Assembly (NCBI GenBank): GCA_027619545.1
Contig: JAQCFT010000013.1
Coordinates: forward strand, 1-33,535
Direction of reading: 5' to 3'
Origin: Verrucomicrobiota bacterium
GTDB taxonomy: Bacteria > Verrucomicrobiota > Verrucomicrobiia > Limisphaerales > AAA164-E04
DNA length: 33,535 bases
This document shows, piece after piece, positions 1 to 33,535 of the stretch. The translations under genes and the position numbers were made by a program. A model generated the notes under the pieces. The model saw only the letters and a list, made by a program, of their open reading frames with translations, was not told the DNA's origin and did not search any database. Every line of letters begins with the position of its first letter. Within the stretch, counting starts at the first letter, position 1.

Positions 1-254
1 GACAGAAATGGTTTGCCTCCGTTTACGGGAGTTATTACCAAAATGACTTTTCTGGTTCGGGAGGCGGTTCTCAGGGGCGTTCGGACACATCGATGGGGTT
101 CGGGGCCGCTTTGGACTACCGCATTCAGGAATGGATGACCACCCAGTTCAGCTATTCCTTCGCCGATTTTTCAGCTGACCTGCCATTCTCATCGAGGAGT
201 TCTGTTGACTATCAAGTAAATCAGGTTAATCTATCCTCCAAATTTGGCTTCTAA
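1..254 (+). CDS. Outer-membrane beta-barrel protein, C-terminal fragment
   Basis: An open frame enters from the left edge (codons in phase with position 3) and stops with TAA at 252-254. The roughly 83 visible residues alternate polar and aromatic residues (for example the stretch around WMTTQFSYSFADF) and end in Lys-Phe-Gly-Phe. A terminal Phe after alternating beta-strands is the usual C-terminal signature recognised by the BAM machinery in Gram-negative outer-membrane barrels. The stop lies only 3 bp before the start of a Wza/GumB-type export gene, so it is probably co-transcribed with the polysaccharide export genes; barrels at this place in such clusters are often the outer-membrane component of exopolysaccharide export. 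Barrel nature is well supported. The specific role is inferred from context, and the N-terminus lies outside the window. Confidence 0.7.
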   Translation, partial: QKWFASVYGSYYQNDFSGSGGGSQGRSDTSMGFGAALDYRIQEWMTTQFSYSFADFSADLPFSSRSSVDYQVNQVNLSSKFGF

Positions 255-257
255 ATT

Positions 258-836
258 ATGAAATCCTTTTCCTATTTTTTCATTCAGCTCACACTAGGGA
301 TCCTTATGGTTTCTGAAAGCTTGTTGGCTCAGTCTCCAATGGCTTCTGATTATAAAGTGAAGCCGGAGGATTTGTTAAGTATCGAGGTGTTCAGAGAGCC
401 AGATCTGACGGTTCCAGCAGTCCGTGTTGAGGCCTCGGGAACGATTACCATGTATTTGCTCGATGAAATTCCCGTGGCGGGACGAACCGTGCGCGAGATT
501 CAGGATGATATTGCGAAGAGGTTAAAGGATGGTTACATCAAGAATCCTCAGGTCAAGGTTCAGGTTGAATTTACAGATCAGTTTTTTACAATTATTGGAG
601 AGGTGGTTATCGACGGGATGTACGAACTCCCCAACGAGAAAAGAATGGATTTGACCGAGGCTATTGCCAAGGCCAATGGTTTTACTCCGAACGCCAAGAA
701 ATCCCGAATCGAACTGTGGCGAAGCGGAGAAAAGAAGACTTACGATTTTGACGAGCTGCTGCAAATCAAAGAAGATGAGAATAAGATCTTCATTCGACCA
801 GGGGACAAAATCGTCGTGCCGGCTCGATTCTTTTAA
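258..836 (+). CDS. Polysaccharide biosynthesis/export protein (Wza/GumB family)
   Basis: This 192-residue protein begins with a signal peptide (about residues 1-25, ending LLAQS). A Poly_export/PES domain (about 31-105) starts DYKVKPEDLLSIEVF and includes the typical GTITMYLLDEIPVAGRTVREIQDDI segment. An SLBB-like beta-grasp domain (about 108-190) closes with RPGDKIVVP. Wza/GumB proteins form the periplasmic and outer-membrane channel through which capsule or exopolysaccharide leaves the cell. No lipobox cysteine is visible at the signal cleavage site, and the protein is short (one SLBB), closer to GumB/EpsA-type than to full-length Wza, so it may rely on the preceding beta-barrel for the outer-membrane pore. 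It sits 3 bp after the barrel gene and 24 bp before the chain-length/kinase gene. Family assignment is secure; the polymer is unknown. Confidence 0.9.
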   Translation: MKSFSYFFIQLTLGILMVSESLLAQSPMASDYKVKPEDLLSIEVFREPDLTVPAVRVEASGTITMYLLDEIPVAGRTVREIQDDIAKRLKDGYIKNPQVKVQVEFTDQFFTIIGEVVIDGMYELPNEKRMDLTEAIAKANGFTPNAKKSRIELWRSGEKKTYDFDELLQIKEDENKIFIRPGDKIVVPARFF

Positions 837-860
837 TCAACAATCCTATCTCATTTTTGC

Positions 861-3062
861 ATGGAACCGAACGCCCCATCTGGAAACACTGAATTTTCCG
901 CCTCAGAGAGCTTGAATCTGCGTCATTACTGGCATGTTATGCTTGAACGCAGGTGGCTCGTGATCACCGCCTTTATCTCGGTTTTCATCCTGAGCATCAT
1001 CTATCTCGTCAAGGCAACCCCGATCTATCAGGCGACAGCGACACTTCAAATCAACAAGGAGTCGAACAGTGTCATGGATATCGGGGCTCCGATCGTTTTT
1101 AATTCCAACGATCAGGAGTATTTGCAGACCCAATATAAGAACTTGCTCAGCCGCTCCTTGATTGAATCTGTGGTGGAGGATCTGGATCTAAAGAAGGATG
1201 AGCGTTATTCCCAGGCTCAGGATACCGTTCGAGCGGTTCAAGGAGACATCACCATATCCCCTGTGAGACTCAGTCGCTTGGTGGAAGTTTCTGTCGAGCA
1301 TCCTTCGCCCAGAGTGGCTGCAGAAATAGTAAACAAGCTTTTGCAGAATTTTTTGGCTCTCAATCAGGACCAGAAGCGTGATCGAGCATTGGATTCCTAC
1401 AACTTTCTCACTTCTCAGGTGCAGGGACTGGCGAACGATGTCCGCCAGGCTCGAAGAGCTGTTTTCGATTTTCGTAAAAAAGAACAAATGCCTTCTCTGG
1501 AAGAAAGTCAGAATACCCTGAAGGCTCAGCTTGATCAGGCCAATGCGAATTACCTGCAAGCACAGGAAGAGGCGGTTCAGGCTCAGCAGAGACTTGACAC
1601 GGTTAATAATTTGATTGCCGAGATGAAATCGGAAAACCGTGAGCTGGACATTTCTTCCATCCCTGAAATCGCGAGTTCCGTCATTATTCAGGGTCTCCGA
1701 ATTGATCGAGCAAGAGCTCAAGCCGAATTAGCCAAATTGGAGGAGCGATATCTGGAAAAGTGGCCTGCCGTCAAAGAGGCCAAGGAACAAATAGAGGAAT
1801 ATACCAATCGTATTCAGGAACAGGCCCAATACGAACTCGAGGCGCTCAAGACAGCCGCTCGTTTTTCGAGAGCGAAAGCTGATCGGGCCAAGGCTTCCTA
1901 CGAGTTGGCTCAGCGGGAGATGAGCCGCCTGAACGAACTTAAGGTGGAATATGACAACCTCGTCATGGAGCAGGAGCAAAGCGAGCAGATTTATTTGACA
2001 ATGCTTGGTAAAACTAAGGAAATGGATCTGAATACTAAGGACATGTACCAGAATCTGGTTATTGTTGACCAAGCCATCGTTCCGTTTAATCCCGTCAAAC
2101 CCAGAAAGGCTCTCACACTTCTTTTGGGGATGATTGGCGGCATGGGATTGGGTTTCGCTTTGGCCTTCTTCGCGAATTATCTGGATGACTCGGTCAAGAG
2201 TCAGGACGATGTAGAAACTTACCTCAAATTGAACTTTCTGGGGTATATTCCCAACATCAAATCCAATTCTCTGGTGGAACGCGATCAACAGGCGCATCTC
2301 CATCCGCAGTCCAATGCGGCGGAGGGATTCAGAACAGTCCGGGCAGCGATTTCACTCGTTCACAAATCGGACAAGTTCAAAGTATTGGCCTTCACCAGTA
2401 CGATTCCATCTGAAGGAAAATCGCTGGTCACTTCCAATCTGGCCATTGTGACCGCTCAGACAGGGGTCAGAACCTTGTTGATCGATGCCGACCTTCGTCG
2501 TCCATCCATGCACAAGGCATTTCAGATGCAGAGCCCTGTTGGATTATCAGCCTATCTGACTGGACAGGTGACAGATGTCGATGAGATCATCCATAAAACC
2601 GAGATTCCGAATCTGGATATCATGTGTTGTGGAGCGGTTCCCGATAACCCCTCTGAATTGGTCGGATCCAAGAAAATGGGAGAATTGCTGAACGCTGTGA
2701 GGGACAAGTATGATCGTGTTTTCGTTGATTGTCCCCCTGTTTCGGCTGTGAGTGATCCTTTGATGGTGGCTTCAAGAACAGACGGCATTGTGTTTGTCAC
2801 CAAATTCAACAAGATCCGTCGGGATCATGCACGCCGCACTATCCAGCGTATTCAGGATGCCGGAGTGTTTATTCTGGGGAATGTCATCAACGATATTGAT
2901 TTCGAAGGTAAGGATTCTTACTATTATTCCTACTACTACTACCAGAATCGCTACTACGCATCCTATTACAGTAACGAAAAGAATCAGAAAGGCGGCAAAT
3001 CTGACAAAGGCAACCTCGCCACCAAGGGAAAAGGCAAAAAGGATGACGAATCGGCGGCCTGA
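861..3062 (+). CDS. Wzz/GumC chain-length determinant fused to tyrosine autokinase (BY-kinase)
   Basis: This 733-residue inner-membrane protein follows the export gene. A Wzz domain begins at the N-terminus with a transmembrane helix (about 30-53) and continues through a long periplasmic coiled-coil region (about 180-390, rich in Gln, Glu, Ala and Leu). A GNVR-like segment comes before the second transmembrane helix (about 416-441). The cytoplasmic BY-kinase domain shows Walker A (STIPSEGKS, about 512-520), Walker A' (LLIDADLRRPS, about 540) and Walker B (VFVDCPPV, about 620). The tail holds a tyrosine cluster (about 687-704, at least ten Tyr) followed by a Lys/Gly-rich end. In Wzc and CapAB such clusters are the autophosphorylation sites controlling polymer length and export. 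The single-polypeptide architecture is the Gram-negative (Wzc) type. Very confident. Confidence 0.93.
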   Translation: MEPNAPSGNTEFSASESLNLRHYWHVMLERRWLVITAFISVFILSIIYLVKATPIYQATATLQINKESNSVMDIGAPIVFNSNDQEYLQTQYKNLLSRSLIESVVEDLDLKKDERYSQAQDTVRAVQGDITISPVRLSRLVEVSVEHPSPRVAAEIVNKLLQNFLALNQDQKRDRALDSYNFLTSQVQGLANDVRQARRAVFDFRKKEQMPSLEESQNTLKAQLDQANANYLQAQEEAVQAQQRLDTVNNLIAEMKSENRELDISSIPEIASSVIIQGLRIDRARAQAELAKLEERYLEKWPAVKEAKEQIEEYTNRIQEQAQYELEALKTAARFSRAKADRAKASYELAQREMSRLNELKVEYDNLVMEQEQSEQIYLTMLGKTKEMDLNTKDMYQNLVIVDQAIVPFNPVKPRKALTLLLGMIGGMGLGFALAFFANYLDDSVKSQDDVETYLKLNFLGYIPNIKSNSLVERDQQAHLHPQSNAAEGFRTVRAAISLVHKSDKFKVLAFTSTIPSEGKSLVTSNLAIVTAQTGVRTLLIDADLRRPSMHKAFQMQSPVGLSAYLTGQVTDVDEIIHKTEIPNLDIMCCGAVPDNPSELVGSKKMGELLNAVRDKYDRVFVDCPPVSAVSDPLMVASRTDGIVFVTKFNKIRRDHARRTIQRIQDAGVFILGNVINDIDFEGKDSYYYSYYYYQNRYYASYYSNEKNQKGGKSDKGNLATKGKGKKDDESAA

Positions 3063-3081
3063 ACAAGGCTGGCAATTGGGA

Positions 3082-4038
3082 TTAGGGAGTGGTTTGCGGT
3101 GTTGCCAGTGCTTTTGAAATGGTTGCGATGTTGTGCCCGACCCAACCTTCATAGGTACCAAGGTCGAACTTCATCCCTTTATAGGATTCAATTTCTCCGG
3201 TCGTTCCCAGAGCATCAGAGAAGAGTTCACCGCCAATTTTTGTGCCCGAATCTTCGCTGATGCGTTTGATAGTGGCCGGTGAAACACTTGATTCCACGAA
3301 AACGGCCGGGACATTTCTGGACTTGATAAAATCGACGATATGGATGATGTCAGCCAAAGGCGCTTCCGCTACGGTTGAGATTCCTTGGACCCCGACCACT
3401 TGCAGACCAAAGGCGTTTCCAAAGTAGTTGAATGCGTCATGACTGGTTACCAAAACCCGTTTTTCCGGGGCAATTCCGTTGATTTGTTCCATACCCCAGC
3501 TCATCAACTTATCCAGCCTTTTGATGTAAGCATCACGGTTGGCTTGATAGGTTTGCTCGCCGGAAGGGTCATGTTTGATAAGGATAGTGGTTATGGTTTC
3601 CACGCATTCCGTCCATAATCTCGGGTCACCCCAAATATGCGGGTCCCAATGCCCTTGTATGTTCTCTGGTTTCAATAACTTGCTATGAGCGATGTTATCC
3701 GTCACAGCAAACACGGCTTTACCTTGCTTGTTTAAGCGGTCCAGAAGATCTGACATTTTTCCTTCCAGCAGCAGTCCGTTGTAGAAGACAAGTTTGGCTC
3801 TGGAAAGTTTCAAGACATCAGAAGCAGCCGGCTTGTAGAGATGAGGGTCAACACCCGGCCCCATCAAACCTTCCACAGACACACGATCACCACCAATTTG
3901 TTTGACCGTATCGGTGATCATGGTCGTGGTTGTCACGATGTTGAGTGCCGCACCATGTAAACAACTGGAATTTAGGACAAAAAAGCTCATGCAAAACAAC
4001 ATCGAACGACCAAAAACCCAACTGAAGGAAGTTATCAT
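3082..4038 (-). CDS. Metal ABC transporter substrate-binding protein (TroA/ZnuA type)
   Basis: This 318-residue secreted protein has a hydrophobic N-terminal signal (about 10-32, with a possible lipobox-like SSC). It then has the cluster A-I substrate-binding fold: VTTTTMITDTVKQIGGDRV, then GVDPHLYKP. Metal ligands can be placed at His66 (DPHLY), His134 (DPHIWGDP), His200 (TSHDAFNYF) and Asp275 (LFSDALG). His at the third position is the TroA/ZnuA pattern, whereas PsaA-type Mn proteins have Glu there, so zinc or manganese is likely. No ATPase or permease partner gene lies in the window on either side, so it is either a solitary binding protein or serves a transporter elsewhere. It converges on the kinase gene with only 19 bp between. 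A palindrome resembling a DtxR-family operator lies 44-52 bp upstream of the start. Confidence 0.88.
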   Translation of the reverse strand: MITSFSWVFGRSMLFCMSFFVLNSSCLHGAALNIVTTTTMITDTVKQIGGDRVSVEGLMGPGVDPHLYKPAASDVLKLSRAKLVFYNGLLLEGKMSDLLDRLNKQGKAVFAVTDNIAHSKLLKPENIQGHWDPHIWGDPRLWTECVETITTILIKHDPSGEQTYQANRDAYIKRLDKLMSWGMEQINGIAPEKRVLVTSHDAFNYFGNAFGLQVVGVQGISTVAEAPLADIIHIVDFIKSRNVPAVFVESSVSPATIKRISEDSGTKIGGELFSDALGTTGEIESYKGMKFDLGTYEGWVGHNIATISKALATPQTTP

Positions 4039-4076
4039 GGTGCCAAGTTAGTGGAAAAAATAATTGAATCAAGAAA

Positions 4077-4095
4077 TAAAGTTAGACTAATCTAT
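4077..4095. promoter_or_regulatory. Candidate DtxR/MntR-family operator
   Basis: The core TTAG-A-CTAA (4082-4090) is a perfect inverted repeat around one base. Laid on the 19-bp DtxR/IdeR consensus (TTAGGTTAGSCTAACCTAA), the window 4077-4095 agrees at 14 of 19 positions by my hand count. It lies shortly upstream of the metal-binding protein gene on the minus strand, where a metal-responsive repressor would act. The site was found by eye and no regulator gene is in the window. Confidence 0.4.
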
Positions 4096-4144
4096 GTTTT
4101 TTAAGAAGCCAATTATTCCATGCCTGGCCTGACGAACCCTCCTG

Positions 4145-5440
4145 TTATTTGTCCTGAATACGATAAAGATGTGTTTTGCTGCGTAGGATCAAGGCCTGAT
4201 CGATAACGGCAGGAGAAGCCATGAATCCGGACCCCAATTCATTGATTCCAACAATTTCAAACGTTTCGGAAGCTTTAATGATGGTGGTTTTTCCTTCCTC
4301 ACTGAAGAGATATATCAAATTATTCCACAAAAGCGGCGAAGCTGAATAATTTCCACCCACTCTTTCTTGCCAAATGGGATTTCCGGAATGTGCGTCAATG
4401 CATGAAGCCACGCCTCCGTCGTGGATCATATAAATCTTATCATCATTGAAAATGAGGGAGGGTTTATTGGGAACGCTTCTTTTGAGTCGCCAGGAAACAT
4501 GGGTGTCAGTGACATTGCCTTTGCCACCTGGCTGAACTGCCCAAAGTTCACCTTTGGAAAATCCGGTGCAATAATAGATGCTATCATTGGAGACAGTCGG
4601 TCGAGTACTGGCTGAATGTCCGATTCTGGATTCAGTTCTCCATAATTCATTGCCTGTGATAGGATTGTAGCCATACAGAGCCTTTGATCCAATGCTTAAA
4701 AGTGTAGGGATTCCATTAAAAACAGCAACATGAGGTGTGGAGAAACCCTTGCGCCAGTCACCATCAGCCTCAGGCTTTCCGTTCGCATCCAGATCCATGT
4801 AGTCAATGGAGCGCTGCGTGCGCCATCTGGTTTCCCCGGTGGCCTTGTCGAGAGCGATGGTGAACTGGTGGTCGCTTCCATCGAAATTCATAATCAGCAG
4901 ATTGTTGTATAAAATTGGAGAAGATCCTGCACCCCTGAAATGATTGCATTCTATGTCATCTCGTTCCCATATTACCTTTCCGGTCTCACCGTCCAGACAG
5001 GCCGTTCCCGGGCTGCCAAAGGTGATGAATACGTGTCGATTGTCTACAACTGGGGTTGGAGAGGCATAGGAATTAAATTTGTGCGCAAATTGCGGGGCAT
5101 CAATTGTGAAAAGTTGCTGATCCATTAAAATCGCTCCGGATGAGGCATCTATAGCGATGGCGAAAAGGTTTTTTCCATCTTCGGAGGCGGTTGTGACCCA
5201 TACTTTGTCCTTCTGGATAACAGGCGAGGACCACCCCCGGTCATGGATAGGTGTTTTCCAGGCGACATTATGCTGTTCATTCCATTGTGTTGGAAGAGAT
5301 TTTGCAGAAGTGATGCCCTGACCGGTAGGGCCTCTGAACTGATTCCAGGATTCTGCTGTCAATCTGTCTGAAAAGACCGAGGTTACCCAAATCAACAAGC
5401 AGTAGCATAAAGAAAACTTTAAACAATCACCGGGTTTCAT
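4145..5440 (-). CDS. Secreted PQQ-like beta-propeller protein
   Basis: This protein of about 431 residues has a signal peptide (CLKFSLCYCLLIWVTSVFS) followed by the WNQFRGPTGQGI opening common in planctomycete and verrucomicrobial PQQ-like repeat proteins. Propeller repeats of the type ALDKATGETRWRT, YNPITGNELWRTE, CIDAHSGNPIWQE and CLDGETGKVIWER recur along the chain, one Trp-containing blade motif each. These proteins are periplasmic or surface-located. The resemblance to quinoproteins is structural, and catalytic PQQ ligands cannot be identified, so no enzymatic activity is assigned. The start is uncertain: ATG at 5440 puts Lys next to the signal, while ATG at 5452 and GTG at 5464 are in frame upstream. 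The gene stands alone, 106 bp from the metal-binding protein gene and divergent from the Cys-rich protein gene. Confidence 0.82.
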   Translation of the reverse strand: MKPGDCLKFSLCYCLLIWVTSVFSDRLTAESWNQFRGPTGQGITSAKSLPTQWNEQHNVAWKTPIHDRGWSSPVIQKDKVWVTTASEDGKNLFAIAIDASSGAILMDQQLFTIDAPQFAHKFNSYASPTPVVDNRHVFITFGSPGTACLDGETGKVIWERDDIECNHFRGAGSSPILYNNLLIMNFDGSDHQFTIALDKATGETRWRTQRSIDYMDLDANGKPEADGDWRKGFSTPHVAVFNGIPTLLSIGSKALYGYNPITGNELWRTESRIGHSASTRPTVSNDSIYYCTGFSKGELWAVQPGGKGNVTDTHVSWRLKRSVPNKPSLIFNDDKIYMIHDGGVASCIDAHSGNPIWQERVGGNYSASPLLWNNLIYLFSEEGKTTIIKASETFEIVGINELGSGFMASPAVIDQALILRSKTHLYRIQDK

Positions 5441-5605
5441 GGAAGGATTCATGACCGAAAGCACTTCTGGAGGCCAGCTTTTTTTGGGAAGTTATTTTGA
5501 AAATAAATTGAAATAATCTTGGTTTTCCGGTGTCATTACGTTTATTGACAGTCACACTCCGTGGGTGGACAGAATAGAAGAACCGAAACAAATAAAGTTA
5601 AATCT

Positions 5606-6439
5606 ATGAAGCAAATTCTAGCCGTATTATCCGTTGTTGCCGTCGTCGCCTCCTTGCAGGTGATTGGTGGTGACAAGAAGGGAGCTTGTTCCAGTTGCCC
5701 AAGCGCAAAAACCGCCGTGGGAGCCACTGCAGCAACTGAAGGTTCCGCATGTGCCGCATCCAAAACTGAAGTGGGCAGTGAAGCCAAATCCGAATGTGCA
5801 TCCGGATCCTGTGAAAAAGGCAAAACCGCCGTGGGTGAAACTGCCGCATCTGAAGGAGCCGCTTGCGACGCTTCCAAGGCCAAGGTTGGCACAGAGGCAA
5901 AATCCGATTGCGGATCCTGTGAAAAGGGTAAAACCGCTGTGGGCGAACAAGCCAAATCAGATTGTAGCTCCTGCGAATCTTCCAAGACCGCAGTTGGAGA
6001 AAAAGCCAAAGCAGAATGCAGCCAGAAAACACTGACGTTCAAGGTGGGTGGAGCAGCTTGTGAAGAGTCCTGCGGCAACTTGGTCAAGACATTGACCAGC
6101 ATCAAGGGCATCAGTACCGCTGAGTCTTGCTCTAAGAGCTCCATGACCAAAATTTCCTACGATCCTGCCACGGTGAAATCCGAACAAATCGCCGCTGCTA
6201 TCGTAAAGGCTGGATACAAAATCGAGGGTCAGCAGGTTTCCTTGCCTGTGGAAGGTATGGCTTGTGAAGCATGTTCAACCAAGGTTGGTAAAACCTTGAC
6301 CAGCTTGGAAGGTGTGATCAGTGGTTCGGCTTGTCACGAAAGCAAGAAAGCCACCGTGCTCTACGATCCTGCAAAAGTGAAAGAGCAGCAGATCGTTGCC
6401 GCCATCAATGGCGCCGGTTTCAAGGCTTCCGCTCAATAA
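5606..6439 (+). CDS. Secreted Cys-rich repeat protein with two HMA-like domains
   Basis: From ATG at 5606 the protein has 277 residues. A signal peptide (1-21, MKQILAVLSVVAVVASLQVIG) precedes a repeat region (about 26-140). Its anchor K-x-x-V-G recurs at residues 35, 53, 73, 91, 109 and 127, an 18-residue period with one 2-residue insertion, and each unit is bordered by one or two cysteines (11 Cys in all). Two HMA-like (heavy-metal-associated, ferredoxin-like) domains follow. The first (about 143-206) has C152-x3-C156 instead of the usual CxxC. The second (about 211-274) has the canonical G-M-x-C220-x2-C223. Each has a further Cys at a matching place (175 and 243). Copper or other soft-metal binding outside the cytoplasm is inferred. 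An in-frame start at 5561 exists but would bury the signal peptide. The neighbours are unrelated; a terminator follows. Confidence 0.85.
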   Translation: MKQILAVLSVVAVVASLQVIGGDKKGACSSCPSAKTAVGATAATEGSACAASKTEVGSEAKSECASGSCEKGKTAVGETAASEGAACDASKAKVGTEAKSDCGSCEKGKTAVGEQAKSDCSSCESSKTAVGEKAKAECSQKTLTFKVGGAACEESCGNLVKTLTSIKGISTAESCSKSSMTKISYDPATVKSEQIAAAIVKAGYKIEGQQVSLPVEGMACEACSTKVGKTLTSLEGVISGSACHESKKATVLYDPAKVKEQQIVAAINGAGFKASAQ

Positions 6440-6473
6440 GGCAATTTAAAATCAATTGAATCAAAATCAGAAA

Positions 6474-6501
6474 AGCGTCCTCTTGTGAGGGCGCTTTTTT
6501 T
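6474..6501. terminator. Bidirectional rho-independent terminator
   Basis: A 9-bp stem (6474-6482 with 6487-6495, one G-T wobble) and a 4-base loop are followed by a run of T to 6501 on the plus strand. On the minus strand the same stem is followed by TTTTC. It lies between the convergent Cys-rich protein gene and the YbeD-like gene, and the T run overlaps the latter's stop codon, so it can end both transcripts. Confidence 0.85.
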
Positions 6502-6772
6502 ATAGCAACATCTTTACGCCCTCAACTGATCGAATGGCTTGGTCTATTTCCAGCATTCGATCATGTGTTTCCACCATCAAAGAAACTTCAAAGCTGATGT
6601 ATTTTCCTTTTTTGGATCGATTGGCTGGTTGAAAAGCGATGTCCTCAAGGCCGATTTCAACCAAAGCCAGATTCAAGTTTTTATGAATGCCCATCAAATC
6701 CATGCAAATGACCTTAAAATGGCACTCGGCTGGGAACAACGATTCCTTTTCTTCTTTGGTCAACTCTCTCAT
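6500..6772 (-). CDS. DUF493/YbeD-like small protein
   Basis: This 90-residue protein aligns by eye along its length with the DUF493 (YbeD, UPF0250) family. It opens with FPAECHFKVICMD, has a central SKKGKYISFEVSLMVET corresponding to the SSKGNYHSVSITINA segment of YbeD, and closes with a short helix and VKMLL (VRMVL in E. coli). The family has an ACT-like fold and no firmly established activity. I chose ATG 6772 because an AGGAA Shine-Dalgarno (6780-6784) sits 7 bases upstream and because the family begins near here; the same frame is open to 6919, but the extra 49 residues look unlike the family. It is last in the minus-strand run after moaE, 168 bp downstream, and may have its own promoter. 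Confidence 0.75.
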   Translation of the reverse strand: MRELTKEEKESLFPAECHFKVICMDLMGIHKNLNLALVEIGLEDIAFQPANRSKKGKYISFEVSLMVETHDRMLEIDQAIRSVEGVKMLL

Positions 6773-6940
6773 GTCCGATTTCCTGAAATCTGGTTTAGTG
6801 GAGACTGCTCTTCTTTTCAATGTAATCCTTGAGGAAATGATGCAGTTGAAACGGTTTTGGTCAGATAAGATTTCGAGAATCTTTTGTCCTTCTTGCAGCA
6901 CATGGGATTTTGATCCCATTCGATCTCGACAGAAGCATTC

Positions 6941-7339
6941 TTAATCCCCAACAAACTGCGGGTGTTTCCAGATGGGCACCCGTTTTTTCATTTCGACGAT
7001 AAGCCATTCGCATGCTTGGAATGCTTCCTGTCTGTGAGGAGATGTCACTTCGACCCACAATGAGGATTCATTGACCGGGACATGGCCGATGCGGTGGATC
7101 AAACGGATGGATTCAATCGGCCATTTTTGTTCCACCTCGTCGAATATCAATTTGAACTGATGCACAGCCATTTCTTCAAAGGCCTCATATACGATGGCAT
7201 CAATTTTCCTTCCCTGTTCCCCCTCACGGACGATACCTGAAAAATAAACGACAGCGCCCATCTGATGACTCAGGGTTCGTGATGAAACCATGAGGCCCTC
7301 ATCAATGGGATCTTTGGTCAGTTCAATGGATCGTTTCAT
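6941..7339 (-). CDS. moaE: Molybdopterin synthase catalytic subunit MoaE
   Basis: MoaE is the large subunit of molybdopterin synthase. With thiocarboxylated MoaD it inserts two sulfurs into cyclic pyranopterin monophosphate to make molybdopterin, in the cytoplasm. The 132 residues carry the family landmarks: GAVVYFSGIVRE near the start, YEAFEEMA, IHRIGHVPVNESSLWVEVTSPHRQEAFQAC, and the C-terminal KKRVPIWK with the conserved catalytic lysines. Length is slightly under the usual 140-150. It lies 24 bp after moaD in the same direction, which is the standard pairing. No other molybdenum cofactor gene (moaA, moaC, mogA, moeA) is in the window. Confidence 0.93.
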   Translation of the reverse strand: MKRSIELTKDPIDEGLMVSSRTLSHQMGAVVYFSGIVREGEQGRKIDAIVYEAFEEMAVHQFKLIFDEVEQKWPIESIRLIHRIGHVPVNESSLWVEVTSPHRQEAFQACEWLIVEMKKRVPIWKHPQFVGD

Positions 7340-7363
7340 GATGACTAAAGTGATGCCCTGGAA

Positions 7364-7612
7364 TCAGCCACCTTGCACCGGAGGAAACAGGGAGATTTCT
7401 TCACCTTCAGACAGCACATGATCCGTAGCCACGTACTCCAGGCCAACCGCTACAAGCGTCGAGCGTTTCATGGATTCCAGTTTGGGAAATTTTTCGCGAA
7501 CCATTTCCATTGCTTGTTCCAAAGTGGCGCCTTCTTCCAGATCGATCCTGGTTGCCTCGCACCCGGTCAGATCCTTGAAGTAGGAGAAGAAATTGACTTT
7601 GATTTCAATCAT
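7364..7612 (-). CDS. moaD: Molybdopterin synthase sulfur carrier subunit MoaD
   Basis: This 82-residue ubiquitin-like protein starts MIEIKVNFFSYFKDLTG and ends FPPVQGG. The C-terminal Gly-Gly is the residue pair that is adenylated and converted to a thiocarboxylate for sulfur delivery to MoaE. The GEEISLFPPVQGG ending is diagnostic of MoaD. The frame is open upstream to 7738, but those residues lie within the end of the hpt gene in another frame and do not resemble MoaD. With ATG 7612 the gene overlaps the hpt stop codon by 8 bp (start 7612-7610, hpt stop 7607-7605), indicating translational coupling. Confidence 0.92.
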   Translation of the reverse strand: MIEIKVNFFSYFKDLTGCEATRIDLEEGATLEQAMEMVREKFPKLESMKRSTLVAVGLEYVATDHVLSEGEEISLFPPVQGG

Positions 7613-8213
7613 TTGCTGTATGGGGTGCATGAGCATCGAGCACGCCGATGAATGGAAGTTGGCGGAATTGCAAGGCAAAGTCCAGTCCGTAACCGACGAC
7701 AAATTGATCAGGAATGAAAAAACCGACGAAATCCGCATTAACCGAATGTTCGGAGGGTTGCTGACGTTCTTTTCGCAATAAAACGCAGGTCCGAAGTGAC
7801 GCGGGTTGGCTCAGGTGCAGCTTGTCGGTTACCTTGCGGAGTGTTTGGCCCGTATCCAGAATGTCGTCGATCACCAGGACATGCTTTTCTTTCAAATCGA
7901 TTTGCATCGGATGGGTCCATGAAAGTTCACCGGATGCGACATTTTTGCCATAACTGGAAACTCCCATGAAATCGAGCTCGATAGAAAAACGCCAATGGCG
8001 TACCAGGTCCGCAGTAAAGAGAAATGCACCTGACAGCAGACTCAATACCACTACCGGTTTGTCGTCAGGCATGCTTCGATCGATTTCATCCGCCAGTTCG
8101 CCCACTCGTTTTTGGATCAATTCTGAAGAAATCATCATCCCCTTCAGCATATCCGAATTCCAGGGTGTCGGAACGGGTTCAAGACCCTTCAGAGTCAGAT
8201 CAACGGGTTTCAT
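7605..8213 (-). CDS. hpt: Hypoxanthine phosphoribosyltransferase
   Basis: This 202-residue type I phosphoribosyltransferase converts hypoxanthine (or guanine) and PRPP to the nucleotide in purine salvage. The PRPP-binding motif VLVIDDILDTGQTL lies near residues 113-126. Earlier VLSLLSGAFLFTADLVR is the PPi-loop region, and LDFMGVSSYG is the flexible-loop Ser-Tyr pair. The late FFIPDQFVVGYGLDF stacks on the base in HPRT. All are typical of bacterial Hpt, whose usual length is about 180, so the first 20-25 residues may be an N-terminal extension or the start may be at an internal Met (22, 26 or 27). It lies 15 bp after the helicase gene and overlaps moaD, giving a purine-salvage/molybdopterin run that looks co-transcribed but not functionally unified. 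Confidence 0.93.
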   Translation of the reverse strand: MKPVDLTLKGLEPVPTPWNSDMLKGMMISSELIQKRVGELADEIDRSMPDDKPVVVLSLLSGAFLFTADLVRHWRFSIELDFMGVSSYGKNVASGELSWTHPMQIDLKEKHVLVIDDILDTGQTLRKVTDKLHLSQPASLRTCVLLRKERQQPSEHSVNADFVGFFIPDQFVVGYGLDFALQFRQLPFIGVLDAHAPHTAND

Positions 8214-8228
8214 GAAAATTCAATGGCA

Positions 8229-10271
8229 TTAAAAATCAAGCGACGCTTTCAGCGCATCAAACATGGCGCTGCCTTTCTCCTGACTTGCTGGTCTGTGAAA
8301 AACACTGTCCACATGTTCAACACATTCTTCCGGTAGCTCTGTCAGGAAGCGCGACGGGTGACTGGGGACAATCTGACCGTATTTCTTTCGGCTTTCACAA
8401 TGGCTGATGGTCAACGATTCCATGGCCCGTGTAATGGCCACATAAAAAAGGCGCCGTTCCTCATCCAGTGTTCCTTCCTCGACAGACCGGGTGTGGGGAA
8501 GGAGTCCCTGTTCCATCCCTACGATGTGTACGTGCGGATATTCCAGCCCCTTGCAACTGTGCATGGTGATCAGAGTGACTGCATCGGGAAGATCATCCTC
8601 GTTTTCAAAACGATCCTGGTCCAGCGTGATTTCCTCCAGAAAACGGATCAATCTTGCTTCTCCGGTAACCGTCCCCAGAGCATCGGTCAGGCTGTCGATG
8701 GAGGAAACGAGTTCATGCGCACTTTGCAGTCTGTTTTCCGCCACTTTTGGATCTTTCTCCGAATGTTCCAGATCGACAAAGTAACCGGTTTGCTCAAGAA
8801 ACCCCTTCGCCCACGCTGCGACATTGCCTTGTCCCTCTTCCTGCAGGAACTGACGGCACCCCTCTATAAACTCAATGAATGATTGGGCACTCCTGCGTGC
8901 TGCCGTGTGCAAACGGTCCAGTACGTCGGTGTGCCTCATGACCGCGTACACCGAGGTTTTACGATCCTGACTGATCTGCAGGAGCGTTTGCATCGTTTTG
9001 GCGCTCAACCCCCGGGCCGGTACGTTGGCGATACGCAGCAGACTGATGTCGTCATCGGGGTTGATCATGACTTTCAGATAAGCCAGCACATCCTTCACTT
9101 CCCGTCGATCAAAGTAGCTTTGACTACCAACGAGCCGGTATTTCACCTTGGCGCTGCGCAAGGCGGTTTCGATGGGTCTGGCCTGTAGATTGGTGCGAAA
9201 GAGAATGGCCTGTTCCTTCCAGGGGATGTGGGTGGAGATGCGTTGCACCTCGATTTCCTCCACGATGCCATTCGCTTCCTCCTCGTCGGTTTCGAACAGG
9301 ATCAACCGGATCGGTGTGCCATGTCCTTTTTGGGACCACAGGGTTTTGTCTTTTCGGAGTGGATTGTTTCGGATGACGCCATTGGCGGCGTTCAAAATGG
9401 TGCTTGTTGAGCGATAATTCTGTTCGAGTTTGACGACTTTGACCTCTGGATAATGATCCTCAAGATTCAACAAGTTGGCGATTTCCGCGCCACGCCATCC
9501 ATAGATACTCTGATCGTCGTCGCCCACCACGCACAAGTTGCGATGCTCCGAGGTCAACGCGTGAATGAGTTGGAATTGTTTCCCGTTTGTGTCCTGGTAT
9601 TCGTCCACCATGACATAGCGATACATTTCCCTGCAGGCTGTCAAAGCCTCCGGATGCTCTTCAAAGAGCCGCAATGTCAGAATGATCAAATCATCGAAAT
9701 CAACCGCGTTGCACGCTTGAAGAGCCGTGTTGTAACGCTCCATCAATCTTTGGGCGAGTTTGGCGGTGGAGGGATCCAGCCCCAGAGCGTCCAGCGATGA
9801 GGTATTTCTCAATCGACTCAGGAAACCAAGCCATTCTGCAGGTTTGATGTTGATATTGCTTTTGCTCCAGTCGCTCGTCAGTTTGCGAATCACACCAATC
9901 TGATCTGATTGATCGTAGATCACGAAATTCCGCTTGTACCCCAGTTTGTCGATGTAACGTCTCAATACCCGGACGCAGAATGAATGGAACGTGCAGATGG
10001 TCGGCTTGGTGTGGGCCGGCCCATCCTGCTTCGACGGGGATTTTTTCCTGGGTAGCAGCGCCCGGACACGTTCCTGCATCTCGCGCGCCGCTTTGTTGGT
10101 GAAAGTCACCGCCAGGATGTTGTGCGGCATCACGCCCTTCTGTTGCAGATAGGCGATGCGATGGGTGATGACACGGGTCTTCCCCGTGCCCGCCCCGGCA
10201 AGAATCAATACAGGTCCGTGTGTGGTTTGAACGGCTTCTCTTTGTTGCGGATTGAGTTTGTTCAGCCACAT
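8229..10271 (-). CDS. UvrD/PcrA/Rep-type ATP-dependent DNA helicase
   Basis: This superfamily 1A 3'-5' helicase has 680 residues from ATG 10271 (GTG 10277 is also in frame). Motifs run in order: a Q-motif region LNPQQREAV, Walker A GAGTGKT (26-32), Ia TFTNKAAREM, motif II VDEYQDTN, motif III GDDDQSIYGWRGA, motif IV LEQNYRS, motif V ITMHSCKGLEYPHV and motif VI LFYVAITRA. Family members act in nucleotide excision and mismatch repair, replication restart and removal of blocks. I cannot separate UvrD, PcrA and Rep by eye. The C-terminus is short after motif VI and lacks a clear Tudor-like extension. It follows the 1152-residue gene by 50 bp and precedes hpt by 15 bp. Confidence 0.93.
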   Translation of the reverse strand: MWLNKLNPQQREAVQTTHGPVLILAGAGTGKTRVITHRIAYLQQKGVMPHNILAVTFTNKAAREMQERVRALLPRKKSPSKQDGPAHTKPTICTFHSFCVRVLRRYIDKLGYKRNFVIYDQSDQIGVIRKLTSDWSKSNINIKPAEWLGFLSRLRNTSSLDALGLDPSTAKLAQRLMERYNTALQACNAVDFDDLIILTLRLFEEHPEALTACREMYRYVMVDEYQDTNGKQFQLIHALTSEHRNLCVVGDDDQSIYGWRGAEIANLLNLEDHYPEVKVVKLEQNYRSTSTILNAANGVIRNNPLRKDKTLWSQKGHGTPIRLILFETDEEEANGIVEEIEVQRISTHIPWKEQAILFRTNLQARPIETALRSAKVKYRLVGSQSYFDRREVKDVLAYLKVMINPDDDISLLRIANVPARGLSAKTMQTLLQISQDRKTSVYAVMRHTDVLDRLHTAARRSAQSFIEFIEGCRQFLQEEGQGNVAAWAKGFLEQTGYFVDLEHSEKDPKVAENRLQSAHELVSSIDSLTDALGTVTGEARLIRFLEEITLDQDRFENEDDLPDAVTLITMHSCKGLEYPHVHIVGMEQGLLPHTRSVEEGTLDEERRLFYVAITRAMESLTISHCESRKKYGQIVPSHPSRFLTELPEECVEHVDSVFHRPASQEKGSAMFDALKASLDF

Positions 10272-10321
10272 GGACACACTGTTCTAGGGAAACATGCTTT
10301 GGGTCAACGCTTGACTGGCTG

Positions 10322-13300
10322 TCAGGCCCCAAAGACGTTCAGCGGTTGAACTCCGATGGTTCCATTCAGGAAATCCAGGTAATCCGGTTTGGCGACATCG
10401 GCTCGATTGGCTTTGGCCTCCTCCAGTCGTTCGGTCACCTGAAGACGTTGAGCTTCCTCTTTGTAGCTGATCTTTGCCAAAAACGTCTTGAGATAATCGA
10501 TATGCCGATCCCACAGAGCGATTTCCAGTTTTTGTTTGGTTTTCAGTCTTTCAATGTACCAATCACTCTTCATGAGATGGTCGCGAGTGAACAACTTCCG
10601 AATTTCGGGATCATTCAATGTTTTTCCTTCGTAGGATCCTTCCACCATGATGGTCAACAAGGCTTTCAAAGGAGGGCAGGCCGCGTCGATGCTTCTGTCA
10701 TCAATATAGAGCAGCCCCACCCGCTTCTGCGTGGCTTCGATATTGTCCAAACCGTCCACAAAAGTCTCCACACCCTGCAACTCAGGTTGCAGCATTTCTT
10801 TAGTGAATACCTTATGAGGGTGATTGAAGACGCGTCCGAAAAAGTCGCGGACAAATTTCATGTTGATGCGATATCCCAGTCGGCTGAAGAACAGGGTTCT
10901 TCCTTCGTGTTCGACATCCTCGCATTTTTCCAGATAGCCATTCTCGATCAGATAGGATGCGTGACGTTCCTCATCCTTCATTCGACACCACACTTCCGGG
11001 ATCAACATGCTGATATCATGTGCCACTTCTACGTTGGGGCCGATATAACCGGCAGCCGTAACAAAACCGTCGTGTCCGGTGAGGATCATGGACACCAGGG
11101 CGTTGTTCAAATCAATGATCGGCGGCAAGGCATTGAACGGTCCCTTGGTCAGTGCGCCTTCCGAACCCGCTCCCGTGGTGGAAGGGGATTTTCCGGTCAT
11201 GCTGCAGATGTACTCAATGAAAAGTTCCGGCAGATCCATGTAGTGGATGGGATTATAGACTGCCAACGGGCGGATGCCTGCATTGGCGTCGGCAGGGTTG
11301 TTGCGTCGGCCGGGAACCACCGCGTCCACCACTGAATACAGGGGATGGGTCCTATCCAGCTTTCGATGAAGTCGCATGGACATTTCTTCAAGATGGCAGG
11401 CGCGTTCGTTGATGAGGTCGGGACGGATTTCCAAATACCTGGGGTTTTTTGTAGGCTTGCCATTTACCATTCTGGGATGGGCGCTGCTCACAAAGTAGGT
11501 GGGCTTTTCGGATGCCTGTGCGCTTTTCACCAGATCCTGCATGGGTTGGGTGTATTGGTAGAACCCGATGGCGTCCTCGATGATGGCATCTGCATCTTCT
11601 TTTTTCAACGGTTCGAAGTTGGAAATAAAATTGCCCGTTTGTGCCAGATCCGCCTCTGCATGTTTGTCGTAACCCCGGATGATGGCGTCATCCGGTCTTT
11701 GGAAGAATCGGTATTCACAGTTTTTGATAAACTTGACCGAGCGATCGTGATGATCAGGCATCACTCCTTCCAGATTTTTGTGGGAGACGACCACGCTTGC
11801 GGTGATGTCATCTTCCAGCGATTGTTTGGCGGCCGGATGGAAATCTTTTCGAAGGCCGAACGTTCTCCAAAGTCCGTTGTCTTGAAAACCGACACGCAGG
11901 TAATTGGTGACCAGTTTACGGTTGTCACACTTCAGTTCGTTTCCGGGTTTACCATTGATGAGGTCGACCGTGAAATGTTCACGCCAGCCAGCTCCCCATT
12001 CGGGCCTGTAATAACGCTTCAGAACGAAGACAAGTTCTTTGACATATTGGGGAATGGACTCGAGCCAAGCGTTGTACTCGTCCGTATAGTCCTTGGCGGC
12101 CGGCGTCAACAATTTGATGACCGATCCCAGGGATCTTTCAGGGCTCAGAATGCCCCTTTGATCCTTCCGCGAACTGTCGCGGAAACGGTCGGAATAATCT
12201 TTTGCCAGGATTTCATCGACTTTTTCCAGATCTGGATGGATGTCAGCCACGATGACGGGGCCCTGAATGATGGCATCCGTGATGGGTTTGGATATTTCGG
12301 ATTTGCCCCCACCTGAAACCGTGCATGGTTTGTGGCAAAGCAGGCCTTCCGCGACGGTACCCACCAGTCGCCAGGAGCGGTTGCCGGGAGGTTTTTCCAT
12401 TTGAACCTTGTAACCTGAAGGGCGCACATAAGTTTTACCCACCAGAAGGCTTATGGATTGTTCACCTTCGTCATTCGTCCATGTAACCTTCTGTTGATGC
12501 AGGTCGAAGTGAACGTTTTCGGCTACATAGATGATGTCCGGAAACCGTTTATCCACCGCATAACCCTCCGGTTTGGCATCCATGACATCCGCGAATCTTT
12601 CCACCATGTCCTTGAAGCTGTGACCGCGTCGTTTGACGTGCAGGTGTCCGCTGAATTCCTCGCCCAGATCGTAGCTGGGATATACCATGGCGCCTCCTGC
12701 ATGCTCTTCTTCCGCCAAGCCGTACAAGTTTGCCGAATAACTGATCTGGGTTTTTACTTCCTTTTTGCAATAGCCGAAATAGTTGTCGGCAATGATGGTG
12801 ACCATCACCCCTTTTTCATCGCGGGCGCAAAGTTTGAAAGCCGTGCCGCCGTTGTAGCGTTCATCCGGATCTTTCCAGCACATGCCTTGTTCACGTTGTT
12901 TTTCGGTGGCGTCGTCATAGTGAGGGAGCCCGGCGTCTTTCTTTTTGACCCGTGTCAGATGCGGTGCAAGGATCACGCAACCGGTGTGCCCGGTCCAGTG
13001 GTGCACATCCAATCCGGCATCATTTTCGGGTAGCTGAGGATCGCCGGCGTTGCCAAAAATACTTTCCACAAAGTCCAGATTGCTGACCAGATTTCCGGGG
13101 GCGAAAAATCGAATTTCACTGCGTTTCTCCTTGATGACCCCAGGCACCTCCGGCACGACCAGGGGACGCAGTAGTAAAGAAACAAAACATTCGGCTTTTG
13201 TTTCCAAATTGCTCGTGAACGGCAGTTGCATCAGGGAGGAAGGCGGTTGAAGGGCAAAACCGAGCATTCGGTTGAATGTGATCAATGGAACCGCGATCTT

Positions 13301-13780
13301 GTCTGCGGGTACGGGCAAACCGGCATCCGCTATATGGAACACGCCTTTTGTCGTGCGCCGATCATTGACCGGATTGTGTAATACCCCCTGTCGGATGCGG
13401 TAGGATTGTATGATGTCCGAATCGAAACGATCCTCATTCACCGGAAGGGACAAGGTGCGTGCAACGCCATGCCTGTCCAGAACGAATGATTTTGAAGGTA
13501 ATCGGGGGACATCGCCCGTTTCATAAAGGAATTCATTCAACCATTGCTGAATGCGCCAGTCGGCCGGACAAAGGTAGTTTGAAAGCAGGCGCTCCTGTTC
13601 GCGGTGGTTGGCAATGAGCGATTCGGCAACATCATGGAATGGGGAATCACTTTTCGCAGGCACCGTGGAACAGCCCATGGCGGCCAATTTCAAATTGATG
13701 TAATCAACCATGTAGTCGTCGGGATACACCTCGTTGGATGCATGTAGTCCGATCGCTTTTTGTAAATTAATGGAACTCAT
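10322..13780 (-). CDS. Probable PPi-dependent phosphoenolpyruvate carboxykinase (1152 aa)
   Basis: A single uninterrupted 1152-residue cytoplasmic-looking protein with no signal peptide or membrane segment. I recognise it as most like the large PPi-type PEP carboxykinases characterised in Entamoeba histolytica and Propionibacterium freudenreichii. These are also about 1100-1150 residues, interconvert oxaloacetate plus PPi and PEP plus CO2 plus phosphate, and barely resemble the ATP or GTP enzymes. Supporting features are a Gly-rich phosphate-loop-like SGGGKSEISKP (about 487-498), a highly patterned block TGKSPSTTGAGSEGALTKG (about 859-877) and an N-terminal MVDYINLKLAAMGC. The match rests on memory of family features, not a search. 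Alternatively it is an uncharacterised PEPCK-related family. It heads the minus-strand run, is divergent from the CPBP gene, and has a 7-bp inverted repeat upstream. Confidence 0.58.
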   Translation of the reverse strand: MSSINLQKAIGLHASNEVYPDDYMVDYINLKLAAMGCSTVPAKSDSPFHDVAESLIANHREQERLLSNYLCPADWRIQQWLNEFLYETGDVPRLPSKSFVLDRHGVARTLSLPVNEDRFDSDIIQSYRIRQGVLHNPVNDRRTTKGVFHIADAGLPVPADKIAVPLITFNRMLGFALQPPSSLMQLPFTSNLETKAECFVSLLLRPLVVPEVPGVIKEKRSEIRFFAPGNLVSNLDFVESIFGNAGDPQLPENDAGLDVHHWTGHTGCVILAPHLTRVKKKDAGLPHYDDATEKQREQGMCWKDPDERYNGGTAFKLCARDEKGVMVTIIADNYFGYCKKEVKTQISYSANLYGLAEEEHAGGAMVYPSYDLGEEFSGHLHVKRRGHSFKDMVERFADVMDAKPEGYAVDKRFPDIIYVAENVHFDLHQQKVTWTNDEGEQSISLLVGKTYVRPSGYKVQMEKPPGNRSWRLVGTVAEGLLCHKPCTVSGGGKSEISKPITDAIIQGPVIVADIHPDLEKVDEILAKDYSDRFRDSSRKDQRGILSPERSLGSVIKLLTPAAKDYTDEYNAWLESIPQYVKELVFVLKRYYRPEWGAGWREHFTVDLINGKPGNELKCDNRKLVTNYLRVGFQDNGLWRTFGLRKDFHPAAKQSLEDDITASVVVSHKNLEGVMPDHHDRSVKFIKNCEYRFFQRPDDAIIRGYDKHAEADLAQTGNFISNFEPLKKEDADAIIEDAIGFYQYTQPMQDLVKSAQASEKPTYFVSSAHPRMVNGKPTKNPRYLEIRPDLINERACHLEEMSMRLHRKLDRTHPLYSVVDAVVPGRRNNPADANAGIRPLAVYNPIHYMDLPELFIEYICSMTGKSPSTTGAGSEGALTKGPFNALPPIIDLNNALVSMILTGHDGFVTAAGYIGPNVEVAHDISMLIPEVWCRMKDEERHASYLIENGYLEKCEDVEHEGRTLFFSRLGYRINMKFVRDFFGRVFNHPHKVFTKEMLQPELQGVETFVDGLDNIEATQKRVGLLYIDDRSIDAACPPLKALLTIMVEGSYEGKTLNDPEIRKLFTRDHLMKSDWYIERLKTKQKLEIALWDRHIDYLKTFLAKISYKEEAQRLQVTERLEEAKANRADVAKPDYLDFLNGTIGVQPLNVFGA

Positions 13781-13807
13781 TGTCTAATGCGGATTGGCGA
13801 TTTTAAT

Positions 13808-13828
13808 TTTGGCTACTTTTAAGCCAAA
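13808..13828. promoter_or_regulatory. Inverted repeat upstream of the large PEPCK-like gene
   Basis: TTTGGCT (13808-13814) and AGCCAAA (13822-13828) form a perfect 7-bp inverted repeat around a 7-base spacer. It lies 28 to 48 bp before the minus-strand start and within the divergent intergenic region shared with the CPBP protease gene. It could be an operator or an mRNA hairpin. A TAAAAT-like element overlaps it on the minus strand, but no convincing -35 was found. Confidence 0.25.
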
Positions 13829-13951
13829 CTGGTGGGTATTCTAAAGGAATCCTCACCCATTAGCAAGTGCCCCACGATCAAAGATTGGTTTGTCACAGTT
13901 TTTTGACATTTTTAGTGGTTCCGACCTTCGTGCCATTGATATGGTTCGCCT

Positions 13952-14689
13952 GTGCTTTTGGAAATACGATGGCGTCCGGATACGTTGATTCGCTTTTTTG
14001 CCATGCTGCTGTTTTGTTTTGGAATCAGCGGCGTTGCAGGTTTCTGGATGTACAAGGCTATTGACGCCGGGTTGCCTCTGGACGAAAAGACCGGAGCCAT
14101 TTTGATCAATGTATTCTTCCTCGATTTCGGAATCCTGGCCATCACCTGGATGTTGCTGAAGGACAATCAGATCGGATGGCGGCAGGCTTTCGGGTTTTCA
14201 AAGGATAAAATCGGTGCGATGGGTGTGCTTGCCCTGCTGACAGCTATTGGGGGATTTTTTATGGCAGCCATGCTGGGTGGGGTGATGACCGTGATTCTGG
14301 AGTCTTTGGGTTTTGAGGTATCGCCGCAGGAAGTGGTGGACACTTTTCAGAACACCGAAAGTTTGTTCCAACGCATTCTACTTGGAGGCATGGCGGTATT
14401 GTTGGCTCCGATCGTGGAAGAAATTTTGTTCAGAGGCGTTCTCTATTCCGTGATGCGCCAATATTTACCCGGCGTTTGGGCGGTGTGGGGAAGTTCGCTT
14501 CTCTTCGGCTTGGTGCATGCCAACAAAGTCAGCTTGATCCCCTTGACCTGTCTTGCGGTGGTTTTGATTCGACTTTATGAAAAGACAGGCAATTTATGGG
14601 CTCCCATCATGGCACACGCGTTTTTTAATTCCATCAACCTGTGCCTGATGCTTATGGTGCCAGAAATGATTGAAATGAACACGCCATGA
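13952..14689 (+). CDS. CPBP family intramembrane metalloprotease
   Basis: This polytopic protein of about 245 residues has several hydrophobic helices. It has the CPBP (CAAX protease and bacteriocin-processing, formerly Abi) motifs: E156-E157-x3-R in VEEILFRG, His in FGLVHAN, and HAFFN near the end. These residues coordinate the metal and form the active site inside the membrane in Rce1-type enzymes. Substrates of most bacterial members are unknown. The start is uncertain: the frame opens with GTG at 13952, there is no visible Shine-Dalgarno, and an internal ATG occurs at residue 18. Its TGA overlaps the thiL ATG by 4 bp (ATGA), so it is the first gene of a translationally coupled run. Confidence 0.88.
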   Translation: MLLEIRWRPDTLIRFFAMLLFCFGISGVAGFWMYKAIDAGLPLDEKTGAILINVFFLDFGILAITWMLLKDNQIGWRQAFGFSKDKIGAMGVLALLTAIGGFFMAAMLGGVMTVILESLGFEVSPQEVVDTFQNTESLFQRILLGGMAVLLAPIVEEILFRGVLYSVMRQYLPGVWAVWGSSLLFGLVHANKVSLIPLTCLAVVLIRLYEKTGNLWAPIMAHAFFNSINLCLMLMVPEMIEMNTP

Positions 14690-15618
14690 GTCGGGAAATC
14701 AAATTAATCCAGTCCATCATCGAGAAGCTTCCCATCCGCGAAGACACCGTTGTCGGCGCGGGGGATGATTGCGCTGTGATTGACACCCCGGGGGACATGC
14801 AGTTGTTGTTTAAAACCGATGCGATCGTCGAGGGTATTCATTTCACGGGGGATCATCCACCGGAAAAGGTCGGATACAAAGCCCTGGCTCGGGCCTTGAG
14901 CGATGTTGCCGCCATGGGAGGCAGTCCAAATAGCGCGGTCATCACCATCGGATTACCCAGGGATTATGATGAGGCCTGGGTCATGGGCTTTTATCAGGGT
15001 TTGAATCAATTGGCACAGACATTTGGTGTCGCCGTGGTCGGGGGGGAAACCGTTTGTTCACCGGACCGGATTTTTTGTTCGGTTGCACTCACCGGCAATG
15101 TGAGCAGAGGCAAAGCCGTCCGTCGATCGACCGCTCGAGTGCGCGATGCGGTGTTTGTGACCGGTGAACTGGGGGGATCCATCGATGGAAAACATCTGGA
15201 CTTTGTTCCCAGAATCAAGGAAGCCGCCTGGTTGGTGAAACATTTCGATGTGCACGCGATGATTGATCTCAGTGACGGTCTGGCCGGCGACATCCAGCAC
15301 ATCTGCCGTTCCAGCGGCGTGGGCGCGGAGTTGTGGGGTGCATACCTGCCTGTGAGCCGAGCCGCGAAATTGCGCGCCAGGAAGGGCGACACCGCCAAAC
15401 CCGCGGTTGCGGCTGCCATGACCGATGGTGAAGATTTCGAATTGTTGTTCTGCGTGGATCCTGCCGAGGCGGTTTCATTGAAAGACAAATGGAGGCAAGT
15501 TTTTCCCGACACCCCCATCAGTTGCATCGGCAAGATCATCGAACAACCCGAAGTCCTGTTCAAAGATCAAAACGGCATTCGTCCTCTGCGCTGGCATGGT
15601 TACGATCACTTCCAATAG
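14686..15618 (+). CDS. thiL: Thiamine-monophosphate kinase
   Basis: ThiL phosphorylates thiamine monophosphate to thiamine diphosphate, the last step of cofactor synthesis. The 310-residue protein matches the PurM/AIRS-like fold. It has VGAGDDCAVID (metal and ATP binding, about 23-33), LLFKTDAIVEGIHF, GYKALARALSDVAAMGGSP, VVGGETVCSPD and the distal MIDLSDGLAGDIQHIC, ending with a TDGEDFELLF segment. Length is normal. It overlaps the CPBP gene by 4 bp and the tsaE start by 23 bp. No other thiamine gene and no TPP riboswitch is seen nearby. Confidence 0.94.
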   Translation: MSREIKLIQSIIEKLPIREDTVVGAGDDCAVIDTPGDMQLLFKTDAIVEGIHFTGDHPPEKVGYKALARALSDVAAMGGSPNSAVITIGLPRDYDEAWVMGFYQGLNQLAQTFGVAVVGGETVCSPDRIFCSVALTGNVSRGKAVRRSTARVRDAVFVTGELGGSIDGKHLDFVPRIKEAAWLVKHFDVHAMIDLSDGLAGDIQHICRSSGVGAELWGAYLPVSRAAKLRARKGDTAKPAVAAAMTDGEDFELLFCVDPAEAVSLKDKWRQVFPDTPISCIGKIIEQPEVLFKDQNGIRPLRWHGYDHFQ

Positions 15619-16057
15619 TCCTGAAGAAACCCATGCACTCGGCATCCAATGGGCCGGCGAAATGGAACAGGGCTGGATTGTCGGTCTTTCCGGCGACTTG
15701 GGAGCTGGAAAAACCCAGCTGGTCAAAGGCCTCGCCGAGGGATGGAAGATTCAGGACCGTGTCGCTTCTCCCACTTTTACCTTGATACACGAATATCGCG
15801 CCGAAAAGGGAACCATCTTTCACCTGGATCTCTACCGCCTTGAAACACCTGATGCCATATGGGACGCTGGCATGGCGGAATATCTTCGCTCCCCCATGCC
15901 GGGATGGGTGATGGTGGAATGGATCGATCGTTGGACATTGGAATCCCTGCAACAGCAAACGCGTGTCCCCGATGTAAGAAGACCTTTCCGATGGGTGCAC
16001 ATCGAAGGGGATCTGGAAGAGCAACGCACGATATCGTATGAAGATTTTAGGAATTGA
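15596..16057 (+). CDS. tsaE: tRNA t6A biosynthesis ATPase TsaE
   Basis: TsaE is the ATPase that works with TsaB and TsaD to put threonylcarbamoyl on A37 of ANN-decoding tRNAs. The 153-residue protein has the P-loop GDLGAGKT (33-40), then the family stretch VASPTFTLIHEY, HLDLYRLE with the conserved Asp-Leu-Tyr-Arg, and VMVEWIDRW near the usual (V)EW motif. Its start overlaps thiL by 23 bp and its end overlaps tsaB by 20 bp, so production is likely coupled. The adjacency of tsaE and tsaB supports both assignments. Confidence 0.94.
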   Translation: MVTITSNSPEETHALGIQWAGEMEQGWIVGLSGDLGAGKTQLVKGLAEGWKIQDRVASPTFTLIHEYRAEKGTIFHLDLYRLETPDAIWDAGMAEYLRSPMPGWVMVEWIDRWTLESLQQQTRVPDVRRPFRWVHIEGDLEEQRTISYEDFRN

Positions 16058-16748
16058 ATGGTCCTCTTCCCTGAGAACCTTGGCATTTGGACAATGGTCG
16101 GCGGATGGCGGCATGTGCGTCCTGTCCATGGCTCAGTTGCCGGAAGGACGTGATTCGCGTTACTTCCAGACATTTCAACAGCTTTCCAGGGAGACTGGCG
16201 TCATGAAATCAGATATCCATGCGGTGGTGGTAGGGATCGGCCCGGGTTCGTATGCCGGCATTCGTTCAGCCATCTCGGTGGCCTATGGTTGGCACTTGGC
16301 CAATGACGCCAAACTGATAGGACTTTCCAGCGCGCAGGTGATGGCCCGAAAGGCTTTCGAACTTACTGGTCAAACATCATTGCACACCCTTATTGATGCC
16401 CAACGTGGGGAATGTTACCACGCTCAATTCCGGCAAATGACGGATGGTTCAGCAAGGGAAGTTGAGCCTCTGGCCATCAAAGGAACGGAACAATTGGCTT
16501 CCTTTGTTCAAACAGGTGCGTGCGTCGTGGGTGAGGATGTCCGTCGTTGGTTTCCGGAAGGTACCGCTGCAACCGTGGAAAGCTTCGACGTTCTTCCCGA
16601 TGCGGCATCCTTGCTTAAGGAAGCTTCCGGGCTGATCAACCAACCGGGATGCGAAAGACTGGAACCCATTTACCTGAGACCCACCTCCTTCGTCAAAGCA
16701 CCACCCAGTCGGATACCGCTTTCGGAGGAAGAGCTGAACCATCTCTAA
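16038..16748 (+). CDS. tsaB: tRNA t6A biosynthesis protein TsaB
   Basis: TsaB is the inactive ASKHA-fold partner that binds TsaD and TsaE in the t6A complex. The 236 residues open with MKILGIEWSSSLRTLAFG (phosphate-1-like region). They contain the diagnostic GIGPGSYAGIRSAISVAYGWHLA block, followed by TLIDAQRGECYHAQF, and end with the LEPIYLRP sequence typical of the family C-terminus. The length is standard. It overlaps tsaE by 20 bp and is followed after 11 bp by alr. TsaD and TsaC are not in this window. Confidence 0.93.
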   Translation: MKILGIEWSSSLRTLAFGQWSADGGMCVLSMAQLPEGRDSRYFQTFQQLSRETGVMKSDIHAVVVGIGPGSYAGIRSAISVAYGWHLANDAKLIGLSSAQVMARKAFELTGQTSLHTLIDAQRGECYHAQFRQMTDGSAREVEPLAIKGTEQLASFVQTGACVVGEDVRRWFPEGTAATVESFDVLPDAASLLKEASGLINQPGCERLEPIYLRPTSFVKAPPSRIPLSEEELNHL

Positions 16749-16753
16749 AGGAG
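16747..16753 (+). promoter_or_regulatory. Shine-Dalgarno site of alr
   Basis: The string AAAGGAG overlaps the tsaB stop codon (16746-16748) and ends 6 bases before ATG 16760. It decides the alr start against the upstream in-frame 16649, which lies inside tsaB. It is one of the few strong ribosome-binding sites in this window. Confidence 0.8.
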
Positions 16754-16759
16754 TTTCCG

Positions 16760-17902
16760 ATGACATGCGAACGACGATGCTGGGTGGAAGTGGACCTGGA
16801 TGCGTTGAGGAACAATCTCTCATGGATCCGGCATCGTGTCGGCAAGGAAACGAAAGTCATGACTGTTGTCAAAGCGGACGCTTATGGTCACGGTTTGAAG
16901 CAGATTGCCGGTCATCTCATGCAGAACGGTACCGATTTTTTTGGAGTGGCAAATCTGGAAGAAGCTCACGCCATCCGGCTGACCGGAAAGGATTGGCCGA
17001 TTTTGATGCTGGGGTCTTGCCTGGACACCGAATGGGCGCAGGCGGTCGAATGGGGGGTGAGCGTCACCATCTCATCTCTTGAAGAGGTGATCCGACTGCA
17101 TCGAATTGCCGAACACCAGAAGAAAACAGCAAAAGTCCACCTTAAAGTGGATACCGGCATGGGAAGGCTTGGTTGTCAACCCGGCTCGGTGTTGGAATTG
17201 GCGGGTTTCATCCATTCGACAAACCGGCTCCATTTCGAAGGGATTTACACGCACTTTGCCGATGTTGAAACCGATGTCGTATTTACCAGATCTCAAAAAC
17301 TCCTGTTCCGCTCCGTTCTGCGGCGGTTTGAGAGTCGGCTTTTGTTGCCATCCTTTGTTCACTCCAGCAATAGCGGTGCCTTGATATATGACCGCACGCT
17401 GGTCGGAAACATGGTGCGTCCCGGATTGCTGGTGTATGGAATCATTCCCCCCGGCCATCGGAAACCGGTGGGTGCAATGCACCGCAGGTTAAAACCTTCA
17501 CTCGCTTTTTACAGTCGCGTCACCCATATCAAATGGATTGGCAGGGGGGATTCATTGAGTTATGGCCGCACTTACAAGGCCAGGCGTAGAACCAAAGTGG
17601 CCACCGTTTCGTCCGGTTATGGGGATGGTTACCCTTTGGCGGCTTCCAATCAGGCGGAGGTGTTGATTCGGGGCGTGCGGTGCCCCGTTTTGGGTCGGGT
17701 GACCATGGATCAGACCTTGGTTGATGTGACTGCAATCCCTGAAGTGACTGCGGGCGATCTGGTCACCCTGATCGGAACGCATGGCAATGAGGCAGTTTCT
17801 GCCACCGAGTTGGCTTCCCGCACCGGTTCCATTGCCTGGCAGGTGTTGACTAACATCACATATCGTGTTCCAAGGATTTATCGTGGCACACGTGCTTCCT
17901 GA
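16760..17902 (+). CDS. alr: Alanine racemase
   Basis: Alr is a PLP enzyme converting L-alanine to D-alanine for peptidoglycan. The 380-residue protein has the PLP lysine K38 in VVKADAYGHG, the substrate-side KVDTGMGRLG segment, and the catalytic tyrosine Y268 in SLSYGRTYKA, followed by the ATVSSGYGDGYP phosphate-binding region. The C-terminal beta domain includes GRVTMDQTLVDVT. ATG 16760 is preceded by a strong Shine-Dalgarno. It is the last gene of the CPBP-thiL-tsaE-tsaB-alr run, and the next gene is 81 bp away. Residues and length agree with the family. Confidence 0.95.
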   Translation: MTCERRCWVEVDLDALRNNLSWIRHRVGKETKVMTVVKADAYGHGLKQIAGHLMQNGTDFFGVANLEEAHAIRLTGKDWPILMLGSCLDTEWAQAVEWGVSVTISSLEEVIRLHRIAEHQKKTAKVHLKVDTGMGRLGCQPGSVLELAGFIHSTNRLHFEGIYTHFADVETDVVFTRSQKLLFRSVLRRFESRLLLPSFVHSSNSGALIYDRTLVGNMVRPGLLVYGIIPPGHRKPVGAMHRRLKPSLAFYSRVTHIKWIGRGDSLSYGRTYKARRRTKVATVSSGYGDGYPLAASNQAEVLIRGVRCPVLGRVTMDQTLVDVTAIPEVTAGDLVTLIGTHGNEAVSATELASRTGSIAWQVLTNITYRVPRIYRGTRAS

Positions 17903-17983
17903 TTGGGGTGTGTACCGTGTTGTCACATGGATTTCACACATTTTTAAAATGACGGATTTCGAATTCTGGGCATAATCCTCCGC

Positions 17984-19618
17984 ATGCCTCTTCAAAATAA
18001 ATTGAATCAATGCAAAGGGATCCCTTTCTCTTGCCTGGCTTTCATGTTTGCGGGCTTGATGGCGATCACCGTGAACGCGCAGGATCAAGCGGCGGGTACT
18101 GTTTATCACGATCAAAACCGAAATGGCGTGCGCGATGAAGGTGAACCCGGAATCCCGGGTGTTCGCGTATCGAACCAGGTGGACATTGTGACGACCGATG
18201 CGGATGGACGCTGGGTATTGCCTGCCTCCGACGATGTCACTTTTTTTGTCATCAAACCGCGTGATTGGATGACCCCTGTCAATGAAGTTCAATTGCCCCG
18301 GTTCTTTTACACACACAAACCCAGTGGATCTCCCGAGCAAAAATATCCAGGAGTGGAACCCACCGGCCCTTTGCCTTCATCAATCGATTTTCCATTATAT
18401 CCCGCACAAGAACCTGATCGTTTTGACGCCGTGTTCTTCGGAGACCCGCAACCACGTGATGTGCGCGAAGTGGAATACATCGGACACGATGTCGTGGAGG
18501 AATTGATTGGAACCACGGCCAAGTTCGGAGTGACTTTGGGGGATATCGTGTTCGATGACCTGAGTGTGTTCGAGCCTCTCAATGCCACCGTGGCACTGGT
18601 TGGAATTCCCTGGTACAATGTGATCGGCAACCACGACATCAATTACGATTCCGCTGTCGACAAGGATTCCGATGAAACATACACCCGGATTTATGGGCCC
18701 AATTATTATTCCTTTGATTACGGTCCGGTTCATTTCATTGTGGTGGACGACATCATCTGGGGTGGAGAAAAACCGGAAGGGACCGGCAGTTACACCGGTG
18801 GCCTGGACCAGGATCAACTGGATTTCATCCGCAACGATCTGGCACTGGTCCCGGAAGATCGCCTGGTGGTGTTGATGATGCACATACCATTGACCGGAGT
18901 GGTCAATCGTGAGGATCTTTACCGAATCATCGAAAACCGTCCCTACACTTTTTCCATTTCAGGACACACCCATTGGCAGGCACACAAACTGATTAAAAAG
19001 GAAGATGGCTGGTTGGGGGCAAAACCCCATCATCATCTGATCAATGTCACCGTCAGTGGCAGTTGGTGGAGTGGATTTCCGGATGAATATGGCATCCCTC
19101 ACACCACCATGCGCGATGGCGCTCCCAATGGATACACGGTGTTGACCTTTTCGGAGAACAATATGCCCGAAATCACCTTCAAGGCAGCCAGAGATCCGGA
19201 AGATTTCCAGATGTCAGTTTATGCCGCCGACCAGGTCTTCACCGAATCATTGAGTGAAGAATGGGTTTATGTAAATGTATTCAACGGATGGGATGATTCC
19301 GTGGTGCAGGTGCGCTGGGGTGGACAGGCAGCCTGGCAGACATTGGATCAAACGCTCGAGAAGGATCCGAATCTTCAGGCGGTGTTCAATCGTGAACCCG
19401 AAACTCCCCAAAGCCCATATCGGCGTATTTCTGCTCCCGTTGATTCGTTCCATCTTTGGAAGGGACTGGTTCCTTCCGACGTGGAATCTGGCATTCATGT
19501 GCTTCAGGTGCGGGCAACCGATGTCAACGGCAGATGGCACAGGGCGGAGCGAGTGATCCGCGTGAGCGAAGGCAAAAAACCGGAGCCACCCCGGGAAGAA
19601 ACTCCGGAGGAAAAGTGA
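17984..19618 (+). CDS. Secreted calcineurin-like metallophosphoesterase, three-domain type
   Basis: This 544-residue exported protein has a signal peptide (about 12-32, ending VNAQ). An N-terminal SdrD/Cna-B-like beta domain follows (about 36-100, starting GTVYHDQNRNGVRDEGEPGIPGV, an Asp/Asn-rich calcium-type loop). The metallophosphoesterase core comes next (about 145-370): FFGDPQ, LGDIVFD, IGNHD (about 215), LMMHIPL and SGHTHWQ (about 326). It ends in a C-terminal beta domain (about 380-530) and a charged Pro/Glu tail. The order matches the MetallophosN/Metallophos/MetallophosC arrangement of secreted phosphoesterases. The core supplies the two-metal phosphate-ester hydrolysis site; the natural substrate is unknown. 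It has no operon partner: convergent with the next gene, 81 bp after alr. Confidence 0.88.
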   Translation: MPLQNKLNQCKGIPFSCLAFMFAGLMAITVNAQDQAAGTVYHDQNRNGVRDEGEPGIPGVRVSNQVDIVTTDADGRWVLPASDDVTFFVIKPRDWMTPVNEVQLPRFFYTHKPSGSPEQKYPGVEPTGPLPSSIDFPLYPAQEPDRFDAVFFGDPQPRDVREVEYIGHDVVEELIGTTAKFGVTLGDIVFDDLSVFEPLNATVALVGIPWYNVIGNHDINYDSAVDKDSDETYTRIYGPNYYSFDYGPVHFIVVDDIIWGGEKPEGTGSYTGGLDQDQLDFIRNDLALVPEDRLVVLMMHIPLTGVVNREDLYRIIENRPYTFSISGHTHWQAHKLIKKEDGWLGAKPHHHLINVTVSGSWWSGFPDEYGIPHTTMRDGAPNGYTVLTFSENNMPEITFKAARDPEDFQMSVYAADQVFTESLSEEWVYVNVFNGWDDSVVQVRWGGQAAWQTLDQTLEKDPNLQAVFNREPETPQSPYRRISAPVDSFHLWKGLVPSDVESGIHVLQVRATDVNGRWHRAERVIRVSEGKKPEPPREETPEEK

Positions 19619-19672
19619 ACTCCACAGCTCTATGCGAACGAGCAGATTCTAAAAACTCTCATCACCGATAGA

Positions 19673-20401
19673 TTAGGGCAGAGCTTTGCGCAGTCGTCGA
19701 TCGTCGAGGAGACCAAGGGCACGCTTTTGGATTTCCTTGGCGGTGTCGACTTCGTTCAAAGCTTTGGCTGTTTCGATCAGAAGCAACGTTTCTTCAACCA
19801 GGCGGTTTTCGTTCATACTTTTCAATTGAGCCCGACCCACCTTGCTCTTGTCGCTTCTGGATACCATCATTTCATACCTTTCCTTGATCACATCGAATTC
19901 AGTGAGCAAGTTGCCCAGGTATTTGTCAGCCAAGTCAAATTCCTTGTTTTTGATGACAACTGGTTTTGCTACTATCCAGCAAATCTTTGCCAAATCAGGT
20001 TGTTTTTCATCGATCAATCGAAAGAGATCGATCGTTTTGCTTTCTTCTTTCAAGGTGCGGTTCAAAGCATTGACATCCATGAAGAGATTGAAATTGCCCC
20101 TGCCGGATTTCAATGTGTCCGTTTTCTCATCGCGCACTTTTTGCATGGCTTTCAGGGCGGCGGGATACTTTTCAGCAAGGTCCATCCAGTCGCCCAATGC
20201 AAAGGACAATCGCACGCCGCTCATACTGGGTTGATGTTTCAATGCGTTGTCATGAAACCAAAGGGTGCGTTCCAGTGCTTTTTCATACTCTCCCTGCTTT
20301 GCCAGAGCTTCCGTATCCCTCATGTATTGTTGCATGTCGAGGGTTTCCGCCGATAACAGGTTAGTGAAACTCAGTACCAGGAATAGGGCGAGGATTTTCA
20401 T
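19673..20401 (-). CDS. Secreted protein of unknown function, helical repeat-like
   Basis: From ATG 20401 this is a 242-residue protein with a clear signal peptide (MKILALFLVLSFTNLLSAE). An upstream in-frame ATG at 20422 would add seven residues. The rest is predicted to be alpha-helical: the segments AKQGEYEKALERTLWFHDNAL and LAEKYPAALKAMQKVRDEK look like tetratricopeptide-type helices, without a complete repeat series that I can define. I do not recognise a functional family. It sits next to, but 106 bp from, another unknown minus-strand membrane protein gene, and is convergent with the phosphoesterase gene with 54 bp between and no obvious terminator. Confidence 0.72.
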   Translation of the reverse strand: MKILALFLVLSFTNLLSAETLDMQQYMRDTEALAKQGEYEKALERTLWFHDNALKHQPSMSGVRLSFALGDWMDLAEKYPAALKAMQKVRDEKTDTLKSGRGNFNLFMDVNALNRTLKEESKTIDLFRLIDEKQPDLAKICWIVAKPVVIKNKEFDLADKYLGNLLTEFDVIKERYEMMVSRSDKSKVGRAQLKSMNENRLVEETLLLIETAKALNEVDTAKEIQKRALGLLDDRRLRKALP

Positions 20402-20507
20402 AAGTTGCATGATGTGATACATTTATTATTTGTTGCAAGTGTTTAATGACCCGCATGGTACTGCATGGTGCATCCGGTTAAAATATGAATGGGATCATTC
20501 GGTGAAA

Positions 20508-21068
20508 CTATGGCTCAACGCTCTTCATTTTAATGTCCAGGAAACTAGATACCTTCTGTGCAATTTGGTTTAGCAGATCTGTGTCGTCCTTAGGTCCGGT
20601 TTCGATGACGATGGATCTCACCGGATCCCGCAGAATGAGCGCTACCTGTCTGTGATTCTCCTCTTCTCCATATTGATCCTGGGAGGGAGAATCGTTTGGC
20701 GTGAACGGTCGATTGGAGATTTCAATACACTCCATATGCTCCCATTCGAATTCAATGGATTCCTCTGTAAACAGGTAGGGTGTCGTGGTGATGTAAGTCC
20801 CGATCCGTTTGGTTTTGTCCAGAATCAATCGTTCCCTTTCCCTCAATTGCGAAATACCGATCCAGATAAAACCGATGCCGAAAAGGGCTCCCAGTCCCAG
20901 TGGAAACAGTAGGAAAGGAGACATCGAATCGTTCAACACTTTGAACGACATGAACACAGCAATCGTCATCAGGAGGAGTCCACAAAACGTCAGGATCAAC
21001 ATCCAACCCATTGAACCCGGGATGCCCGCAAGAATCATTTGGGCTGATGTTTGTTTTTGAATTCTCAT
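20508..21068 (-). CDS. Small membrane protein of unknown function
   Basis: This 186-residue protein begins at ATG 21068. It has two adjacent hydrophobic segments (about 20-42, WMLILTFCGLLLMTIAVFMSF, and about 51-73, FLLFPLGLGALFGIGFIWIGI) followed by a soluble part of about 110 residues with a beta-rich pattern (KRIGTYITTTPYLFTEESIEFEWEHMECIEI). Arrangement and length resemble small PH-like or DUF3592-like membrane proteins with a cytoplasmic beta domain, but no specific family is recognised. It is divergent from the CocE-type hydrolase, which starts 102 bp away. Confidence 0.65.
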   Translation of the reverse strand: MRIQKQTSAQMILAGIPGSMGWMLILTFCGLLLMTIAVFMSFKVLNDSMSPFLLFPLGLGALFGIGFIWIGISQLRERERLILDKTKRIGTYITTTPYLFTEESIEFEWEHMECIEISNRPFTPNDSPSQDQYGEEENHRQVALILRDPVRSIVIETGPKDDTDLLNQIAQKVSSFLDIKMKSVEP

Positions 21069-21170
21069 CAAATTGGATTGGTTTCAGGAAGCCATTGCCC
21101 GCTCCTGCACGTCTCCTTGCTCCTTATGTACTTGAATATCCACAATGACGCCGACAAAGTCAAAACTGTT

Positions 21171-22931
21171 ATGCCTCCAATTAATCGCTATTCTTTTCGT
21201 GTGCCCGCCATGTCCTTGACGGCATTCATGTTTTCTTGTCTTTGGGTGTCCGGTTTGATGCTCGGTTCGTTAACTGCCACGTCGCAGGACTTGGAATATC
21301 GTGTCGAACAAAATGTCATGATTCCCATGCGCGACGGAATACTTCTGGCGTCAAATATTTATCAACCCCGGGCAGAAGGATCCTATCCGGTCATCCTCCT
21401 TCGCACACCCTATGGAAAACCGGGAGCATCCTGGGGAGAGGCCAAACGCTACACGGAGGCCGGATTCATCATGGTGGCTCAGGATTGCAGGGGCCGGGGG
21501 GATTCGGAAGGCGAATGGGATCCTTTTCGCCACGATCCCGACGACGGATTCGACACCCAGGAATGGATCGGCCAACAGTCCTGGTGCAATGGTAACATAG
21601 GAACCAGCGGTGGTTCCTATGTCGGGTGGACCCAATGGGCATCTGTTACGAAGGGGAGTCCATATCTCAAAACCATGGTTCCCATTGTGCCTTTTGGGAA
21701 TGTGTTCAGCGAGATTGCCTACGACGGTGGTGCCTTTCAACTTGCCCTGTTGATGGGATGGGGAGCCGGTGTTGGTGGTGTGGCTTTGAATCCTGAAAAG
21801 TTACAGGATGCCTATAGTTTCCTGCCTTTGCGCGAGTTCGGCAACCAGTTTGAACCTGGTGTGAAGTACCTCAACGATTGGGTGGCACATCACTCCTATG
21901 ATGACTATTGGGCAAAACGCGGGATGGGGTATGCCTATGACAAGGTGAAAGTGCCTATTCTGAATATCGGTGGCTGGTATGATATTTTTTCCAAAACAAC
22001 CATCGAACTGGTCGATAAAGTAAGAGAAAGCTCTGAAGACAGAATGGCTCGCCGCAACCAGTTTGTCGTCATGGGCCCTTGGGCACATGGCCCAGGCGTT
22101 CGTAAGGTGGGGGATCTTGATTTCGGTGAGCAGGCACAACTCAACTTGGGGCAGCTTCAGTTGGAATGGTTCCAATACTGGCTTCAGAATGTGAACTCAG
22201 GTGTGGAGGATTGGCCGCCTTATTATCTCTTTGTGATGGGAAGCAACACCTGGCGTGCCGAAAATGAATGGCCTCTGAAACGAACCCGGTGGACCTCCTA
22301 TTACCTTCATAGCGACGGCGCCGCCGGTGCAGTGGATAGTGACGGAGTCCTGAGCCTGGAAAAACCCGGGGTCGAATCAAGCGATGTGTTTACCTATGAT
22401 GGTGACAACCCCGTGCCAACCGGTGGGGGGAACAATCTGGTCGGAGCCCCCATTGGGCCCAGGGACCAAAGCGACATTGAAAAGCGGTCAGATGTTCTGA
22501 CTTATACAACACAACCCTTGACTGAGCCGATTGAGGTGATCGGGCCGGTCAGGATGACCCTGTTTGCAGCCAGTTCAGCCAGAGACACGGACTTCACGGC
22601 CAAACTGGTGGATGTTCACCCCGATGGCAAAGCTTATAATTTATGCGATGGCATTGTGCGTGCTCGCTATCGAAACGGCATGGACAAACAGCATTTGATC
22701 GAACCCGGCAAGATCATCGAATACGAAATTGATCTTTGGGTGACCTCCAATGTCTTTCTGGAAGGGCACCGCATACGGCTCGAAGTATCCAGCAGCAACT
22801 ATCCGCGCTTTGATCGAAATCCAAACACGGGATTACCCTTCGGAACCGATACGGAACTCCTGAAGGCACACCAAACCATTTACCACGATGCAGTGCGTCC
22901 ATCGCATCTGATTCTGCCTGTCATTCCTTAG
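21171..22931 (+). CDS. Secreted CocE/NonD-family alpha/beta hydrolase (X-Pro dipeptidyl-peptidase-like)
   Basis: This 586-residue protein starts at ATG 21171 with a signal peptide (about 15-40, ending TATSQ). It matches the CocE/NonD family: an alpha/beta hydrolase core with MIPMRDGILLASNIYQP, RTPYGK, AQDCRGRGDSEGEW, and the nucleophile S149 in GGSYVG. Asp271 (GGWYDIF) and His306 (PWAHGPG) complete the triad. A C-terminal jelly-roll (about 440-580) contains the typical GPVRMTLFAASSARDTDFTAKLVDVHPDG. Members hydrolyse acyl, ester or prolyl-peptide bonds (cocaine esterase, glutaryl amidase, Xaa-Pro peptidase); the substrate here cannot be read. An in-frame start at 21051 would run far into the divergent promoter region and is less likely. 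fabI follows 47 bp later. Confidence 0.9.
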   Translation: MPPINRYSFRVPAMSLTAFMFSCLWVSGLMLGSLTATSQDLEYRVEQNVMIPMRDGILLASNIYQPRAEGSYPVILLRTPYGKPGASWGEAKRYTEAGFIMVAQDCRGRGDSEGEWDPFRHDPDDGFDTQEWIGQQSWCNGNIGTSGGSYVGWTQWASVTKGSPYLKTMVPIVPFGNVFSEIAYDGGAFQLALLMGWGAGVGGVALNPEKLQDAYSFLPLREFGNQFEPGVKYLNDWVAHHSYDDYWAKRGMGYAYDKVKVPILNIGGWYDIFSKTTIELVDKVRESSEDRMARRNQFVVMGPWAHGPGVRKVGDLDFGEQAQLNLGQLQLEWFQYWLQNVNSGVEDWPPYYLFVMGSNTWRAENEWPLKRTRWTSYYLHSDGAAGAVDSDGVLSLEKPGVESSDVFTYDGDNPVPTGGGNNLVGAPIGPRDQSDIEKRSDVLTYTTQPLTEPIEVIGPVRMTLFAASSARDTDFTAKLVDVHPDGKAYNLCDGIVRARYRNGMDKQHLIEPGKIIEYEIDLWVTSNVFLEGHRIRLEVSSSNYPRFDRNPNTGLPFGTDTELLKAHQTIYHDAVRPSHLILPVIP

Positions 22932-22978
22932 CATTGACTTGGCATCGTTTCGTGGTCAAACATGGTTCAGGTTTATTT

Positions 22979-23752
22979 ATGAAAATGTTGGAAGGAAAGA
23001 TTGGATTGGTGGCCGGTGTGGCCAATAAGCGCTCGATCGCATGGGCCATTGCGCAGGCATGGCACGAAGCGGGAGCCAAACTGATTTTCACTTATCAAGG
23101 CGAACGTCTGAAAGACAATGTCGAACAATTGGCAGGCACTTTCGGTGAGGACACCCTGATGTTGCCCTGTGATGTTACATCAGACGAACAGGTTGACGAA
23201 GTATTTGCCCAAATCAAAGAACGCTATGGGAAGCTGGATCTTCTGTTGCATTCGATTGCTTTTGCCCCCAAGGAAGCTCTGGAAGGCGAATTCATCAATA
23301 CCAGTCGCGAAGCATTCAAGGTGGCGCATGATGTTTCCGCTTACTCATTGGTTTCCTTGTCCAGAGGAGCCGCTCCTCTGATGAGTGATGGCGGCAGCAT
23401 TGTGGCCATGTCCTATTATGGCGCTGAAAAAGTCGTGCCGCATTACAACGTCATGGGTGTGGCAAAGGCCTCCCTGGAAGCGTCCACCCGCTACTTGGCA
23501 TACGATCTCGGCCCTCAAAAAATCCGGGTCAATTGCATCAGCGCCGGTCCCATGAATACCTTGGCCGCTCGAGGTATCTCCGGGTTCACTGCCATGCTCA
23601 AACATTACGAAGCCAATTCGCCTCTCAAACGCAATGTACTCCCTGAAGAACTTGGTGCAACGGGTGTCTTTCTGGCCAGCAATGGTTCTGCTTCCATCAC
23701 CGGTCAGGTGCTCTACGTGGACAGCGGATACCAGATCATGGGGATGTATTGA
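22979..23752 (+). CDS. fabI: Enoyl-[acyl-carrier-protein] reductase FabI
   Basis: FabI is the NADH-dependent reductase of the last step of fatty-acid elongation. It is a short-chain dehydrogenase fold of 257 residues from ATG 22979. It has VAGVANKRSIAWAIAQ at the nucleotide-binding end and LLHSIAFAP in the middle. The catalytic pair is Y156-x6-K163, the same numbers as in E. coli FabI, followed by IRVNCISAGPMNTLAARGI and the C-terminal SASITGQVLYVDSGYQIMGM. The TTG at 22934 is in frame but would add 15 unusual residues. It lies 47 bp after the hydrolase gene and is ended by a strong terminator. Confidence 0.95.
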   Translation: MKMLEGKIGLVAGVANKRSIAWAIAQAWHEAGAKLIFTYQGERLKDNVEQLAGTFGEDTLMLPCDVTSDEQVDEVFAQIKERYGKLDLLLHSIAFAPKEALEGEFINTSREAFKVAHDVSAYSLVSLSRGAAPLMSDGGSIVAMSYYGAEKVVPHYNVMGVAKASLEASTRYLAYDLGPQKIRVNCISAGPMNTLAARGISGFTAMLKHYEANSPLKRNVLPEELGATGVFLASNGSASITGQVLYVDSGYQIMGMY

Positions 23753-23793
23753 TCGGATTCATTGGATCGCATTGTCAATTTAAACTATGTCGC

Positions 23794-23830
23794 AAAGTCG
23801 TCCGAGCTCCCGATCGGACGACTTTTTTTT
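23794..23830 (+). terminator. Rho-independent terminator after fabI
   Basis: A perfect 12-bp stem (23794-23805 with 23814-23825) around an 8-base loop runs into eight T (23823-23830), 42 bp after the fabI stop codon. Confidence 0.92.
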
Positions 23831-23877
23831 GAACTTTTCGGGTTGTTTGCCAGATGAGATCCAGTGGTAATGCGCTT

Positions 23878-23906
23878 TTGACTTCGGTGTCGTTTCGCCC
23901 TAGCCT
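23878..23906 (+). promoter_or_regulatory. Possible promoter of the quinoprotein gene
   Basis: TTGACT (23878-23883) and TAGCCT (23901-23906) are separated by 17 bases, a sigma70-like spacing, with a weak -10. They lie just before the ATG at 23918, so a transcript would have almost no leader. Hand-found and weak. Confidence 0.3.
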
Positions 23907-23917
23907 CTGATGATCCT

Positions 23918-26050
23918 ATGAAATTACGTTTTTTTATCGCCTGCATTGCAATGGGTGCGTTCTGTCTTTGTGATGGACTGCTTGCTCAGAAGGAATTGCA
24001 TTCGAGCCAGACGGATTGGTCGATCTACCACGGGGATTATGGTGGTTCACATTACTCGGCCTTGGATCAGATCAACCGGTCCAATGTGAAAGATCTTGAA
24101 GTGGCATGGATTTGGCATGCGGGAGACACGGGGAGCACAATCGAATGCAATCCCATCATGATCGATGGATTGTTGTATGCCACCTCCCCGAGGTTGAACT
24201 GTGTGGCGCTCGATGCAGCCACAGGCAAACAGGTCTGGCGCTTCGATCCTTGGAACGGTGGTCGGGGAGGGGGGATCAATCGCGGTGTGGCTTATTGGTC
24301 GGACGGTGTTTCCGATCACCGCATCTTTTTTTCAGCCGGGGACCATCTGTATGCCTTGAATGCCAAAACCGGCAAACCTATTGAATCATTCGGAGAGGGC
24401 GGGCGCATCAGTCATCGTGATGGTTTCGACACGGATGTCTTCTTCTTTTCCATCGGCAACAATACGCCGGGTGTGGTGTGGAAGGATCTGCTGATTCTTG
24501 GATCCACCACAGGCGAGGGACCTCAGCCCTGTGCACCGGGCCATATCCGGGCCTTTGATGTTCGGACCGGGGTGCGCAAGTGGATTTTTCACACCATTCC
24601 TCATCCGGGTGAGTTTGGGTATGAAACCTGGGGACCGGAATCCTGGAAGCAGGTGGGCAGCGCCAATGTCTGGGGTGGTTTTACTCTGGACGCTGAGCGA
24701 GGGATTGTATTCTGTGGAACCGGATCCCCTGCCTACGACAGCTGGGGTGGAAACCGTCCGGGGCAGAATCTCTTTGGCAATTGTACCCTGGCACTCAATG
24801 CGGAAACAGGAGAGCGCATCTGGCATTTTCAGGCGGTGCATCATGACTTGTGGGATTATGACCTGCCCACACCGCCAGTGCTTGCTCAAATGGAAAAAAA
24901 CGGCAAAACGGTGGATGTGGTGGTGCAACCCACCAAGATGGGGCATTTGTTCGTGCTGAATCGTGAGACAGGGGAACCCATGTTTCCGGTAGAAGAAGTG
25001 GCGGTGCCGCCGTCGGATATGCCGGGTGAACACAGTTGGCCGACACAGCCTTTCCCTCCCGCCGAATTCCGTTTAGCCAATACGCGTATGGATCCGGAAA
25101 ATGCCACTTACCTCAACGCAACCGCTCGCGCTAAAGTACTGGATGATCTCAAGGACATGTTGAACGGCGATGTGTTTATTCCGCCGACTTATCAGAAATC
25201 GGTGGTGCTGCCTCAGTTCAATGGCGGTTGTGAGTGGGGTGGGGCGGGCTTTGATCCGGAATCCAATACGGTGATTGTCAATGTCAGCAATGAAGCGGAA
25301 TGGACCTCCATGGTGGATTCGCGGCCCAAGGAACAGATGTCGTTGAACCAGCTTGGCGGACATGTTTATCGAGCAGTGTGTGCGTTTTGTCATGGGATGA
25401 GTTCGCCCGTGAATCCGGCGTCCCCATCCCTCGAAAACGTGCGGCAGCGCTTGTCCGAACAACAGATCCGGGAACTGATGGAAACCGGGCGCGGTCAGAT
25501 GCCTTCTTTCGCATCGTTTAGCCATCTTGAGAAACGAGCGGTGATCGCGTTCCTGTTCGAAAGCGGTCATGACGAGCAAATTCAAACGAAGGATTTGAAG
25601 TTGAGTTACGCTGAGGATGTTCCGGTCGTTACAACGGGACATCATGACTGGCGGGATCCGGAGGGGTTTCCGGTGAACAAACGTCCTTGGGGCACCTTGA
25701 ATGCGGTCGATCTCAACAGTGGCCAACTCAAATGGCAGGTACCGCTGGGAACCTATCCTGAACTGGAAAAGAGGGGGGAATCTCCAACCGGCACGTTTAA
25801 CATTGGAGGACCTTTGGTGACCAAAGGTGGCTTGGTGTTTATTGGCGCAGCAATGGATGAACGGTTTCATGCGTTCGACAAGGAATCGGGTGAATTGATT
25901 TGGGAGTATCAAATGGAATCCGGTGGATATGCTTCTCCGTCCACCTATGAACTGAACGGCAGACAATACATCGTCATCGCGGCGGGTGGTGGAGGGAAGC
26001 CTGGAACGAAGAAGGGGGATGCCTATTATTGTTTTGCGTTACCGAAGTGA
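23918..26050 (+). CDS. Periplasmic PQQ-dependent dehydrogenase with inserted cytochrome c domain
   Basis: This 710-residue protein has a signal peptide (1-23, ending GLLAQ). It then has the PQQ-propeller sequence of the soluble GDH/alcohol-dehydrogenase-like family: WSIYHGDYGGSHYSALDQIN, VALDAATGKQVWRFDP, FHTIPHPGEFGYETWGPESW, SPAYDSWGGNRPGQNLFGNC, HHDLWDYDLPTPPVL and a final SGGYASPSTYELNGRQYIVIAAGGGGKPGT. A single c-type heme site CAFCH (C488, C491, H492) sits inside the propeller between blades, with a distal Met likely in GRGQMPSF. Electrons would pass from PQQ to heme and then to a cytochrome or oxidase. The substrate (a sugar or an alcohol) is not readable. No PQQ-synthesis gene is in the window. 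It has a terminator upstream and a repeat-filled gap downstream. Confidence 0.92.
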   Translation: MKLRFFIACIAMGAFCLCDGLLAQKELHSSQTDWSIYHGDYGGSHYSALDQINRSNVKDLEVAWIWHAGDTGSTIECNPIMIDGLLYATSPRLNCVALDAATGKQVWRFDPWNGGRGGGINRGVAYWSDGVSDHRIFFSAGDHLYALNAKTGKPIESFGEGGRISHRDGFDTDVFFFSIGNNTPGVVWKDLLILGSTTGEGPQPCAPGHIRAFDVRTGVRKWIFHTIPHPGEFGYETWGPESWKQVGSANVWGGFTLDAERGIVFCGTGSPAYDSWGGNRPGQNLFGNCTLALNAETGERIWHFQAVHHDLWDYDLPTPPVLAQMEKNGKTVDVVVQPTKMGHLFVLNRETGEPMFPVEEVAVPPSDMPGEHSWPTQPFPPAEFRLANTRMDPENATYLNATARAKVLDDLKDMLNGDVFIPPTYQKSVVLPQFNGGCEWGGAGFDPESNTVIVNVSNEAEWTSMVDSRPKEQMSLNQLGGHVYRAVCAFCHGMSSPVNPASPSLENVRQRLSEQQIRELMETGRGQMPSFASFSHLEKRAVIAFLFESGHDEQIQTKDLKLSYAEDVPVVTTGHHDWRDPEGFPVNKRPWGTLNAVDLNSGQLKWQVPLGTYPELEKRGESPTGTFNIGGPLVTKGGLVFIGAAMDERFHAFDKESGELIWEYQMESGGYASPSTYELNGRQYIVIAAGGGGKPGTKKGDAYYCFALPK

Positions 26051-26056
26051 TTATCG

Positions 26057-26083
26057 CAGGTAGATCGGACCGTCCCGGTCCGT
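26057..26083 (+). repeat. CAGGTAGA-family intergenic repeat, copy A
   Basis: This 27-bp sequence is identical to 33394-33420. It starts CAGGTAGATCGG and contains a 7-bp perfect hairpin (CGGACCG, TCC loop, CGGTCCG). It lies 7 bp after the quinoprotein stop codon. Confidence 0.75.
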
Positions 26084-26117
26084 CCGCTAGCGATAGCTAT
26101 GCGGGTGTGGGGCGATT

Positions 26118-26238
26118 GAATGGTGAATAGTGAATTTAGAATGGTGAATTTGTTTTTTTGGGAGGTGATATGCAGGGTATGGGGGACACAAGGGTCACCA
26201 TCCCATTCACCATTCACTATTCTCAATTCACCATTATC
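26118..26238. repeat. Inverted arrays of 7-bp units
   Basis: The left arm (26118-26152) is five adjacent 7-mers of form GAATNNN: GAATGGT, GAATAGT, GAATTTA, GAATGGT, GAATTTG. The right arm (about 26204-26238) holds the same kind of unit in reverse complement: ATTCACC, ATTCACT, ATTCTCA, ATTCACC, ATTATCA. The centre is about 50 bases. The arms can pair into a long, imperfect stem. Confidence 0.7.
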
Positions 26239-26241
26239 AAA

Positions 26242-26261
26242 GGGACGACACGCTCTACCTG
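26242..26261 (-). repeat. CAGGTAGA-family intergenic repeat, copy B
   Basis: On the minus strand this reads CAGGTAGAGCGTGTCGTCCC, sharing CAGGTAGA and CGTCCC with the other copies. It faces copy A, so the 7-bp arrays lie between two inverted family members. Confidence 0.6.
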
Positions 26262-26342
26262 TGGGTGCGTTGGGAGGTTTGGGTGGTATGCGGCTGAGCA
26301 GCAGTTCAGCCCTACCGCATGGGGTGTTTTTTACTGATTATT

Positions 26343-27278
26343 ATGAAATTGTTTTGGAAAGTTATGTTGCGTCTGCTGAGTGTGCTGCTGTTGCTTGTAT
26401 TGGCGATGGCGGTGACGTTCGGTTTTTTTTGGCGGCAGTTTCATCCGGCCGTGGATCGGACGGATGGTGTTGTTTACGGGCAGCGTCATGGAAAGGATCT
26501 CACTATGGACGTCATTCGTCCGGCCAGGGGCTCCAACGGTTATGGTGTTGCCTTGATGGTCAGTGGAGGATGGAAGTCTGGTAAGCCCGGGGATTCGCCG
26601 ACTTGGTTAATGGCTCCTTTGTTGAGGCGGGGATACACCATCTTCGCGATCTGCCACATATCACAGCCCGATTCCACTGTGATGGAGATCATTGATGACA
26701 TGCATCGTGGGATTCGGTTCGTGCGTCATCATGCTGATGAATACGGGATTGATCCCGACAGGATCGGAGTGACGGGCGGTAGCGCGGGAGGTCATCTAAG
26801 TCTGATGCTGGCGACGACCGGAGGTCCCGGTGATCCGGATGCCGAAGATCCCATCGACCGTGAAAGCAGCGCGGTTCAAGCCGTGGCTATCTTTTATCCG
26901 GTGACGGATTTATTGAATTTGGGAGATTCAACAGAAAACCCGGGTGACGGAGGACCGCCAAAAAGTTTTGTCAAAGCGTTTGGTCCTGATTCGACCAACA
27001 TGGAGCTTTGGAAAACCATTGGGCGAGAATCATCTCCCATTTACCACGTTCATAAAAACATGCCTCCCACCTTGATCTATCACGGAGATGCCGACACCTT
27101 GACACCTTTGGAGCAGTCGGAATGGTATGTCCAAAAAGCACGCGAACAAGGTAATGAGATTGAGTTGGAAGTGCATCCCGGTGGTCAGCATGGCTGGTAC
27201 ACCATGATGTTCGACATTCATCATTTCGGGGAATGGTTCGACCATTACCTGAAATCTGAAACGGGAAATGCAAAGTAG
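26343..27278 (+). CDS. Membrane-anchored alpha/beta hydrolase (esterase/lipase-like)
   Basis: From ATG 26343 this is a 311-residue protein with an N-terminal hydrophobic helix (about 6-33, rich in Leu) that could be an uncleaved anchor or a signal. The hydrolase core has the nucleophile S147 in GGSAGGH, the acid D251 in HGDADTLTP and H283 in GGQHGW, the set and spacing of the BD-FAE/dienelactone-hydrolase-like esterases. The oxyanion-side VSGGWKSG (about 78) replaces the HGGG of hormone-sensitive lipases. An ATG-like frame from 26319 adds eight residues. It follows the repeat-rich gap after the quinoprotein and converges with the response-regulator gene. The acyl substrate is unknown. Confidence 0.87.
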   Translation: MKLFWKVMLRLLSVLLLLVLAMAVTFGFFWRQFHPAVDRTDGVVYGQRHGKDLTMDVIRPARGSNGYGVALMVSGGWKSGKPGDSPTWLMAPLLRRGYTIFAICHISQPDSTVMEIIDDMHRGIRFVRHHADEYGIDPDRIGVTGGSAGGHLSLMLATTGGPGDPDAEDPIDRESSAVQAVAIFYPVTDLLNLGDSTENPGDGGPPKSFVKAFGPDSTNMELWKTIGRESSPIYHVHKNMPPTLIYHGDADTLTPLEQSEWYVQKAREQGNEIELEVHPGGQHGWYTMMFDIHHFGEWFDHYLKSETGNAK

Positions 27279-27312
27279 CCCGAGCCGAAGCCTGGAACGC
27301 TCTGGATATCAC

Positions 27313-27341
27313 TGGCAAACCTTCGGGTTTCCTTGTGCCAA
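27313..27341. other. Small hairpin between convergent genes
   Basis: AAACC (27317-27321), a TTCG loop and GGTTT (27326-27330) form a short stem with the stable UUCG-type tetraloop, and further TGGC/GCCA pairing outside it. It lies between convergent genes. No T run follows, so terminator function is only possible. Confidence 0.25.
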
Positions 27342-27434
27342 TACCTCTCCACGCTCCCATCAGTTTCTATAAAGTTTATCCGCAGATGTAAAAGGAGGAT
27401 CCATTCGCCTGGCAGTTGAAATTCGGACCACCAT

Positions 27435-28205
27435 TCAGGAAAACCGAAGTGCCTGCTCCATTTCGCGGATGCCTCGGGTCATGGTCAGTTCTTTGCCGTC
27501 TTTCAGTATGACGGCATACTCACCTTTGAACATAACGGATAATTCCCTGACGAATTCCAGATTCACGATGGCTCCCCGGCTGATGCGAATGAAATGGGAG
27601 GGATCCAGGTTTTGTTCGAGTGAGCTGAGGGATTCCCGCAGGATGTGGTTTTCATTGCCAACCTTGGCGACGACATAGTTACCGGCGGATTCAATGCACT
27701 CGATGTCGGCGGTTTTCACCAAGGTGATTTTTTCTTCCGATTTGACGGTGAGGCGTTGCAGGTATTTGTCGGTTTGTTTGGGTTCGCTCGTCTGTGTTGC
27801 CGCAAGGAGGGCCTGCAGTTTGTTGGAAACATCCTTCGACGTGCGATTGCTTTGGTGCTCCCGTGCATGCTGAAGAGCTTCTTTGAACCGCGCCGGTTTG
27901 AAGGGTTTGAGCAGGTAATCAATGGCATGTATCTCGAAGGCCTGCAAAGCGTATTGATCGTAGGCGGTGGTGAAGATGATGATGGGCAGGTCTTCTTTGG
28001 ATAGTTGGGACAGCATTTGAAATCCATCCATTTCCGGCATCTGTACATCCAGAAAGATCAGATCGGGTTTGTGTTCCTTTATGGGAGGCAACGCCTCTTT
28101 TCCGTTTTGAAATTCTCCTATCAACTGGACGTCCTTCTCCTCTTCCAGAAGCATTCGGATGCGTTGGCGTGCCAGGGGTTCGTCGTCAATGATGAGGGCT
28201 TTCAT
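27435..28205 (-). CDS. LytTR-family response regulator
   Basis: This 256-residue LytR/AlgR-type regulator has a receiver domain (1-120) with acidic DD at 7-8, phospho-acceptor D53 in FLDVQMPEMDG, the Thr in FTTAYDQYAL and Lys in DYLLKPF. The linker is Gln/Ser/Thr-rich (about 120-145). The C-terminal LytTR DNA-binding domain (about 150-255) has YLQRLTVKSEEKITLV, IECIESAGNYV, FIRISRGAIVNLEFV and KGEYAVILKDGKELTMTR. LytTR regulators bind paired direct repeats upstream of targets. The ATG overlaps the histidine kinase stop by 4 bp (ATGA), the usual LytS/LytR layout. Targets are not readable. Confidence 0.95.
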   Translation of the reverse strand: MKALIIDDEPLARQRIRMLLEEEKDVQLIGEFQNGKEALPPIKEHKPDLIFLDVQMPEMDGFQMLSQLSKEDLPIIIFTTAYDQYALQAFEIHAIDYLLKPFKPARFKEALQHAREHQSNRTSKDVSNKLQALLAATQTSEPKQTDKYLQRLTVKSEEKITLVKTADIECIESAGNYVVAKVGNENHILRESLSSLEQNLDPSHFIRISRGAIVNLEFVRELSVMFKGEYAVILKDGKELTMTRGIREMEQALRFS

Positions 28206-29395
28206 GCGCTTGTGTTCTTGTCTGAATTGAGTGGTTCCACCGGGAGTTCAATCGTCACCAGGCAACCGCCTTCTTGCGGGTTGAAAAGGGTCAGGGTTGC
28301 TCTTTCACCATAGAGCCGATCCAGACGCTGACGGGTGTTCGTCAACCCGATGCCGGTTCGACCTGATTGGGAGGGTTTGTTGTCCAAACCTGGGCCGGTG
28401 TCCCGAATGGAAATGTGCAATTTATCCGGATGCTGTAGAATGGTCAGGGTGATGGTACCCTTCGATGAAGTGCGTTCGATACCGTGGCGGATAGCGTTTT
28501 CAACGAGTGGTTGCAGGATGAAGGTCGGCACGGGCGTTTCATGTGATTTATTGTCGACTTCTAGCTGAACGGTGAGGCGGTCTCCGAAGCGCTTCTTTTC
28601 TATCTCCAGATAGCAGTCCAACAATTGAAGTTCGCGACTCAAGGGGATCGTGGGCGTGGATTTGCTGTCCAGCGAGGCCCGCAACAGACCGCTCAGGTCC
28701 GTCAGCATTTCGTCGGCGGCATTCGGATCGGTGTGGACAAGCGTGGTGACGGCATTGAGGCTGTTAAAAAGGAAATGCGGGTTGAGCTGGGATTGCAGGG
28801 CCATGAGTTGTGCCTGTTTGGCGCTTGCCTCCGCGGCGATCGCCTGTCGCTCCCGTTCCTGTGCGCGACGTATCCAGGTATAGGCCTGGCCGGAACTGAT
28901 CAAGGTCCAGTAGATCAGCATATCAAAGGTGGAACGCGCTGCGCTGAGATTCAAAGGAAGACCAAATGGCCTGGTTCCATCGTTGCCTGTGTTTTCCCGG
29001 TCTGGAATAGGGGCGGTGTTTCCTGATTGCATGCGCATTTGAACCCAGGGAGGTGGGCCTCCCGGCCGGATAAAGCCTTGTTGATGTCCCATGAACTTGC
29101 GGCTGATGGTTTGGCTTGTGAAGAGGATCGCCAGGCAACCTGCGATATGAATAACCGCGTGACGGATGTTTCGCCTCTGACCATAGGGAAACCTTAACGC
29201 CAGACCGATCGTTACCGGAGCCAGCAACAGCCAAATGATCCAAAGAGGTCCGGACAAACGCAGCGCCTGAGACAAAGCGAACCCACTCACGACCTTGAGT
29301 TGCAAGGCGAACAAAACCACTACGGCAACCCAACACACGATGAGTAGTGTGATGGATTTCAAGATCTCTTGGGAATTAAAACCGCGGGCTTTCAT
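28202..29395 (-). CDS. LytS/YehU-type membrane sensor histidine kinase
   Basis: From ATG 29395 this is a 397-residue kinase. Four hydrophobic segments in the first 170 residues form the sensor membrane part. A His_kinase (LytS-type) domain follows, with the H-box LQSQLNPHFLFNSLNAV (phospho-acceptor H207) and a HATPase_c part with FILQPLVENAIRHGIE (N box) and DTGPGLDN...GIGLTNTRQRL (G box). The frame runs upstream to a TTG at 29467, but those codons (MPAGLPV) come from a perfect hairpin, so 29395 is preferred. Its stop overlaps the LytTR regulator start (ATGA). The gene upstream encodes an EF-hand protein in the same direction. The sensed signal is unknown; a calcium link is only suggested by the neighbour. 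Confidence 0.93.
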   Translation of the reverse strand: MKARGFNSQEILKSITLLIVCWVAVVVLFALQLKVVSGFALSQALRLSGPLWIIWLLLAPVTIGLALRFPYGQRRNIRHAVIHIAGCLAILFTSQTISRKFMGHQQGFIRPGGPPPWVQMRMQSGNTAPIPDRENTGNDGTRPFGLPLNLSAARSTFDMLIYWTLISSGQAYTWIRRAQERERQAIAAEASAKQAQLMALQSQLNPHFLFNSLNAVTTLVHTDPNAADEMLTDLSGLLRASLDSKSTPTIPLSRELQLLDCYLEIEKKRFGDRLTVQLEVDNKSHETPVPTFILQPLVENAIRHGIERTSSKGTITLTILQHPDKLHISIRDTGPGLDNKPSQSGRTGIGLTNTRQRLDRLYGERATLTLFNPQEGGCLVTIELPVEPLNSDKNTSA

Positions 29396-29456
29396 CTGAG
29401 TTTTGACAACGGTTTGTTGAATCTCTGGAATATCAAATCCATTTACCACAGGCAAA

Positions 29457-29486
29457 CCTGCCGGCAATCAAAGTCTTGCCGGCAGG
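29457..29486. terminator. Perfect 10-bp hairpin between EF-hand gene and kinase gene
   Basis: CCTGCCGGCA (29457-29466) pairs with TGCCGGCAGG (29477-29486) around a 10-base loop. On the minus strand it sits after the EF-hand gene and before the kinase start. It lacks a long T run there (only TTTG), so it may attenuate, stabilise the upstream mRNA, or partly terminate. On the plus strand a T run occurs about 9 bases later. Confidence 0.45.
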
Positions 29487-29540
29487 TCGAATGGGATTTT
29501 TTACATTAATGCTGATCCTCGGATCAGTCCCTGCCAGCCA

Positions 29541-30602
29541 TTACCGTTGCGGACGACTTGGGCGGGAACCTTCGAAGGGCCTTCTGCCACCACGGTTGGA
29601 CTGGGTGGAGGCATCGGGGCGACCTGCACCTTCTGGACGACCACCGCGGAATCCTGATTGAGGTCTTCCAGGGCGTTGGGATCGATCACTCATGGCTGAA
29701 AGTTCATCTTCTTCCAACAGACCGTTTTCATTGATGTCGAGACGTTGCAAACGGGTATACATACCAGCGAGACGTTTCACGACATTTTCGGGGGATGGAT
29801 TGACACCCTCAGGTGCTGTTGGCAGGCCTTCCGGTTTGGAGATGGTTCCGTCTTTGATGGCTTCCACCAGGGTGGCTTGCTCGTCAGCGCTCAATGTGCC
29901 GTTCTGGTCCGCATCCGCTGCGGAAAGAATGGCAAATGCTGCCGGAAGGTTTTCAGCAAAGGCTGGAACTTCGTCAGGTCGTTGCCCGCGCCCGGCTCCT
30001 TGGGGTGGACCGAATGGTCGACCACCTTGGGCGCCGCCACGTTTGCCTTGGCCACCGGAGGGCATTTCAATTTCACCGGACATCGCTGCTGCGCGAAATG
30101 CTCCAAGTTCGTCTCTGGTAAGTTCGCCGTCGTTGTTGGCATCAAAGGGGGCGATAGTTCCGTATAAACCTGCCATACGTTGGGTGATGGCTTCGGCGGG
30201 TACTTCGACTCCTTCGGGTGGCGTGGGCAACCATTCGGGTTTGGTCAGCGTGCCGTCCAGCATGGCGCTGAGGAGGACGGCCTGTTCATCGGCATCCAAT
30301 TGATTGTCTCCATTGACGTCTGCTGCTTCCAATACACCATAGATTTCAGGTAGTGCTTGAACAAACGCCGGAGGTCCACCCGCAGGACGACCATTGGATG
30401 GCCTGCCCGAAATGCCTGCCGGAGGACCGCCTGCAGGGCGTCCGGAGGCCTGTCGGTCGGTGACAAATGAGGGTGGTCCGCCAGCTGGGCGACCTTGTTG
30501 TGCAATGGTGCTGGTGAGCGTCCAGGCTCCGGCGCCCGTGAGCAGGGCTAACAATGTGTATGATGTTTTTTTCATGGCTTTGCTTTGTTTGAATGTTTTC
30601 AT
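29541..30602 (-). CDS. Secreted EF-hand protein with internal duplication
   Basis: This 353-residue protein has an N-terminal signal region (about 1-35; a second start at 30575 would give the tighter MKKTSYTLLALL signal). Then comes a low-complexity part with GRPAGGPP repeated three times (about 38-79). Four EF-hand calcium loops follow, starting at Asp95 (DVNGDNQLDADE), Asp154 (DANNDGELTRDE), Asp230 (DADQNGTLSADE) and Asp289 (DINENGLLEEDE). The halves 84-170 and 219-300 are clear duplicates (each LP...AAD...DEQA...GT..KPE.LPT.PEGV...). The C-terminal 50 residues are Arg/Gly/Pro-rich. Periplasmic or extracellular calcium binding is likely. It precedes the histidine kinase gene in the same direction, with a hairpin in the 145 bp between. 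Arg/Gly-rich regions hint at binding to nucleic acid, polysaccharide or surfaces, but nothing specific shows. Confidence 0.82.
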   Translation of the reverse strand: MKTFKQSKAMKKTSYTLLALLTGAGAWTLTSTIAQQGRPAGGPPSFVTDRQASGRPAGGPPAGISGRPSNGRPAGGPPAFVQALPEIYGVLEAADVNGDNQLDADEQAVLLSAMLDGTLTKPEWLPTPPEGVEVPAEAITQRMAGLYGTIAPFDANNDGELTRDELGAFRAAAMSGEIEMPSGGQGKRGGAQGGRPFGPPQGAGRGQRPDEVPAFAENLPAAFAILSAADADQNGTLSADEQATLVEAIKDGTISKPEGLPTAPEGVNPSPENVVKRLAGMYTRLQRLDINENGLLEEDELSAMSDRSQRPGRPQSGFRGGRPEGAGRPDASTQSNRGGRRPFEGSRPSRPQR

Positions 30603-30772
30603 CTCAATCTCAGGACGAGCTTTGTTTCATCCTTTCGTTGGAACCAAAATCTCACTTTCTGCCATAAAAACCACACACTTGGGACAAAAGCGGGAAAAAG
30701 CGAGATGAACACCCTTTTTCTGTCGATGGATCATTTTGAATTTGGTGATTCGTTCCTGTGATGACATTTTTT

Positions 30773-30796
30773 CCGCCTTTTTGCGAAGGCGGCTAC
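30773..30796. repeat. Isolated copy of the CCGCC/GGCGG hairpin repeat
   Basis: CCGCCTT (30773-30779) and AAGGCGG (30786-30792) are a perfect 7-bp inverted repeat, followed by CTAC. This is the same core as the four 40-bp tandem units at 30957, and it directly precedes a CAGGTAGA-family copy. Confidence 0.65.
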
Positions 30797-30798
30797 GT

Positions 30799-30828
30799 CA
30801 GGTAGAACGTGACGTCCCGTCGTATCCC
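30799..30828 (+). repeat. CAGGTAGA-family intergenic repeat, copy C
   Basis: It begins CAGGTAGAACGTGACGTCCC and shares CAGGTAGA and CGTCCC with copies A, B and D. The inner stem is GACG/CGTC here rather than CGGACCG/CGGTCCG. Confidence 0.55.
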
Positions 30829-30956
30829 TTTTGGCGTTCGATTTTCTCTTGCGGTCCGTTCTGGGAAGTCCTCGGGTGTTCGGTGGCCTCTGGTTTGATC
30901 GAACATGCTCAAGGCGTTTTGAGGTTTAGAAATCGTGTTGGTTTGGTCCGCGCCGG

Positions 30957-31116
30957 CCACCTTTTTGCAAAGGCGGCTACATTGGTGTCATGGCTTCCAC
31001 CTTTTTGAAAAGGCGGCTACGTTTGTGTCATGGCTTCCACCTTTTTGCAAAGGCGGCTACATTTATGGAATGGTTTCCACCTTCTTGCGAAGGCGGTTGC
31101 TTGGGTGTTCTGTTAT
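30957..31116. repeat. Four 40-bp tandem units with a hairpin core
   Basis: Units begin CCAC at 30957, 30997, 31037 and 31077, exactly 40 bp apart. Each has CCACCTTTTTG followed by AAAGGCGGCTAC (last unit variant CTTCTTGCGAAGGCGGTTGC) and a 16-base spacer with TGTCATGGCTT in two of the units. The core can fold (CCACCTTT/AAAGGCGG type). The last unit reaches the 3' end of galE. Confidence 0.8.
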
Positions 31117-32105
31117 GGTTGTGGTGGTTTTGAGGCGGATGGATATCCATTGGGGTGGGAGACATGCCATTCCCATGCGGATTCAATAATATCCTCCAGC
31201 TCAACGATCTGAGCTTTCCATCCGAATGCTTCGTGGGCTTTGCTAGGGTCGGCAACCAGTTCGGGTGGATCGCCTTCTCTTCGGGCTTTTTCCACGCAGG
31301 TGATGGATTTGCCAGTGACTTTTTCGCAGGTTTGAATGACTTCCCGAACCGAATGACCACGGCCTATTCCCAGGTTGTAGCAACCGGTTGCCTCGGATTC
31401 GATGGCTTTGATATGAGCGCTGGCCAGGTCGATGATGTGGATGTAGTCGCGAATGCAGGTTCCGTCCGGAGTGGGGTAATCGGTGCCAAAGATGTCACAG
31501 CTCTCCTTTTGTCCGAGGGCGACCTTGAGCACATTAGGGATGATGTGACTCATTTCACGCTGGCTTTGGCCCCTGTTTTTGGCGGCCCCGGCGGCGTTGA
31601 AATATCGGAATGCGACATACTGTAGCCCGTGGATTTCCTGGTACCACTTCAGGATTTTTTCGAAGATGAGTTTGGATTCACCGTAAGGGTTGATTGGGTT
31701 TTGGGGATGTTTCTCGTTCAGCGGCACGTAGGTGGGGATGCCATAGGTGGCGCAGGTGGAGCTGAAAACAATTTTCTTTACCTTGGAATCCACGCAGGCA
31801 TCGACGAGGTTCAGACCGTAATTGACGTTGTTGGCGAAGTATTTTCCAGGTTGTTCCATGGATTCTCCGACCTTTGCCAGTGCGGCAAAATGAATGACGG
31901 CTTCCGGTTGGATGGATCGGACGGTTTCAAGCAACCAGTCACGATGGCTCAGGCAACCCACGTGCAGTTTGGCTTCGGGTACGATTGCTTCACGGAATCC
32001 TTCGATCAGGTTGTCGATGATCTCGACCTGATGCCCAGCCTTGATTAATTCCTCAACGCACACTGATCCGATGTATCCCGCGCCACCTGTGACTAATACT
32101 TTCAT
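31113..32105 (-). CDS. galE: UDP-glucose 4-epimerase
   Basis: This 330-residue extended short-chain dehydrogenase starts at ATG 32105 (an ATG at 32117 gives four more residues). It has the NAD motif GGAGYIG, SSTCATYG with the catalytic Ser/Thr region, and NPYGESK with the Tyr-x3-Lys pair, then QYVAFRYFNAAGA, TPDGTCIRDYIHIIDLASAHI and the C-terminal NLGIGRGHSVREVI and REGDPPELVADPSKA. It interconverts UDP-glucose and UDP-galactose and supplies galactose units for surface polysaccharide. The sequence after residue 318 runs up to the tandem repeats; the C-terminal HPNGYPSASKPPQP is not typical and may be influenced by the adjacent repeats. Confidence 0.95.
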   Translation of the reverse strand: MKVLVTGGAGYIGSVCVEELIKAGHQVEIIDNLIEGFREAIVPEAKLHVGCLSHRDWLLETVRSIQPEAVIHFAALAKVGESMEQPGKYFANNVNYGLNLVDACVDSKVKKIVFSSTCATYGIPTYVPLNEKHPQNPINPYGESKLIFEKILKWYQEIHGLQYVAFRYFNAAGAAKNRGQSQREMSHIIPNVLKVALGQKESCDIFGTDYPTPDGTCIRDYIHIIDLASAHIKAIESEATGCYNLGIGRGHSVREVIQTCEKVTGKSITCVEKARREGDPPELVADPSKAHEAFGWKAQIVELEDIIESAWEWHVSHPNGYPSASKPPQP

Positions 32106-32413
32106 AGCTCTTTCCAAACCAAAAATAGAGCATAGATGCCCTTTTCAAATCGAGCAAAAAGAACTTGCGGGGAAGATAAGGAGTCGAAGTTCAATTTTTT
32201 GATATCGGAGGGGAGAGATCCATCTCTGACCCAAACTTCTCCCTCGAAAATGTTCCTGAGCAAAAGAGAGGGAACGTGTGGAGACTGTGGATTTTCTAAT
32301 GACTGTGGTGCTTCCATTGCAGCGTGACCATTGATTTCCAAAGCTCCGAGGTTTGAAGCGGGAGTAAGGTGGAACTTACCCCTCCCGTAAAGAATTTCTA
32401 TTTTGTGGGCGAA
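32106..32413. other. Divergent gap between galE and the prepilin-like gene
   Basis: The 308 bases between the two divergent genes show no credible gene. A minus-strand frame across 32102-32500 has no recognisable family features and lies opposite the prepilin leader. A bulged hairpin at 32359-32387 is the only structure seen. Promoters for both genes must be here, but none stands out. Confidence 0.55.
32359..32387. promoter_or_regulatory. Bulged hairpin in the prepilin gene leader
   Basis: CGGGAG (32359-32364) pairs with CTCCCG (32382-32387) and TAAG (32365-32368) with CTTA (32375-32378), a 10-bp stem with a CCC bulge and a 6-base loop. It ends 26 bases before ATG 32414, a position where an mRNA structure could affect translation. 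Function unknown. Confidence 0.3.
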
Positions 32414-33307
32414 ATGTGGTGTGTGATATCTTCGGCATCGACTTTTGCCGGTAGGAATGGCACGTTTTTGTCCCTGAAATCCCTTGATAAGCAGATCCAC
32501 CGCAGGAGAGGATTCACTTTGATTGAGTTGTTGGTGGTCATTGCCATCATTGCCATTTTGGCCGGTATGTTATTGCCGGCCCTCAGCAAGGCTAAGACCA
32601 AAGCACAGGGGATTCCCTGCATGAACAATCTCAAGCAGTTGCAGTTGGCTTGGTTGATGTATCCGGACGATCATGATGGCTGGCTCCCTCCCAACCCGGA
32701 AGGTCGGGCTCAAAATGTGGTCGGACACGGTTGGGTGAGTGGTTTGCTGGATTTCAACGGGGGCAACACCGACAACACCAACACGCTTTTCCTGACCGAT
32801 CCTCAATATGCGAAATTGGCTCCATATCATAATTCGGCGGCGGTTTACAAATGTCCGGCGGATAAAAGTTCGGTGCGGATAGGTGGCAAAGTGCATCCTC
32901 GCGTCCGAAGTCTGGCCATGAACCAGGGGGTGGGTTGGAATGCGACGGCTAGCTGGATCAAGCGCGGTGGGCCTGATTGGCGGATCATGCACAAGCTTTC
33001 CGAGGTGCGCCGAACGACCATGATATCTGTATTGCTGGATGAGCATCCGGGCAGCATTAACGGCGCAGGGTTTGCGGTGCAGCCCACGGACGATATTTCA
33101 CAGACCCGTATCATCGATTTTCCCGCCAGCTATCATAACGGAGCGGCTGGATTCTCGTTTGTGGACGGTCATGCGGAAATTAAAAAGTGGGTTGATGCGC
33201 GCACGACACCACCGATCGAATACACCGGGCAGATGGGTCTGAATGTGGCGAGTCCGAATAACCCGGATGCTTGGTGGATGATTGAGAGGACGACAGACAA
33301 GGATTGA
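32414..33307 (+). CDS. Prepilin-like protein with type IV methylation motif and H-x9-DG
   Basis: From ATG 32414 this is a 297-residue protein. A basic leader of about 33 residues ends RRRG and is followed by [28 protein letters not shown], the type IV prepilin/pseudopilin cleavage and methylation segment; the peptidase would cut between Gly and Phe. The rest is a globular domain with [48 protein letters not shown] and H-x9-DG ([18 protein letters not shown]). It belongs to the large DUF1559-type families of Planctomycetes, Verrucomicrobia and Lentisphaerae, probably type II secretion-like pseudopilins of unknown specific role. A GTG at 32369 is in frame but lies inside a hairpin, so 32414 is favoured. 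No secretion-system gene is adjacent. Confidence 0.9.
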
Positions 33308-33363
33308 GATCAGGAGTTTGCCGTGTGGTCTGTTTGAAATGGGTAGCCACAAGCTTGCGCGTC

Positions 33364-33384
33364 GGGGACGACAGGATCTACCAG
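33364..33384 (-). repeat. CAGGTAGA-family intergenic repeat, copy E
   Basis: On the minus strand it reads CTGGTAGATCCTGTCGTCCC, matching the family in GGTAGA and GTCCC. It is oriented away from copy D, which starts 10 bp later. Confidence 0.5.
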
Positions 33385-33393
33385 CGTCTGTGC

Positions 33394-33420
33394 CAGGTAG
33401 ATCGGACCGTCCCGGTCCGT
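33394..33420 (+). repeat. CAGGTAGA-family intergenic repeat, copy D
   Basis: It is identical over 27 bp to copy A at 26057-26083, with the same internal hairpin (CGGACCG/CGGTCCG). It lies in the gene-free end of the window, with copy E next to it in the opposite orientation. The remaining bases from 33421 to the end show no gene or other structure. Confidence 0.75.
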
Positions 33421-33535
33421 TCCTTGTGGTATTCGAATTCAAAAATGCCTTACAAAGGAAAAAACCCTGGCGTGATGGATGTGCACGGTTGGTCAAGCGG
33501 AGGGAAATTGAATGCCTTGGGCTTACCGAAACGGA

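Follow-up and report, generated by a model that had tools for sequence, protein, structure and literature searches.

Several described systems resemble parts of the protein analyzed here. MerP, an exported HMA protein, is made up of one domain of about 72 residues and is encoded in the mer operon. CopZ and Atx1 combine the HMA fold with a CxxC motif, CopZ being a cytoplasmic single-domain protein with no tail. Among the P1B-type ATPases, CopA of B. subtilis carries an N-terminal pair of HMA domains. The profile NF041115 describes a metal-binding (seleno)protein UxxU by a single-domain model of 74 residues. Finally, Csp1 is an exported multi-Cys copper store (PMC7558416). It folds into a four-helix bundle lined with Cys and carries a Tat signal.

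In the following, "the window" denotes the whole analyzed stretch of DNA, 33,535 nucleotides from a Verrucomicrobiota bacterium. At 5606..6439 (+) it contains an uninterrupted frame of 277 codons, encoding a putatively secreted tandem-HMA protein of 277 aa with homologues across the order. From N- to C-terminus, the window protein and its relatives in 22 genomes are composed of a signal peptide, a Cys-rich stretch and two HMA domains, HMA1 and HMA2. The arrangement is uncommon, yet assembled from known parts. The original prediction knew of no described family of this kind, and we likewise found none in the profile libraries and the open-access literature searched. The signal peptide comprises residues 1-22 (5606..5671, +; cleavage site approximate), with K2 preceding a hydrophobic stretch at residues 4-15. 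According to a crude hydropathy test (not SignalP), such an N-terminus is also present in 20 of 20 relatives checked, which agrees with the location outside the cytoplasm that had been claimed; the same test revealed no strongly hydrophobic segment beyond the signal peptide in the 277-aa protein. A P1B-type ATPase was considered as well and rejected, given the length of the protein, the match to HMA alone and the lack of a hydrophobic stretch past the signal peptide.

Relatives were sought by searching the core alignment against 320 genomes of the window's order, 25 of which matched. Members with the full layout are found in 22 genomes, belonging to 12 of the 118 genera of the order. Three weaker matches, in G048, G108 and G142, belong to HMA proteins of other kinds, including one ATPase, and were not accepted as members. 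A wider, partial sample comprised 388 genomes of the phylum, 236 of the class and 246 of the Planctomycetota. Within these partial samples no clear member was found outside the order; ATPases, long frames and other HMA proteins were found instead, with frame length as the sole criterion for the six hits in Planctomycetota. One class-level protein from outside the order (L057) has a signal peptide, a region rich in Cys and a pair of HMA domains but lacks the Cys that ends strand beta-2 (see below); the layout may have arisen there in parallel. Plasmid records gave partial HMA matches only, and most among those listed are annotated as P-type ATPases. In the core tree, the three families with several members (f1, f14 and f16) are separate, with moderate deep support. 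As far as the aligned cores can tell, this fits vertical descent.

The two HMA domains map to residues 140-208 (6023..6229, +) and 209-274 (6230..6427, +). PF00403 matches the window protein twice (E 4.9e-14, 52.9 bits against a gathering cut-off of 24.8), no other Pfam domain is matched, and residues 141-274 are modeled by AlphaFold2 with a pLDDT of 91-97 in the order beta-alpha-beta-beta-alpha-beta. In this model one continuous strand, residues 205-216, joins HMA1 to HMA2. Foldseek retrieves MerP (1osd, TM 0.92 to the target, 1.1 A), CopZ (6ff2, TM 0.93) and the CopA tandem (2rml, E 2.5e-11), and in the sequence alignment against 2rml both domains align without gaps and with the same short spacing. 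The two ferredoxin-like heavy-metal domains of the original prediction are therefore real, and the homologues, to which it had looked for a possible refutation, match the HMA profile in 22 of 22 members.

The putative metal sites of the two domains behave differently across the family. HMA2 carries C220-x2-C223, and its CxxC is kept in 22 of 22 members. HMA1 carries C152-x3-C156 in the window protein, while its site reads CxxC in 7/22 members and CxxxC in 10/22 (the window's family and two others), the remainder having one Cys or none. Both motifs had thus been read correctly, including the altered one in HMA1. The special meaning attached to the latter is weakened, and the emphasis on it was misplaced, because HMA1 takes all these forms: judging by the alignment, the site drifts, and CxxxC is one form among several.

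By the same alignment, the best-conserved feature is one that had been overlooked, a Cys at the end of strand beta-2. C175 of HMA1 (6128..6130, +) is invariant (22/22). Its counterpart in HMA2, C243, is followed by H244 as first turn residue (6332..6337, +), with the Cys in 21 and the His in 20 of the 22 members. Both C175 and C243 are the final residue of beta-2 in the AlphaFold2 model. Not one of 18 other HMA domains from the same searches has a Cys at this place (Fisher p 1.7e-10, the rows not being independent); the single known exception, judged by sequence alignment, is the first domain of a solved P-type Cu(+) transporter, 7si3. Since C175 is retained even where HMA1 has no CxxC (L041, L043, L044 and L027), its role appears to be independent of that motif. 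Three of these HMA1 domains (L041, L043 and L027) have a Cys where helix 2 begins (KVCxxKIMA), which may compensate for the missing motif.

In the ferredoxin-like fold, the end of beta-2 lies at the end of the sheet that bears the CxxC loop. From the HMA register we presume that H244 occupies the place of the usual core leucine and that C243 faces the opposite side, on what we take to be an edge strand. On the outer face of such a strand, C243 could lie beyond the distance at which it might bind one metal together with C220/C223. An edge strand, which would hold C175 as well as C243, is also a place suited to dimer contacts. As an alternative, the protein might have a redox or structural role: disulfides of the tail and beta-2 Cys, formed within or between molecules, would cross-link it into dimers or with the envelope, the HMA fold being reused mainly as a scaffold. 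The persistence of C175 in the absence of an HMA1 CxxC is the strongest point for this explanation, and the predicted location outside the cytoplasm agrees with it. The unbroken conservation of CxxC in HMA2, however, is what one expects of a metal site, and the number of Cys in the tail, which ranges from 0 to 31 among members and is odd in many of them, fits poorly to a fixed pairing. We consider a redox or structural role rather unlikely.

Between the signal peptide and HMA1 lies the Cys repeat array, residues 28-138 (5687..6019, +), which is composed of six 18-residue units with 11 Cys. The units start at C31, C49, C69, C87, C105 and C123, such that every unit opens with a Cys, and a second Cys is present in four of the six. 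K-x-x-V-G anchors are located at residues 35, 53, 73, 91, 109 and 127, following an 18-residue period with a single shift of two residues. The lag-18 self-identity amounts to 37 of 99 positions, a value that none of 2000 composition-preserving shuffles reached. Anchor positions, period, insertion and bordering cysteines all are exactly as first described. On the DNA level the period is 108 bp, i.e., two units. Units 1 and 3 are of one type (...AATEGSA and ...AASEGAA), units 2 and 4-6 of another (...EAKSEC-like). Pooled differences between units are pS 0.68 and pN 0.34, with synonymous sites near saturation and pN/pS at 0.5; with 68% synonymous against 34% non-synonymous difference, the units seem to be old and held by selection rather than fresh copies. 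AlphaFold2 models the array with a pLDDT below 50, without secondary structure and with no helices. It is therefore predicted to be disordered, consistent with the flexible part that had been proposed.

The number of units is not conserved. Within the window's family, six copies in the window protein compare with two in G002 and G003, one in G005 and G007 (Pedosphaera sp. ARS72), and none in G006, G009 and G010; G001 was left uncounted, as its contig stops within the array. With zero to six units in one family, and a different tail in another, the 18-residue unit is not kept throughout the homologues, and the six-fold array has to be given up as a defining trait. On present alignments the HMA pair is the fixed part of the protein, and the tail varies.

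Between families the tail sequence is wholly different. In one other family, G023 (L027:8480-10054, −) encodes a protein of 525 aa with a tail of 367 residues, in which 31 Cys are arranged in 12-residue-type KADCAKTEATSA-like units. Because its neighbours in the tree carry 4-5 Cys, this tail appears to be a separate expansion. In the AlphaFold2 model of this protein, too, the tail is disordered and both HMA domains are well folded; HMA1 has no CxxC and the beta-2 Cys is kept in sequence. Units in the tail of G113 are CDKEKAKAE-like. Throughout, the Cys count tracks tail length (r 0.98; 0.91 when G023, the longest, is omitted), and tails of 10 to 367 residues contain approximately 10% Cys, with the exception of L046, whose tail is Cys-free.

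Such turnover raises the question whether the tail is just a spacer, neutral and prone to slippage, with the HMA pair alone being functional. Copy numbers of 6, 2, 1 and 0 in a single family, tails without any resemblance between families and the Cys-free tail of L046 all speak for it. They are countered by the ratio pN/pS between near-saturated units, by the Cys in every unit, and by the constant share of Cys in all tails but one, those that expanded independently included. A neutral tail is, in our judgment, distinctly unlikely.

The genomic surroundings reveal little about function. The HMA gene is alone on its strand and is followed by an intrinsic-terminator-like hairpin with a T run (6473..6502, +), read directly from the sequence, which suggests a single-gene transcript. 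The genes diverging from the HMA gene encode a PQQ propeller and a ZnuA/AztC-like binding protein (3082-4038, −), alongside which no ABC permease or ATPase gene was recognised. Across families no neighbour is conserved, so none that would name a metal, and none of the Pfam-scanned neighbours was recognised as a mer gene (MerT, MerA, MerR). The PQQ propeller was rejected as a partner: near distant members it occurs only as paralogues of 23-31% identity, and the genome holds 49 PQQ_2 matches, several per gene, so that such a neighbour is uninformative. Besides the window gene, the search for HMA in the genome gave two long frames, C497 (770 aa) and C259 (432 aa), the former (L090) being an HMA-bearing ATPase frame with a DKTGT motif.

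By analogy with periplasmic zinc chaperones, the protein could instead hand over Zn or Mn to the ZnuA/AztC-like neighbour. In two genera, g1 and g2, the genes for the ZnuA-like protein, the PQQ propeller and the HMA protein are arranged alike, with divergent transcription from a shared intergenic region. Against such a partnership, this order is absent from g3 and from other families, the genes lie on opposite strands, the shared intergenic region shows no clear conserved operator motif, and the propeller adds no weight for the reason just given. Moreover, soft-thiol sites prefer Cu(I) or Hg to Mn. We regard this explanation as very unlikely.

Three further loci of the window may be recorded. 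A compact block of MoaE, MoaD-like and phosphoribosyltransferase-like genes (6941-8213, −) lies beside a DUF493 gene and is kept in relatives. A protein of 1152 aa (10322-13780, −) has counterparts of approximately 80% identity in relatives within the genus and of 78% in g2, and at the thresholds applied neither Pfam nor NCBIfam gave a match. An EF-hand protein (29541-30602, −) has GRPAGGPP-type low-complexity repeats flanking its EF hands.

Taken as a whole, we give about an even chance to an exported, soluble buffer and hand-over protein for a soft metal, most likely Cu(I), in the cell envelope. HMA2 would be the conserved metal site, formed by C220/C223 with C243 and H244 as possible extra ligands. 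HMA1 would act as a helper, its own CxxC site being subject to drift and C175 always being kept. The disordered N-terminal tail would supply thiols, about one per ten residues, and its length would be tuned by duplication and loss of units, giving a lineage-specific sink capacity. Tail and HMA2 would bind metal by their thiolates, presumably kept reduced outside the cytoplasm, and metal would pass between the tail and the HMA pair. Copper is suggested as the likely metal because of the kinship to CopZ, CopA and MerP. Against a metal buffer we count the Cys-free tail of L046, the presumed position of C243, and the finding that no conserved neighbour names a metal, the synteny with the ZnuA-like gene being confined to two genera; furthermore, oxidation outside the cytoplasm could turn the thiols into disulfides.

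How does such a protein compare with the described systems? With MerP it shares export and the close structural match, but it has two domains, a Cys-rich tail and the beta-2 Cys, and with 39.5 bits it does not reach the cut-off of TIGR02052 (92.55). From CopZ it differs in all the respects named at the outset, and the CopZ cut-offs of NF033794 and NF033795 are missed (66.7 vs 95 and 62.1 vs 91 bits). It resembles the CopA pair, yet in contrast to P1B ATPases it is predicted to be exported, has no membrane or ATPase part, shows CxxxC in HMA1 and carries an extra Cys in both domains. NF041115 gives the top NCBIfam score and matches 22 of 22 members; still, 84.7 bits are below its cut-off of 95, and the window protein has ordinary Cys and no Sec. 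Membership in Csp1 was rejected, as only HMA is found in Pfam and the tail is predicted without helices; its Cys-rich part is predicted to be disordered and is fused to HMA domains. With 11 Cys and predicted disorder, the tail is reminiscent of a metallothionein-like thiol sink, in which Cys thiolates would hold several metal ions. By the tests made, the protein is not MerP, CopZ, NF041115 or Csp1. A more specific view, which seems doubtful to us but worth stating, is that of a three-ligand HMA pair (CxxC plus the Cys/His of beta-2) that loads from or drains into a capacity-tuned disordered thiol tail. Such an exported union of a metallothionein-like tail and a metallochaperone would have evolved several times with unrelated repeats within one verrucomicrobial order, in a bacterial group whose metal handling in the envelope is little studied. 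If true, related proteins would present one and the same metal-binding module with anything from 0 to 31 Cys in the tail, a natural series in which capacity and transfer are measurable against tail length. The systems known so far would then be joined by an exported thiol store whose tail is disordered, and by an HMA site in which an extra Cys is conserved.
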